Source: Pisolithus tinctorius (lineage: Eukaryota > Basidiomycota > Agaricomycetes > Boletales > Pisolithaceae). Taken from it: a DNA stretch of 64,000 nt. Numbering within the stretch: the first letter of the stretch is position 1; every line of letters begins with the position of its first letter. The stretch spans positions 1,178,001-1,242,000 of the forward strand of contig JANFAH010000001.1 in NCBI GenBank assembly GCA_024663395.1, given 5' to 3'. The notes under the pieces were generated by a model. It did not search any database. It was not told the origin of the DNA and saw only the letters and a program-made list of their open reading frames with translations. Positions 1-64,000 of the stretch are shown here, piece by piece. Position numbers and translations under genes: made by a program.

Positions 1-1260
1 TCTAGGCCGCCCCACCTCCAAATAGGGGCTCGCGCTTGAACATCGTCCACACACGCATGTCTCTATATAGGAAGTGCAACGATACACGGCCAGAGGTACG
101 TCTCATCGCTTTTACCTCAGTGTGGATGCATACGTGACCGCTGCGTGCTCAAATTTGATCATCACCGTCCCGTGAGTTCTCATTGCTTTCCTCCCACTAT
201 GGATGATGCATTATGTGTAGTGTAGGTCTATGCCTCAAGCGCTATGGTTGCATCTCGAATGTACATCCAGTGCCAAGTGCTGAATGCCTGATGCGCAGGG
301 ATAAATTAAATCAATATGTAGGCCTATACAACAAATGCCATTTCGCCCTCTTCATGTACGTGCGCATCTGTTTAGCTCATCATTCGAGGTCGTTGATGGA
401 GATAGTTGCGAACTGATGCTGATATAGGGCATACCTCGTCCTCACCACCTCCATTTACACCATTCTTGGATTCCCACCTGCGTTGATTGTAACTGGATTC
501 ACGCTTGCCATACGTCCCTTCCCCCCACCTCCTGCCTCATACTTCCCTCCTCGTCAACACAACTATGTTCGTGTCCCTCTATCAGCTCTGGAATCCTCGC
601 TCACTTCTTCCCTTTCCCTTCATCACGACTTACGTTCTCTTCGTCGTTCTCTCCCCGGCCGCCGTTATCATGCTCACTTGGCACATGTGGGGGGTTGCCC
701 GTGGTGAAACCGTTGTTGAGGCACAAGACCATGAAGTGTATGCGAAAAGGGCTAAGGAGAGGAGCGATGTGCGTTCCGCTTCGTCACCTTGTGCATGGGC
801 CCCCACCGAGGAGGGCCGTGGCCCGAGAGCGTTTGTTTCTTTGTTTATCGTACATCGGAGTCCGGACACCGAGTTCGGAACCTAGATGGATAAGGTGAAT
901 ATTGGCACGGTGGCACATGTTCCACGTTTAGTCTCAACTCTCGAAAACGGCGTGGCACCTGACCGCTCTCTGACGCAACATTTCAATTGCATATCTGGTA
1001 CTTCCGGAGTCGCCGCCTCCGTACCAACAGACGCGAAAAATATTTGGTAATGTATTTTGAAGCCTATTAGATGGGCGAGGTTAACTTTGTTGCCATTGAA
1101 TGTGCCATTCGTTTCTGTATTTAGTTTCGACCCTCACATGACTGCTCTCCGTGACACAACAATTCGGTTGCGTATTCGGGTGCGGATGACTGTGAATGAA
1201 GGAGAACTAGTCGAACGGGATTAATCCGACTACGCTCTACCGGATGGACTGCAGCCAACG
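1..1260. other. Region without a recognised gene
   Basis: Only short open frames are seen here and none resembles a known family. The stretch at about 490-900 is pyrimidine-rich, with overlapping short frames on both strands and no intron-exon logic that I can support. I see no repeat shared with the rest of the window. Confidence 0.5.
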
Positions 1261-1268
1261 TATAAAAG
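1261..1268 (+). promoter_or_regulatory. TATA-like box
   Basis: A TATAAAAG sequence lies about 70 and 131 bases upstream of two ATG codons (1330 and 1392), followed by a CA-rich leader. This is a typical fungal TATA arrangement for the small reading frame downstream, but no transcription evidence is available. Confidence 0.35.
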
Positions 1269-1391
1269 CAGCCCTATTGTTGCTCATTTACCTTCAGTGT
1301 ACTCAACCACTGCCAAGTCAACAACCAACATGTATGAGCATCTCTCGACGAATTTTCTGTTTGGGGTCTGATAATCCTCCTCTTCCCTAGC

Positions 1392-1597
1392 ATGGCTAGT
1401 CTCTACGTTGTCCTCTTATGCTATGCCGGGAATCTCTACGTGGCTGTTTTCACTACCCAAGTCGCCAACGATGACCCCATCAAGTATCTAGAGGGACTTC
1501 CGCAGTGCTAACCGGTGATTGCTATGAACTGGGCAACGAGACTGCCGTCGAAGATTGCTTCATCAAGGTCGGTCAGTTGGGCGGAACTGTGTACTGA
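1392..1597 (+). CDS. Possible small protein gene, unrecognised, frame-broken
   Basis: A 39-codon frame starts at 1392 with a hydrophobic N-terminus (MASLYVVLLCYAG) that could be a signal peptide or membrane anchor, and stops at 1509. One base out of register, an open frame continues to a TGA at 1595 and contains paired cysteines (GDCYELGNETAVEDCF). A GT...AG pair (GTATGAGC near 1331 to CCTAG at 1390) could remove a leader intron just upstream. Either a small intron joins the two frames or a one-base frameshift has broken the gene. The TATA-like box 131 bases upstream and the compact cysteine-bearing product would suit a small secreted protein, but I recognise no family and assign no function. 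Confidence 0.25.
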
Positions 1598-1849
1598 TGT
1601 GCTCCACTTGATGGGCACACCTAAACAGAAAGTGTATGCTGACATTCTGTGATGAACCATGGGTATAGCTGATGAAGGGTTCTTTGATCAGTAGAGGCTC
1701 ATCGAAGTCACTTAGCCAACTTGGATTCCGGGAAGTATGTGTTCTCAGGCTCTGTCTTAGGGATTTTGTTTTTTTACATAAAAAAGCAAGAAGAAAGAAA
1801 GAAAAGAAACAGAATTTTGTTTCTTGATTCCATCGGACATAACCATCAG

Positions 1850-2200
1850 GCGTCAGGCCTCAGGTACGTCTTCCGCCTATGTATGTACTTGACCTCCTCA
1901 GCAGTAATTACTTCTACGGTGCAGGGCACTACTCATGAGAATTGGCCTGGAAGTCGCAGTCTTGCAGGTGTTTCGTTCAATCGCAAACACAGTGAAGTGA
2001 AGTTAAAGGATATGACGGTAACACAACATCTTGCGTTTCCGTTGTTCTTCGTGCACCCGCTATACTTACCCATTCGTATTCGTGGATGTAATGGCGGGGT
2101 GTGGGGTGGTACATCTGAGTCTATCGGGGAGGGGATGAAGATGGAGACACGACTGTGAGCCCGTCAGAGAATGAAATTGCCTTGCCAAGGTTAAATCGGA
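1850..2200. repeat. Dispersed repeat X, copy 1
   Basis: This stretch shares the core 'ggatatgacgg' and its surroundings (a 'gcactactcatgagaattggcctggaag' type lead and an 'ttcttcgtgcacc...cttaccca' tail) with 6840-7000/14353-14480, 41640-41900, 46930-47180 and 55690-55840. The copies differ by many substitutions. No coding function is evident. This copy matches the insertion site of the 7005-14348 transposon in its unoccupied form. Confidence 0.6.
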
Positions 2201-2821
2201 TCCTATTTACCTACTGCGAGCTTATGTTTGCAGTCTTAGAGTACTTGGTCTGCTGCAGACCAAGCAGGGACAACCCTACATATTGATCCCTGCCTTTCTT
2301 TCGCAACCCTTCAATTGGCTAAGTCCTGTGATAACGAATATAAACAGAAGTTCCTGTGGATCCGCCCCGTGCAATCAAATGCGTAAAACCCGACGATACC
2401 TCCGTCACCAGTGGGTCTGGCGAAGGCAGAGGGTCCGCGCAGGTAGAGCTTTGGGACGTCGAAGGGTCGTGCAGGGGGTACATGTGAAGTCGGGACTCGA
2501 ATCAGCAAAGAGAATGGAGGATGGAATTTGTAGACTTCTCGAACCAGCGGGATGTAGATGGGATGCTTCGTTTCATCCCAAATCATCCCTTGTCCGACTC
2601 GGGCGCAACTTGCAAGTAGCCTGGGACAATGAAGAGCGCTACCAGTGGGGCATGAACTGAACGTTTATTCCTAGAGGGCCCTGGCGAAAACAATGGCACT
2701 AGGCATCAATTTCATGAAGCCATGGGACTGAAAGCCATGGCTATTAAGAGCGGGAATATCATTCAAGCGGTATCAGAAAAGGGAATGACGAGCCCATAGG
2801 AAGAACAGAATATCCGACACG

Positions 2822-4130
2822 TCAAGCATCATTCCACAGACCTGGTTTAGCAAGTGTTTCAAGGGATACAGCCCCGGCATCACTGCCCTCTCTTCCCGCC
2901 ACTTGCTTTGGAAACGTGCCGAAATCACCTAGTTTTGTTTCCGTAGTCTCAATTACAGCACCATCGCTGTGAGGGTATCGCACTGTGTCCCTTTCCAAAT
3001 CGACAGTGATTATGGATGTGAGCTCTGGTGGAGTAGGGGTCGTAGTTTCTTCAGGGCTGATGCGGAGAAAAAAAGCGACAAGCACGCTGAAGTTTGCCAC
3101 AATCAAACTAATTGATGACTGGTGAAACAAACGATTGAGTCTGCACTGTACCGGAGTGGCTAACAGAGCTCAGAATCATACCTCAACTATAGCAGTCAAG
3201 CCTTCTTTCAATCCACCATCAGAAAGTACATAGTATGCGTGGGTAAGGCTGACGACAGTGGTTATACCAGACGTCGAAAAAACAGACATAAGTCGGATCT
3301 TTTGAGCCTTGTTGAGTCTGATTTTGTAAATCAGATGGAATGGTGCTAGTATTAAAACCGTGTCGCCGAGCACGTCGGCTGGATGGAGCAAGTTAAGCAG
3401 ACCATTCCGTTCGTGCTCTACACAGCGGGCTCACTGATTATTTGCGTAATGGCAGGGTTCCTACCTAGATCGCACTGAGGGCGTGGTTGCATTTTCCAAC
3501 TACTTTGGGCTGCACAAGTCCAAAAGATTTGGGCGCCAAGGATCATCCATGCAACCATAAATGCAATGGCGGTGCATACCAGCCATCTCCTTAGTGGGCC
3601 AGGGAAAGTCATTCGCACGACCGTGAATAACATCGAGATCCTGGACGACCTAAAAACATTCTGAGATTGCCCGTGACCGGAGATACAAGATCGTTATCTC
3701 ACCAAACAACTGCATAGAAGATCTGTGAGACTCTAAAATATTTTTGAGCATGCTACAACGCTTGTTTATTAAAAGAATGCACGTATAATACAATATCACT
3801 CTTGTATCTTGAGGAAATCGAGCTAGCGTTGTACAGAGTTAGTCAACTAGGTGGGCTCTGGCACAAAACACGTCGTCCTCACCGTAGTCATACAAATACA
3901 GCCAATCTACCACCAAATGACTGATATTAAATCCCATGGCAAGCACTGCCCATGCGTCGTCTAGCCAGAGACGGCCTTGCCTCACCCGCATGGACAAACG
4001 GAATGAAGTAGCCACTGTCGCAGTGATGGACAAGACCGTACCGACAACTTCAGGTTCGTCAGTGACATCCTAAATAGTTCTCAATTTTGCTACCTTCGAT
4101 TTGTAGAATTGTTAGTTCAGAAGACGACAT
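2822..4130 (-). pseudogene. Fungal rhodopsin-like (PTH11-type) integral membrane protein, copy L1, probably damaged
   Basis: This is a multi-exon gene for a seven-helix membrane protein of the fungal rhodopsin-domain type. Reading from 4130, the exons encode a short N-terminus, then a helix-rich exon with the hallmark RLWLDDAWAVLAM (about 3839-4033), a 20-base micro-exon IFYAVVW (about 3690), SSRISMLFTVVRMTFP onward (about 3447-3650), TDVLGDTVLILAPFHLIYK (about 3190-3376), and SSISLIVANFSVLVAF to the end at 2822. Apparent stops near 3175 lie inside a GTATGA...CACCAG intron and are not lesions. The exon at 3839 however runs into TAA four bases before the donor used by its paralog at 15231-16561, so this copy is probably broken or spliced differently. 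Ligand and function are unknown; related fungal proteins are thought to be surface receptors. Confidence 0.5.
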
Positions 4131-6420
4131 GTCGACTTGGGAAGCGGGGGGAGGCTGAGAATACCATATATCTTTATTTCTGATGCTTTTCTTTGTACCA
4201 AGGATCACTTAAGGTTCCAACAATGTCGGCAACCTCAACGTTGCCCATGCTGTGCGTTATTAGTCATAGTTCAACGTTCATTCCCTGTGATCAGAGTCAA
4301 TCACGAAGGAAAATTGATGCAATGGAAGTCATACTTACTTCCCGTGGCATATTTCAAGTGCCACCAGCCACCAGAGAAATTGGAAGCTCCTCAATGCATT
4401 GAGATTTCGGGTGATACTATAAGTTCAGTGTTCCGCCATTGAGGTGGTCCGAGCAGCTTGGGAGTCGATTACATAATACGCATAACGTTACTCTGAAGAC
4501 CCATCAAATATTCGAGCAGTACCCTGTGTGCCTGATTGTTGTCAACCAGCTGTGCGATGCTGGCTGGCACCCGCAACAACGCGCAGTTTCTGTATCCGTC
4601 ATAGTACGACAGCATCTTTGTCACACAGGGAGCATACCACGGGCTTGGAACGGATGAAGCTGTTGGGATTTGTTCCTTGGATCGGACGCCGAACGTATTA
4701 CAGTAAAAGGTGGTAGTGAGTGCAGCTACTCCCAAATCAACGGCAAATTCTTATCCAAACCTCCAAGTACACAAAATCACTGCTAGACAATCGTCGGACT
4801 CACCATCCGCAGCTCTTAAACAGTGCGTTTGAAGCGTTGGCGGAACTCGTGCTAGTGCATTGAGTACTCATGTGGGAAGTATGATTTTTTTTAGTGCGTA
4901 CATTTAACACGACTGGCCTCGTGTCCTTACAGGCTATTACATACGTACCTACCACCGCAGCCGATGCACGGACAATGGGTTGACGTGCACAGCGCTCGCA
5001 TACGGCCATGTAGGTGGTGAGCATATATTTTCTCGCATGCTGCGTTCCTTGATGGCCCCTTGTTCGTACCCAGTACTTCCGCCATTTCCAGTTACCACGA
5101 CACAGGTATTGCCAGCAAATACTGATAGGACACATAAGATATGGCCCGAATTCTTTCTCAGGCGACGCCATTATTGAATGTTGGTCCAAGGAGTGCACAG
5201 TAGCCACTATGCTCCTTCTGTGGCTGCCCTTTACCTGCCGCAGGTGCACCCCCTCCACAGCTGTACGCACACACCACTTATATCTTGTCCATCCGACCAA
5301 ATTCGGATCACATCAATACTGTTGTTCAGACCGTCTATTCGACTATCACCTCGCACACACAATATGCCATCAAGTTCCTCCGGCCGAAGTACGTCTCACC
5401 GTGACAATACTAGAGCTATATAATGGATATTCGTTCGCAGGTGCATCGGGACCTTAGCGTATTCTTCGTTTGCACAGGATCCTGCCACGGACCTCAAAGA
5501 GTACGTTGCCCCGGCCGAGCAACAACTATTGGAGAAGTTGTATTTCGCACAGCTGAACATTGAAGATACTTGGAACTAACGCATCCTCCTGACACCCGGC
5601 GCAGCTGACTTCCCAGTTGGTCAAAATCCAGGTTGTGCGACACATACGCATTACACATATCCAAGCTGTCCAGCATGGTGGCATCTAATTAATGGGCCCA
5701 AGATCCAACACGTTCCGTGTTCCTCTCAAATCGCTTTAACATATCTATGGAGTAAGCGACACCAAGTGGCGACTTCGATCGAAATGGTTCCTCCAGCAAC
5801 GGCTGTAACAAGGCAAGTTTATCGAGGTGGGTGGTATAAGAGGCATGGTCAGTCTCCCCATGTACATAGCCGATGGAATGCAGGCTACACGTGCTAACAT
5901 GCATTGAAATCCAAATGATCATGCACCAAGTCTCGTCTTTGCGGGTCGAAGTGAGCGTCCAAAGGTGGTGGCTGACCCCGAAGGCACCTCCGACCTCTGC
6001 CCAGCCGCCCATATAAACTCTGCACGCCAGTAGTCCACTCTGCCCGCCCACCTTCCTCTTCATCATTATCGACATACTATGCACGTACACACCCTCCGAC
6101 CCTACTCAACATCACGATTGATGGGCGACGTCGAATACCGATTCTTCATGTGCGAATAACGACAACGAACCTCATGTACTCGCCGCAGAACGCGCTGGCC
6201 CTTTCGAACAGGAGAAGCACAGCAGACGGGGGGTTGTGCGGAACAATCCTTGGTCTAGTTGAGACTCGTCGGATGGTTACACAGACGTGCTCTGCTGATC
6301 ATCAGAATCTGCGACTTGAGTAGCTATCGCAGCACGGCATTTCAATACCTCATGGGATATGTAGGAATGTCAGCGATTTCATCGATGCTGTTCCACAACC
6401 GAAAGAGTACGTACGTTGGG
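4131..6420. other. Duplicated spacer without a recognised gene
   Basis: Segments of this stretch are diverged copies of sequence at 16600-18400. An example is 4610-4700 against 17050-17160, both carrying a 'cataccatggg/cataccacggg...gaatgaggctgttgg' type core. The part at 5230-5400 is a copy of spacer repeat S, and 5990-6110 contains a TATA-like 'ccatataaactctgcacgcc' start of spacer repeat T. The short open frames on either strand have no coding signature that I can defend. Confidence 0.5.
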
Positions 6421-6469
6421 CCCAAGTTGCGCTAGTTTATCGTTCTCTCTTGGGATGACATCTCACCTC

Positions 6470-7000
6470 TATGATATGCCACGCACCAACACCTTGCTTT
6501 GATTATCTATCGTTTCTAATTGATGCGATGTATCCGCTTTTGGCTTGGTATCGTTGGCGAAGACAACACTAAGTCGGCCTCTCGCTCGACACCCAGCAGC
6601 AAAGTGAATTGTGAAACGCTCCATCCTCTTCTCGCAAAGCATATGGACAACCATTTGAAATCGCTGCAGCTTACTCTTTGTCCATCGTGGCTTTTTCCAC
6701 TGTTTCTCTCATCATCTAGTCAGTTGATAGGGTACAAATTCATTATCTTCCACTGCGCACGCGATCGCATCGAGGCATGGATTACTTACGGAGCTTGTAG
6801 GACACCAGAAGAGTGTTTGCAGATGCTACGTAGTTGGATGAGTCGGGAGCTAATATCCATGACTATGGCGCAGGCCACTACTCACGGAGAATCGGCCTGG
6901 AAGCCATCATCTTGACAGTGCTTCATTCGAGCGCGAACACGGCGGGGTTAAAGGATATGACGGTAGCACGACATTCTGTGATTCCACCATTCTTTATGTA
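6470..7000. repeat. Dispersed repeat X, copy 2, left part
   Basis: This is homologous to 41150-41900, 46530-47180 and 55200-55840. It is interrupted after the CCTG at 7001-7004 by the transposon 7005-14348 and resumes at 14353. Confidence 0.6.
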
Positions 7001-7004
7001 CCTG
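7001..7004. repeat. Target site duplication CCTG (left)
   Basis: CCTG precedes the left terminal inverted repeat and recurs directly after the right one at 14349-14352. The unoccupied paralogous site near 41812 reads GCACCTGTTGTTACTTACCC, a single CCTG in matching flanks. Confidence 0.7.
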
Positions 7005-7032
7005 TTATGGAAAGCCAGACGGTCACGCTCAG
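7005..7032 (+). repeat. Left terminal inverted repeat
   Basis: The 28 bases begin TTATGGAAAGCC and end GGTCACGCTCAG. They match the right end with one difference (A against G at position 13). Confidence 0.85.
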
Positions 7033-7190
7033 GTACATAGTACGAGATGTGCCGTACACCTACTGTATTTGGTAGTCGGCCACCTTGGGACCCGGGACAG
7101 CCCCAGAAAAATACACGCGGGTGTTTATAGGTATTTATGCAGACTCTGCCAAGGTTGAGTCCAAGTAATGACATTCTAGTTACCGTAGTA

Positions 7191-8399
7191 CTACATATGT
7201 ATCAAGTACCACAGGTACTCGCCTTCTACTAATACCATGCCTTGCTGTGAGAGTGTCAGTGCAAAAGTGTGCTCGGAATCGCTGCTATTCAGGGCATCAA
7301 TGATCATATCAATAGCAGAATGCGTATATCCATGCACTGCAAGGTATCGGGTGGCATGGGCACCGAGCGTGTGGATGCGACGGTGCATCTGTGCGGGTGG
7401 AATGGAGTAGAAATACTGAGTTTGTGCGATGCCACACAGAGTCCGTGTGTGAGAATAGATGATTGGGGAGTGCATGTCTTGATCCCAGCCCACAATCTGC
7501 TGAGTTGTTGTCGAGCTGGCTATTTAAAGTGTTAATAACAATGTAGGTAGCTGGAGTAATGTCATACATACCAGGCATGGAGGCAGGCAACGGTGTTGCG
7601 CTCAATTGTGATGCTTGCACAGCAGGCCTTGATGTCACAGTACGCGGTGCTGTCGAGCTGGCTATTTAAAGTGTTAATAACAATGTAGGTAGCTGGAGTA
7701 ATGTCATACGTACCAGACACAGAGGCAGGCAACAGTGTTGCACTCAGTTGTGATGCTTGCACAGCAGGCCTCGATGTCATAGTACATGGCTCAGGCTTCG
7801 GTGGGCCTGGCGGCTGCCTCGGCGCTGGTGGGTGGCTTGGATTGGGCTGTGCACTGGGACTATCATGAAGCTGGACGCTTGCCAATCTGTCCATGAGACT
7901 CCCAACGCTCATAGTATTACTAGAGCAGCCTGTGAGCAATGATTAGTTGATTCATGATAGTAGAACAGTTCTAGACAAATGTTGCTTGCCAGGTAGTGAC
8001 GGCAGAGGGCTGCGACTCGCACTTGTAGCTAACATTGCTGGCATGCGATCATCGATACCTTTGACTATCAAATAAGCCAAAGCTTCCCAGAACGTGTGTG
8101 ACTCTCTCCATTTGGGATAAGCAAACAATTGTTCTGAGGTCGTCACACTATCTCTAGGATGCTAGAACTTGAGACAACCACTACACAAACATAAGTCATG
8201 CCAATAACCTTGTGCGATGAATACCAGCGGGTGCACCCACAACTATGGCATAAAATGAACCATCGGGAAGTAGGTTTCGTATGGCAGTCGAGTTGCCGAA
8301 TGCTTCAAGCAATTGTGTAGGGCTTGGGTTTGACTGTGTCGCAGTTACGGTGTCTAACACATGCTGCAATGTTGATTGGACATGCTTGGCCTCATTCAT
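7191..8399 (-). CDS. Protein with RNase H1 N-terminal-like (viroplasmin-type) domain, transposon-borne
   Basis: Five exons (8209-8399, 7990-8153, 7714-7929, 7572-7661, 7191-7519) join in frame to about 329 residues. Around residues 48-100 the sequence FYAIVVGAPAGIHRTRDS...YPKWRESHTFWEALAYLI matches the pattern of the small RNase H1 N-terminal/caulimovirus viroplasmin-like domain, which binds RNA-DNA hybrids or double-stranded RNA. An intron cuts this domain between GIHRT and RDS. A proline-rich linker follows (about 130-160). The unfamiliar C-terminal domain (from about 220) begins near VGWDQDMHSPIIYS. No RNase H catalytic core is visible. The second donor is GC (CTG/GCAAGC). Exon 4 is a tandem duplicate of the end of exon 3, carrying SRPAVQASQLSA twice. 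The gene lies just inside the left end of the transposon, downstream of the kinase gene; its role there is unknown. Confidence 0.55.
7511..7790 (-). repeat. 141 bp tandem duplication of an exon plus intron
   Basis: Two copies, 7511-7651 and 7652-about 7790, each hold the acceptor-proximal intron sequence and the exon coding SRPAVQASQLSA. The few differences are spread over both parts. The duplication keeps frame and splice sites, so it adds a repeated peptide to the protein. Confidence 0.8.
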
Positions 8400-8678
8400 C
8401 GAGAAACACTGTACAGCTATTGGTAGGGGGGGTGCAGATCACCCACATGGAATGTAGGGGCTAGAAGTTTAATAAGTGTAGAGTAGCATGTATATATATC
8501 TTCATGTGATGCACCAACTTCGGTGTATGCCCGGGTTTCTACCACCAACCACAACCCAGCAGGGTTCCATAAAGTGAGGGCTCGGGATAGGATATGGGAA
8601 CCAATGTCATTGAAATCTACTAGTTTATAGCCTACACGATCCAGTCGTTACATGCAATGGAAAAGGAAAAGGCACTAC

Positions 8679-11600
8679 CTAGTCATCGTCGCCTTGAGTC
8701 TCCAAAGTGGCACCGGGCACCTTCTCTCGAGAACCAGTGGTGTTGATCCTGAACGGCTGCAACTGAAACCCACGCCACTGGCAAAATGAGTTACACATGT
8801 GTTCTGTCTCAAAATGTTCCACTCCAATCTCCAAGTTTCCCTCGCCAAATAAGTCTCTACCCTTTCCCACAGAGCTAGGCAACAGTTAGACACATTGAGG
8901 TAACAATACAGATGTGCAATGCATGGATGTGTTAAGATCTGAGGGTCAGTGAGCAGTGTTTGACTCCCTGCGTAATAGAATTAATATCAAAGCCATGCCA
9001 CATGTCACAAATGAATGCATACCTTGATAGTCAGCTATGTAAACAAGCCCCTTTGTCTTGATGTATTGCACATGTTGAGTAAAGCAGAGAAACTCCGCGA
9101 TATCATACCCTTCCTCATCCGGATCGAGAAGTGGAACGCAATCGCAATTATGAACGAATTTTGTGAAGTCACCGTTGCATTCAATTTTCTCCTCCAAAAG
9201 GTAAGCACCGGTCATTCGGGTCGAGCTTCTTGATAAGCTTGCCGAAATGCTTGTGGACTCCGGAGCCTGGGTATACGCAAGGGCAAGTCCAGCATCCACA
9301 AAACGGAGGCGAGGGATCGGAAATGGTGGTGGAGTTGGGGAAGCTGCAATAGCATGGTCGATGAATTCGTAGGTCATCTTCATGAGTGATTGGGACCAGT
9401 AGAGAACATTGGCTTCCCGAAAAAGCTTCTCGAGTTCCTGCTGAAGGACGTAGCGGCCAATTTGGATTGTGGACTTGTCCTTCAGGTTGCCATCACCAGT
9501 ACTGTGGTAAGGTCGCTTCATGACGACATCGTGACGAGGGAGTGATCCAAGGCCAGTGGGTGCTGGTGGGGTAAGAATGAGCTGCACTGCATAAGCCGTC
9601 TTAAACGCACCAACTCCCAGGAGAGATTCCATCGAAGTATCGAATATCAGTTGGCCAGGATGCGATGTGCGTGGGTTGATTTGGAATGAATGCTTGTTGG
9701 AATTCTCTAAGATATCCTCCAAAGGCAGTGTAGGTATTGGATAAAAAACAATGGATTCGAGTTTCATTTTCAGGACTGTGACCAATCGTTAATTACATGC
9801 AGAAGTGGCAGGCCACAAAGACAGCACATACCTTTCTTGACATCCACGTCTGCAGCACCACCACATGCAAGCGCTTCAATCACTTTGTTGTGATCGGGGG
9901 AGGGTACCGGGGGGTGTACAACCTTCTTCCTAGGAGGGGATATGGTAATAACACTTGACACACTAATGGATGCTTGGTAGTTGCGCTTGCTTGGGGTGCA
10001 TTGGTTGGTCGTTGTCGGGGAAGGTGATGGCTGATGACGAATGAGACAAAGTACTTCAAAAAATGGTGATCACATACATTATCACGTTTTTCACTGTCAA
10101 CAAACAACTGGTTACCACTAGACGCCTGTGACTGAGACTGTGCAGGAAAGATTAGTCAGCCACTAGGTATCATCAAGGTAAAGATGACAGCGACTTACTT
10201 TGGCCTCAGCGATGTGGACATCATGAGATATGGGCTGTTCCACTACACTGCTGAATGAATCGACAAGGTGAGCCTGAGTGCTGGGCAAATCGACGACTGG
10301 TTGATGAGGCTTGGTGGCATAGTCCGTTGACACAGTCTCAATGAAGTTTTCGTAATCCTTCCATTGCACGGCAGGAACGACAACATAAAGAGAAAACTGC
10401 TTTGACTTGAAGACCAATGACTTCGCATTTTTACGAGTGCCTGGCTGAATGCATTCTCCATAGAAATACAGACAGTTGCGATCTGGATGGTCCAGCAAAT
10501 TCACCCATGACACGTCGCGGACAATGAATTCATCATATTTCCATTGGAACCCTGGACAGAACGCATGAATCTTGGGAACAATCATGGTAAGTGCAATGGA
10601 CACCAGCTCAGGAGCAGTGATGCGGGCATCGATATCCTTTTTTCCCTCACAAATACTCTGATGAATGTCAATGCATTAGTTCTTGCATTGTACAAAGAAG
10701 CGATAACTTACACCAAAGGGGGTGCCATGGAGGCGGCTTCTCCTAGAACCACCCTCATATAAGGCTGAGATATCTAGCGTAATTGTCTCTGCAGGTGGGG
10801 TACAGTATGCAAGGTGTGCCCATCATTCACGCTCGGATCCATAGAGCGCATGGTTGGGAGTATAGCCACATGGTACCGCCACTACATTCCAAGGAGGTTC
10901 GGAGTGCATGGGGGGCCTGGAGTCCTGAAAATTCCTCCAGGATGACGGAACGTGAACATCAGGTCCTGTTTGCTTCTGGGCCGCATTTCCCGCTGGAGGG
11001 AGAGCAATCACTTGCGGTGGGTTAATGGTAGCTTTGATCCATTAGTTCATGATGACCCTTAGTGGATCAGAAATTACACTCACCGCCACATTGTGCAGCG
11101 TTCATGGCCTGCTGTATTACTTTTGGATCAGGGAGATGGGCAGTAATGACAGGTTGGGGGTTAGAAGCCACATGGCCTTGAATGCCATCCGGTGCCATAG
11201 GCATATCTGGAAGTTCTTATCAGCATCAGGAAGTATAAATCAGGTATGGCCATACCTATGGCTTGCACGGACGCTCGCACAGTCGTGGTTGGCTTCTTGC
11301 TGTACCAATCATAGCACAACTTACATACATAATGGCCAGACTTGGATGGGTTGGCGGTAGAAACGTAGAAGTAAGGAGCCCCTTTGGGAATGAATGTGCT
11401 GCATGCTGATCGTTGACAGATCATATCGTTTTCAGCGACATCATCTGTAAACTGAGACACAAGCTCGATATTTAGTCTCGTCATAGTATCGAGAATCAAG
11501 TAGCATTTGAGGATGGTGGGGAATTGGTGTAGTACATTGATCCAAGGTCTGCTTAAATAGTGGCCAGATTGTGGAAAGTGAAGTGGTGAGTCTACAGCTG

Positions 11601-11715
11601 GTGGGTCGCACCAAAAAACGCCCCATCTCAGATCCCAGTCTATCTGTGGTGGATAGGTGCAAGTCCGCGGGCAAAACTGAATCATTGGTAGTTGGAAATC
11701 GTGTTTAGATGACAT
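8679..11715 (-). CDS. Alpha-type protein kinase (MHCK/EF2K family), transposon-borne
   Basis: Ten exons (11256-11715, 11084-11206, 10831-11010, 10712-10788, 10199-10657, 10078-10137, 9832-10030, 9023-9775, 8910-8967, 8679-8874) join in frame with GT-AG introns to 854 residues. The catalytic domain lies at about 565-835. It has the nucleotide-loop region GVGAFKTAYA, the lysine in VVMKRPY, the GAYLLEEKI segment, then FTQHVQYIKTKGLVYIADYQG, LLTDPQIL split by an intron, and the zinc-binding tail FGEGN...HMCNSFCQW. These are hallmarks of atypical alpha-kinases, which phosphorylate serine or threonine. The N-terminal 150 residues hold a cysteine cluster (MICQRSACSTF...YVCKLCYDWY) that may bind zinc. 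A basic, proline-rich linker precedes the kinase. No stop or frameshift was found, so this may be the one intact gene of the element. It diverges from the integrase gene across about 500 bases. Confidence 0.85.
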
Positions 11716-11960
11716 GACTGAAATGAGGTATCAGAGAATAACCATGGGTCATCAGGATGGTACACTACCGAGTGTCTGATGAAGGCCCGGATCACCCAAG
11801 AAAGAAAACTCGAGGTCAGTGCTGCAAAAACGAATCAATGGCAGCCGGAAATCATGTTCAAAAGACATGAACGAGGCGATGTATCAGGGGCAGTCAAAGG
11901 GGTGAACAAGATGTTAAGTTCCGAGTATCTGAAGAAGGCATCGATGAGGATACTTCAGGA
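11690..11960. repeat. Diverged tandem duplication around the kinase start
   Basis: Sequence at about 11685-11790 (TTGGAAATC.TGTTTA.ATGACATGA... GAGTGTCTGATGAAGG) recurs at about 11840-11945 (CCGGAAATCATGTTCAAAAGACATGAACGAGG... GAGTATCTGAAGAAGG). The second copy lies in the divergent promoter region and keeps a 63-codon open frame on the plus strand (11779-11970), which I do not regard as a gene. Confidence 0.5.
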
Positions 11961-12216
11961 AAGCGAATGAACATCAGTATCACCTTCAGTTACTCATCGC
12001 AAGGAGGAGCAGAAACGTTCGGAAAATGTTGTATCAAATTCTAGTTACGGGAAACCACAGCCGAGGCATGAGGCTTCAATTCAATTAGCGACCTCAAGGC
12101 TTCAAAGCTTAGGTGCAGAGGCAGACCTTGGGCATTTAACAACATACAAGAGTACGCTAGGTCATTGTGCGCCTCCCTGTGTGTTTTGCCCTTCAGCCTG
12201 AAGGCCTCAAGTCGAG

Positions 12217-14148
12217 TTGATGCCTAATCAACATAAACCATTGCATATGTCAGTTCACAATGTATTACACCACCGCCCTGATTTTGGAACAGCACCGATT
12301 GAGCAGATTACCCCCCATGTCATGTGGCTGTGGAAGGCCCACCGCACAGACAAGGAGATGCTGGAAGAAGTTCTCAAGCACATTGACACTGAGGAATATG
12401 GAATCGGGTATGCAGCTACGTTTTCCTCTGTTATCCATGTCCCATTAACCCTGATCTGAAATTACCAGCCTGACGAAATTCAAGGCCATTCGCAAAAGCT
12501 TAGGGTTGCACTGTACTCGCCAGCAGGGCCACACAACTGAATCGATCCATAGTGTTATGGTCCATCTGCACGAGATGTACCCCAAGGCTGGAGTGTGCGA
12601 AACAATAAGTTTATTGTTCCATGAGATGGACATGTCTGTATCTCGGTAAGTTCTGATCGACCATCCCATACATCAACTTACTCCGCTGCAGCAGCATTGT
12701 CCGTGAATACTTCACCACCTACGAGCCCGATCTTGTTCGACAGTGGAAGGCTCAGCATCTTCAATGGTGGCGATTCTGGGCTGCTGGTGTGAATGATATT
12801 TGGGCAATTGATCAGCACAATAAATGGCTTCGGTTTGGCTTAGCTCTCCACACAGGTATAGAGCCGTTTTCAGGAAGAATAATGTGGATGCGCATCTGGC
12901 ATTCAAATCGTAACCCTCAACTAATCCTAAGCTATTATCTCGATGTTGTTGATGAACTTGGTTGTAAGTAATTAACCCTAGGCATGCTGTGGGGATGCTC
13001 ATACCCACTGCTTCCTTAACAGACATTCCACTTGTTACACAGAGCAATCCAGGTACAGAAAACTTTGGGATCGCCAATGCCCAAACTATGCTGCGCCAGT
13101 GGCATGACCGTAGTTTGCTCGGTACATTGCAACACAGATGGATGCGAACAAAGAAGAATGTCATGCCCGAAATCACTTGGTCACAACTCCAGTGCCACTT
13201 CACACCTGGCTTCGAGTCTCTTCTGGATCGGGGTGTGCAACAAGGCTGGTACAATTGTGACAACACATTACAGTGGTAATTTGATCACTTTCTGAGGAGT
13301 ACCATACTGACTTGGGATTTTTGAATCTGTCAGGCTCATCTTTTATTGGGTGTTCATCCCCTGGCTTCAGTGCAAACTCGATGCATATAGGAACCGCGTG
13401 AATTACACTGCAAAGCGTCATGATTGAAACAAAGTGGGTAATTTACATTATGATGCACTTTTCAATCAACCACTAAACGATCTAAGGTATTGCCGCATGG
13501 TGTCCCTGAACTTATCCACAGTGCCACTGAAGATTATGGCGCGCTGGACTTCAAGGTATGGAATACAGATTTAGATACATGTGATGTGTCCTGACTTATG
13601 GATTACAGGTGATCGTTGACCGTGCTGCAATAGAGCATGTACACAAGGTGTATATCAATTCTGCTCATCCCATGTTTGATCTGGTATCCCCTGCATTTGG
13701 CGCCTTCCTCGAAAAGTGTTACACTATGTTGCAGCGTCCTCCCATTGGTCATGGCAACGCATGGACAGTATATCGTGAAATGTTGGCCCTCATTCAGCGA
13801 CAAGAAGAGGCACAGGCTCTCCATGAATCAATAATGGATGTTGAAATGCCTGCAGAGCACCTTCCCCTTATTGAAGGCTTGGAAGATCTCCCTTTCAATG
13901 AGACAGATGGAAACTACTACATGGGTGGTGTAGGTGGTGGCCTTGGACTATGTAAGTTGTCAATGAAATTTTTGTTAACTAGTGGCTAAGTACGAGCAGA
14001 GGAAGATCACATCCAGGTATTGGATAACCTTGATGACGAACCTGATGTTGAAGGTGGTGAGACAAGTGATGCTGGAGCTGGCGTTGTTATTTCAGCCTTT
14101 TCTGACGATGAAAGTGATGACGACGACCCATTCCTAGACAAGTGGTAG
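12217..14148 (+). pseudogene. DDE integrase core-like transposase gene, with one premature stop
   Basis: Eight exons (12217-12407, 12469-12645, 12692-12963, 13023-13275, 13334-13433, 13487-13555, 13609-13951, about 13991-14148) would give about 520 residues. The family is recognised by RQQGHT, AAGVNDIWAIDQHNKW, PFSGRIMWMRIW, LVTQSNPGTENFG, LQHRWMRTKKN, MPEITWSQL, FYWVFIPWLQ and LPHGVPELI, an integrase-like protein common in Agaricomycete genomes. The presumed catalytic triad is Asp (codon 12810), a second Asp in TQSD, and Glu (codon 13169). Here the second is Asn (AAT, 13046). An in-frame TGA at 13425-13427 replaces an expected arginine codon in KRRDRNKVLPHG-type sequence. The C-terminus is acidic. 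Both defects fit C-to-T change at CpG. Any movement of this copy would therefore need a transposase supplied from elsewhere. Confidence 0.7.
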
Positions 14149-14320
14149 ATACTATGTAGTACATCAGGCTCGTATCTACATTTTCGTGGTTGTTTTTCAT
14201 GATTCATTATAATATATACAAGGCTGTTAAATTGCATCTCGGGTAGGTTTGCGGTGTCTTGGGTCCCAAGGGGGTCGATTACCAAGTTTAGTATTTGCGG
14301 GCGCCTCGCCCACCACCTTT

Positions 14321-14348
14321 CTGAGCGTGACCGTCCGGCTTTCCATAA
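14321..14348 (-). repeat. Right terminal inverted repeat
   Basis: This is the inverted partner of 7005-7032. The CCTG at 14349-14352 follows directly. Confidence 0.85.
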
Positions 14349-14352
14349 CCTG

Positions 14353-15230
14353 TCGTAGTCACACAATCGTATTCATATTGGTAGATGCGATGGTGGGATG
14401 ATGGCATGGTAGGAGACGGAAATGGCCTTGGTTGAATCGGACTCTACTCACCTACTCCGATTGCATGTTACAGCTATAGAGACATCTATCGTGAAGCCCC
14501 GGCTAGGCAGGGCCAACGCCACAGATTGACCCGCGTCGTCCATTCACAATCATCCAGTCCAGTAATCACAAATATAAACAAGAGTTCCTAGAAGTCCGTC
14601 TCATGTGATCGGAGATGTAAAACCTGGTGACGCTTCCGCAACCAATGGGTACTGGCAAAGGCATTGGCACTGCGTGGGCAGTGCTTTGGGATGCCGAAGG
14701 GTCGTACGGGAGGAGCACGTGAAGTCGGAACTAGAATCAGTGGAGAACGGGGATGGAATTTACGGACTCTGAGAGCTGAAGAAAAAAACAGATCAAATGT
14801 TCCGTTTCATTTCAAATGTTTTCTTGTCTGACTCAGATGCATGTGAGTGACTTACGGCCAGCTTCCGAAGATAAATGACAATGAAGTCGAGGATAAGGCG
14901 AACGAAAGATAAAATTTGCAGATTTGTCGAACCGGCAAAATATAGGCAGGATGTTTCGCTTTGAATCTTTCCTGGTCCGACTCGGGTGGAAGTGAGCAAC
15001 CTACAACTAGCGTCGAGGGCAATAGAAGACGGAGAGCCCTACCGGTGGAGCACGCTTGTTTTGAGTGATAGGTCCATAACCAGAGGAAGGCAATGACCCT
15101 TGATATCGACTTCAGAATGTCAAGCCCATGTGGCCGAAGGGGGCTGGTCACGTAGGACCAGGAATATCGTTCAAGTAGTAACAGAAAAGAGAATGATAAG
15201 TACCATAGGGAAAACGTAGATGATGGTACA
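14353..15230. other. Right part of repeat X and L2 spacer
   Basis: The sequence resumes repeat X and then matches the stretch upstream of the L1 membrane-protein gene at 2150-2800. An example is the shared 'aatataaacaagagttcctag'/'aatataaacagaagttcctg'. No gene was recognised. A partly duplicated tract is present: 'gtttcgttt...cttgtctgactcagatg' near 14805 and again 'gtttcgcttt...ctggtccgactcggg' near 14955. Confidence 0.5.
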
Positions 15231-16561
15231 TCAAATACGTCCGTCATAGAACGGACCTGGCTTGGCAAGCGTTCGAAGGGATTCAACTTCGGCATCATTA
15301 CCGTCTTTTCCAGCTTCTCGCTCGGGAGACGTGCTGAAATCATCTAGTTTTATTGTTGTGGTTTCAATCGTAACCACCATCGTTGATGGTGAGAAAGGAT
15401 TGACCTGTGGTCTTTTCCGGATTGGCTGCGAGCCGATGGTGACTATGGACTTGAGTTCTGGCAGAGCAGGGGTTGTGGTTTCTTCAGTGCTGATGCGGAA
15501 GAGGAAAGCGACAACTACGCTCAAGTTTGCCACGATCAAGCTAATTGACACCTGGCGAAGCAAGGGATTGAGTCTGCGCTGCACCGGAATGGCTAACGGA
15601 GCACAGAACCATACCTCGACGGTAGCAGCCATGATCGCTTTCAGCCCACCATCATTAAGCGCATAATATGCATGGCTAAGGCTGACGACGGTGGTAACAG
15701 CAGACGTCGAAAAAGTAGACAGAAGTCGGATCTTCTGAGCCTTAGTGAGCTTGATGTTGTAAATCAGACGGAACGGTGCCAGTATTAAGATCGTGTCACT
15801 GAGCACGTCGGCTAGACAGAGCAAGTAAGACGGTCCATTTCGTTGGCGCTGCACACAACAGACTCACTAATTACCTGCGCAATGACAACATTCCTACCTA
15901 TATCACACTGAGGATGTGGTTCCATTTTCCAACCACTTTCTGCTTCACAGGTCCACAAGATTTGCGCGCCAAGGATCATCCATGTAACCATAAACACGAC
16001 AGCAGTGAGAACTAACGTTCTCCTGAGTGCACCAGGGAAAATCAGTCGCACGACCGTATATAAAATGGAGATCCTAGACGACCTAAAATCATTCTGAGAT
16101 TGCTCGTGATCGGAGAGATGAGATTGTTATCTCACCAAACGACCGCATAGGAGAACTGTGCGTTTCTATGGAATATGTTTGAGCATGCTGTGATGCTGGT
16201 TTGTCATCAGAATGCACAAATAATACAACGCCACCCTTGTATTTTGAGGAAATCGAGCTATTGTAGTACAGAATCAGCAAGACTCGCTCTGGCAGAAAAG
16301 ACGACATCATCACCGTAGTCGTCCAGATACAACCAGCCTATTACCATCCAAACAATAATGAATACCATGGCAATCGCGGCCCACGCATCGTCGAGCCAGA
16401 GACGGCGTTGTCGCGTCCGGACGAATAAACGGAATGAAGTGACCACCGTCGCAGCGATGGGCAACACCGTACCGACAACTTTAGATTCATCAATGGCATC
16501 CTAAGTAGTTCTGGGGGTCGCTACCTTCGACTTGTGCAGCTGTCGGTCCAGAAGACGACAT
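15231..16561 (-). CDS. Fungal rhodopsin-like (PTH11-type) integral membrane protein, copy L2
   Basis: Splicing logic gives, from 16561: an N-terminal exon (MSSSGPTAAQ), an exon with VVTSFRLFVRTRQRRLWLDDAWAAIAM ending ...SLADS, a 20-base micro-exon FSYAVVW, an exon SSRISILYTVVRLIFP to AQVI, an exon from TDVLSDTILILAPFRLIYN to ATVE, and a last exon from VSISLIVANLSVVVAFLF to the stop at 15231. About six or seven hydrophobic helices are visible, followed by a hydrophilic tail of about 70 residues. The DDAW motif in the second helix region and the layout match the fungal rhodopsin-domain membrane proteins, whose ligands are largely unknown. The first intron boundary is uncertain. This copy has no obvious lesion, unlike its paralog at 2822-4130. 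Confidence 0.6.
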
Positions 16562-19240
16562 GTCAACTTAGGAGAGAGGGGGGAGCAAGGGAAGCTTAGA
16601 ACACTACACGTATGATGCTTGATGCTACTCTTTGTACATGTAGCAAGATCCACTTCTGGCTCCACCGGTTTCTCGATTGAATGGCGGGGCGCTGTGCATC
16701 TCGGACCCATCAACACTGCTCATGCTGGACGAATTACTTAGTACAGCCCCCTCCAAATAGAATCACGATGAATTGAAGTCACACGCACCTCCATGCCCAA
16801 GAACAATCTGCGATACTGGTGTCATAACCAGTTCCAAAGCTATCGACCAATGGACTTACCAGTGACGCTGGAACAAACATGTCAACTATCAGACCCAGTG
16901 AAAACTAGACATCAGCTAATACGACGACGTGTGACAATTTGTGAGAAAGAAGCTGTGTAATATGACAAAATATTGTCTGGTCTAAACAGATCAACCAGCA
17001 TGCATCAGATTTAGTTTGTTCATCAAGGTACGATCAAATATTACTCAGTAATGGAGCTTCCGCAGACATACCATGGGGTTCGATCGAATGAGGCTGTTGG
17101 ACCATCGCTTGGGATTTGGTCCTTGCATCAGACACAGAACAAATCAGAAGACGGTCGTAGAAATCGACAGCAAATTTTTATCCAGGTTGTGTTCTCGAGT
17201 AGTGCTGACGAAAGCGCTCGTCGTGCAATGGCGTAGTTGTCCATCTGGACTACATAGTACAGCTTCTCGTCGGTGCGCAGCGTTCGCCATTTCCGTTGAG
17301 CACGCGGGTAATAGTTCCTGCGTGTGAACTGAACTGCTCTGGGTATTATTCAGCAAAATCTCCGGTGCCAGTCTTCCACCGATAGCACGAGTTTGGCTGT
17401 GTCAGCGATATCAGCCTCTCTCCCGCATAAATTCAGGTCGCTCATTCTTCCTTCGTGCCGTATCATCGACACCCAACATGAATCTCCTCTTCTCTACACT
17501 GAACGCCAATAACCCTCATATGTGTACATCCTGGTTAAACTGATCGCTCTGCGCACTCACCAATCATTCCGGAGAGCCCATCGTTCCGCCTGCCCGCGAA
17601 TCTCTCGACATCTAGACGAAGGAGTAGTAAGTGATCCCTTTCCCGCACGATTTCAGTCGTTGCCTGACCAGATACTCAAACTTGATGGTTTCCCCGTTGA
17701 TTGACACGACATGAGACAAGGCACAACCGGATGCGACCATCCTAGCCTGGTGTTGTGTTGGGACTACTCGCATCTGCTACAAGTAGATCCTCCCAGCTGC
17801 ACGCATACACCACGCGCACGTATATGTATACATATACGACAGCCTTGCGTATCTGACCACACGCCGATCACATCAATACTGCTGCGAAGGTCGTATACCA
17901 CACGCACGATTTGGCTACTACCCTGCACACCTAGTAAGTGCCTCCTTTCTCACCACGACGATAACAGGGTTATAAGTGGAAGATTTGGATTCGCTTACAG
18001 GCGCTAGCCACTGGCATCGGTATTTCAGCATGTTCTTCGCTTGCACAGGGTCCTCTAGGACGACGATCATATTTATCTGGGATTCCGAAGGATACCTTAC
18101 CTTGTACGTGGAAACAGCTACAAGAGAAGTAAGTTGTGATGCCAGCTGACACTCGAGGGATAAATGGAGCCAATGAGTCTTGCTATCCACAACCCCAGTT
18201 TCTGATTAACAGGCTCGATCTCGATCTTGCTCCAGGACATCCCATCGGGTGAGCGACGCCGATTAGACGCCCCCGGTCTCTCTTCTAGGCTTGCGTGGAG
18301 ATGGCTCCTCCGGCAACGGGTGAATGCGGAGAGTATGGATCACTGGTGTCGCGACTGGCGGTGCAAGAGGTACGGTTAGCGTTCCTATGTATGTAATTCA
18401 TGGAGTGCAGAAGCTGACGTCGTTGGAGCTGCGACCATCGTGTCTGCTTTGAAGGATGTGCTTTGTTCTGTTACTTACCGAATCATAGTCGCGTTTCTTT
18501 ATGGACGTCAGGTGCCACCGGATGTGGGGAAGATGGGGATTTGGTGGTTGCATGGTTAGTGTTCGAAGATCCTGAACAATACATGAATTAAACTTGATGA
18601 TACGTCCGTGACCAGAGGGGCCTGGCAAAGATGGGTGCCTTCGATAGAGGGTGCATTTGAAGTTGGGGAAGGAATCGGTGGAGAGGAAGAAGGTTGGAAA
18701 TTGTGCTGTTAACGAACCGACGAGGTATAGACATGTTTGTTTCGTTTCATTCCGCTATGAATCCTATCCTGCCTTGTCAGACTCGGGAGCAGCTTACGAC
18801 TAGCCTTTGAGGGCAAGGGTGACAAGGGAGAGCCATACCAGTGGTCGTTTTGCTGTAAATATTTGGCGAGTCGACTTTGTCACGGTTTCTGGAAGGAAGA
18901 ACCTTCGGAATCGGATGTCAACCTCCCAGTTGCCCTTCTTTACACACGCAGCACCTCAGTCGTCTCGAAGGGAGAACCCACCAACGTTATAGACTGTATA
19001 CGTATGATAACTGGCAGTTCGAACATGCACTGGAACTGACGATCACTGACCATGTCGCATCGCTTCAGTACGGCGGTAGCCAAAAGGGGGCTGACCCGGA
19101 GTACGCTCCCCGAAATCAGATGTTAGGCTCCTAACTCTCCTTATACATCCAGCACGCCAATGGCCCGCTCTTCCCGCCCACCATCCTCTTCGACTGTCAT
19201 CCTCAACCTACTACACACACACCCGTCTCCTCTACGTCAC
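16562..19240. other. Spacer made of repeat pieces; no gene recognised
   Basis: 16600-17330 is a diverged copy of 4190-4790. 17400-17700 matches 47880-48140 and contains the short conserved frame with STLNANNP. 17760-18160 is a copy of spacer repeat S (see 5230-5400, 48380-48700, 57200-57880). 18780-19240 is a copy of spacer repeat T with the TATA-like 'ccttatacatccagcacgcc' at 19139. No product can be assigned. Confidence 0.5.
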
Positions 19241-19429
19241 GATCGATGGACGGCATCAAGCAGCAATGAACTTCATGTACACTTGGCAAACTCACCGGCC
19301 CTTCGGAGCACGACGAGCTCCACAGACGGAGGGATGAGCGGGGCAATCCATTGCCTACTCGAGACCCCGTCGCATAGTCACGCATTCTGCTGATCTTCTG
19401 TATCTGCAATTTGAGTTACTATCACGGTA

Positions 19430-20990
19430 CGGCGTTTCAATACCTTTCGTGAGAGCTAAAGGTGACCTTTGAGTGGGGTGAAAGGTAAGATGGCAGAGGA
19501 CAAAGGAGATGATCGCTAACGTGTCGAATTAAACCGTGTCGGTGTGTTGTGAATGGAAATGCATATCCCGTTACTTGTCTTGTGCCCTCAGAAAGACGCG
19601 GGATGAATGTTTGGTGAATTGCTTGCCATATCGTCGTAGCTTTTAGCACTGGCACAAGCACAGAGACAAACGAGGATGCACAGACGGTTTGCGTGCGATT
19701 ATTAATACACTCGCGCAATCCGAGGTTCGCCGTCCTTATCAATACCCCCTACAAAATGCGACTCGGGGTGTATGTGACAGTGCCTGCTCAACTCTGTCAG
19801 GCTGCGATGTAGAATATTCCAGTTGGATACGTACCACGTTGGTAAATTCGCACATCGGTCGTAAAGACTCCCCCCGCTGTACCTCATGACATGGGCTGAC
19901 CCGACCTGTTTGATGCGATAAACCGTCCAGACCCTGCGAGTTCGGTGTCTGACATAAAACCAACCTTATGCTTTTCGAAGTTTGCAGTGATGTTGACGGA
20001 TGCAATGATGGACCCGTTGTCTATGAACAGACTGGTAGCGTGGAGAAGGTACGCTGCGTTGGAATTGGCGAGGCCAATCGCGTAGACGGCGTCTGGTGTT
20101 GCACGAATCTCGGAGTACATCACAAGAGACCTATCATAGTGTCAACGTGTTGGTGCGAAGGAGGATACTGGGCAAACCCATTGTCTAGAGCGTTCCATGT
20201 ACGCGCGACGTCGTTGGACGGGCGGTCTATGCAACTGACCGTGTGGCCAGTGGTGAGTGCAAGGAGTCCCGCGCCTCCCGCGACCGAAACCCGCCCCGTT
20301 GTGATCACCGTGTGTTGTACTTCGTGCGTCTAAGCATCAGCAGGGTTGTGGAGGCGAGGTTCGAGGAGAAGGTGGCCTGTAGAGGTGCCGTACGTGCGCA
20401 AAATGGACCCACCAGGTCCAGAGAGCAGTGCGACATCCGCAAAGGTTGTTTTTATTAGACTACGAAACGCCAGACCAAGACACGGAGTTGAGTCGCCGTA
20501 CACGTCGAATGTCATGATGGGATCGTCGTCGTCGTCGATGCTCCACGCTCGCGACGAGTTAGAACTTCCACTAAATATTAGATCGCCCAGTGCCCACCTA
20601 ATGATCCTCGGTAGCGTTGGGTGCAGCGAAGACGTTGCTGGCTGTCGCTGTGAAGATGAGACCGTCATGAAGGCTGGTTGTGAGTGGAACTCCGACGAGT
20701 CTGGAATGCCAGTCGACCTCGCCAACATCGGACCGCGTAGTGCCCAGCTCACTACCGCCAACGGGCAGCCTCAAGTGCAGCACTGAGTCAAGTGAGGATT
20801 TGTCCAGTGTTCGAGCTTCGAGGGCTTGTAATGCATTCCTATGCAATCCTACGAGGCTACGTATCGTCAAGTCAGGCGCCGCACGATTCAATGGATGAGA
20901 TGCTTGCCGGTGACGATATCGCTGTCCTATTGCATCTTGCCTCTCCCATCTCGTCAAGGTGGGCACGTGTGGACGAGCCTACCGGTGGAC
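19430..20990 (-). pseudogene. EMC1 (ER membrane protein complex subunit 1) 5'-part pseudogene, copy A
   Basis: Pieces of the luminal N-terminal beta-propeller region of EMC1 occur in order but in shifting frames: VDWHSRLVGVPL (about 20690), IIRWALGDLIFSGSSNS (about 20580), LSGPGGSILRTYGTSTGHLLLE (about 20400), LLALTTGHTVSCI (about 20250), IRATPDAVYAIGLANSNAAYLL (about 20070) and SVNITANFEKHKVGFMSD (about 19970). EMC1 belongs to the conserved insertase for tail-anchored and multipass proteins in the ER. Only about the first 350 codons are represented and several frameshifts are present, so no product is expected. The same fragment occurs at 48790, 59240 and, on the plus strand, 43426. Confidence 0.65.
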
Positions 20991-21473
20991 GTGAGACGAG
21001 GGAGCGACCCAGATTTGCTTTATGGCCGCGTAAGGCCTTGGTTTTGTGGGCAGATTCAGATTCAGATCCTGGTGAGAGAAGGGCTGAGGATACCGGCGAG
21101 TGTGAGGAAATGGTGGAGCCCAAAGATTTCGTGGGACTGATGGTGGGCCAGAGGGCATTCAGTGCATGCGGTGGACAGTTATCTGGGATTGGATCGTTGT
21201 AGATATGCTAATTCGTCACCAGGCCTTCCTGCGACACGTTTCCGCCAACCCTTGTCCTATGCGCGACCTCGTGCAGACGAAGACCGGATCTTGAGGAGCT
21301 CAGGGATCATTACCGAGACCTGCACTGCCAAACCTTGATTGAAATCCTGACCTTGAAGAACACGATGCTATAGTCGCGTGAACTGATCAATATCGATATA
21401 GCTTGAGGAACGTGTAGGCCATATATTGGGTGCCGTGAGCAAGTCTACGATGCATCGTTCTTCTCCCCTCTAA
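20990..21473. other. Unit spacer between EMC1 remnant and WD40 gene
   Basis: The sequence is nearly the same as 60600-61195 and 49400-49840 and ends in 'cgatgcatcgttcttctcccctctaa'. The last three bases are the TAA duplicated by insertion of the CACTA element. In copy C the matching site reads uninterrupted at about 61180-61210. No gene recognised. Confidence 0.6.
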
Positions 21474-21800
21474 CACCGAGGGAAGTAAACGCACTGAAAA
21501 CAAGTGCTGCATGTACTGTATAATAGTCCCAAAAGCACCGCATATCAGTTCCACGCGATGAAAATCAGTGCCAAATTGTGGCACTGATATTTCATTTTTG
21601 CTACTAATAACCAGTGCCATGCATCAGTGTCATTGACGTGTTTTTTCAGTGTCAAAATGGTACTGATTTCCAGTCATGTTAGGCACTTATTTTCCGGAAA
21701 TTTCCATTGAAGAAGGCACTGATTTTCACTCACAATGGCACTGATTTTCAGTCAAGAGCGCACTTATCATCAGTCACAAAAGTACTGTTTCACTTGCAAA
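21474..21800 (+). repeat. Left TIR and subterminal CACTGA repeats
   Basis: The TIR is followed by about ten short variants of 'cactgattttcagtg' in both orientations, for example near 21553, 21576, 21613, 21647 and 21714. CACTA transposases bind such subterminal arrays. Confidence 0.75.
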
Positions 21801-21838
21801 ATTAACATTGATTAGACAGCACATTGACATTAAGTGCT

Positions 21839-22117
21839 GCTAGGGAATCGACGATACAGATTACTGGGTGCATAGAAGTCCAAGTAGCATGAGGCAGAAG
21901 TGAGTTCTGATGAAAGTGCATAAACAGCATGGCTGGGGAATCAACAATACACATAGCTGGGTGCATAGGAGTCCAAGCAGCATGAGGTGGCAGTGAGTTC
22001 CAATGAAAGTGTGTAAACAGTGCAGCTGGGGAATCAACAATACACATAGCTGGGTGTGTAGAAGTCCAAGAGGTGCGAGGTGGTGTTGAGTTCCAATGAA
22101 AGTGTGTAAACGGTCTT
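21839..22117. repeat. 93 bp tandem repeat, three copies
   Basis: Copies begin at 21839, 21932 and 22025 with the core 'gctggggaatcaacaatacacatagctgggtg'. The minus strand stays open through the array because 93 is a multiple of three, giving repeated LLGLLCTQLCVLLIPQ-type peptide, but I do not consider it a demonstrated gene. Confidence 0.7.
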
Positions 22118-22238
22118 GAAAGTGTCCAAATAAGTTAGCTAAAAGGAAATGAGAGTGGATTGACAAGGCACAGCCTAGTTATGAATGTTCTGTCATGGTT
22201 GGCCTCACTGAGTCTTTGATCGAGTAGTGCAATTCACC

Positions 22239-25200
22239 TTAGCGTGTTCCTGTACATTTGATCACACATGAGTCACAAGTGCAGAAAGGACAGTGATGGG
22301 GGTATGACAACTGAATTGCCTTATACTCACTGATGTGATGAGTCCGGAAGTTTGACCTATGCTTGCATTTGGGGCATGCTGCTGGACCTGTGTAAGTGGT
22401 GATATCTATATCAGTATAACACATTGGAAGCATCGAAGGTAGTACACATGCAGTGGCCACTGGCGGCACTGTTGATTGGGACTTGCTGCTTGGCATGACC
22501 GTTGTGGTCTGTAAGGTTAGTAGTGTCAGTAAGGCACAATGTTAGTGGGATAAAGTGTGTAGTGAATGTTAACCTTTGCCTGCTCTGAATGTAACTTGTT
22601 GGCAGCTTGATTGGAATCATCGTCTGTCACAAGTAATTTAACTCTGAGGCAAGGTCATGGCTAAGGTGAATGGTGTCAGTCAAGGCACAGCCTACACAGG
22701 ATGATGGAGTAGGAGATGCCTTCTGCGTTTGCCCTTGGAGTTCCAGCAGAGCCTGAGTGGCATCCTGGGTATCACTTGTTGCTTCACATGTCAGGAGCTC
22801 CAGTCGCTTTAGTCAAAAGGCAACAATGTTTCTATAAAATATCTCCTCCAACTCTGTATCATCATCATTTGCGGGGTGGATGAGGGAACCTGCATCACTA
22901 CTTGCAACCATGATCTTGTGCGCCTTGACAACTGTTGTGGGACTGTAATCATCTGTGATCAGCAAGGTCACTATGTAGGGCACCATAAAGTATGTCGTGA
23001 ACTGTGCAAGCGGTAGAGGCCATATTGCTGCAGTCAACTCTGCTGATGCCAGGAACAGGGCAATGAGGGTGTGCTTGATGATTGCAGCTCCCTTGTCGCC
23101 ATAACTGTTCAGTGTTTACATCAGTTTCCACACAGTTGAAGAAGTGAGTTGCATGTTAGGGACGTACTATCCAGCATGCAAGTGGTCCAGAATTGCCAAT
23201 CCAGAACACAGTGCTGAGTTCTGCATGCAAGCTAGCTTTTCCAATGTCCACCCATCTTCAACCAAGTCAGCCTCGAAACACTTCCAGACATGCTGCTGCT
23301 CGTGGAGGCTCCTGTTACAAAGAATTGGATCTAGCTGGTCTCGCCACTTGATGATACACCCTGGAATCTGCTTGAAGTCAATTGTGCTAATGGGCCAACC
23401 TTTTTTCACTGCAATCTTGAGTTGTTTGTATTTCCTATGCTCCCTTTTGATCATGGTGCAGATCTGAGCTCCTAACTGGACTGTCTCGAAGTTATGCCCA
23501 TGCTGTTTTCAGGTCATGGAAACATATCTTTGTAATGCTGCAAAAAGATCTTGAGACATTCTGGATGGGACCTTGTCCTTGCAATATATGCCCAGACATC
23601 ATGGTGGGAAGTCATCTTGTGTGATCACAGATGACTGTGTTTCTGCATTGTCCTCCTCATCAGTCAAGTCCTGCATGAACTACATGAGAATGCTGGCTGG
23701 CATACATGATAAGTACATCTACAACTCACTTGTAGTCCAAGGGACATGTCATCCCTTTTCTTCTTCTGTGACCCATCCTGTGCGAGTATGAGAGCACAAA
23801 AATGGAATGCGAAGTTTTGAAGGCACACATACATGACATTCAGAGGCCGCTGGCACCTCTGCTTCATCAGCTTGCTCCCGTATTGATGCAAGTGGTCTTG
23901 GAGTGCATGACCCATTGCTGATAGATTCCTGAAAGAGTGTGAATGCACAGAGTGAATGACTTTCTGGACCATACCTGTTGTTCCATTCCCAGCATGCCAT
24001 TTGCTGCTCGTAGTATGCATGATTGCTGGTCATCAATTGATTCATCCACCAGCTCGTTTCTCTTTCTCTAAACCGCGCAGCGCATCATGAACATCAGCTC
24101 GTGACTACAGCTCAATATACTTGCTCACATTCTTCTGAGTACCACCCAGGCATTGGTGACCCTTACCACCCTTGGCGTGCATGTTGGGCTGGATGTCATC
24201 ATTGCTAACAATCGACTTTCTCTGAAAAATGTTCAGGCAGCAGTTGCAATCACATACAGCTTACTTCCTCACCATTTTCTGTCTGGCTTCCATGCGTTTT
24301 GGGTAGACACTCCTCTCATCTTCATCTTCATCATTGTCATCTTCATCATCGTCTTCGTCCCTCTCCATCTAAATGACACAGAGTGAGCTCGAGATAGTAG
24401 ATGTTTGTTCACCTACCTTTCTCTGTGTACCCAGAGTGTGTTTGCTGTGCCTGTTACTGGCACCAGCATTGTCTGCATACATTTCCTTGGACTCGGACTG
24501 GGAGTTGTCTCTCTTTCTCTAAGCAACACGTAGTTAGTTCATGATAGTAGAATGCACATTTGCCTACCTTTTTCTGTGTATCTGAAGTATGTTTGATGTG
24601 CCTGTTATCGCTGGCATCGCCTGTGTCCATTTCCTCGGACTCAGACTCGGAATCAGACTCGGACTTGGACTTGGACCTCTTTCTCTAAGTGACATGAAGT
24701 GAGTTCATGATAGTAGAACGTGTATGCCTACCTTTTTATGTGTACCCGAAGTACATTTGATGTGCCTGTTATCACTGGCATCGTCTGTGTCCACTTCCTC
24801 GGACTCAGACTTGGACTTGTCCCTCTTTCTCTGAATGACATGGAGTGAGTTCATGATAGTAGAACACACATGCCTACCTTTTTCTGTGTACCCAAAGTAC
24901 GTTTAATGTGCCTGTTAGCACCAGCATTGTCTGCGCCCACTTCCTCCTCATCTTCGTCATTAGACTCTTCTCTCTTCCTCTAAACGTACCAGAGAATCAA
25001 CTCGAGATCAAAATATAGATAAAAGTAACTGCTAACCCTTGCTTCAGCATTCTGTTTTTGCCTTCGTTCAGATGTTGACTGGTTTTTCAATACCTGGGCA
25101 ATTAAAGCATGTGCACCCCAGCCTCCCTCACACCGCATGAGGATTTCTGATTCTGCTTGGGCCTAATGATGTGAATCTTGGTTATTAGTGGCTATATGCA

Positions 25201-25450
25201 CTTAGAATGCGCTCCCTTACCCTCCGAATGACTTTCTCAACAAGGAGCTTGTCACTTTGGTGAGAAAGTGAATGACTTGTATCCAGGTAGCGGTAGACCA
25301 ATTTCCATACAACATCCTATTGAGTAGCATACAGGTAATAAGAATACAATAGTAGGGATGGAAGACATACCGAAAGGTGATTGTACATGTCCTTCTTCTC
25401 TGTGAGTCCCAAGGCATCTATTAGCTTGTAGCTGCTGCCTCGACCTGCTC
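22239..25450 (-). CDS. CACTA accessory gene with RTC4-like domain and tandem charged exons
   Basis: This is a multi-exon minus-strand gene, ends uncertain. From the 5' side: an N-terminal domain (about 25440-25060) with KLIDALGLTEKKDMYNHLS, VVWKLVYRYLDTSHSLSHQ and WGAHALIAQVLKNQ; then at least four tandem exons, each an RKR start, a Ser/Asp/Glu run and NRHIK..T.GT.KK; then a less clear section to about 23500; then KGWPISTIDFKQIPG (about 23390) and YGDKGAAIIKHTLIALF to LAQFTTYFMVPYIVTLLITDD and ASSDAGSLIHPANDD (about 23100-22830). The last two blocks match the pattern of the RTC4-like domain, named after the yeast telomere-capping factor Rtc4. A cysteine-rich piece CPKCKHRS...HHCPFCTCDSC (22239-22496) follows and may be the C-terminus or a separate exon set. 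Function in transposition is unknown. Confidence 0.5.
24412..25034 (-). repeat. Tandem exon-intron array
   Basis: Four units of 146-164 bp begin at 24412, 24563, 24727 and 24873. Each has one complete exon (RKR...acidic/serine run...NRHIKHTSDTQKK style), a GTAGGC donor and a 'ttcatgatagtagaac'-type intron ending TTAG. Exon length varies through the serine/glutamate run, while the splice sites are kept. Confidence 0.75.
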
Positions 25451-26520
25451 AGCCCTTGGGCTTGTTAATCAATCTTAACCATTGGTTAGTATGTTTATCT
25501 TGCTGTTTTTTCCACCTCCTCTCCTCTTTTGCATGGTGTAGGGAATAAGTACTCCCTACTGAGGTGATTTAATTATTTTATCTTTTATACTGTGTTTTTG
25601 CTTTGGTTTACGTTAGTGGTACTTAGCCTACCTTGGTGGCGCATTTTTGGTAGCTTAGTCAGCATTTTTTGCGTACTAGTGTAGGTCTACAGTACACAAA
25701 AAAAAAAGGAAGAACCAGACTGCGGAGACTGTGAAGACTACGAAATCAAAGACTGCGAAAGAAAGACAGTGAAAGCCCTCACTGAGGCACCCCTAGACGA
25801 CCTCCAGATGCCGTTGTTTGCTCATTTCCCCACTCCATTCACTTTGACCAACTCCAGTCACTCCTTCACCCTCTTTTCTCACTTCCAAGCTCAGAACCCC
25901 TCTGGGTCGAACTGGACCCTATTCTGTCAAGCCCTAGGAGTCCCCAGCACTCCCTAGCATTGCTAAATACCTAACTTACAATGGTTCTTTCCTGCAGGAA
26001 GAGATATGAGATCTAAATGGTACCTGTCGGTATTGATGAACTCACGTTTGTGCACTTCCAAATCCCCATGGAGTTCCAATAACGACTCTCCTAATTTATC
26101 GATCCTTGACTGCTTCTTGTGCTTCAGCTTCATCATCGAGGCTGGAGGCTTGATGGCAGAGATGATACAGTGCATAGGATAATGGATGTAAGCAACGACC
26201 TTGGAGTGGCTGTGCTCAGGTCAGGTGATCACAGCTCGGTACATGTCGCTAAGTCAGTTAAGTCAAACATACTGACCATGCCTCCAATTTGATCTCCAAG
26301 GAGGAAATGTTGTTGGTGCAATCCAGGATGTGGTGTGCGCTTGAGCAGCACACAGCGGTGGCATCACTATAAGAAGGCTGCATCCATGGGGCAACTGGCA
26401 GGCATGTGTGACTCTGAAAGCCTGACAGGTGAAGAAAGCCCCCAACTAGATCTGGCTGAAGGTCAGCTCAACAAGCTGAACATTAAATGATACTAAAGTA
26501 ATCATCTCAGGTGGTCATTC
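25450..26520. other. Divergent intergenic region of the CACTA element
   Basis: This is the region between the minus-strand accessory gene and the plus-strand transposase. An A-rich run is at 25697. A 62-codon open frame at 25769-25957 and short minus frames (25963-26175, 26263-26445) lack recognisable features. Either strand's promoters should lie here. Confidence 0.4.
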
Positions 26521-26529
26521 CCACCTGGC

Positions 26530-29410
26530 ATCTCCATCTGAGTCATCAGACACAACAGGTGTGAGTGGGGTGTCTGAGTCCAAGGCCGACCCCAGAAGTG
26601 ACATTCAAGATGATGTATGGGTATGGGCTGAAGAGCTCGAGGGAGATGATAATGAGCTGCTGGATGAGTTGGAAGACAATGCGAGAAACAAAAGAGAACA
26701 AGATCTGTTCACTCTCCATACGTGCCTGGTTTCCCTGGCTCTAATGCGCGAACTGATCATGCATCAGGGAATGATATTCTATCAGATGAAGATCATGACA
26801 ATATCCACACATTTAACCTCCTTATGATGGGCCAAATCACTCGACGTGCTTACTCACAGATGCGATTCGCTTTCTGACACAAAATGAACCTCGACTTGCA
26901 ATATGTCATCTTTCAACATGTGGCCAAACTATCTGGGATCAAACCCCTCTTGGTTGACTGCTGTGGAAATTCATGTGTGGCCTACACTGAAAAATATATT
27001 TATCTTCAGTCTTGTCCGTTCTGTTGAGAAGTGCAATTCAACCAGTATGGAAGGCCACATCGACAATTCATGTATCTCCCGCTTATCCCACAACTGCAAG
27101 GGTATTTCCAAAGCACGAGGATGATCAAAACACTCTCATACCGTGTGGATTATGATATTGGGAGAGGAGAGATTGCGGATGTATTCGATGGGAATCATTA
27201 CCAGTGGCTTCTCCATTGTCGTGTTATTGTTGATGGAGAAGAGTTACCTCACCAATACTTCTCAGATTCCCGAGACATCGCATTGGGCCTTTGTACCGAC
27301 AGCTATTTACTCTTCAGGCAGTGACGCAAGGGCCCATCCGGTACACCACTCCTGTTGCAGAACTACAACCTGCCTCCACATGTGCGAACTCACAGCAAAA
27401 ACCTATTGTGCATTGGAATTATTCCTGGCCCACACCAACCCAAGGACCTTCATTCTTTTCTCATTCCCCTGGACAATGAATGTGCCGAGCTAGCATATGG
27501 TGTCCAGACTTTCGATGCATCCCAGCAAGCCCTTTTCAAGATGCACACATATATCATTGTCAAATCTGGTGATATCATCGCAATCGAGTGCTTCTTAAAT
27601 CTCAAGGGCCATAACTCAATCTTCCCTTGTCATTCGTGCAAGGTGAAAGCTGTTCGTGGCTTAGGCAAGACCTATTACATCCCTCTTCACCCGCCATCTC
27701 AAAACTGCAGTGCAAGGACCCTCTATCAACCAGCCCCTTTACGACACCATGATGACTTCTCAGATGTAATGGCGAGGATTGTGGTGGCCAAAACAAAAAA
27801 GAGATGGTGATGATCGCAAAGGAGACTGGCATCAAAGGATTGCCAGGCCTGACTCGTGTCAGGTCCTTGGATTACACATGATCATCCCCATGGGAATGGT
27901 TTCATTTGTTCTTAGAGAACATTGTCCCAAACCTTGTCAACTTCTGGACAGGCCAATTCAAGGGTCTTGGGATGGGTAATGAAGACTTCGAAATTGCGAC
28001 CAAAATTTGGGAGGAGATTGGAAAAGAAACTGCTGCTGCTCTCTGACACATACCATCTACATTCGTCCGCATGCTCGTGAATATCGCAACAGACTGCTCA
28101 CTCTTTACGGCGGAGACATGGTGTTTTTGGTTCATGCATCTTGCTCTGAAGCTACTGAAGGGGCGCTTTCCCAAAGACAAATACTACAAGCACATGTGCG
28201 AGCTAGTGGCAATTATGAAGGCTACTTTACAGTTTCACACCCCACATGGACAACTTGACGATATCAAAAGACACGTTATAGATTGGGTGCAGAAATATGA
28301 GCGGTATGTGCATTTCCGATTCAATTGTATCACAACACTAATTTTTGTCATTAGATACTATTATCAATATGACATCGAACGCCTGCCAGCTTGCATGCTC
28401 ACGATCCATGGTATCTTACATGTCATACAGGGTATCCGAGACTGTGGGCCGGTGTGGACCACTTGGACCTTTCATATGGAGTGCTTTTGTGGGATGCTCC
28501 AGAATACACTCCATTCACGCAGCCACCCTTGGAGTAATTTAAATAAAGCATTACTTCATCGCACATACCTGGAACAGTTGCGGATGCGATACGACCTTTC
28601 AGATGAGCTTGCAAATGAAGACAAGTGCAAAGATGACGGTCCAATAGGATATGAACGTGTCCTCAAGGATTGTGAGTATGCACCAATGTTACTTACATGC
28701 AAAACTCATTCTCAAACTGACCAGACCCAGACCATGTGCTTTGGCCTCCCTATGAGATGGTGCACAAGCTTGATTGTGACCTCCACAAAAGGATCGCACG
28801 ATACTTGGGACAAGTACTTGGCAAACAAAGCTCAGAGATCAAGAAACAGCTTCCAGCACTTGTGCTGTTTACAGCAGGCAAGCTTAGGGTCTGCCATGGT
28901 GGAGACTTATTTCGGACTAAAGAAGTGTCACGCAGATTTGGTGCATTAGAGCAGAGGAATTGCTATGTCAGAGTAGGTCCATCATGGTCAGATACTCGTA
29001 ATGTCTCTAGTTACTAAATACCATAGTTCGAAACAGTGTTTGAGACCCGCACAGGTTCTGTCTTAACCCAAACCGGGTATGGTGACCTAGAAAAAATAAT
29101 AGCCCTCGTTTTGCCTGCCACACCGCTCTTTGGAGAACTCAGAGGCAAAACCATTGTTGTTGCACTTGTTAGACCATGGGACACAGATGGAAAGGTAGCC
29201 TCAGAAGAGGTCATGTTCTTCGAGTCTCGAAAAGCAAGGATAATTATGGATATCAGGAGCTTAAGAGCTGTTGTAGGCCTAGTCAAGACATGAGGGAGAT
29301 GGGGTATCATTGACAGGGCACCTGGGACAGCGACGACAACCTTCGCAGATGATATGATGGAAGGATATTTACATGATGAACATGGTGACGACGACGACTT
29401 CATCTTGTGA
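26530..29410 (+). pseudogene. Tnp2-family CACTA transposase, decayed
   Basis: The reading frame can be followed through family signatures: CCGNSCVAYT...CPFC (about 26950-27024), SDSRDIALGLCTD (about 27264), LQNYNLPPHVR (27355), IPGPHQPKDLHSFLIPLDNE (about 27420), LKGHNSIFPCHSCK (about 27600), WEWFHLFLENIVPNLVNFW (about 27890), TAETWCFWFMHLALKLL (about 28110), an intron at about 28304-28355, YYYQYDIERLPACMLTIHG, GPVWTTWTFHMECFCGMLQ (about 28446) and GRWGIIDRAPG near the acidic C-terminus, stop 29408-29410. In-frame TGA codons at 27025, 27322, 27879, 28044 and 29291 stand where arginine is expected. An extra A in the A-run 27795-27800 shifts the frame. The enzyme would be a DDE-type nuclease binding the subterminal repeats; this copy cannot make it whole. 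Confidence 0.8.
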
Positions 29411-29440
29411 GAGAAGTAGTTGATTCAATATAATACCATA

Positions 29441-29442
29441 TA
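29441..29442. repeat. TA target duplication of the nested element (left)
   Basis: TA flanks the fold-back element on both sides (29441-29442 and 31020-31021), as for Tc1/mariner insertions. Confidence 0.75.
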
Positions 29443-30070
29443 CAGTGGCTCACAAAATTGTCCCAATGTTTGCATGTTTTTCATTAATCATGGTGTAGCA
29501 AGTGAACTATCATTATTGAGTCCAAGGTGTTGGTGGATGGATCAAAGCAGCTGGTCATGGCTCTCTGATGAGCCATATTACATAATATTTGAGTAGAAAC
29601 TGATGACAGAATACCCAAATGAAAATGAGAGCTCATTGGGACAATTTTGTAACTTTGTGATATACTGGGGATGTAGTCCTTGGGAACACATATAAAACAT
29701 GGTGAGATACTCACCAATGCTTACATAATGTATCACATGGTCTACTGAATGATTTGTCAACAAATAAACAATGCCAAACAGTGATTTTGCACCACTAAGC
29801 CTCCTCACTGTAACACAAGTCAAGAAGTCAGCATTCCAGCTCATCAGGGACATTCTCTCAGGGCAACCTCAGCAAATGCTGGTGTACACTATAGTATAAT
29901 CAATAGAATATGCTATCAGCATCATTGGTCTCTTCAGAAACCTGCTGGCAGTCATCTCCTGCACTGCTTCCCCACCAAAGCCCCATGTGTCCTGGGACTA
30001 ATCAGTACTGTGAGAGCTGAGAGTGATGTGGAGGTCCAATCTGGCATTCATCCTATCATGAACAAACCAA
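29443..30070 (+). repeat. Left arm of 628 bp inverted repeat
   Basis: This arm pairs base by base with 30392-31019 (the coordinates sum to 60462 throughout), and I saw no mismatch on reading both arms. Confidence 0.85.
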
Positions 30071-30391
30071 CCACCCATTAACTAGTGCATTTCTGTGAAG
30101 GGGAAACTGGTATGGAGGTCAGGGTGAAGCTAAACCCTCTCTCACTCCAGGTACCATGGGAGGGATATGCTACTGAGCTACCAGGTTGCACATTCCTGGT
30201 GTTCTATCTGGCACTGGATAATTCCTTTAGTCTTATATGACCAAATAACTCCTTCCCAGTGATGCCCAGTTCAGCTCAGAGTACAGTTTGGCCAACCCTC
30301 CCATGATACTGGGAGTACCCAGAAGGGTTGTGCTTCACCTGAGCCTTCAGTCAGGCTTTTCTTCCACTGTGATGTAGTAGTTAGTGGGTGA

Positions 30392-31019
30392 TTGGTTTGT
30401 TCATGATAGGATGAATGCCAGATTGGACCTCCACATCACTCTCAGCTCTCACAGTACTGATTAGTCCCAGGACACATGGGGCTTTGGTGGGGAAGCAGTG
30501 CAGGAGATGACTGCCAGCAGGTTTCTGAAGAGACCAATGATGCTGATAGCATATTCTATTGATTATACTATAGTGTACACCAGCATTTGCTGAGGTTGCC
30601 CTGAGAGAATGTCCCTGATGAGCTGGAATGCTGACTTCTTGACTTGTGTTACAGTGAGGAGGCTTAGTGGTGCAAAATCACTGTTTGGCATTGTTTATTT
30701 GTTGACAAATCATTCAGTAGACCATGTGATACATTATGTAAGCATTGGTGAGTATCTCACCATGTTTTATATGTGTTCCCAAGGACTACATCCCCAGTAT
30801 ATCACAAAGTTACAAAATTGTCCCAATGAGCTCTCATTTTCATTTGGGTATTCTGTCATCAGTTTCTACTCAAATATTATGTAATATGGCTCATCAGAGA
30901 GCCATGACCAGCTGCTTTGATCCATCCACCAACACCTTGGACTCAATAATGATAGTTCACTTGCTACACCATGATTAATGAAAAACATGCAAACATTGGG
31001 ACAATTTTGTGAGCCACTG
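30392..31019 (-). repeat. Right arm of 628 bp inverted repeat
   Basis: This is the mirror of 29443-30070. The homology stops at the inner TTGGTTTGTT, where the two sides become GGGTGA and AACCAC-type sequence. Confidence 0.85.
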
Positions 31020-31493
31020 TACATGGGAATTCGTGGTGCGATGACACGCAGGATATTGATACATATATACATACTGGGGAGAGATGTGATCCCTTTCCAG
31101 GTGCAAGCCCTGACTCAGTACACTCCAGATCCAAAAAGCTACCTGAAGGATGTCACAACAGACCTGCACCCACAATAGTCAATGACGTCTCCACCTGAGA
31201 AGGTGACTCCTACAGGTCATCGATGTCGTCACACAAAGCTGTCCTGGTGGTGATGGAGCCTGCAATGTGGCCATTGACAGTGACAGCAGAGCTGGAGATG
31301 GGTTAAGAACTCTTTGTGATGGGGTAGAAGATAAGGGCAATGGTGGCAGCTGCAGGAGGGGCTGACTAGGAGGGGGGGCAGGTGGACAGATGCCAAGATG
31401 GTGCCAAGAACCAACATTGTTGAGCCCAGTGTTACAGGTCCTTGGGGAGGGGAGGCTGGGACGAAGGATAGTGAAAGTGGCATGTTCGGTGGT

Positions 31494-32920
31494 ACTCGCC
31501 TTGTGCCAATTTCATAATGTTCTGGTGTGTATGGATTACTTACCCACACCAGGGGTGGGCCAAAAAAGACAATGCACCTTCACTCGATCGATGATCTTGA
31601 AGCATCTGGAACTATCAACTTCTGTGACATCCCCAGTGTGTATCCAGCCATCCTTCAGCGTCTCCCGGGTAGTCTTCTCATCTGATGGATACCATTTCTT
31701 TTCACAGGCCTTAGTAAATGGCGAAGAGGAGACGTACCTTTATAATATCCCATGAAGCAGTTTGGGCCACGGACACATAACTCTCCACATGGGTTTGGCT
31801 TATTGTTAGACAGGTAATTCATCACTGGAAGGTCGATGAGTTTGACTTCGAGAATTGGTTGAGGCAGGTCGATCGCCCTGCCACCAGTTGGGTCTCCCTG
31901 CAAAGTGTGCGTGCAAACTCCACAATTCTCTGTCATGCCATAACTGCCCAGAGTCATTAATGGAACATAATCGAGTGATCCTGCGACCTTGCTTACCCTG
32001 GACGAAAATTAGTGAGGGAAGGAAAAGAAGTAGGTTCGTCGCACCTTCTGTAATACCACAACCGAAAGTGATCTTGAGGAAATCAACCACTTCGCTGCTA
32101 ATGGGAGCGGAACTGGTGACCATCAGCAAAATGTTCCCTCCAAGTGCAGCACGAATCTGGAAGCCAAGCGGAATGAGCCAATCGAGTACTGCATCAAGAA
32201 GCCTGCCACGAACCTTGCGGAACACCAATGCATCCCATATGACATGGGCAGTTACCCTGGTCTTGTGAAGTTGATCTAGTTTTGTCTGCACTGCTGTTCG
32301 GAAAATAGCACCCTTCACACCCGGCACATTACCAGCGGACATGGCAACTTGGTATACCCTATTCAGCACTCGTGGTACCGATGGGAAAAAGTGAGGTTTC
32401 AAGGTGTCATCCATCAAGTGCAAGGGGTCGCCAGTGGAGTACCCAATACATCCACCCACGGTGATTACTGTCAATTTGCAAATCCACTGCACACTCAAAT
32501 CATGGAGATATGTTATTAGACTTCAATAGAATCCCACGAACCTCATAAATGTGTGCCAGTGGCAAGTATGACATGAGACAGCAGCCCAGGGGAAAGCTGG
32601 TACCAAAGGTGTTAGCATATGCCGCACTCGTGAGATTCATGTGGGTGATGATTGCTCCTGTGAAAAGATAAGTTAAGAACCACTGGCATCATGAACGGTA
32701 TTCCACCTTTTGGCAAGTTTGTTGTTCCCTATTGTCCAGAATGAATGAAGCAGCCAATCAAGAGTGCAATTAGGAATGTACCGAGGTGTAGCACAAAGAA
32801 GCGACCTGATCAGGAGACACCAGAAGAGCTTCAATGAGGTTTTCCTCGCCATACGTCTCGACTGTACAACCGAAGGTCAGTGTGCAGGCCTGCCTGTCGA
32901 AAAAAAAACAATCACAAGTC
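31494..32920 (-). pseudogene. Captured fragment of a long-chain fatty acyl-CoA synthetase gene
   Basis: Exons with GT-AG introns encode the middle of an AMP-forming fatty acyl-CoA synthetase (EC 6.2.1.3 type): VETYGEENLIEALL and DQVASLCYTS, then GTTNLPK and GAIITHMN (together the P-loop SGTT..PKGA, split by two introns), SYLPLAHIYE, GGCIGYSTGDPLHL, LKPHFFPSVPRVLNRVY, AALGGNILLMVTSSAPIS, YGMTENCGVC, KPNPCGELCVRGPNCFMGYYK, DGWIHTGDVTEVDSS, FKIIDRVK and NIMKLAQGEY. The fragment covers roughly the middle half of a family member of about 680 residues. It ends abruptly in mid-exon at about 31494, and no 5' third is present, so it cannot make an enzyme. Retained introns show that genomic DNA, not mRNA, was captured. 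It lies inside the CACTA element. Confidence 0.8.
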
Positions 32921-32997
32921 AATTTTGTGACCATATACCAACTGTCTCCATGTCTGTTGCCTTGAGTGTGAAAACCGCAAAGACCTACTACATGATA

Positions 32998-33395
32998 TGG
33001 GTGACAGATGTCAGCCAATGGTTTCATGAGTAGGTCGAGGAGGTTTGGGTGCATGAGCACCAGCTCACAGAAATGGGCAACAGATGTAGGCCAACTGTTT
33101 CAACGAGCTGAGAAATCATGAACACTTACTCTGTGATATGGGCGACAGATGTCAGCCAATGAAGGCTCAGCGAAATGGGCAACAGATGTCAGCCAATGGT
33201 TTCATGAGCAGGTCGAGGAGGTTTGGGTGCATGAGCACCAGCTCACAGAAACAGGCAACAGATGTAGGCCAACTGTTTCAACGAGCTGAGAAATCGTGAA
33301 CACTTACTCCATGATATGGGCGACAGATGTCGGCCAACAGTATCACAAGTAAGGTTCAGTGAAACGGGCAACAGATGTCAGCCAGCAGTTTCAAC
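32998..33395. repeat. About 180 bp higher-order tandem repeat with a short inner repeat
   Basis: Units 32998-33173 and 33174-about 33361 are near copies, and a third start is cut short. Within each, the motif 'gg(g/c)(a/c)acagatgt(c/a)(a/g)gcca' recurs every 30-70 bases. It adjoins the captured synthetase fragment on its 5' side and may mark the capture junction. Confidence 0.7.
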
Positions 33396-33549
33396 GATCC
33401 CGCAGAGTTAGTATTAGAAGCTGCTGAGATTTGAACATGTGTGACATACTGTGGTCGGTTACATTGTGTGGACCTGTTTTCACATCAACAACAATTTTCT
33501 TGTTGCAAGTTAGCACATCACACGTCAACATTTCGTTAAGGAACTATCC

Positions 33550-35217
33550 ATGGCCAGAACAAGGCAGAATGCAAAGAAAACCATGTCCGGTATTGCACCA
33601 CGAGTGCAAATCATTCGCACTGCTCGCGCCACCCCCATCTGACATGCATCCATGCAGTCCACCTCAAAGGCTTCAACACTGAGTTCATTGACATCCGTTC
33701 CATCCTCTCAGGGACAGTCCCCTCTGGCTGAGGAGTGGCATAACCAGGTATGTACTATAGGTCCATCCTCCTATCACCGCTAACACGATAAGTAGTATTG
33801 CTACCTTTGCCACAATGGAGCTAAATACTTATTCAAGTGCTATTCCTGCCCTCGCGTCGTGTGCAACCCCTGCTTAGGATTAGTGCAGTGGCTCACGGAC
33901 AAGGCCCGTGCCGAGGACATAGACTTCCAGTGTCCCAGTTGCCACGAACTCGAACAGGGTGGTGCAAAGCGCAAAGAGCTACACCCGTACTTTGTGAGTT
34001 ATTCATCGTTCACAATCTGAATAGAGCTGATGTGAGTCCAAGCCATTCACGTGCACAGTACTTGGGAAGAGAATTCCCATGTTGGATAAGCCAGTCATCA
34101 TCTTGGGGATTTGTGAAAGGGCATCTAAGTCTCAAGTGTGTGCCAAGTCCACCCTTATTCTTGAGCTCATCTGCACAGGAGTGGAAATTCAAGGTTTGTT
34201 GCCATCGCTCCTCAACATGACCATCGAGGAATATCACACAAGCAACTCCCTTCTGTATCAAAAAATAATCTTCGATTTTGGTATGGATCGAAAGTTTAGT
34301 CAGTGGAGTACAAGGATCAAAAAACTGGGTGAAAAGTTGGGCGTGTACGCCTTCAAGCGCAAGATCATATTCATTACTGTTCATAGCGAAGTCACCCGCG
34401 GTGACCTGTTTGCAGGGAAGGGCGAGAGTGGTGAGGATGTTGCAATGGAGGTTGGTGAGGTACGTGACTGACATGAGGAAGTTACTCTCTCTCATCCGTT
34501 TCAGTTCATGAAATGCCTGTTTGCTTCTCCCCTGCAAAACATGGTCTATGGTTCTACACTGTTTATGTTGACTTGTGGCCCCGTGGTTTCCTTTAAACAA
34601 TCATTAGCGGTGTTGAAGCAATCTATCACACAGTCAGTTATTAATGATTGATCTATAAAGAACCTTACTAACTGTTGCCAAGACTCTGGCCAGAGTATAT
34701 GGTCGCATTCACTGCCAAGGATTTCCTCAACGTGGTCATCAAAATTTTCATCATGTCATACGGCATCAAAGTCTTGATTGAAGGACATGCTCTGGAGAAC
34801 ATTATCCATGACCTACTCGACGTCTCACTCGAACTTTGGATGCACACTGATGTGATGCTCTTTCATCTTTCAGGCCTAGGATTGCCAAGGGCGCCATGGT
34901 TACTTAGCCCTGCCCCACTCACTGCTGCCCCTCTCCTTGCCATATACAGGTACTCATGGTACCACAGCCATCAGCGCCCATGGGGCACATCTCTATCCAT
35001 GGGGTGCCTGAAATGTGGTGCCATCCGTCCATGGGCATGATCAAAGCTGGACCCTCATCCACCGAGTGGTTATCACCTGAAGACTCAAGTGTCCACGTGC
35101 CACAAGTGCGCCTTTGAAGTGTGTACTCAGCCTCTACTGGTTGAATATGACATGCTCCATGGCAACCCTACATCTGGGTGGCTCAAATACACCGTTTGCG
35201 CTGCAGTGCCACTGTGA
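33550..35217 (+). pseudogene. Histone H3-tail-mimic protein with PHD-like zinc finger, CACTA-borne, with stops
   Basis: Exon 1 (33550-33747) begins MARTRQNAKKTMSGIAPRVQ, which keeps about 12 of the first 20 residues of histone H3, including ART.Q.A, a lysine at the K9 position and APR.Q. K4 is arginine and K14 isoleucine. Exon 2 (33796-33993) is a compact zinc finger: CYLCHNG, FKCYSCPRVVCNPC, FQCPSCHE, then HPYF. Later exons hold SKSTLILELICTGVEI-type sequence, IIFDFGMDRKFSQW, FITVHSEVTRGDLFAG, NMVYGSTLFMLTCGPVVSF, YMVAFTAKDFLNV and, near the end, two CxxC pairs (LKCGAIRPW, CHKCAFEVC). TGA stops at 33640 and 35038 interrupt the frame; the natural end is 35215-35217. The exon joint near 34060 does not splice cleanly. 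Function is unknown; binding or decoying of chromatin readers is inferred from the tail only. Confidence 0.65.
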
Positions 35218-35329
35218 TTTTGTGTGTTTGTCTGTCATTTATATGCTTGATACTTCCAAAGTAATGTAATACCACGTCTGCATGCAATCTCACTTTATTG
35301 GTTTGACAATTTGGTGTGAGTAAACAAGG

Positions 35330-35638
35330 TGACAATGTCGTGTACTAAATATCAGTGCCAGTAAACTTCGAGTACTGAAAGTCAATGCCTAAAAAAATGT
35401 GGTACTGAAAATCAGTGCCAACAAACTTGGGGCACTGGTTTTCAGTGTTGCAAAATATGTGGTACTGGGAATCAGTGCCAGCAACTGAAATTTAGTGCTC
35501 CAAAAAATGCACACTGAAAATCAGTCCCGCGAAGACGACACTGAAAAGAAGTGCCCACTAGATCAGTGCCAGTGGTACTGATTTTGCTCAAATCAGTACC
35601 ACTGGCACTGATATTCAGTGCGTTTACTTCCCACAGTG
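35330..35638 (-). repeat. Right subterminal repeats and TIR
   Basis: There are many copies of 'gtactgaaaatcagtgcca' in both orientations, ending in the inverted TIR at 35614-35638, then TAA (35639-35641). Confidence 0.75.
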
Positions 35639-35778
35639 TAAACTGCAAGACAGACTGTGTTAGAGAGCTTGTTAGCGATGACGATGGATGCATACCAGCA
35701 GTCGGACAGGCTGAGACGGTCCCACTAACAGTTCGCTATGGCAGTTAAGATGCAAAACAGATCGAAATTGTATCTGAG

Positions 35779-38700
35779 ATTAAGGTATGGGCAGTTGCCT
35801 TTGCAGGCGAGAGTCAGGTCGTAGGAGGACGTGCTGGAGGAGATATTTGACGATGGAAGATTGAAGATGGACAGCAACAGGGTCCAACCATGAAAGCAGA
35901 TGGCAATGTCCCTACCATTGTCATTTCCCAGAATGGCCAGTCAATCGCATCTGGAGAGGTCAGAAGGAAGGTGATCCTCTGGAATGCAGCTACTCATGAA
36001 AAAGTGCACAAGTTCACAGAACACACCAGCTTATATGTAATGGGGGTTGACATCTCGAGCGACGGTACTAAACTTGCCACTGCGGACTCATACAATGTCC
36101 AGATATTCAGCATCCCTTCCAGTGACCAACTCCATCGCCTCCCACACAGTGACATTGCTGGTGTCAAGTTCTCTCCGGACAGCACTTGATTTGCTACCGC
36201 CTCGAGGAGACAAGGTTTCCGTGTCTACAGCACAGACAATGGCAATATTTTGTTCGATTCAGGTCAAAGCAGTTGCATCAGCGATTGGTGTTGTACTCCA
36301 TTGGCCTGGTTGTCTGATGGCCAGCAACTGTTCGTCGCGAACAGAGGCAAAATCATCTGTTGCGACCTTGCCAAGTCCTTGTCTTCGGAATGGTCAATCC
36401 ATGATAACTTCTTCCAGCCATCTATAGCATCCAATGGCAGATTCATTGCATGCTCTGCAGGTTCATCAGTCTCGCTATGGGATTGCATGTCCCACAAGCA
36501 GATCGGTAGCATTATCACACACAGTGTGGAGGTCAGATGCGTCACTCTCTCAGCGAGTGGGCAGTATCTCGCATGTGGAAATGGCAACAATATCATGGTT
36601 CACGATCTCAGAGATGACCTTCCCTCCAGATGTCTCAACCATGTTGTAAGTGTACATCCACTCATGAAACTTGTTTCGCTAACAATCTTCATGCTATTCT
36701 TGCATCCTGCATAACACTTTAATCCATCATCAACTCTATGCCTCTCAGCCTCTGCTCGTAGAAATGGGCCTTGCAACCTTTCTGTCCTGGATGCAGGATG
36801 ACCTGACACAAACCAAGATACTACTCTCAGACGATATTGCCTGCACTTCTAGCCCTAGCCACTGCATGCTGGCGAATCGTGCAATTATACGAACACGACT
36901 GAAACATTTGGCACCTGCGATAGAGGACGCCAAAGAGGTGAGTCCGCTTCCTCACCACTGCATGTGTATGGTTGCTCACATGCACCTCAAGTCCCTCCAG
37001 ATTCGGCGATCGCCTATCGGCCATATCGCGATGGCAATTGCTCTCCTTGGCCAGGGTGATCTGGAGGGTGCGCGATGCACCTTCAACCTTGCATTTCATG
37101 ATTGTGAGCTGCATGACCACAAAATTCTCTTACTGCTGAAGGTATGTGAGATGATCTCTGTCGTTTTCACCACTAACCTACGTTCCACTCAGTCAATTCT
37201 TGTGTTCAAATCTGGAAATCAAGAAGAGGGGATAATGCACACAGAGCACCTTGCTACAATAGCAGGCAAGGACAACAATGTTGACACATCCTACCTTTAC
37301 AGTCAGGCATGTGCTTCGCATGATGCAGACATATAAGTATCACCGCTGATTCATCCCGCAAGTGCTTGGAGTCATGTATCTGAAAAAAGGGAGTTACAGA
37401 TGTGCAATATCATTGATCGAGCACGTGAAGAGCCTAGCCCTCAAGGACAAATGATGTCCTCCGCTAGTGATGATCTCGCTCGTAGGTCCTTTGCTGTTAC
37501 TAGTGTTGCCTGTTGATGCAACCCTCCATAAAGATATTTGGGTGGAATTTCAACAGAGTGGATATCATTACACAGCAACGGCTATGTGAGGCCCTCTATG
37601 CTGAAGGATGTACTCCCGAAGCCACGGACATCCTTCTCAATATAATCCAGAAATCAGACACGGATAGAAATGCAATTGTGGATTGGATCACAGGTACGTC
37701 CTGTAATTGCTAGCTAATGTTCATGTTCATGTCTGTCATCAGATTTCACCAAAAAATGTGCTGCGAAACTCGAGCATGCTGGCAATGACACTTTCAGATC
37801 TTTGGAACTCAACGAGGCTATAGCACAGTATGCTGCTGTGTTGTCCCTCAGTCCTGCAAGTCCTGCTAGTCTACTTGTCAAACGGAGCAGAGCTCAAGCT
37901 GCAAAAGGGCTGTGGGGGGAAGCCCTACAGGATGCGAATGAGGTATGCATGATATCTTTCTTGTATAAGTCGGTCCCCTATAACCACTGTATAGGCAGTG
38001 AAAGTGGATCCCTCCAGCCCTTGGGGCTATGAGGCCAAGCACGTGGCACTTCATGGTGCAAAGAAATACGATGATGTGATTGAGGCTTTCGAGTCTATGC
38101 TACACAGCATCAAATGGTCCCATGACCCTGACACCATCCATATGTATTTCCTGTATGAAGCCAATATCCACAAATAACAGTTTCACAGAACTCCGTAAGA
38201 ACTACATTTCACCGTCTGACACAGTTGTGGCCATCAATCCCATCATCAGCGAGATCTGTTGTCCTCTTGTCATCATTGATGTCACTACCGGTTACCTTTG
38301 CGATGGGACTGAGCGCATACATATTTTCAAGGCTGATCCAATGTTCAAGGAACTTGTTTCATCCATGACGAAAAAAGTGGACAAGACACTGATCCGACCT
38401 GTGGTCGAAAAGTTGTTTGGATATGTCATGTTCTCGCACGCATGGCAGGGGAAGGAGCTGTCCTTCCAGGATGTAAAGCTAGTCAAATCCGTGTGGGACC
38501 TTCCTGACACCCCCCTGAATAACAAGTTGCGTAATTTCTGCCAGGAAACATGCAGGCTTGGTTACCGTTGGGCGTGGTCCGATACGTGTTGTATCGACAA
38601 GCTCAACAGCTCCATCCTCAACGAATCCCTTACCTCAATGTACAGATGGTATGCGAATTCAGCAGCCACACTCGTGTTCCTTGCCGGTGTAATGCATCCA

Positions 38701-39654
38701 TCCAAGCCTGGGGACCTTGCGCGTAGTAAATGGATGACCCGAGCTTGGACTTTACAGGAGCTTCTCTCACCGAACGTCATCTCTTTCTATGACTCAGAGT
38801 GGAAACCATACCTCGGTGATATTGGCATGAACCACAAGCAATCCCCGGAGATCATGCAAGAACTAGCAGACGCTATCAAGATTCTGCCTGGAACCATCGT
38901 CTCCTTCTCTCCAGAAGACCTTGGGGTTCGCGAAAAACTTCGTCTCGCTTCTACACGCACTGCAACAAAGGATGAAGATGTCGCATACTCTCTGATTGGC
39001 ATATTCAAGTCTGATATCACGCCCCGCTACGGTGAAGGAACCGACGCTCTCGGACATCTCCTGGAGGAGATCGTAGCTCGCACTGGCGACGTCACCGTAC
39101 TGGCGTGGTCAGGGACATCATCGTCGTACAACAGCTGTCTCCCGGCTTCCGTTTCCGTCTATAGCCAAATTCCTTACACCCCTCCGCCACTCGAAGGAGA
39201 AGAAATGGAAACATGCACCACAAAATTACGTAGCAAGTTGCCCCAGGAAGTTGTCCTTAGCATTTATAATCAAATCAAGTTTCTTCCGCCTGCGCGTTTT
39301 GGTACCAGACGTCTACATCTTCCATGCATCATCTTCCCCCTCAGAAGACTGGAGCTACGCAGTGGCAGTGAGAAGCTGTATCGTGCCAGGGTATCAGGAC
39401 TTGGAAAAGTGGAGTTCTCGACCGCCCACGATCTCCCGCTACACGAAGCACAGAAATTTGTCTTCGTACACCCGTGGATTGATCATATCCGAGGTCCCGA
39501 TCGTGTGGTTGCCTGGGGAGATGATCCGGAGTCCGATGCTGACTCTAACTGCGATTCAGATCACGACGCTGAATCGGATGGAGTTTCGCCGCCGTCTTCG
39601 CCGTTACACGCTCTCCCCCTCGAGCTGACGGCTATACCCGAGCACTGCAAGTGA
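35779..39654 (+). pseudogene. WD40-TPR-HET gene, copy A, decayed
   Basis: Exons match copies B and C: WD40 35779-36645; helical repeats 36749-36937, 36992-37141, 37193-37306, 37362-37481, 37534-37693, 37743-37942, 37995-38139; HET 38189-39654. Lesions relative to B and C are: TGA for CGA at 35848, 36187 and 37452; a lost acceptor before 37362 (CAG to CAA); a lost donor after 38139 (C/GTATGT to C/ATATGT); and a 4-base loss near 39615 that ends HET about 45 codons early. The HET exon is otherwise open, with GYRWAWSDTCCID, SMYRWYANSAATLVFLAG and RAWTLQELLSP. A CACTA element ends 141 bases upstream of the first exon. A separate HET-only product from an internal start is conceivable but unsupported. 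Confidence 0.75.
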
Positions 39655-39829
39655 TTGCTCGCCTCGGGCAGCCGTTCAGCGCGTTGCTGCTCCCACAACA
39701 GCCAAAGGGAGAGTACAGGAGGGTTGCCACAGAGGAAGAGATTGTCGTTTCAGGACTTGGAACCAACATCCCCACGAACATTCGGGCGGGGGTGTTAGAA
39801 ATCCTTTGACGTGTATATAGGGGATTGCT

Positions 39830-41150
39830 AGTCGTTAAAGCTGGTCTGTCTTTCCTCCTTTAGCAGTCATTTTTTGTGTTCGTATCTCCGTGCTGTTTTC
39901 GTAGTGTTTGCTCATCGTCCTCATCATACCCCTCCGGACATCCTCATATCTGTTGCTTATATGTAGATACGCATGCTCAGCCAACGTACTGACACGATAT
40001 ATTCATCTAATACGTATTCCAAAGCAATCCCAACAATTCATTGTCCAGAACTCTTTGGAGGATGTGGTTTGTACTGTTACTTACCCAAATATATTCTTAT
40101 GGGTGTCAGGCGCCACCGAATGTGGGGGAGATGGGGAGTCTGTTGTTGCATGGCACGTGTTCGCAAATTCTGAACAATACATGAATTAAACTTGATAACA
40201 CCTCCGTAACCCGAGGGACCTGGCGAAGGTAGATGTTCGTGTGTAAAACTTTGGGATACGGAGCACGTGAAAGTCGGGCCAGAGCTTATCTGTAGAGGGG
40301 ACGGTGGTTGGACTCGGAGGAGTTGGCGAGCCGACGATGTATCGGCACCGCATTTCCATTTTATTTCGTTTTAAATCCTATCCTACCTTGTTCGACTCGG
40401 AAGCAGCTTACGACTATAGCCTTCAAGGGGAAGGGTGACGACAGAGAGCCCTGCCAATATTGGTCGTCCGAAAGAACCTTCGGAATCGGATATCGTCCTG
40501 CCAGCTGTCCTTATACATTCAGCAACGCAGCCGTCTCGGAGGGAGAACCCTATCAACGTCCTGTAGACTGTACACACCACAACCAGCAGCTCGGATACTC
40601 ATTGAAACTTAGACGATCACGTACCACGCCCCGTCCCTTCGACTAGCCGGCAGCCAAACGGTCGCTGACCCAGAAAGCGCCCCCAGAAATCAGATGCCAG
40701 GCTCCCAACTGCCCTTATAAATTCAGCACACCGGTCATCCGCCTTGCCCACTCATCTTCCTCTTCAACCATCATCAGCCGTACTGCGCACCTACTCCCCC
40801 GTCCCCCCTCCGCGTCACGATCGATGGACGACGCCCGAGCGCCGACTCTTCTCGTTGTGGCAACAAACCTCATGTACTCCTGGCAAATGGGCCGGCCCTT
40901 CTGAGGAAATTATTGGTGAAGGGACAGGAGGAACAATGCTCGACTTAGTCGATACCATCCTACACTGGTACTCCCGTGAGTCGGACAGTGACAGTGACAT
41001 GGATATGCTCACCCGGACGTACTGTACGCATTTACAATCCACTGTCGTGGTACAGAATCTCGACGCGTCTCGGGATACCGAAGTTGACTGTAGTGGTGTC
41101 AGCAGTTCCATTGATGCCGTTCCGTTGCCGAACGTTGGGTCTACATGAGT
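39830..41150. other. Spacer after copy A, spacer repeat T
   Basis: This is homologous to 54000-55200 and 58200-59150. The TATA-like 'cccttataaattcagcacacc' is at 40713. A short downstream frame (40744-41148) is similar to frames in the other copies only through nucleotide homology. No gene assigned. Confidence 0.5.
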
Positions 41151-41950
41151 GGCGTGAGTTTATCATTATCTCTCTCTGGACGACATATCATGTCTGTGAT
41201 ACGCCATATACCAACGCTCTGCTTCGGTTCTCTAGCGCTTCTCCGTTGATGCGAACTGTGCACTTTGGGCTTACTGTCTCCAGAAAGACACCAGTAGGCT
41301 ATCCCAATCGCTGGCGATCTTTGTATTTCGCACAGTGTTTGTCCCCTGCAAGGCAACGTGAGCGTGATTGATGACACGCACCATACACAATTAAGTGGAT
41401 TCTCTGGACAATAGCCTCCGTGATACGGACGACCACCTGTGATCTCCAACGGCTTACTCCTCGTGCGTTGTCATGACTTTTCCCATCCTTGCTCTCATCG
41501 TTTAGTCCATTGATAGGGTGCCAGTCCCGTTTCCTCCCTCTGAAGACGCAACTTTTTCGGGTAAACGAGAGATTGATTAGGCGAACTTACCGCGCTTGTA
41601 GGACCAGAGGTGCGTTTTCTAGTGCCTGCGTAGCCGGTGGCACTGGGTAGGGAACTGATGGCTCTGACTACGGCGCAGGCCATTACTCGGGAACATTTCC
41701 ATGGAGGCCGTCATCGTGGCAGCGCTTCATTCGAGCGAGAAGATAGTGGAGATGGGGGATATGACGACAGCACAAGGCCCACCATCCTCCTGTCCTATTA
41801 TTCTTCGTGCACCTGTTGTTACTTACCCAATCATATTCATGTTCGAGGATACGATGATGGGGCGATGGAGACGCCACGTCTGAATCTGCTAGTAAAGGAA
41901 TAAGCCTGATGGAAATCGTGACCTTCTGATTCGGTAGAATCGGATTAGCC
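41150..41950. repeat. Dispersed repeat X, copy 3 (empty site reference)
   Basis: This is an uninterrupted copy of the sequence split by the 7005-14348 transposon. The target region reads GCACCTGTTGTTACTTACCC at about 41809-41828. Confidence 0.65.
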
Positions 41951-42151
41951 TACATACCTACTCAGAGCGTATGTTGCAGTCGCAGAGAACGCCGCGCGTT
42001 CCGCGTCTTCCATTCACAACTCTTCAGTCCTGTCGAGAGCAAAGGGACTGGTATATCTGAGAGCAATAAACAAGATACAGCATAACTATACAATATATTG
42101 CATTCCGGGCTGTCGTAGCAGAGTGTCAGTACTTCAGTATCCCAGCTGAAG

Positions 42152-43400
42152 TTAACAGAAAACACTCACATTCCTCCTGCCCATCCCCTTATCCTTCTCA
42201 TTCTCAGGAGCCGGACCAAATACCTTGAATTCATGCTCCCCACCTTCTCTCAGCGTCAACATCGACGCCATGTTCCCACATCGATAGCAGTAATTAGGTG
42301 CGGACCATACGGTGACTAGGGCGTTGTCGAACATGTATTTGTAACCTTCTTGAACGAGTTGGTGGGCGCGGGCGATAAGACTGAGTGAGTTAACGTGGTT
42401 GAACTGCGAAGATGGTAGGCTGAGTCTATGCGATGTACTTGAATGACATGAACGACGTACCTCTCGGGTCACGTTTCCCCCGAATAGCCAGCCTGCTCCG
42501 CGGGGACTTACAGCCCAATTATCGATGTCGTCAGGATCTGACTACATGAGGTCTATAGATGGCGTCATATCAAACGATTCCAACTTGAGGGAGGCTGAAA
42601 GCGTACCGCAGAATGCGCCTTCGTGGGGGATCTCCTGGGCTCTTGAAAGTACGCGAATTTGGTCGAGGATACGTATGTCTGGAGAAAGTCCGCCGTGTAT
42701 GCATAACGTTTCTCCGTCGATGATCTGAGATGGGCTATAAGTGATGTTCGTCAGGGATGTGTGGTGACGTACTGCAGCAAGGTTCGGATAGTCGAACACG
42801 TTACAGCAAGCTTTCCATACTGCGGCGCTTCCGTATTTTTGTTGGCATTCGTCTGGGGAGAGAATTTAGCATCAGGTGAAGAGTGCATGCAGGGACAGAC
42901 CATAGAACCTGATTGCCACGCAACAAAGTGACCTTGTGAGGATATCTGGATGACCATGAACGATAGGGGCCAAGTAATGATCGGAACAGCTTGCCTTGCT
43001 TTGAGTGCTAGGAGTAATGACACGGTTTCAAGACTGTAGTGGCCCCGGTCGACGAAATCTCCCTACGAAGTGTGATATGAGCTGCCGAAGCTGCGATGCC
43101 CAAGGACACTTACGTGCCATGAAGATATAACTTGTCTCTGGCACGCTGCCGCCTTTTCTGAGCAGTTCGAGGAGGTCCGAGAGCTGACCGTGAATGTCGC
43201 CGCAGGTGGTGACTGGTTCACGATACAGGCTGGATGTTGGATTCGTCGAGGAGGATGGCACGGACGGTGTCGCAGAGGGTTTTCATGTCTTGTTCGGGCA
43301 GATGTTGGCAGTCCATCAGCTGTGCGATCCATTTGTCGGCGTCGTAGGTCGTCGTCGTCGTCGCAGTTGTCTGAGTCCCAGTGGCCGGCCCCCAATAAAT
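42152..43400 (-). pseudogene. PP2A-like PPP-family phosphatase pseudogene, copy 1
   Basis: Exons read from 43400: [55 protein letters not shown], then [71 protein letters not shown] and [14 protein letters not shown] to NYCYRCGN. This is a catalytic subunit of the PP2A/PP4/PP6 group. Three defects are visible. The metal-ligand block GNHE is reduced to GNQ and the following ESRQITQVYGFY-type segment is missing. Trp of DLMWSDP is a stop (TAG, about 42535). The intron joint after ETSYIFM does not keep frame. The enzyme should be inactive. It lies head to head with the EMC1 remnant at 43426. Confidence 0.7.
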
Positions 43401-43425
43401 TCCTAATCCTCACTAGCACCTCCAA

Positions 43426-44540
43426 ATGCTACACTTGAGGCTGCTCGTTGCGTCGCTGTCGTTGGCAGCGGCGAGCTGGGCAATACACGAATCGGACGTC
43501 GGCGTGGTCGACTGGCACTCCAGACTCGTCGGAGTTCCACTCAAAACCAACTTTCATGATGACCTCATTCTCACAGCGATAGCCAGCAACGCCTTCGCTG
43601 CACTCAATGCTACAGACGGATCATTCGGCGGGCATGGGGCAGTCTACTGTTCAGTGTGGAAGTTCTAACTCGTTGAAAGCATGGAGAAGCATCCACGACG
43701 ACAACGACCCCATCATTGCATTCGACGTGTACGACGACTCAAGTACATGTCTTTGCCGTCTAGCATTTTACCACGTACTAAGCACCCGTTGCAAACGTCG
43801 CATTACTGTCTGGGCCTGATGGATCTACTTTACGCACATATAACACATCCACAGGCCACCTTCTTCTCGAGCGTCGCCTCCACAGCCCTACCCGCGCTGA
43901 AACACACGAAGTATGACGCACAGCGATCACAACGGAACGAGCTTCGGCCGAGGGGAGTTTGCGCTCACCAATGGCCACATGGTCAGTCGCATAGGCGGCC
44001 AGTTTGGCGATATTGCACGGACATGAAACTCCCCAGACAATAGGTTTGTCCAATCTCCCTCTCCACGGTGACGCGCTGATACCAGGATAGGTCGCTCGTG
44101 GTATACTCCTACATTCGTAACACGTCGGACACTGTCTATACTGTCGGTCTCGCCAAGTCCAAGGCAGATATACTCTCCACGTCACCACTCTATCCATAGA
44201 CAACGGGTCCACCATTGCATCTCTCAACATCCCCGCAAACATTCCGACGGAAATGCCCGGTTTCGTTTTCCTTGGCATGCCTATGACTGCGGAAATCGCA
44301 CAGGCGCCTTGCCTGACGGAGCTGGAGTCGACCTCAATTAGAGCAGCGGTGCTCACTCAAGGACTAAAAGGCCAGGTCCAGATTCTACCACGTGTCAACT
44401 ACACACATATCCAAGATGTCGGACTCACTGGGGCGGGCCAGTTTATCACATTCGCGTAGGACGGGTCTGTCCATGTCATGAGGTACAACGGAGAGTCCTT
44501 ACGACCGATGTGGGAATTCAGCGACAGGTACGTGTCCACT
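43426..44540 (+). pseudogene. EMC1 5'-part pseudogene, copy D (plus strand)
   Basis: The copy starts with a convincing signal peptide and mature start: MLHLRLLVASLSLAAASWAI then HESDVGVVDWHSRLVGVPL, LILTAIASNAFAALNATDGS. After residue 70 the frame breaks near 43625. Further pieces follow in other frames: SLKAWRSIHDDNDPIIAFDVYDD, FALTNGHMVSRIGG, VVYSYIRNTSDTVYTVGLAKS and VNYTHIQDVGLTGAGQF near 44410. This gives about the first 350 codons of EMC1. It is the only copy in which the N-terminal signal region reads clearly. Orientation is opposite to the other three copies. Confidence 0.7.
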
Positions 44541-47500
44541 TGGTACGACTGTCTCTCTACCTCGCAACCGACAGGAATAAGCAGACACTGTTATAGCAAG
44601 CAATCCATCACACGTTCACCTGGCGTCTATCTAAGGGCACAGGACAAGTAATGGGATACACCTTTCCATTTCCAACACATGGGACACGGTGTAGTACCTG
44701 CAGGCGATTCTCACCTAGGGGGGGAGTGGGAAGCAATCCCTTTCCCGTGATTTCACGTTGCCTGTCCAATACTAACCCGCTACATCCGACGACTGAAACA
44801 CCACGAGATGAGGCACATCGGATGCGACACCATGATCACACGTCTAACCTTGTGCCACTCGGGCGTAACTAGTCATGAGAGAAAGAGCAAATTAGCCAGC
44901 ATGTCTTGCAGGTGGAGAAACGCAAATCTCGCGCATCTGACCACATTCCGATCACATGAATATGGTGCATCTCGCCACGACAGTACCAGAGTCATGTAGG
45001 GGAGATTCACTCGCAAGCGATCGTCGCTGCATCGGGATCTCAGCATATTTCCCGTTCACACGAGATCCTCTAGGGCGACGCTTATATTTACCTTGGACCC
45101 CGAAGAGTCCATTACCTAGGGTGTTGAAGCAGATATGAAATAAGTTTCAATTCGGTCAGCTGACAATCGAGGATAATTGAAGCCAACGCGTCCTCCTGAC
45201 ATTACCTTGGTGCAGTCGACATGACAGTGGGTCAAAACCCGAATTGAGACACGTACGCATTACATCCAAGCTGTCCACAGCGGCAGTGTCTAGTTGCCAG
45301 GCCCAATATCTGACACGCTCTAGGATGTCCATGGGGTGAGCAACGCCACAGACGCCCCTAATCTGTCTTCTTAGTTCGAGTGGAAATGGTACCACCGGCA
45401 AGGCCACTCCGCCTATTCCGGACGATATGCTTTGTTCTTTTACCTACCCAATCATATTCATGTTTCTTTATGGGTGTCGGGCACCACCGAATGCGAGGGG
45501 GATGTAGATTTAGAGGTTGCATGATACGTATTCGAAGATTCTGAGCGATAGATGAATCAAGCCCGCTGATACCTCCGTAACAAGAGGGGCCTGGCAAAAG
45601 TGGAGGTCTGTCTATATAGAACTTGGCGACATTGAAGGAAGGAGCATGTGAAGTCAATGCGAGAATCGGCGGAGAGGACTAAGGTTGGAGATTGTGGAGT
45701 TGATGAATCGATGAGGTATAGGCATGGCTGTTTCGTTTCGTTTCGAGTCCTATCCTATCTTGTCGACTAGGGTGCATATAGGCAGCCCCCGACTACAACT
45801 GGCCTTCGAGGAAAAGGGCGATAACGGAAACCCCACCAACGGTCGTTTGTTGTATGTATATCGCGAGTCGACTGCGAAACGGTGGCTGACCAGAACAACC
45901 TTCGGAGTCGAATGTCGGCTTCCCAGTTGTCCTTATACACACAGTGCGTCAACTACCTCGGAGGGAGAACCCTGCCAACGTTCACAGACCTCATATAATG
46001 ATTGGCAGTGCACACATGCATCGAAACTTGAACGACCACGTACCAAGTCTCGCCGCCTGTGGCTGACCCGTAAAGCACTCCCACTCACCTTCTTCTGCGA
46101 CCATCATCATCGATCTACTACGCACGTACTCACCTGTCTCCCCTATGTCAATATTGATGGACGACGCCGACTCCTGACACTTCTGGTCGTGTCAACGGAC
46201 GCCAATGAACCTCATGTCATGTACTCTTGGAAAACGTGCAGGCCTTTCCGAGCAGTACAAGGTCGGAAGGTGAAGCTTGGAAGGCGGGGGGACGAGCAGA
46301 ATAATCCTTGACCTAGCTGATACTTACGGACACAGGTACCCACGGAAATTCAATTCGTCTCGGAATAGTAAAGTTGGGCCAGTCGGATAGTGACTGTTGT
46401 GGTACGGCAATTCGATTCGTCTCGGAATAGTAAAGTTGGGTGTAGGGATGTCAGCGGTGTTATCGATGCTGTTCCGCAGCCGAAAAGGAGTTCGTCGGGC
46501 CTAAGCTGCGTGGGTTTGTCGATATATCTACCCGGACGACATCTGACCTCTGAGATTGATGCGAAGTATCTGGGTTTGGCTTGGTATCATTGATAGGGCC
46601 AACACCAAGTTAGCCCACCCGTTCGACGCGCATCCACCCCTGGCAAGGCAACATGAACGATGACTTCCCCAGTACGCCGCGAGTGCCATCCATGGACGAC
46701 GGCTTCCAGTATACGGACAGCCATTTGCGATTGCGACAACTCATTCTTCGTGCGTTGTTGTGGCGTCTTCTACTTTTGAACTCATAGTTTAGTCCATTAA
46801 TAGGGTGCAAATTTATTATCTTCCATCGCGCATGCAACTGCACTGAGGGATACATTGGGCCGACTTACCGAGCCCGTGGGATATCAAGGGTGCGTTTGCG
46901 GTTTTTGTGTGGGTGGTTGCACTCGGTAAGGAGCTGGTATCCATGAATACAGCCCAGGTCACTACTCACAGATATTGGCCTGGTCGTCGCTGTCGTGATA
47001 AGGCTTCATTCGAGCTCGAAGACAGTGGGGTTGAAGGATAGGGAGGTGGTGCAGGCAGCGTCCTGTTGTTCCATTGTTTTTCGTGCACCTGCCGTGCTTA
47101 CCCGTTCATGCTCACATTCGTAGGAACGATAGCGGAGTGAGGGGCGGTATTTCCGTGTTTGCCGGTGATGGGATAAGTATGTGGGAGAGAAGGCTGGTTG
47201 GAGGGAATCACCTGGAGCTCCCTTCCGTTGACAAGGGCCCATGCATATCCTGGAAAACGAGAGGTGTTTACTACCAATTTTTGCTACACCGATGCTCAGT
47301 CCGTTATGTCTCTACCCAGGTGGATAGAGACAGAGAACATGTTACAAGAGGAGACTGCGTGGGAGGGAAGATATTGGAACGGGTTGTGATGTTACTTTTT
47401 GGCAGGCGTGTCGCAACCTAAGTGACGCGGAAAATGGGGAGTGGACGTGGAGTGGTCATAACTGGGAAACGTTCTCGGTATTCGCGATCCTGTCTGTCTC

Positions 47501-48780
47501 AAAGTAGGTTGTGTCGAGACATGCGGATGAGTATGAGGCTGCGGACGGGGACGAAAAACACGTACAAAAGGGTATCAGTGTGGCAGGTGCAGGGGTCTCA
47601 GCATCGACGACGTTGAACGTTGTCAACGCTCAGATTTTCAAGTGTCGGGCCATGGATGTAAACGAGTCGTCAAGGCCTTACTCACTCCGGATTGTCCCGT
47701 CATCGATCGTGGGAATCCTAGAATCGTTGAACTCGGCACTGCCACCGGTATTGTGCGTAGTCCGTACGGGAAGTGTTTGAACAGAACCGCCGCTGCTCGA
47801 GTGCTGTCTACAACTGTCTGGGTGTCGATCTCCTTAGCAGAATCTCGATGCGTCTTCCGCTGAAGTTGCCGACAGCATCAGCTTGGCTATGTCTGCGATG
47901 TCAGCCTCTCGCTCGCATATAAATTCACGACACTGAATGTCCAGCGGGCCCGCCATTCTTCTTCGGTGCAATAGCATGATTTTCTCCTTCTCTACGCTAA
48001 ACGCCAATAATCCTCATGTACATCCTGGTAAACTGACTGCTCCGCGGGCAGCCCATACCGCCGGAGAGACCTTGTGTTCCACCTGCCCGCGAATCTCGTC
48101 ACCTAGGGGAACGAGAGTAAGTGATCCTTTCCCAATGATTTCACATTGCCTGTCCCATACTAACTTGTTCCATCCGACGACTGGAAAAACACGAGATAAG
48201 GCACACGGGATGCAATGCCACGGTCGCGCGTCTTACCTTGCGCAACTCGTACGTAGCTGGTCACGGGAGGGTCAGTGTGTCTCACAGGTGGACAGACGCA
48301 ATTCCCGATACTCCAGCATGTCGGACTAGTGTCATCATCCTTACCCAGTGCAGCGTTCTGGTGTTGGGTGTGTCACCTTCCGCATCTAACATAGGTACGT
48401 CCCCTTGCAGTTGTACGCATACAACACCCACATATATATGAGAGAGAGCCTTGCGTGTCTGACCACATTTTGTATCACGCACACGTTTTGACGTCCACCC
48501 TGCACACCACGCCATCAAGTTCCTCCCGTTCATGCACGTCTCGCCACGACAATGCCATATTTAAGGGAGATTGGCGCCCAAGTCATATCCGTTGCATCGG
48601 GAGTTTGGCATACTTTCCATTTGCACGAGGACCTCCAGGACGACGATTATATTTACCCTGGACTCCGAAGAATACGTTGCCTCGCACGTGGAAGCAGCTG
48701 TGAGAGAAGCAAGTTGCAACCCAACCAGCTAATCTGTCTCGCAGCTGGATTGTCGACACTCCAGCATTTGGACTAGGGTC
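44540..48780. other. Long spacer of duplicated pieces; no gene recognised
   Basis: 44640-45150 and 47880-48700 are copies of spacer repeat S (see 17400-18160 and 57200-57880). 45700-46480 is a copy of spacer repeat T with a TATA-like element near 45935. 46480-47180 is repeat X copy 4. 46330-46440 contains a short direct duplication of 'attcgtctcggaatagtaaagttgg'. 47420-47870 has an open frame of 89 codons (47511-47780) that I cannot place in any family. Confidence 0.45.
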
Positions 48781-48789
48781 ACCATCCTA

Positions 48790-49330
48790 GTCCAGTATTG
48801 TGTTGGGGCACTCCCCGCATCTACAATAGGTACGTCCTCCCCCCGTCGACCGAAATGCGCCCTGTTTTGCTCGCTCTGTGTTGTACTTCATGTGTTTGAG
48901 CGCCAACGGGATTGTGGAGGCGACGTTAGAGGAGAAGTTGGCCTGTGGAGGTGCTGCACGTGCGCAGAGTGGATCCACCAGGTCCAGAGAGCAGTGCGAC
49001 GTCTGCAAAAGGTATTTATTAGACTACGAGACGCCAGACCAAGACATGTACTTGAGTCTTCGTACACGTCGAGGGTCTTGATGGGGTCGTCGTCGCCGAT
49101 GCTCCTCCATGCTTGCGATGAGTTAGAACATGCACTGAACATTAGATTGCCCTGCGTCCATCTAATGATCCGTCTGTAACCTTAAGTACAGCGAAGATGT
49201 GTCACTGTGGGGATGAGATCGTCATGAAAGTCGGTTTTACTTAAGTGGCACGCCGACGAGCCCGGAATGCCAGTCGACCATGCCGACATCGGATTCGGGC
49301 AGTGCCCACTCCACCACCGCCAATGACAGC
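48790..49330 (-). pseudogene. EMC1 5'-part pseudogene, copy B
   Basis: This is the shortest of the copies: VDWHSGLVGVP (about 49290) and SGSSNS-type sequence with AWRSIGDDDPIKTLDVYEDSS (about 49080-49130), then degenerate frames. It is placed upstream of and divergent from the copy B WD40-TPR-HET gene, as in units A and C. Confidence 0.55.
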
Positions 49331-49982
49331 AACGGGAAGAGCAGCCTTCAGTGCAGCATTGAGTCGAAGTGAGGATTTTTTCAGCGCTCCAGCTCCGAGG
49401 GCTTGTAATGCATTCTTATGCACTTTGCTGGCAGATTCAGATTCAGATCCTGGTGAGGGTATCGGAAGGTGTGAGGACATGGTGGAACCCGAAGATCTGG
49501 CGGGACCGAGGGCGGGGCAGAGGGCACTTGGTGCATACGCTGGATAATTTCCTGGGATTAGGTGGTTATAGATATGCCAATACGTTACTACGTCTTCCTT
49601 CGACACGTTTCCACCAACCCTTACCACATGTGTGACCTCGTGCAGACGAAAACCGGATCTCGTGGAGCTCAGAGATCATTACTGAGACCTACACTACCAA
49701 ATCCTCATTGATATACCGATCTTGAAGAACACGGTGTGACTGTGGCCGCGTGGACTGATCCATATCGATATAGCTTGAGGAACGTGTAGACAATATATTG
49801 GGCGTCGTGAGCAAATCTACGATGCATCGTTCTTTTCCCTTCTGAGCTCCAGGACCAACTGTGTTAGCGGGCTTGTTAGCGATGACAATGGGTGCGTACC
49901 AGCAATCAGAGGGGCTGAGGCGGCCGCACTGACGGTTCGTTGTGGCGGTTAAGATGCGAAACGGATCGAAATTGTATCTCAG

Positions 49983-52900
49983 AGTGATGTACGTGCGGTC
50001 ACCTTTACGGACGACAGTCAGGTCGTAGGAGGATATAGGAATGGCCGACTTTGTCGATGGAGGATTGAGGACGGACAGCGACAGGGTCCAACCATGAAAG
50101 TGCGTGGCTGGGTTGTGTCTGTTGTCGTTTCCCAGGATGGCCGGTGGATCGCGACCGGAGACAACGCAAAGAAGGCGATCCTCTGGAATGCAGCCACTCA
50201 TGAAAAAGTGCGCGAATTCACGGAATACAGCTACAGTGTACTTGGGGTTGATATCTCCAGCGACGGCACTAAACTTGCCACTGCGGACTACAGGAACATC
50301 CAGATATTCAGCATCCCTTCCGGTGACCGACTCCTCCCTCGCCTCTCGCACGATTGGGTTACCGCTGTCAAGTTCTCTCCGGACGGCACTCGATTTGCTA
50401 CCGTCTCGACCACACAGGGTGTCCGTGTCTACCGCACCGATGATGGCAATATCTTGTTTGATTCAGGTGAAAGTGGTTCTGTTAGTAGTTGTGTCACGAC
50501 TCCGTTGGCCTGGTCGTCTGATGGCCAACAACTGCTCGTCGCGAACAAAGGCAAAATTATCTGTTTCGGCCTTTCGAAGTCTTTGTCCTTAGAATGGTCG
50601 ATCCATGAAGAGCGATCCCAACCACATATAGCTTGCAATGGCAGATTTATCGCATGTACCGCAGGTCCATCGGTTTCGCTATGGGACTGTATGTCCCACA
50701 AGCAGATCGGTAGCATCATCATCGCACACACTGCAACGGTCCAGTGCGTCGCCCTCTCACCAAGTGGGCGGTATCTCGCATGCGGGAATGGCAATGGTAT
50801 CACAATTCACGATCTCAGAGATGTCCTTCCCCTTGGGCGTTTCGAGCATAGCGTAAGCGTACATCCACTAATGAAGCTCAGCTCGCTAACAATATTCATG
50901 CTATTCTTGTGTCTTGCGTAACGCTTTGATCCGTCATCAACTCTGTGTTTCTCAGCTCCCGCTCGTAGAAATTGGTCTCGCGACCTTTCAGTCATGGATG
51001 CAGGATGACCCGACGCAAACCGAGATTCTACTCTCAGAGGATATTTCGAGCGCTTCTAACCCTAGCCACTACATGCTAGCGAACCGCGCACTTGTGCGAA
51101 CACGACTGAAAAATTTGGCACCTGCGATAGAGGATGCCAAGGAGGTAAGTCTGCTTTCTCACCGCTCCATGTGTATAGTTGCTGACATGCACCTCAAGTC
51201 CCTCCAGATTCGGCGATCGCCTATCGGCTACATCGCGATGGCGTTTGCTCTACTTGCCCAGGGCAATCGAGAGCGCGCGCTATGCATATTTGACCTTGCA
51301 TTTCATGATTGTGAGCTGCACGAACACAACATTCTCTTACTACTGAAGGTGCGCCAGGTGATCTGCGTCATGTTCACCATTGATCTATGTTACGCTCAGT
51401 CGATCCTTGTGTTTGAATCTGGAAATCAAGAAGAGGGAGTAATGCGCGCAGAGCATCTTGCTACGATAGCAGACGAGGTCAATGATCATAAAAGCACCTA
51501 CCTTTATACTCAGGCATGTGCATCGTGTAACGCAGACGTATATGCATCACCACTCATACATTTCGCAGGTCCTTGCTGTCATGCACATGAAGAAACGGTG
51601 TTACGGACGTGCGATATCATTGATCGAGCATGCGAAGAGCCTGGGCCCCAAGGACAAACGATGTCCTCCGCTAGTGACGATCTCGCTCGTAGGTCCTCTG
51701 CTATTACTAGTGTTGCCTATTGATGAAACCCTCCGTAAAGATATTTGGGTGGAATTTCAACGGACTGGATATCATTGCCCAGCAACGGCTATGTGAGGCC
51801 CTCTATGCTGAAGGACACACAGCCGAAGCCACAGAGATCCTCCTGAATATAATCCGGACATCAGACAAGGATAAAAAGGCAATTGTGGATTGGATCGCAG
51901 GTACGTCTTGTAACTTCTGGTTGACGTGCATGTTCATGTCTGTTATCAGACTTCACCCAAAAATGCGCTGTGACACTCGAGCACGTTGGCGACAGTGCTT
52001 TTGGATCTTCAAAACACGACGACGCTATAGCACAGTACACTGCTGCGTTGTCCCTCAGTCCTGCAAGTCCTACGAGTCTGTTCATTAAACGAAGCAGAGC
52101 TCGAGCTGCAAAAGGGCTATGGGAGGAAGCACTACAGGATGTGAACGAGGTATGCATGATATCTTTCTTGTTTAAGTCGGTCCCCTACAACTACTGTATA
52201 GGTGGTAAAAGTAGATCCCTCAAGCCCTTGGGGCTATGAGGCCAAGCACATGGTGCTTCATGGCACGAAGCAGTATGACGAGGCGATTGAGGCTTTCAAG
52301 TCCATGCTACATAGCATCGAACGGTCCCGTGACCCTGAGACCACCCGTATGTATCTCCTGTATGAAGCCAATATCCACAAGTAACAGTTTCATAGAACTC
52401 CGTAAGAACTACATTTCACCGTCTGAGACAATTGCGGCAATCGATTCCATCGTCAGCGAGATCTGTTGTCCTCTTGTCGTCGTCGATGTCGCTACCGGTT
52501 ACCTTTGCGATGGGACTGAGCGGATGCGTATTTTCAAGGCTGACCCAAGGTTCAAGGAACTCGTTTCATCCATGACGAAAAAAGTGGACAAGACGCTGAT
52601 CCGACCTGTGGTCCAAAGGTTTTTTGGATGCGTCATGTTCTCGCACGTATGGCAGGGGAAGGAGCCGTCGTTCCAGGATGTCAAGCTAGTCAAATCCGTG
52701 TGGAACCTTCCCGACACACCCCTGAATAACAAGTTGCATAATTTCTGCCAGGAAACACGCAGGCTTGGTTACCGTTGGGCGTGGTCCGATACATGTTGTA
52801 TCGACAAGCTCAACAGCTCCATTCTTAACGAGTCCCTTACTTCAATGTACAGATGGTATGCAAATTCGGCAGCCACGCTTGTATATCTTGCCTGGGGATC

Positions 52901-53997
52901 TTAAGCGTAGTAAATGGATGACGCGAGCTTGGACTTTACAAGAGCTTCTCTCACCGAACGTCATCTCTTTCTATGACTCCGAGTGGAAACCATACCTTGG
53001 TGATATTGGCATGAACCACAAGCAATCCCTGGAGATCATGCAAGAACTAGCAAACGCTATCAAGATTCTACCCGGAACCATCGTCTCCTTCTCTCCAGAC
53101 GATCTTGGGGTTCGCGAAAAACTTCGTCTGGCTTCTACACGCAATGCGACAAAGGAGGAAGACGTCGCATACTCCCTGATCGGCATATTCAAGTCTGATA
53201 TCACGCCCCGCTACGGCGAAGGAACCGACGCTCTCGGACATCTCCTGGAGGAGATCATAGCTCGCACTGGCGAGGTCACCGTACTTGCGTGGTCGGGGAA
53301 GTCGTCGTCATACAACAGCTGTCTCCCGGCTTCGATTTCCGTTTACAGTCACATTCCTTACAACCCCCCGTCACTCGAATGGAATGAAATGGAAAGTTGC
53401 ATCGCAGAATTACGTGGCAAGTTTCCCCGGAAAGTTGCGCTAAGCATCTGCAAACAAATCGACGGTCTTGATCGCCCAGATTTTCGCAACCGACGTCTAG
53501 GCCTTCCGTGCATTGTCTTTCCTGTACTTGGTATGCAAGTGCTATGTCGAGGCAGTGAGAAATTATATGGTGCCAGGGTATCAGAGCTTGGAGATGTGGA
53601 GTTCACGACCGCATACGATCTCCCTCTCAACGAACCGTGGAAATTGGTCTTCGCACATCCGTGGATTGATTATATCCGAGGTCCCGATAGTGTGGTTGCC
53701 TGGGAAGATGACCCAGAGGCTGATACTAACTCCAACTGCAATTCGGATTACGACGCTGAATCGGATGGAGTTGCCCCGCCTTCACCATTACACGCTGCCC
53801 CCATTCCTCAAGTTGACGGCTATACCCGAGCACTGCAAGTGATTGCTCGCCTCGGACAGCCGTTCAGCACGTTGCTGCTCGTACAGCAGCAGAAAAGAGA
53901 GTACAAGAGGGTCGCCACAGAGAAAGAGATTGTCGTTTCGGGACTTGGAACCAACATCCCCACGAGCATTCGGGTGGGGAGGTTAGCAATTCTTTGA
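49983..53997 (+). pseudogene. WD40-TPR-HET gene, copy B, HET frameshifted
   Basis: The WD40 exon 49983-50852 (290 codons) is open, with several repeats (VVVSQDGRWIATGD...ILWNAATHEKV, VDISSDGTKLATAD, VKFSPDGTRFATVS, VALSPSGRYLACGNG). Exons 50956-51144, 51199-51348, 51400-51513, 51569-51688, 51741-51900, 51950-52149 and 52202-52346 join in frame and encode helical TPR-like pairs (IGYIAMAFALLAQGNRERAL; AIAQYTAALSLSPASPTSLF; YDEAIEAFKSML). The HET exon starts at 52396 and holds YRWAWSDTCCIDK, but relative to copy A 22 bases are missing at about 52891, shifting the frame to a stop at 52902-52904; the rest of HET (RAWTLQELLSP onward) is open in another frame to 53997. A truncated WD40-TPR product with half a HET domain may still be made. 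Confidence 0.8.
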
Positions 53998-53999
53998 CA

Positions 54000-55900
54000 T
54001 GTGTTTGGAGACTGCTGGCCGTTAAAACTGATCGGCCTTTCTTCCTTTAGCGGTCACTTTTTGTGTACTTTCTTGCTGTTTTCGTAGCTTTAGTCCATCG
54101 TCCTCGCGATGCTCCTCCTTGCGTTTTCACACCTGTTATATATATGCGTGGTCCTATCCGGGCCAACTAAAGCTAACCATTAGCCAACTGATATGATATA
54201 TTCACTTGATACGTATTCCACGACAATCCCAACAATTCATTGACCAGCACTCTGGAGGATGTGCTTTGTTATGTCACTTACCCAATCGTATTCGTGGTTC
54301 CTTATGGGTTCGGTGGTACGTATTGAAGGAGGCTAGATTCAGTAGAAAACGGACGTTGAAATTGACGAACCGACGAGGTATAGATGTGAACGTTCCGTTT
54401 TATTTCGTTATGACTCCTTTCCTTCCGTCGATTGGAGAACAGATCGCGACTAGCCTTCGAAGGCAAGAGTGACAATAGAGAGCCCTACCAATGGTTGTTT
54501 GTTTTACATATGTCTAAGAGCCGTCGGAATCGAATGTCGGCCTCCCAGTTCGCGAGTCGTCTTAGAGGAAGGAGTCTACCAACGCCTTATAGGCTCTACA
54601 CACCTTAGCCATCAGCTTGAATATGCATTGAAACTTAGATGATCATGTACGAAGTCCCGTCCCTTCGGCCAGCCGGCAGCCAAAAGGTGGCTGACCCGGA
54701 AAGTCCCCCCCCCCCCCCCCCCCCCCCCCAAAATCAGATGTCAGGTCCCTTTGAATTCAGCACACCAGTCGTCCGCTCCGACCACCCATTTTCCTCTTCA
54801 ACCATCATCGGCTGTACTGCGCACCTACTCCCCCGTTCCTCTCTGCGTCATGATTGATGGACGACGCCGAGCACAGACTTCTCGTTGTGTCAACGGACGC
54901 CAACGAACCTCATGTTTTCCTGGCAAACGAGCTGGCCCTTCCGAGCGGAATGAAGTTGGTAGACAGAGGAACGAGAAGGGGTAATTCTTGACCTAGTCTG
55001 CCATCCTGCAGAACTAGCCCCGTGAGTCGGATAGTCACATAGATAAGCTCGCTCGGCCGTACGCATTTGCAATCCACTGTCGCGATACAGAATTTCGATG
55101 CATATCGGGATACTGAAGTCAACCGTATGGATGTCAGCAGTTCCATCGATGCCGTTCCGTTGCCGAACGTTGGGCCTAAAAGAGTCGCGTGAGTTTGTCG
55201 TTGAATCTCCTTGGGCGACACCTCAACTGTATGACACGCCATAAACCAACACTCTGCTTCGATTCTCTAGCGTTTCTTCGTTGATGTGAACTGTGCCTTT
55301 TGGGCTTATTGTCGCCAGCGAGACACCAGCAGGCTAGCCCACTCGATGTACATCCATGGATTTCGCAGTGCCTTCCCCCTACGACGCTGCGTGAGCGTGA
55401 TCGATGACACGCCCCATACGCAATTGAGTGTATTGTGCGGACGACGGCCTCCACGATACGGATGACTACCTGTGATCCCCAACGACTTACTCCTCGTGCG
55501 TCACCATGGCTTTTTCCATTCATACTCTTATCGTATAGTCCATTGATTGGATGTCAGTCCGTTTCCTTCCTCCGCAGACGCAACTTTTTCGGGTCGACGA
55601 GAGATGGATTAGGCGAACTTTTCGAGCTTGTGACCAGAGGTGTGTTTTGTACCGCCTGTGTAGCTGATGGAGGGAACTGGTGGCTCTGAGTATGGCACAG
55701 GTCGTTACTCACAAACATTGCACAAGTCCCACCATCCTGCTGTCTCATTGTTCTTCGTGCACTTACCCAACCACATCCATACTCGAGGATACTATGATGG
55801 GATGATGAAGATAGCACGTCTGAGTCTGCTAGCGAAGGGATATGGAACATAAGCTGACGGGACTCTAAATCTTTTAATTCGGTAGAATCGTATTAGTCTA
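54000..55900. other. Spacer after copy B, repeats T and X
   Basis: This matches 39830-41950. It contains a run of 25 C at 54705-54729 and a TATA-less variant of the T start at 54754. Repeat X copy 5 is at about 55180-55850. No gene recognised. Confidence 0.5.
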
Positions 55901-56144
55901 CATACCTACTCCGAGCCTATGTTGCAGTCACAGAGATATAAGTCGAGACCAGACCAAGCAGGGAGAATGCGACACGTTTCGCGTCTGCCATTCAAAACTC
56001 TGTAGTCCTGTCGACAGCAAAGAGCCTGGTGTATCTGAGTACAATAAACATGATACAGCATAACTATACAAAATATTGCATTCCGGGCCGTCGTAGGAAA
56101 GCACGAGTACTTCGGTGCCCCAGCTGAAGCGTAACGGAAAACAC

Positions 56145-56810
56145 TCACACTCCGCTTGCCCATTCCATGTCCTCCACATTCTCGGGAAGTGGACCAAATA
56201 CATTGAATTCATGCTCCCCACCTTCCGTCAGCACTAACACCGACGCCAAGTTGCTACGTCGATAGTAGTAACTGGATGCGGTCAATACGGTAACTGAGGC
56301 GTTGTCGAACATGTATCTGTAGCCTTCTTGGACGAGTTGGTGGGTGCGGGCAATACGACTGAGTGAGTTGAGGTGGTTGAACTCTGAAGATGGTATGCTG
56401 AGTATATGCGATTGACCTGAATGGCATGAACGACGTACCTCTCGGGTTACGTTCCTGCCGAATAGCCAGCCTGCTCCGTGGGGACTTATAACCCAATTAT
56501 CGATTTCGTCAGGATCCGACCACATGAGGTCTGTGGACAACATCATTGAACGAATCCAACTTGAGGGAGGGTGAAAACGCACAGCAGAATGCGCCTTCGT
56601 GAGGAATCCCCTAGGCTCTTGAAAGGATGCGAATTTGGTCGAGGGTACGTATACCTGGAGAGAGTCCGCCGTGTATGCAAAACGTTTCTCCATCGATGAT
56701 CTGAGATGACTTATAAGTGATGTTCGTCAGGAATGTGTGGCGACGTACTGCAGCGAAATTCAGATAGTCGAAAACGTTACAGCAAGCTTTCCATACTGCG
56801 GCACTTCCGG
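56145..56810 (-). pseudogene. PP2A-like phosphatase pseudogene, copy 2, truncated
   Basis: Only the 3' two thirds is present: from [12 protein letters not shown] (about 56800) through [10 protein letters not shown]... (the [14 protein letters not shown] region, frame-disturbed), [39 protein letters not shown] and SYYYRRSN. The NYCYRCGN motif is therefore changed at two or more conserved positions. Homology to copy 1 stops at about 56810. Unlike copy 1 it keeps TGG in DLMWSDP. Not functional. Confidence 0.65.
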
Positions 56811-56814
56811 TAGG

Positions 56815-59150
56815 GTTGGATGGTTTGTCGGCTTTCGCGATTGCCCCGCCTTGCAGGATACCTGAATGGCTATGAACATTTCAACGGTCGACCTTCCCTC
56901 CACTTCGCTTTCTGTTTTTTTGGGCTTCTTGCGATTTCTCTTTCTCCGTACGCATGGTCTTCCATGTTGGGATGAACGGTCACGTGGTTGGTACTTGTAG
57001 ACGTGTTTGTCCTTGTTGACCAGATGCGACTTGGCTGTGGTTGTGCGTCCTGCCTTGCGAGACTCGGGCGTAGCTAGTCATAACTGCAGGAAGAGAGAAG
57101 AGCTAATCCGTCTCACAGTGGAGATGCAATTACTGACACTCCAGAGTTCGGACTAGCGTCGTCATCCTAGCCCAGTGTTGTGTTGGGGCACTCCCCGCAT
57201 CTGCAACAGGTACGTCCACCCCCCAGCCGCACGCATACACTACACCTAGGGGACAGAGCGGTGAGTGATTCCTTTCCGATTGCCTGTCGCATACTAACCT
57301 GTTACATCCAGCTACCCACACCTGATATTCCTGGACAATTGGAACGACGCGAGATAAGGTATGCCCAATGCGATGCCGTGATCGTATTCCTTGCCTTGCA
57401 CGACTGTGGCGTAGCTGGTCATCCGAGGAAGAGCGAATTAGCTAGTGCGTCTCACAGGTGGAGAGATGCATTTCTCGACGCTCCAGCGGTTCGGACTGGG
57501 ATTATCATCCTTGCCCAGTGCAGGTCGTGTCACGGCACCCTCCCCGTCTGCTATAGGGACGTCCTCCCCACAGTTTTACGCATACACCCCATATATACGA
57601 GAGCCATGCCTATCTGACCACATTTTGATTACATCAATGCTGCTGTTTAGGTCATGTACCGCGTGTGCGATTCGGCTACCACGTCGTGCACACTTCGTAT
57701 GCCATCAAGTTCCTCCCGCTGAAGTACGTCTTGCCACGACAATACCAGACGTAAATGAGGGAGATTCATTCGCAAGCAATTGCCACTGGATCGGGATCTC
57801 AGCATATTCTCCGCTTGCACAAGGTGTTCCAGGACGGCGACTATGTTTACCTTGAACCGCAACGAGTATGTTGCCATTTGGAAGCAGCTATGATATAGGT
57901 CAGCCCCAATTCGGGAAGCCGACAGTCGAGAATAATTGGAGCTAACCCGTCTTCTTGACATCGTCTCAGTACATTTGACTCCATCTTGATATCGCTTCAG
58001 GATATCCATCGGGTGAGCAACACCAATTACACACCCCCATTTTCTCTTCCTGGTTCGGATGGGGATGGTTCTTCCGGAAATGGGTGAATGCGGAGAGTAT
58101 GGGTCACTGGCACTAAGACAGGCGATGTAAGAGGTGCGGTCAGCATCCCCATGTAACTGACAGAGTGCAGGAAGATATCGTTGACCAGCAGTTGTGATTA
58201 CCCCGCCTACTCAGGGGGATGTACTTTGTTCTCTTACTTACCCAATCATATGGGTGTCAGGTGCGATCGAATGTAGAAGATGGGGATGTGGAGATTGCAT
58301 GGTATGTATTCGAAGATTCTGAGCAATAGACGAATCAAGTCTAAAGATACCTCCGTAATCAGGGGGACCTTGTGGTGTATAGAGGTTCTAGGAGAGAGCA
58401 TCTGAGGCCGAGGCCACAATTAGTAGAGAGGAAGAAGTTTGGAATTCGTGAGATTGACGAGTTGGCAAGGTATAGACATGGCTGTTTCGTTCGTCTCGTT
58501 TCGTTTCGAATCCTATCCTACCTTATCTGACTGGTGCATATGAGCAGCTTACGACTACGACTAGCCTTCGAGGGCAAGGGTGAGAACGGAGAATCCTACC
58601 AGTGGTCGTTTACTGTGTTTCGCGAGTTATCAGACGTCTGCCTCCCAATTGTGCTTATGAATGCAGCAAGTCAGTCGTCTCGGAGCGAGAACCTTACCAA
58701 CGTCAATAGACTCTACACATATAATGATCAGCAGTTCGAACATCCATTGAATTTTGGATGACCACGTAGGAAACCTCGCCCCTTCGGCCGGCTAGCAGCC
58801 AAAAGATGGCTGACCTGGAAGACAACCCCGGAAATCAGATGACAGGTTCCCAACTGCCCTTATAAATTCAGCATGCCAGTCGTCCCCTTTGCCCGTCAAC
58901 CTGCTGCTTCGACCACCATCACCCACATGCCACCCACGCTTCCTTCCCGTCCCCCTACGTCACGATCGATGGACGACGTCGAGTACCAACAGACCTTATG
59001 CACTCATGGAAAACGCACTGGGCCTTCCGAGCGGGACAAGCGCCACAGACGGAGAGATGAGCAGAGCAATCCGTGGTCTAGTCGAGACCTCGTCGCACAG
59101 TCATGTACTCTGTTCATCCTCCGCATCTGCAATTTGAGTTAATATCACGG
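56815..59150. other. Spacer, repeats S and T; no gene recognised
   Basis: 57180-57900 is a copy of spacer repeat S and 58480-59150 of spacer repeat T ('cccttataaattcagcatgcc' at 58857). 56815-57150 is unlike the matching part of the other units. No coding signal that I can defend. Confidence 0.45.
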
Positions 59151-59239
59151 TACGGCATTTCAACACCTTTCGTGAGAGCTACTAGATCGTCCATCGAAGT
59201 GACCTCTGAGTGGGGTGAAAGGTAAGTGGCAGAGGACAA

Positions 59240-60560
59240 AGAGAGATGATCGCTTACGTGTCGGATTAAGCTGTGTCCGTGTGTTGGGAATGGAAATGCA
59301 TATTCATTACTTGCCTTGTGCCCTCAGAAAGACGCGGGATGAATGTTTGGTGAATTTCTTGCCATATCGTCGTAGCTTTCAACACTTGCACAAGCACAGA
59401 GACGAGCGAGGATGTATAGACGGTTTGCAAGCGATTATTAATACACTCGCGCAATCCGAGGTTCGCCGTCCTTACCAATACCCCCTACAAAAAGCGACTC
59501 GGGGCGTATGTGACAGTGCCTGCTCAACTCTGTCAGGCTGCGATGTAGAATATTCCAGCTGGATACGTACCATGTCGGTAAATTCGCACATAGGTCGTAA
59601 AGACTCCCCGCTGTACCTCGTGACAAGGGCAAATTCGTTCTGTGTGATGCGATAAACTATCCCGACCCTGCAAGTCCGATGTCTGGCATAAAACCGACCA
59701 TATGCTTTGCGAGGTTTGCAGTGATGTTGACAGATGCAATGGTAGACCTGTTGTCTATGAACAGACTAGTGACGTGGAGAGGGTACTCTGCCTTGGAATT
59801 GGCGAGGCCAATCGCGTGGATGGCGTCTGGTGTCATACGAATCTAGGAGTGCATCACAAGAGACCTATCATGGTGTCAACGTGTCGTTGTAAAGGAGGAT
59901 ACTGGGCAAACCCATTGTCTAGAGAATTCCATGTACGAGCGACGTCGTTAGACGGGCAGTCTATGCAACTGACCGTGTTGCCATTGGTGAGCGCAAGGAG
60001 TCCCGTGCCCCCAGCGACCGAAACCCGTCCCGTTGTGATCATCGTGTGTTGTACTTCGTGCGTTTGAACATCAGCAGAGTTGTGGAGGCGATGTTCGAGG
60101 AGAAGGTGGCCTGTGGAGGTGCCGTACATGCGCAAAATGGACCCACCAGGTCCAGAGAGCAGTTCGATTTCTGCACAGGATGTTTATTATATTACGAAAC
60201 TCCAGACCAAAACACGTAGTTGAGTTGCCGTACACGTCGAATGTCATGATGGGATCGTCGTCGTCGTCGATGCTCCACGCTCGCGACGAGTTAGAACTTC
60301 CACTGAATATTAGATCGCCCAGTGCCCACCTAATGATCCTCGGCAACGTTGGGTGCAGCGAAGACGATGCTGGCTGCCGCTGTGAAGATGAGATCGTCAT
60401 GAAGGTTCGTTGTGAGTGGAACTCCAACGAGTCTGGAATGCCAGTCGACCACGCCGACATCGGGTTCGTGCGGTGCTCAGTTCGCTGCCGCCGACGGGAA
60501 GCCTCAAGTGCAGCATTGAGTCAAAGTGAGTATTTTTCCAGTGCTCCGGCTCCGAGGGCT
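59240..60560 (-). pseudogene. EMC1 5'-part pseudogene, copy C
   Basis: This is nearly the same as copy A (19430-20990): LPRIIRWALGDLIFSGSSNS (about 60320), SIDDDDDPIMTFDVYG (about 60250), LLALTNGNTVSCI (about 59990) and LTELSRHCHIRPES (about 59520). Frames shift between the pieces. The close match to copy A, including most small changes, suggests that these two units are the most recently separated pair. Confidence 0.65.
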
Positions 60561-60599
60561 TGTAATGCGTTCCTATGCACTCCTATGAGGCTAGTATCG

Positions 60600-61336
60600 A
60601 TAAGTCAGGCGCTACACGTCGCGATGGACGAGATGTTTTCCGATGACGATATTGCTACATCTTACCTCTCCCATCTCGCTGGAGTGGTGCACACGTTGAC
60701 GAGGCTACTGATGGACGTGTGGCAGAGGTGAGACCCAGATGTGTGTTATCATCGCCTGAAGCCTTGGTTGTGGGGGCAGATCCAGACCCAGATGAGAGCA
60801 AGAGAAGCGCTGAGGGTATCGGCGAGTGTGAGGGCACGGTGGAGGCCAAAGATTTGATCGGATCGATGGTGGGCCAGAGGGCATTCGGTGCATGCGGCGG
60901 ACAATTCCCTGGGATTGGATCGTTGTAGATATGCTAATTCGCCACCAGGCCTTCCTGTGACACGTTTCCGCCAACCCTTGCCCTATGCGCGACCTCGTGC
61001 AGACGAAAACCGGATCTTGTGGAGCTCAGGGATCATTGCTGAGACCTGCACTGCCAAACCTTGATCGATATCCTGACCTTGAAGAACACGATGTTGTGGG
61101 CGCGTGAACAGATCGATATCGATATAGCTTGAGGAACGTGTAGGCCATATATTGGGCATAGTGAGTAAGTCTACGATGCATCGTTCTTCTCCTCCCTAAA
61201 CTACAAGACAGACCGTGTTAGCGAGCTTGTTAGCGATGACGATGGGTGTGTACCAGCAATCAGAGGGGCTGAGGCGGCCGTACTGACAGTTCGCTGTGGC
61301 GGTTAAGATGCGAAACGGATCGAAATCGGATCTCAG
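60600..61336. other. Upstream region of the copy C WD40-TPR-HET gene
   Basis: The uninterrupted counterpart of the sequence around the CACTA insertion in unit A lies at 61180-61260. The first exon of the WD40 gene probably lies between 61200 and 61330 because the 61337 exon has no ATG at its start and is preceded by CTCAG. An open frame ending ...VLTVRCGG (about 61215-61306) is conserved among the units but I could not join it cleanly. Confidence 0.4.
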
Positions 61337-64000
61337 AGTGATCTATGGGCAGTGGCCTTTGCGGGCGAAAGTCAAGTCGTAGGAGGATATGCTGGAGGAG
61401 ATATTCGACGATGGAAGATTGAGGACGGACAGCAGGGTCCAACCATGAAAGCGGGTAACAGTGTGTATACCCTTGTCGTTTCCCAGGATGGCCAGTGGAT
61501 CGTGACTGGAGACTATGGACAAAAGGCGATCCTCTGGAATGCAACCACTCATGAAAAAGTGCGCGAGCTCACAGAACACCGCTACGTTGTATGGGGGGTC
61601 GATGTCTCGAGCGACGGCACTAAAATTGCCACTGCGGACTGGGACAACGTCGAGATATTCAGTATCCCTTCTGGTGACCGACTCCTCCCTCCCCTCCCAC
61701 ATGATTACGTTAGTGGTGTCAAGTTCTCTCCGGACGGCACTCGATTTGCTACCGCCTCGAAGACACTTGGTTTCCGTGTCTACAGCACCAACGACGGCAA
61801 TATCTTGTTCGAGTCAGGTCAAGGCAGTCACGTCGGCTATTGGCTCCGTACTCCATTAGCCTGGTCCCCTGATGGCCAGCAACTGTTCGTCGCGAACAAA
61901 GGCAAAATCATCTGTTGCGACCTTGCCAAGTCCTCGTCTTCGGGATGGTCAACCCATGAAAACCAATCCCAACCATCTATAACATCCAACGGCAGATTCA
62001 TCGCATGCGCTGCAGGTCCATCGGTCTCGCTATGGGATTGCGTGTCCCACAAGCAGATCGGTGGCATTATCTCACACAACGCGCAGGTCGGATGCGTCGC
62101 TCTCTCACCAAGCGGGCGGTATCTCGCATGTGGAAATGGCTACAATATCACAATCCACGATCTCAGAGATGTCCTTTCGCTCGAGTATTTCAACCATGGC
62201 GTAAGTGTACATCCACTCACGAAGCTTGCTTTGCTAACAATCTTCATGGTATTCTTGTGTCCTGCGTGACGCTTTAATCCGTCGTCAGCTCTGCGCTACT
62301 CAGCTTCCACTCGTAGAAATGAGTACCAAGACCTTCCAGTTATGGATGCACAACGACCTGTCGCAAACTGAAATGCTACTGTCGAAGGAGATTTCGAGTG
62401 CTTCTAGCCCTAGCCACTATATGTTAGCAAACCGCGCGCTTATACGAGCACGACTGAAACATTTGTCACCTGCAATAGAGGACGTCAAGGAGGTGAGTCC
62501 GCTTCTTCGCCGCTGTATGTTTATGGTTGTTCATGCGCACTTCAAGTCCCTCCAGATTCAGCGATCACCCATTGGCCATATCGCGATGGCAGTTGCTCTG
62601 CTTGCCCAGGGCGATCGAGAGGCTGCACTATGCACGTTTGACCTTGCCTTTCATGATTGTGAGCCTCGAGATATCAGATTTCTCTTACTACTGAGGGTGC
62701 GTGGGGCGATTTAAATCGCTCTCACGATTGATTTACGTTTCAATCAGTATATCCTTGTGTTTGAATCCGGAAATCAAGAAGACGCGATAATGCGCACGGA
62801 GTACCTTGTCACGACAGTGAAGAGCGACAATGACGACGATGCCACATACCTTTACAGCCAGGCACGTACATTGCGTGATGCAGACATACAAATAACGCCT
62901 CTGATACAACCTGCAGGTCCTTGGGGCTATGTACATTAAGAAGGGAGATTATCGACGTGCAATATCATTGATTGAGCATGCAAAGAACCTAGCCCGCAGG
63001 GACAAACAATGTCCCCCGCTAGTGACAATCTCTCTCGTAGGTCTTTTGCTGTTACTACCTATTGACCTAACCCTCCATAAAGATATTTGGGTGGAGTTTC
63101 ACTGGACTTGACGCTGTTGCCCGGCAGCGTCTATGTGAAACCCTTCATGCTGAAGAACGTATACCTGAAGCTGTGGAGATCCTTCTCGACATCATTGGGA
63201 CATCAGACAAAGAGATTCGAGAGGGAAAGGCAAATGTGGACTGGGTCGCAGGTATGTTTTATAATTCCTAGCCCGGTTGACATGCACATTCATGTCCGTC
63301 CCCAGACTTTACCAAAAAGTGCACTGCGACACTTGAGCATATTGGTGATGAAGCCTTCGGATCTGCGAAACACGACGACGCAATAACACAGTACTCTGCT
63401 GCGTTGTCCCTCAAGCCTCCAAGTCCTGCAGGTCTGCTTCTCAAGCGAAGCAGAACTCGTGCAGCAAAAGGATTGTGGGAGAATGCGCTGCAAGATGCGA
63501 ATGAGGTATGCACGGTATCCCTCTTATATGGGTCGGTTCCCTACAATTGCTCTATAGGCAGTGAAATTGGACCCCTCCAACCCTTGGGGTCATGAGGCTA
63601 AACACGCAGCACTTCATGGAGCACAACGATATGATGAAGCAATTGATGCTTTCAAGTCTATGTTGCACGTAGTCGAACAATCCCATGACCCTGTAATCAG
63701 GGGTATGTACCTCCCGCGTGAATCTGATACCCACAAATGACATTTTTACAGAACTGCGCAAGAACTTCATTTCTCCATCCGAGATAATTGCAACTATCGA
63801 TCCTGTCGTTCATGGGATCCTCAGAAACTGTCCCCTTGTTGTCATCGATGTCAATACTGGCTGCCTTTGTGATGGCCCTGAGCGGATGTGTCTCTTCAAG
63901 GCCCATCCATTGTTCAAAGAGCTCGTGTCGTCCATGATGAGAGGAGTAGACAACGAGTGGGTCCTACGAGTGGTTTCAAGTTTTTTCGAATATGTCATGC
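61337..64000 (+). CDS. WD40-TPR-HET gene, copy C (3' end beyond window)
   Basis: Visible exons: 61337-62200, 62304-62492, 62547-62696, 62748-62861, 62917-63036, 63083-63251, 63306-63505, 63558-63702 and 63752 onward. All join in frame with no stop. The first 288 codons form WD40 repeats (LWAVAFAGESQVVGGYAGG, VVSQDGQWIVTGD, VKFSPDGTRFATAS, LAWSPDGQQLFVAN, VALSPSGRYLACGNG). About 345 codons of TPR-like helices follow (IGHIAMAVALLAQGDREAAL, LYSQ/VLGAMYIKKGDYRRAI, YDEAIDAFKSML). The HET domain begins with ELRKNFISPSE and runs off the window. HET domains trigger incompatibility cell death; WD40 and TPR parts usually sense partners. No NACHT or NB-ARC motor is present between them. The donor after LYSQ is GC (CAG/GCACGT). 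The first exon is unresolved. Confidence 0.8.

Follow-up and report, generated by a model that had tools for sequence, protein, structure and literature searches.

An inactive IS3EU-type transposon copy in Pisolithus tinctorius that carries an alpha-kinase gene beside its DDE transposase gene

The window examined here comprises 64,000 nucleotides of contig JANFAH010000001.1 of Pisolithus tinctorius (assembly GCA_024663395.1, positions 1,178,001 to 1,242,000). It contains a whole but inactive DNA transposon of the IS3EU type at positions 7006..14347 (no strand assigned), which is flanked by the 6-bp target duplication ACCTGT (plus strand; left copy, 7000..7005; right copy, 14348..14353). The element has the termini TATGG..CCATA. 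Its terminal inverted repeats, located at 7006..7032 (plus strand) and 14321..14347 (minus strand), are identical at 26 of 27 positions, and weaker similarity extends to about 95 bp, reaching ~7099 on the left and starting from ~14255 on the right. The borders were set at 7006 and 14347 because the base preceding TATGG differs among copies. The first-pass annotation had reported inverted ends and a target duplication with an alpha-kinase gene and an integrase-like gene in between, all of which were seen. Its repeat of 28 bp (27 of 28 identical) and its 4-bp duplication CCTG were rejected, since the junctions of the copies give 27 and 6 bp, respectively.

The delimitation of the element is based on comparison of its ends and duplications with those of other copies and on an empty paralogous site. 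This site lies outside the window, 62 kb away (C1:1246787-1247992); its matches to the two flanks (93% and 95%) overlap by a single ACCTGT. The regions near 2050, 41809, and 47090, taken earlier as empty sites within the window, were discarded because they match the left flank only (74-78%) and these matches end short of the junction. Reading frames of the empty-site region yielded no nameable product.

The alpha-kinase gene occupies positions 8679..11715 on the minus strand and was modelled in nine exons, the third of which contains one in-frame stop. The model relies on PF02816, a hand-built model, and comparison with other copies. PF02816 was recognized in the window exon 8946-9788 (E 4.7e-5) and in the kinase model of the C23 relative (E 1.9e-11); it scored above the cut-off in all eight kinase homologues scanned. 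The DDE transposase gene (12220..14148, plus strand) was delimited by PF24764, gene modelling, and comparison; its model comprises eight exons, with the start and one exon junction being uncertain. Two catalytic positions of this gene are replaced, and it also contains a stop. The PF24764 match in the window exon 12657-12971 (E 2.3e-5) is short of the family cut-off, while that in the transposase model of the C23 relative has an E-value of 8.4e-17. Residues D146, D205, and E295 are kept in at least 90% of 30 transposases. The IS481 model was matched by 12 of these 30 proteins and the IS3 model by two, all matches being weak (best E 5.8e-4). The best fold matches of the transposase were TnsB, MuA, and retroviral integrase, none of them below E 0.001, and the comparison of the transposase profile with solved structures gave no matches.

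The third gene (7197..8570, minus strand) was located by tblastn with the C23 model and is interrupted by stops in the window copy. It includes a tandem duplication of 138 bp with 93% identity (7506..7785, no strand assigned), which is also present in the C18 and C6 copies. One exon of the third gene has 35 matches genome-wide, and the gene occurs within 8 kb at 20 of the 26 kinase-transposase pairs described below. The RNase H1-N label assigned to this gene in the first-pass annotation is one of weak resemblance, with PF01693 detected in two of 11 third-gene homologues (best E 0.0062) and in none of the window fragments or spliced third-gene models scanned. The third protein has a predicted structure of low confidence without fold matches. 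Eleven third-gene matches have no kinase partner and no duplicate contig; in the two of them that were inspected, C11 and C5, no ends with a 6-bp duplication and no kinase or transposase of the element's type were recognized.

Genome-wide, the end pattern with up to three mismatches occurs 29 times, versus zero for the reversed control. Both ends are available for 11 distinct insertions, and all of these display exact 6-bp duplications and TATGG..CCATA termini, although the search that yielded three of the insertions (C21, C18:1131, and C23:612) itself tolerated no more than one mismatch in the duplication. The terminal repeats of these three insertions are identical over ~140 bp or more. The copies C18 and C6, as well as four divergent elements, have both the kinase and the transposase between such ends. 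Other copies share these ends but are shorter and differ in their interior, as expected of non-autonomous derivatives. Relatives of ~3 kb were rejected as kinase carriers: DNA similarity of L009-L013 to the window element is limited to the ends, and no kinase or transposase was recognized among the reading frames of L009 (from 60 aa) and L012 (from 80 aa).

The nearest kinase at all 26 related transposase loci of the P. tinctorius genome is an alpha-kinase, encoded divergently on the opposite strand. This supports the earlier suggestion that the kinase and the integrase-like gene are parts of a single mobile element, and their divergent order is the same at each locus. The distance is within 8 kb in 22 of the 26 pairs, as compared to ~0.6% expected by chance; the other four pairs are 11.8-50.8 kb apart, which counts against the interpretation given below. 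When two genome searches were combined, 26 of 37 alpha-kinase places had a transposase partner, in line with the proposal that the kinase expansion is partly transposon-driven. Seven of 33 kinase loci are without such a partner. Two of these were examined: one keeps the left element end, and the other is an interrupted kinase with no such end. The outcome named in advance as contrary to the proposal, i.e. ends without the genes and genes without the ends, was not the general situation, given the C18, C6, and four divergent elements. Judging from these genomic positions, the kinase copies of P. tinctorius are largely transposon-borne, and much of the apparent growth of this kinase family is accounted for by transposon copies.

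Kinase distances follow transposase distances across 18 elements (correlation 0.767; 0 of 5000 permutations). In other Boletales, homologues of the two genes share contigs and are near neighbours six times in a comparison of 67 kinase rows with 120 transposase rows. The homologue lists include transposases from Agaricales (for example, Mycena) and no kinase from this order. Two kinase pairs with dS near 0.9 have dN/dS values of 0.14 and 0.15; the corresponding values for the transposase exon in the same pairs are 0.10 and 0.17. In saturated pairs, kinase dN/dS ranges from 0.12 to 0.28, and the kinase is under constraint between lineages. Among recent copies inside the genome, it reaches 1.15, and several of these copies carry stops. 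The between-lineage constraint, the congruent distances, and the linkage in Boletales argue for the kinase being a long-kept gene of the element and not a recent cargo.

The window copy is dead, a feature absent from the first-pass annotation. Its kinase stop is common to the C6 copy, while the stops in the C18 and C10 copies are at other places; the replaced transposase glutamate is also present in C6. CpG sites are involved in 175 of the 230 differences between the window and C6 copies, versus 23 of 72 in the host flank. The pattern is less striking in comparison with C18, where CpG transitions make up 197 of 398 differences. The copies decay mainly via CpG transitions, as methylated DNA does. 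The stop and the glutamate replacement shared with C6 mean either that CpG sites were hit twice or that these copies moved by help in trans; the shared stop therefore weighs against the kinase being required in cis.

With high confidence, we assign the window element to the IS3EU superfamily as an inactive copy of a cut-and-paste transposon of P. tinctorius, because its ends, its 6-bp duplication, and, more weakly, the resemblance of its DDE transposase (PF24764) to those of IS481 and IS3 fit this eukaryotic group. The transposase would cut at the element ends and insert with a 6-bp stagger. The kinase would assist the element, share its line of descent with the transposase, and phosphorylate a host protein or an element protein so that transposition goes on. 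Such a putative service to the element fits both the linkage and the constraint. We consider an IS3EU element with a kinase helper, as a whole, the probable explanation, and the helper role taken by itself a reasonably likely one. Host silencing is our favoured target, since the copies decay in the manner of methylated DNA and since in rust relatives these two genes have a TET/JBP gene between them; an anti-silencing role of the kinase is, nevertheless, a tentative suggestion.

The kinase could instead phosphorylate the transposase or the third protein and thereby control assembly or copy number. The constant divergent arrangement with the transposase, the congruent distances, and the recurrence of the third gene (20 of the 26 pairs) are all consistent with this, yet the kinase stop common to two copies speaks against a need for the kinase in cis, and help in trans would do; we regard this alternative as rather doubtful. 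It is unlikely that the kinase is a passenger benefiting the fungus, kept by host selection and merely spread by the transposon. Low between-lineage dN/dS would also be expected from host selection, and seven kinase loci have no transposase partner, but copies within the genome decay, with dN/dS up to 1.15 and stops in several of them, and the two unpartnered loci examined retain either an element end or an interrupted kinase. Finally, the seven unpartnered loci might be taken to mean that kinase and transposase are separate genes, brought close to each other by chance or by a repeat-rich setting, which is extremely improbable in view of the exact ends and duplications that enclose the divergently oriented genes (a contradiction at every locus with both ends), the empty site with one ACCTGT, the 22 of 26 pairs within 8 kb against 0.6% expected, and the adjoining kinase and transposase gene tags in other species.

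Returning to the element helper, a DNA transposon whose protein kinase persists from lineage to lineage would, in our judgement, be an unusual carrier of a signalling enzyme. The element raises a direct question, namely whether the kinase alters transposition or silencing, and the pairing at 26 of 26 loci is a clear rule open to refutation by other genomes. Speculatively, the IS3EU elements of basidiomycetes may have had the alpha-kinase as a core gene since ancient times, and this kinase may disarm host silencing, with the rust TET gene and the mushroom third gene as lineage-specific partners; most alpha-kinase expansions in basidiomycetes would then be transposon copies and not growing host families.

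Such expansions, involving the same family PF02816 and also in basidiomycetes, are known from rust fungi (PMC4469406, PMC5295586, PMC4150398). In the relevant parts of these reports, alpha-kinase figures as a family name, as an entry in a table, or as a protein subject to diversifying selection; the family is described as highly expanded in rusts (PMC4469406), and one alpha-kinase is among 46 proteins under diversifying selection (PMC4150398). If many rust alpha-kinase genes sit in transposons as they do here, the counts of expansion and selection (PMC4469406, PMC4150398) need rereading.

The IS3EU/GingerRoot superfamily is characterized by TA..TA ends, usually 6-bp duplications, and a transposase akin to those of IS3 and IS481 (PMC10045372). 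The ends and duplications of the window element are of this kind; passages of that article on this superfamily mention no kinase. Ginger1 and Ginger2 are likewise cut-and-paste elements with an integrase-like DDE transposase, but their duplications are of 4 bp, or 4-5 bp (PMC10045372), and identity with them was rejected on account of the 6-bp duplications. The pairing of transposase and kinase, regarded as undescribed in the first-pass annotation, is already stated in section 4.1 of PMC12730594 for TET-bearing IS3EU families, with the two genes oppositely oriented (Kojima, 2025). In the literature searched (subscription papers, preprints, and Repbase Reports aside), this single passage was the one place where a link between the kinase and a transposon was found; our searches turned up neither the mushroom form without TET nor the third gene, nor any account of the constancy and constraint. 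The TET-bearing elements of rust fungi have TAYGG..CCRTA ends and 6-bp duplications (Kojima, 2025; PMC12730594), and thus resemble the window element in end type, duplication length, and the opposite orientation of transposase and alpha-kinase. Their terminal repeats exceed 30 bp, as compared to ~140 bp or more in C21, C18:1131, and C23:612 and to 27 bp, followed by a stretch of weaker similarity, in the window element. Apart from the host, a mushroom here and a rust there, the difference lies in gene content: the rust elements carry the TET/JBP gene between transposase and kinase, whereas the window element has a gap of ~0.5 kb (11715 to 12220) with no gene modelled in it, and the elements of P. 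tinctorius possess a third gene, unrelated to TET/JBP, which lies beyond the kinase or, in one lineage, beyond the transposase.

The window is part of contig C1 of the 92.5-Mb genome of Pisolithus tinctorius. Comparison of ends with other copies places its IS3EU-type DNA transposon at window positions 7006–14347. The inverted ends and the target duplication described in the first-pass annotation were recovered, with different sizes: instead of a 28-bp repeat and a CCTG duplication, the terminal repeat is 27 bp long (26 identical) and the duplication comprises 6 bp (ACCTGT), because the base preceding TATGG differs between copies. The end pattern (up to 3 mismatches) gave 29 matches genome-wide; the reversed control gave 0. 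The insertion is documented by an unoccupied paralogous site located 62 kb downstream, beyond the window. Namely, the left flank corresponds to C1:1246787–1247393 (93%) and the right flank to C1:1247388–1247992 (95%); these matches overlap by exactly 6 bases, a single ACCTGT, and the C1 sequence is continuous across the junction. The empty sites proposed earlier within the window (near 41809, 2050, and 47090) proved to match the left flank alone, with similarity ending before the junction. This flank (6400–7005) belongs to a repeated, partly tandem C1 block with about 20 related stretches.

The element carries an alpha-kinase gene with nine modelled exons (11715–8679, minus strand) and a transposase gene with eight (12220–14148, plus strand); in the latter model, the start and one exon junction, at which a stop occurs, are uncertain. 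Stop-free models of 830 residues (kinase) and 500 residues (transposase) were obtained for a relative in contig C23 and matched the alpha-kinase model PF02816 (1.9e-11) and the integrase-like DDE transposase model PF24764 (8.4e-17), respectively. PF02816 was also matched by all eight scanned kinase homologues from Boletales, Calocera, and Trametes. Six homologues aligned with the C23 kinase share GN and DYQG motifs, the latter presumably catalytic, and all but one, a late-starting model, possess an N-terminal cysteine motif. Residues D146, D205, and E295 were kept in at least 90% of 30 transposases. Structure prediction for the transposase (mean pLDDT 75, pTM 0.64) gave a fold whose best matches include TnsB, MuA, and retroviral integrase, none below E 0.001. 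Further integrase-like lineages are abundant in this genome: PF24764 gave at least 134 matches (150 of 464 candidates scored), mostly outside the 26 transposase loci studied here.

These 26 loci were obtained with one transposase exon as query (27 matches; one at E 9e-4 was removed), and 33 kinase loci with one kinase exon (41 matches, merged by hand); both searches yield lower bounds. The union of kinase and integrase-like transposase in one element, as read initially from the window, is supported by these loci. At all 26 transposase loci, the closest kinase lies on the opposite strand in divergent orientation, and 22 pairs are less than 8 kb apart, most of them 2.6–3.3 kb (chance expectation within 8 kb, about 0.6%); the four wide pairs span 11.8, 15.0, 30.2, and 50.8 kb. 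The kinase is part of the element. Seven kinase loci lack a transposase partner. One of them, C167, resembles a duplicate of C10; of two others examined, C4:3097 retains a left end of the element; in C50, the kinase is interrupted and no left end is present. With four additional places revealed by the Pfam search, 26 of 37 alpha-kinase places have transposase partners. Alpha-kinase matches outside the transposon-type set were located at C25:753691, C36:467606, C22:348256, and C11:236993. Two of these loci (L079 and L080, 3.5 kb each) showed no match to this kinase, the transposase, or the repeat pair of the element; L080 has one end-like match with 3 mismatches.

The identity of the third gene as RNase H1-N (PF01693) is tentative. 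One exon query gave 35 genome matches. The gene occurs within 8 kb of 20 of the 26 pairs, on the side of the kinase in 17 and past the transposase in 3, and at 16 and 22 kb from two more; four pairs have none. Thirteen matches have no listed pair, including those in C167 and C35, which have a kinase on the same contig. Of the other 11 third-gene copies, the two inspected (L081, 3339–4448; L082, 2844–3847) had no kinase, transposase of this type, or clear ends nearby; a long reading frame near the L081 copy may resemble a KDZ transposase. The elements at C1:1838154, C23:354705, and C46:290668 form one lineage with the third gene beyond the transposase rather than beyond the kinase, i.e., a rearranged element.

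A near-complete copy of the window element was found in C18; those in C6 and C10 are interrupted by other DNA. Shorter derivatives share about 310 bp of the left end and about 250 bp of the right end. All 11 distinct insertions for which the two ends were identified have exact 6-bp duplications: ACCTGT (window), AGTCTG (C6), CAGAGA (C1:797), CCGGAT (C2:2436), CTTTTG (C11:227), TGGTTG (C2:101), GATTAT (C22), CATAAT (C1:1831), CAATCG (C21), GTCTTA (C18:1131), and TAATTG (C23:612). The last three came from a scan in which a duplication was required and no more than one mismatch in it was tolerated (offset controls, 0); it gave one extra pair each in C21 and C18:1131, within long repeats. Loci with a single recognisable end were left out (C18:506, C17, C181, C4:4032, C11:1148, C162, C4:3305, C17:1252, C44, and C159), as was C1:861, the same site as C1:797. 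The two derivatives concerned (C1:797134–800190 and C1:861669–864727) have identical flanks and duplication and are, therefore, probably a single insertion copied by segmental duplication. Five elements of 3.1–4.9 kb (L009, positions 502–3556, to L013) have the same ends and 6-bp duplications and a different interior, which in L009 is in part an inverted duplication. These shorter elements have the appearance of non-autonomous derivatives mobilised in trans.

The window copy itself is inactive: two catalytic residues of its transposase, the second aspartate and the glutamate, are replaced, and stops break both the transposase and kinase genes; the third gene has stops as well. Decay is also seen in other copies. 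The glutamate replacement and the kinase stop recur in C6, the aspartate replacement and one stop are present in C21, and the kinases of C18 and C10 contain stops at other positions. The window and C6 copies differ at 230 positions, 228 of which are transitions (2 transversions; 175 CpG transitions), as compared to 72 differences in the host flank (58 transitions, 23 CpG). The window and C18 copies differ by 368 transitions and 30 transversions, with 197 at CpG. The observed/expected CpG ratio rises from 0.60 for the window element to 0.80 for the window as a whole and 0.90–0.98 for three other elements. Such an excess of CpG transitions over the host flank is the mark that would be expected of DNA methylation, and deamination of DNA presumed to be methylated would explain the pattern.

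In two pairs with dS near 0.9, dN/dS was 0.14 and 0.15 for the kinase and 0.10 and 0.17 for the transposase exon. Pairs with saturated dS gave kinase values of 0.12, 0.14, 0.16, 0.16, and 0.28; one further pair was not computable. Among recent copies, kinase values of 0.22–1.15 and values as high as 2.27 for the short transposase exon are in line with decay after insertion. Kinase and transposase distances are correlated over 18 elements (r 0.767, 0 of 5000 permutations). The two trees agree in their main groups; for the 91-residue exon, deep nodes are weakly supported.

For other species, 67 kinase homologues were compared with 120 listed of 547 transposase homologues. Among the homologues listed, 15 putative contigs, equated by their length, were common to both. 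Two are contigs of this genome and one joins rows under different Pisolithus species names, leaving 12 from Pisolithus, Suillus, Chiua, Melanogaster, and Boletus. Gene tags are adjacent or two apart in six of them (two in Chiua virens; one each in Suillus fuscotomentosus, Suillus lakei, Melanogaster broomeanus, and Boletus reticuloceps); in the other six they are far apart and uninformative on distance. Agaricales, such as Mycena, are present among the listed transposases and absent from the listed kinases, a difference that may be genuine or an artefact of the word-based search.

For an element with established ends, duplications, past mobility, a constant gene pair, and constraint between lineages, we propose movement by cut-and-paste, with the kinase as a helper. 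Among its candidate targets, host silencing or regulation ranks first. Action on the element's own proteins ranks second, and the kinase as a mere passenger comes last.

No description of a TET-less mushroom form of this pairing was found in the literature searched, the scope of which did not extend to subscription papers, preprints, and Repbase Reports. IS3EU families have TA..TA ends and, in most cases, 6-bp duplications, according to PMC10045372. The pairing of transposase and alpha-kinase is already in print: as stated by Kojima (2025; PMC12730594), all TET-bearing IS3EU families carry the TET gene between oppositely oriented transposase and alpha-kinase genes. That paper also describes IS3EU families of rusts with TAYGG..CCRTA ends and 6-bp duplications.
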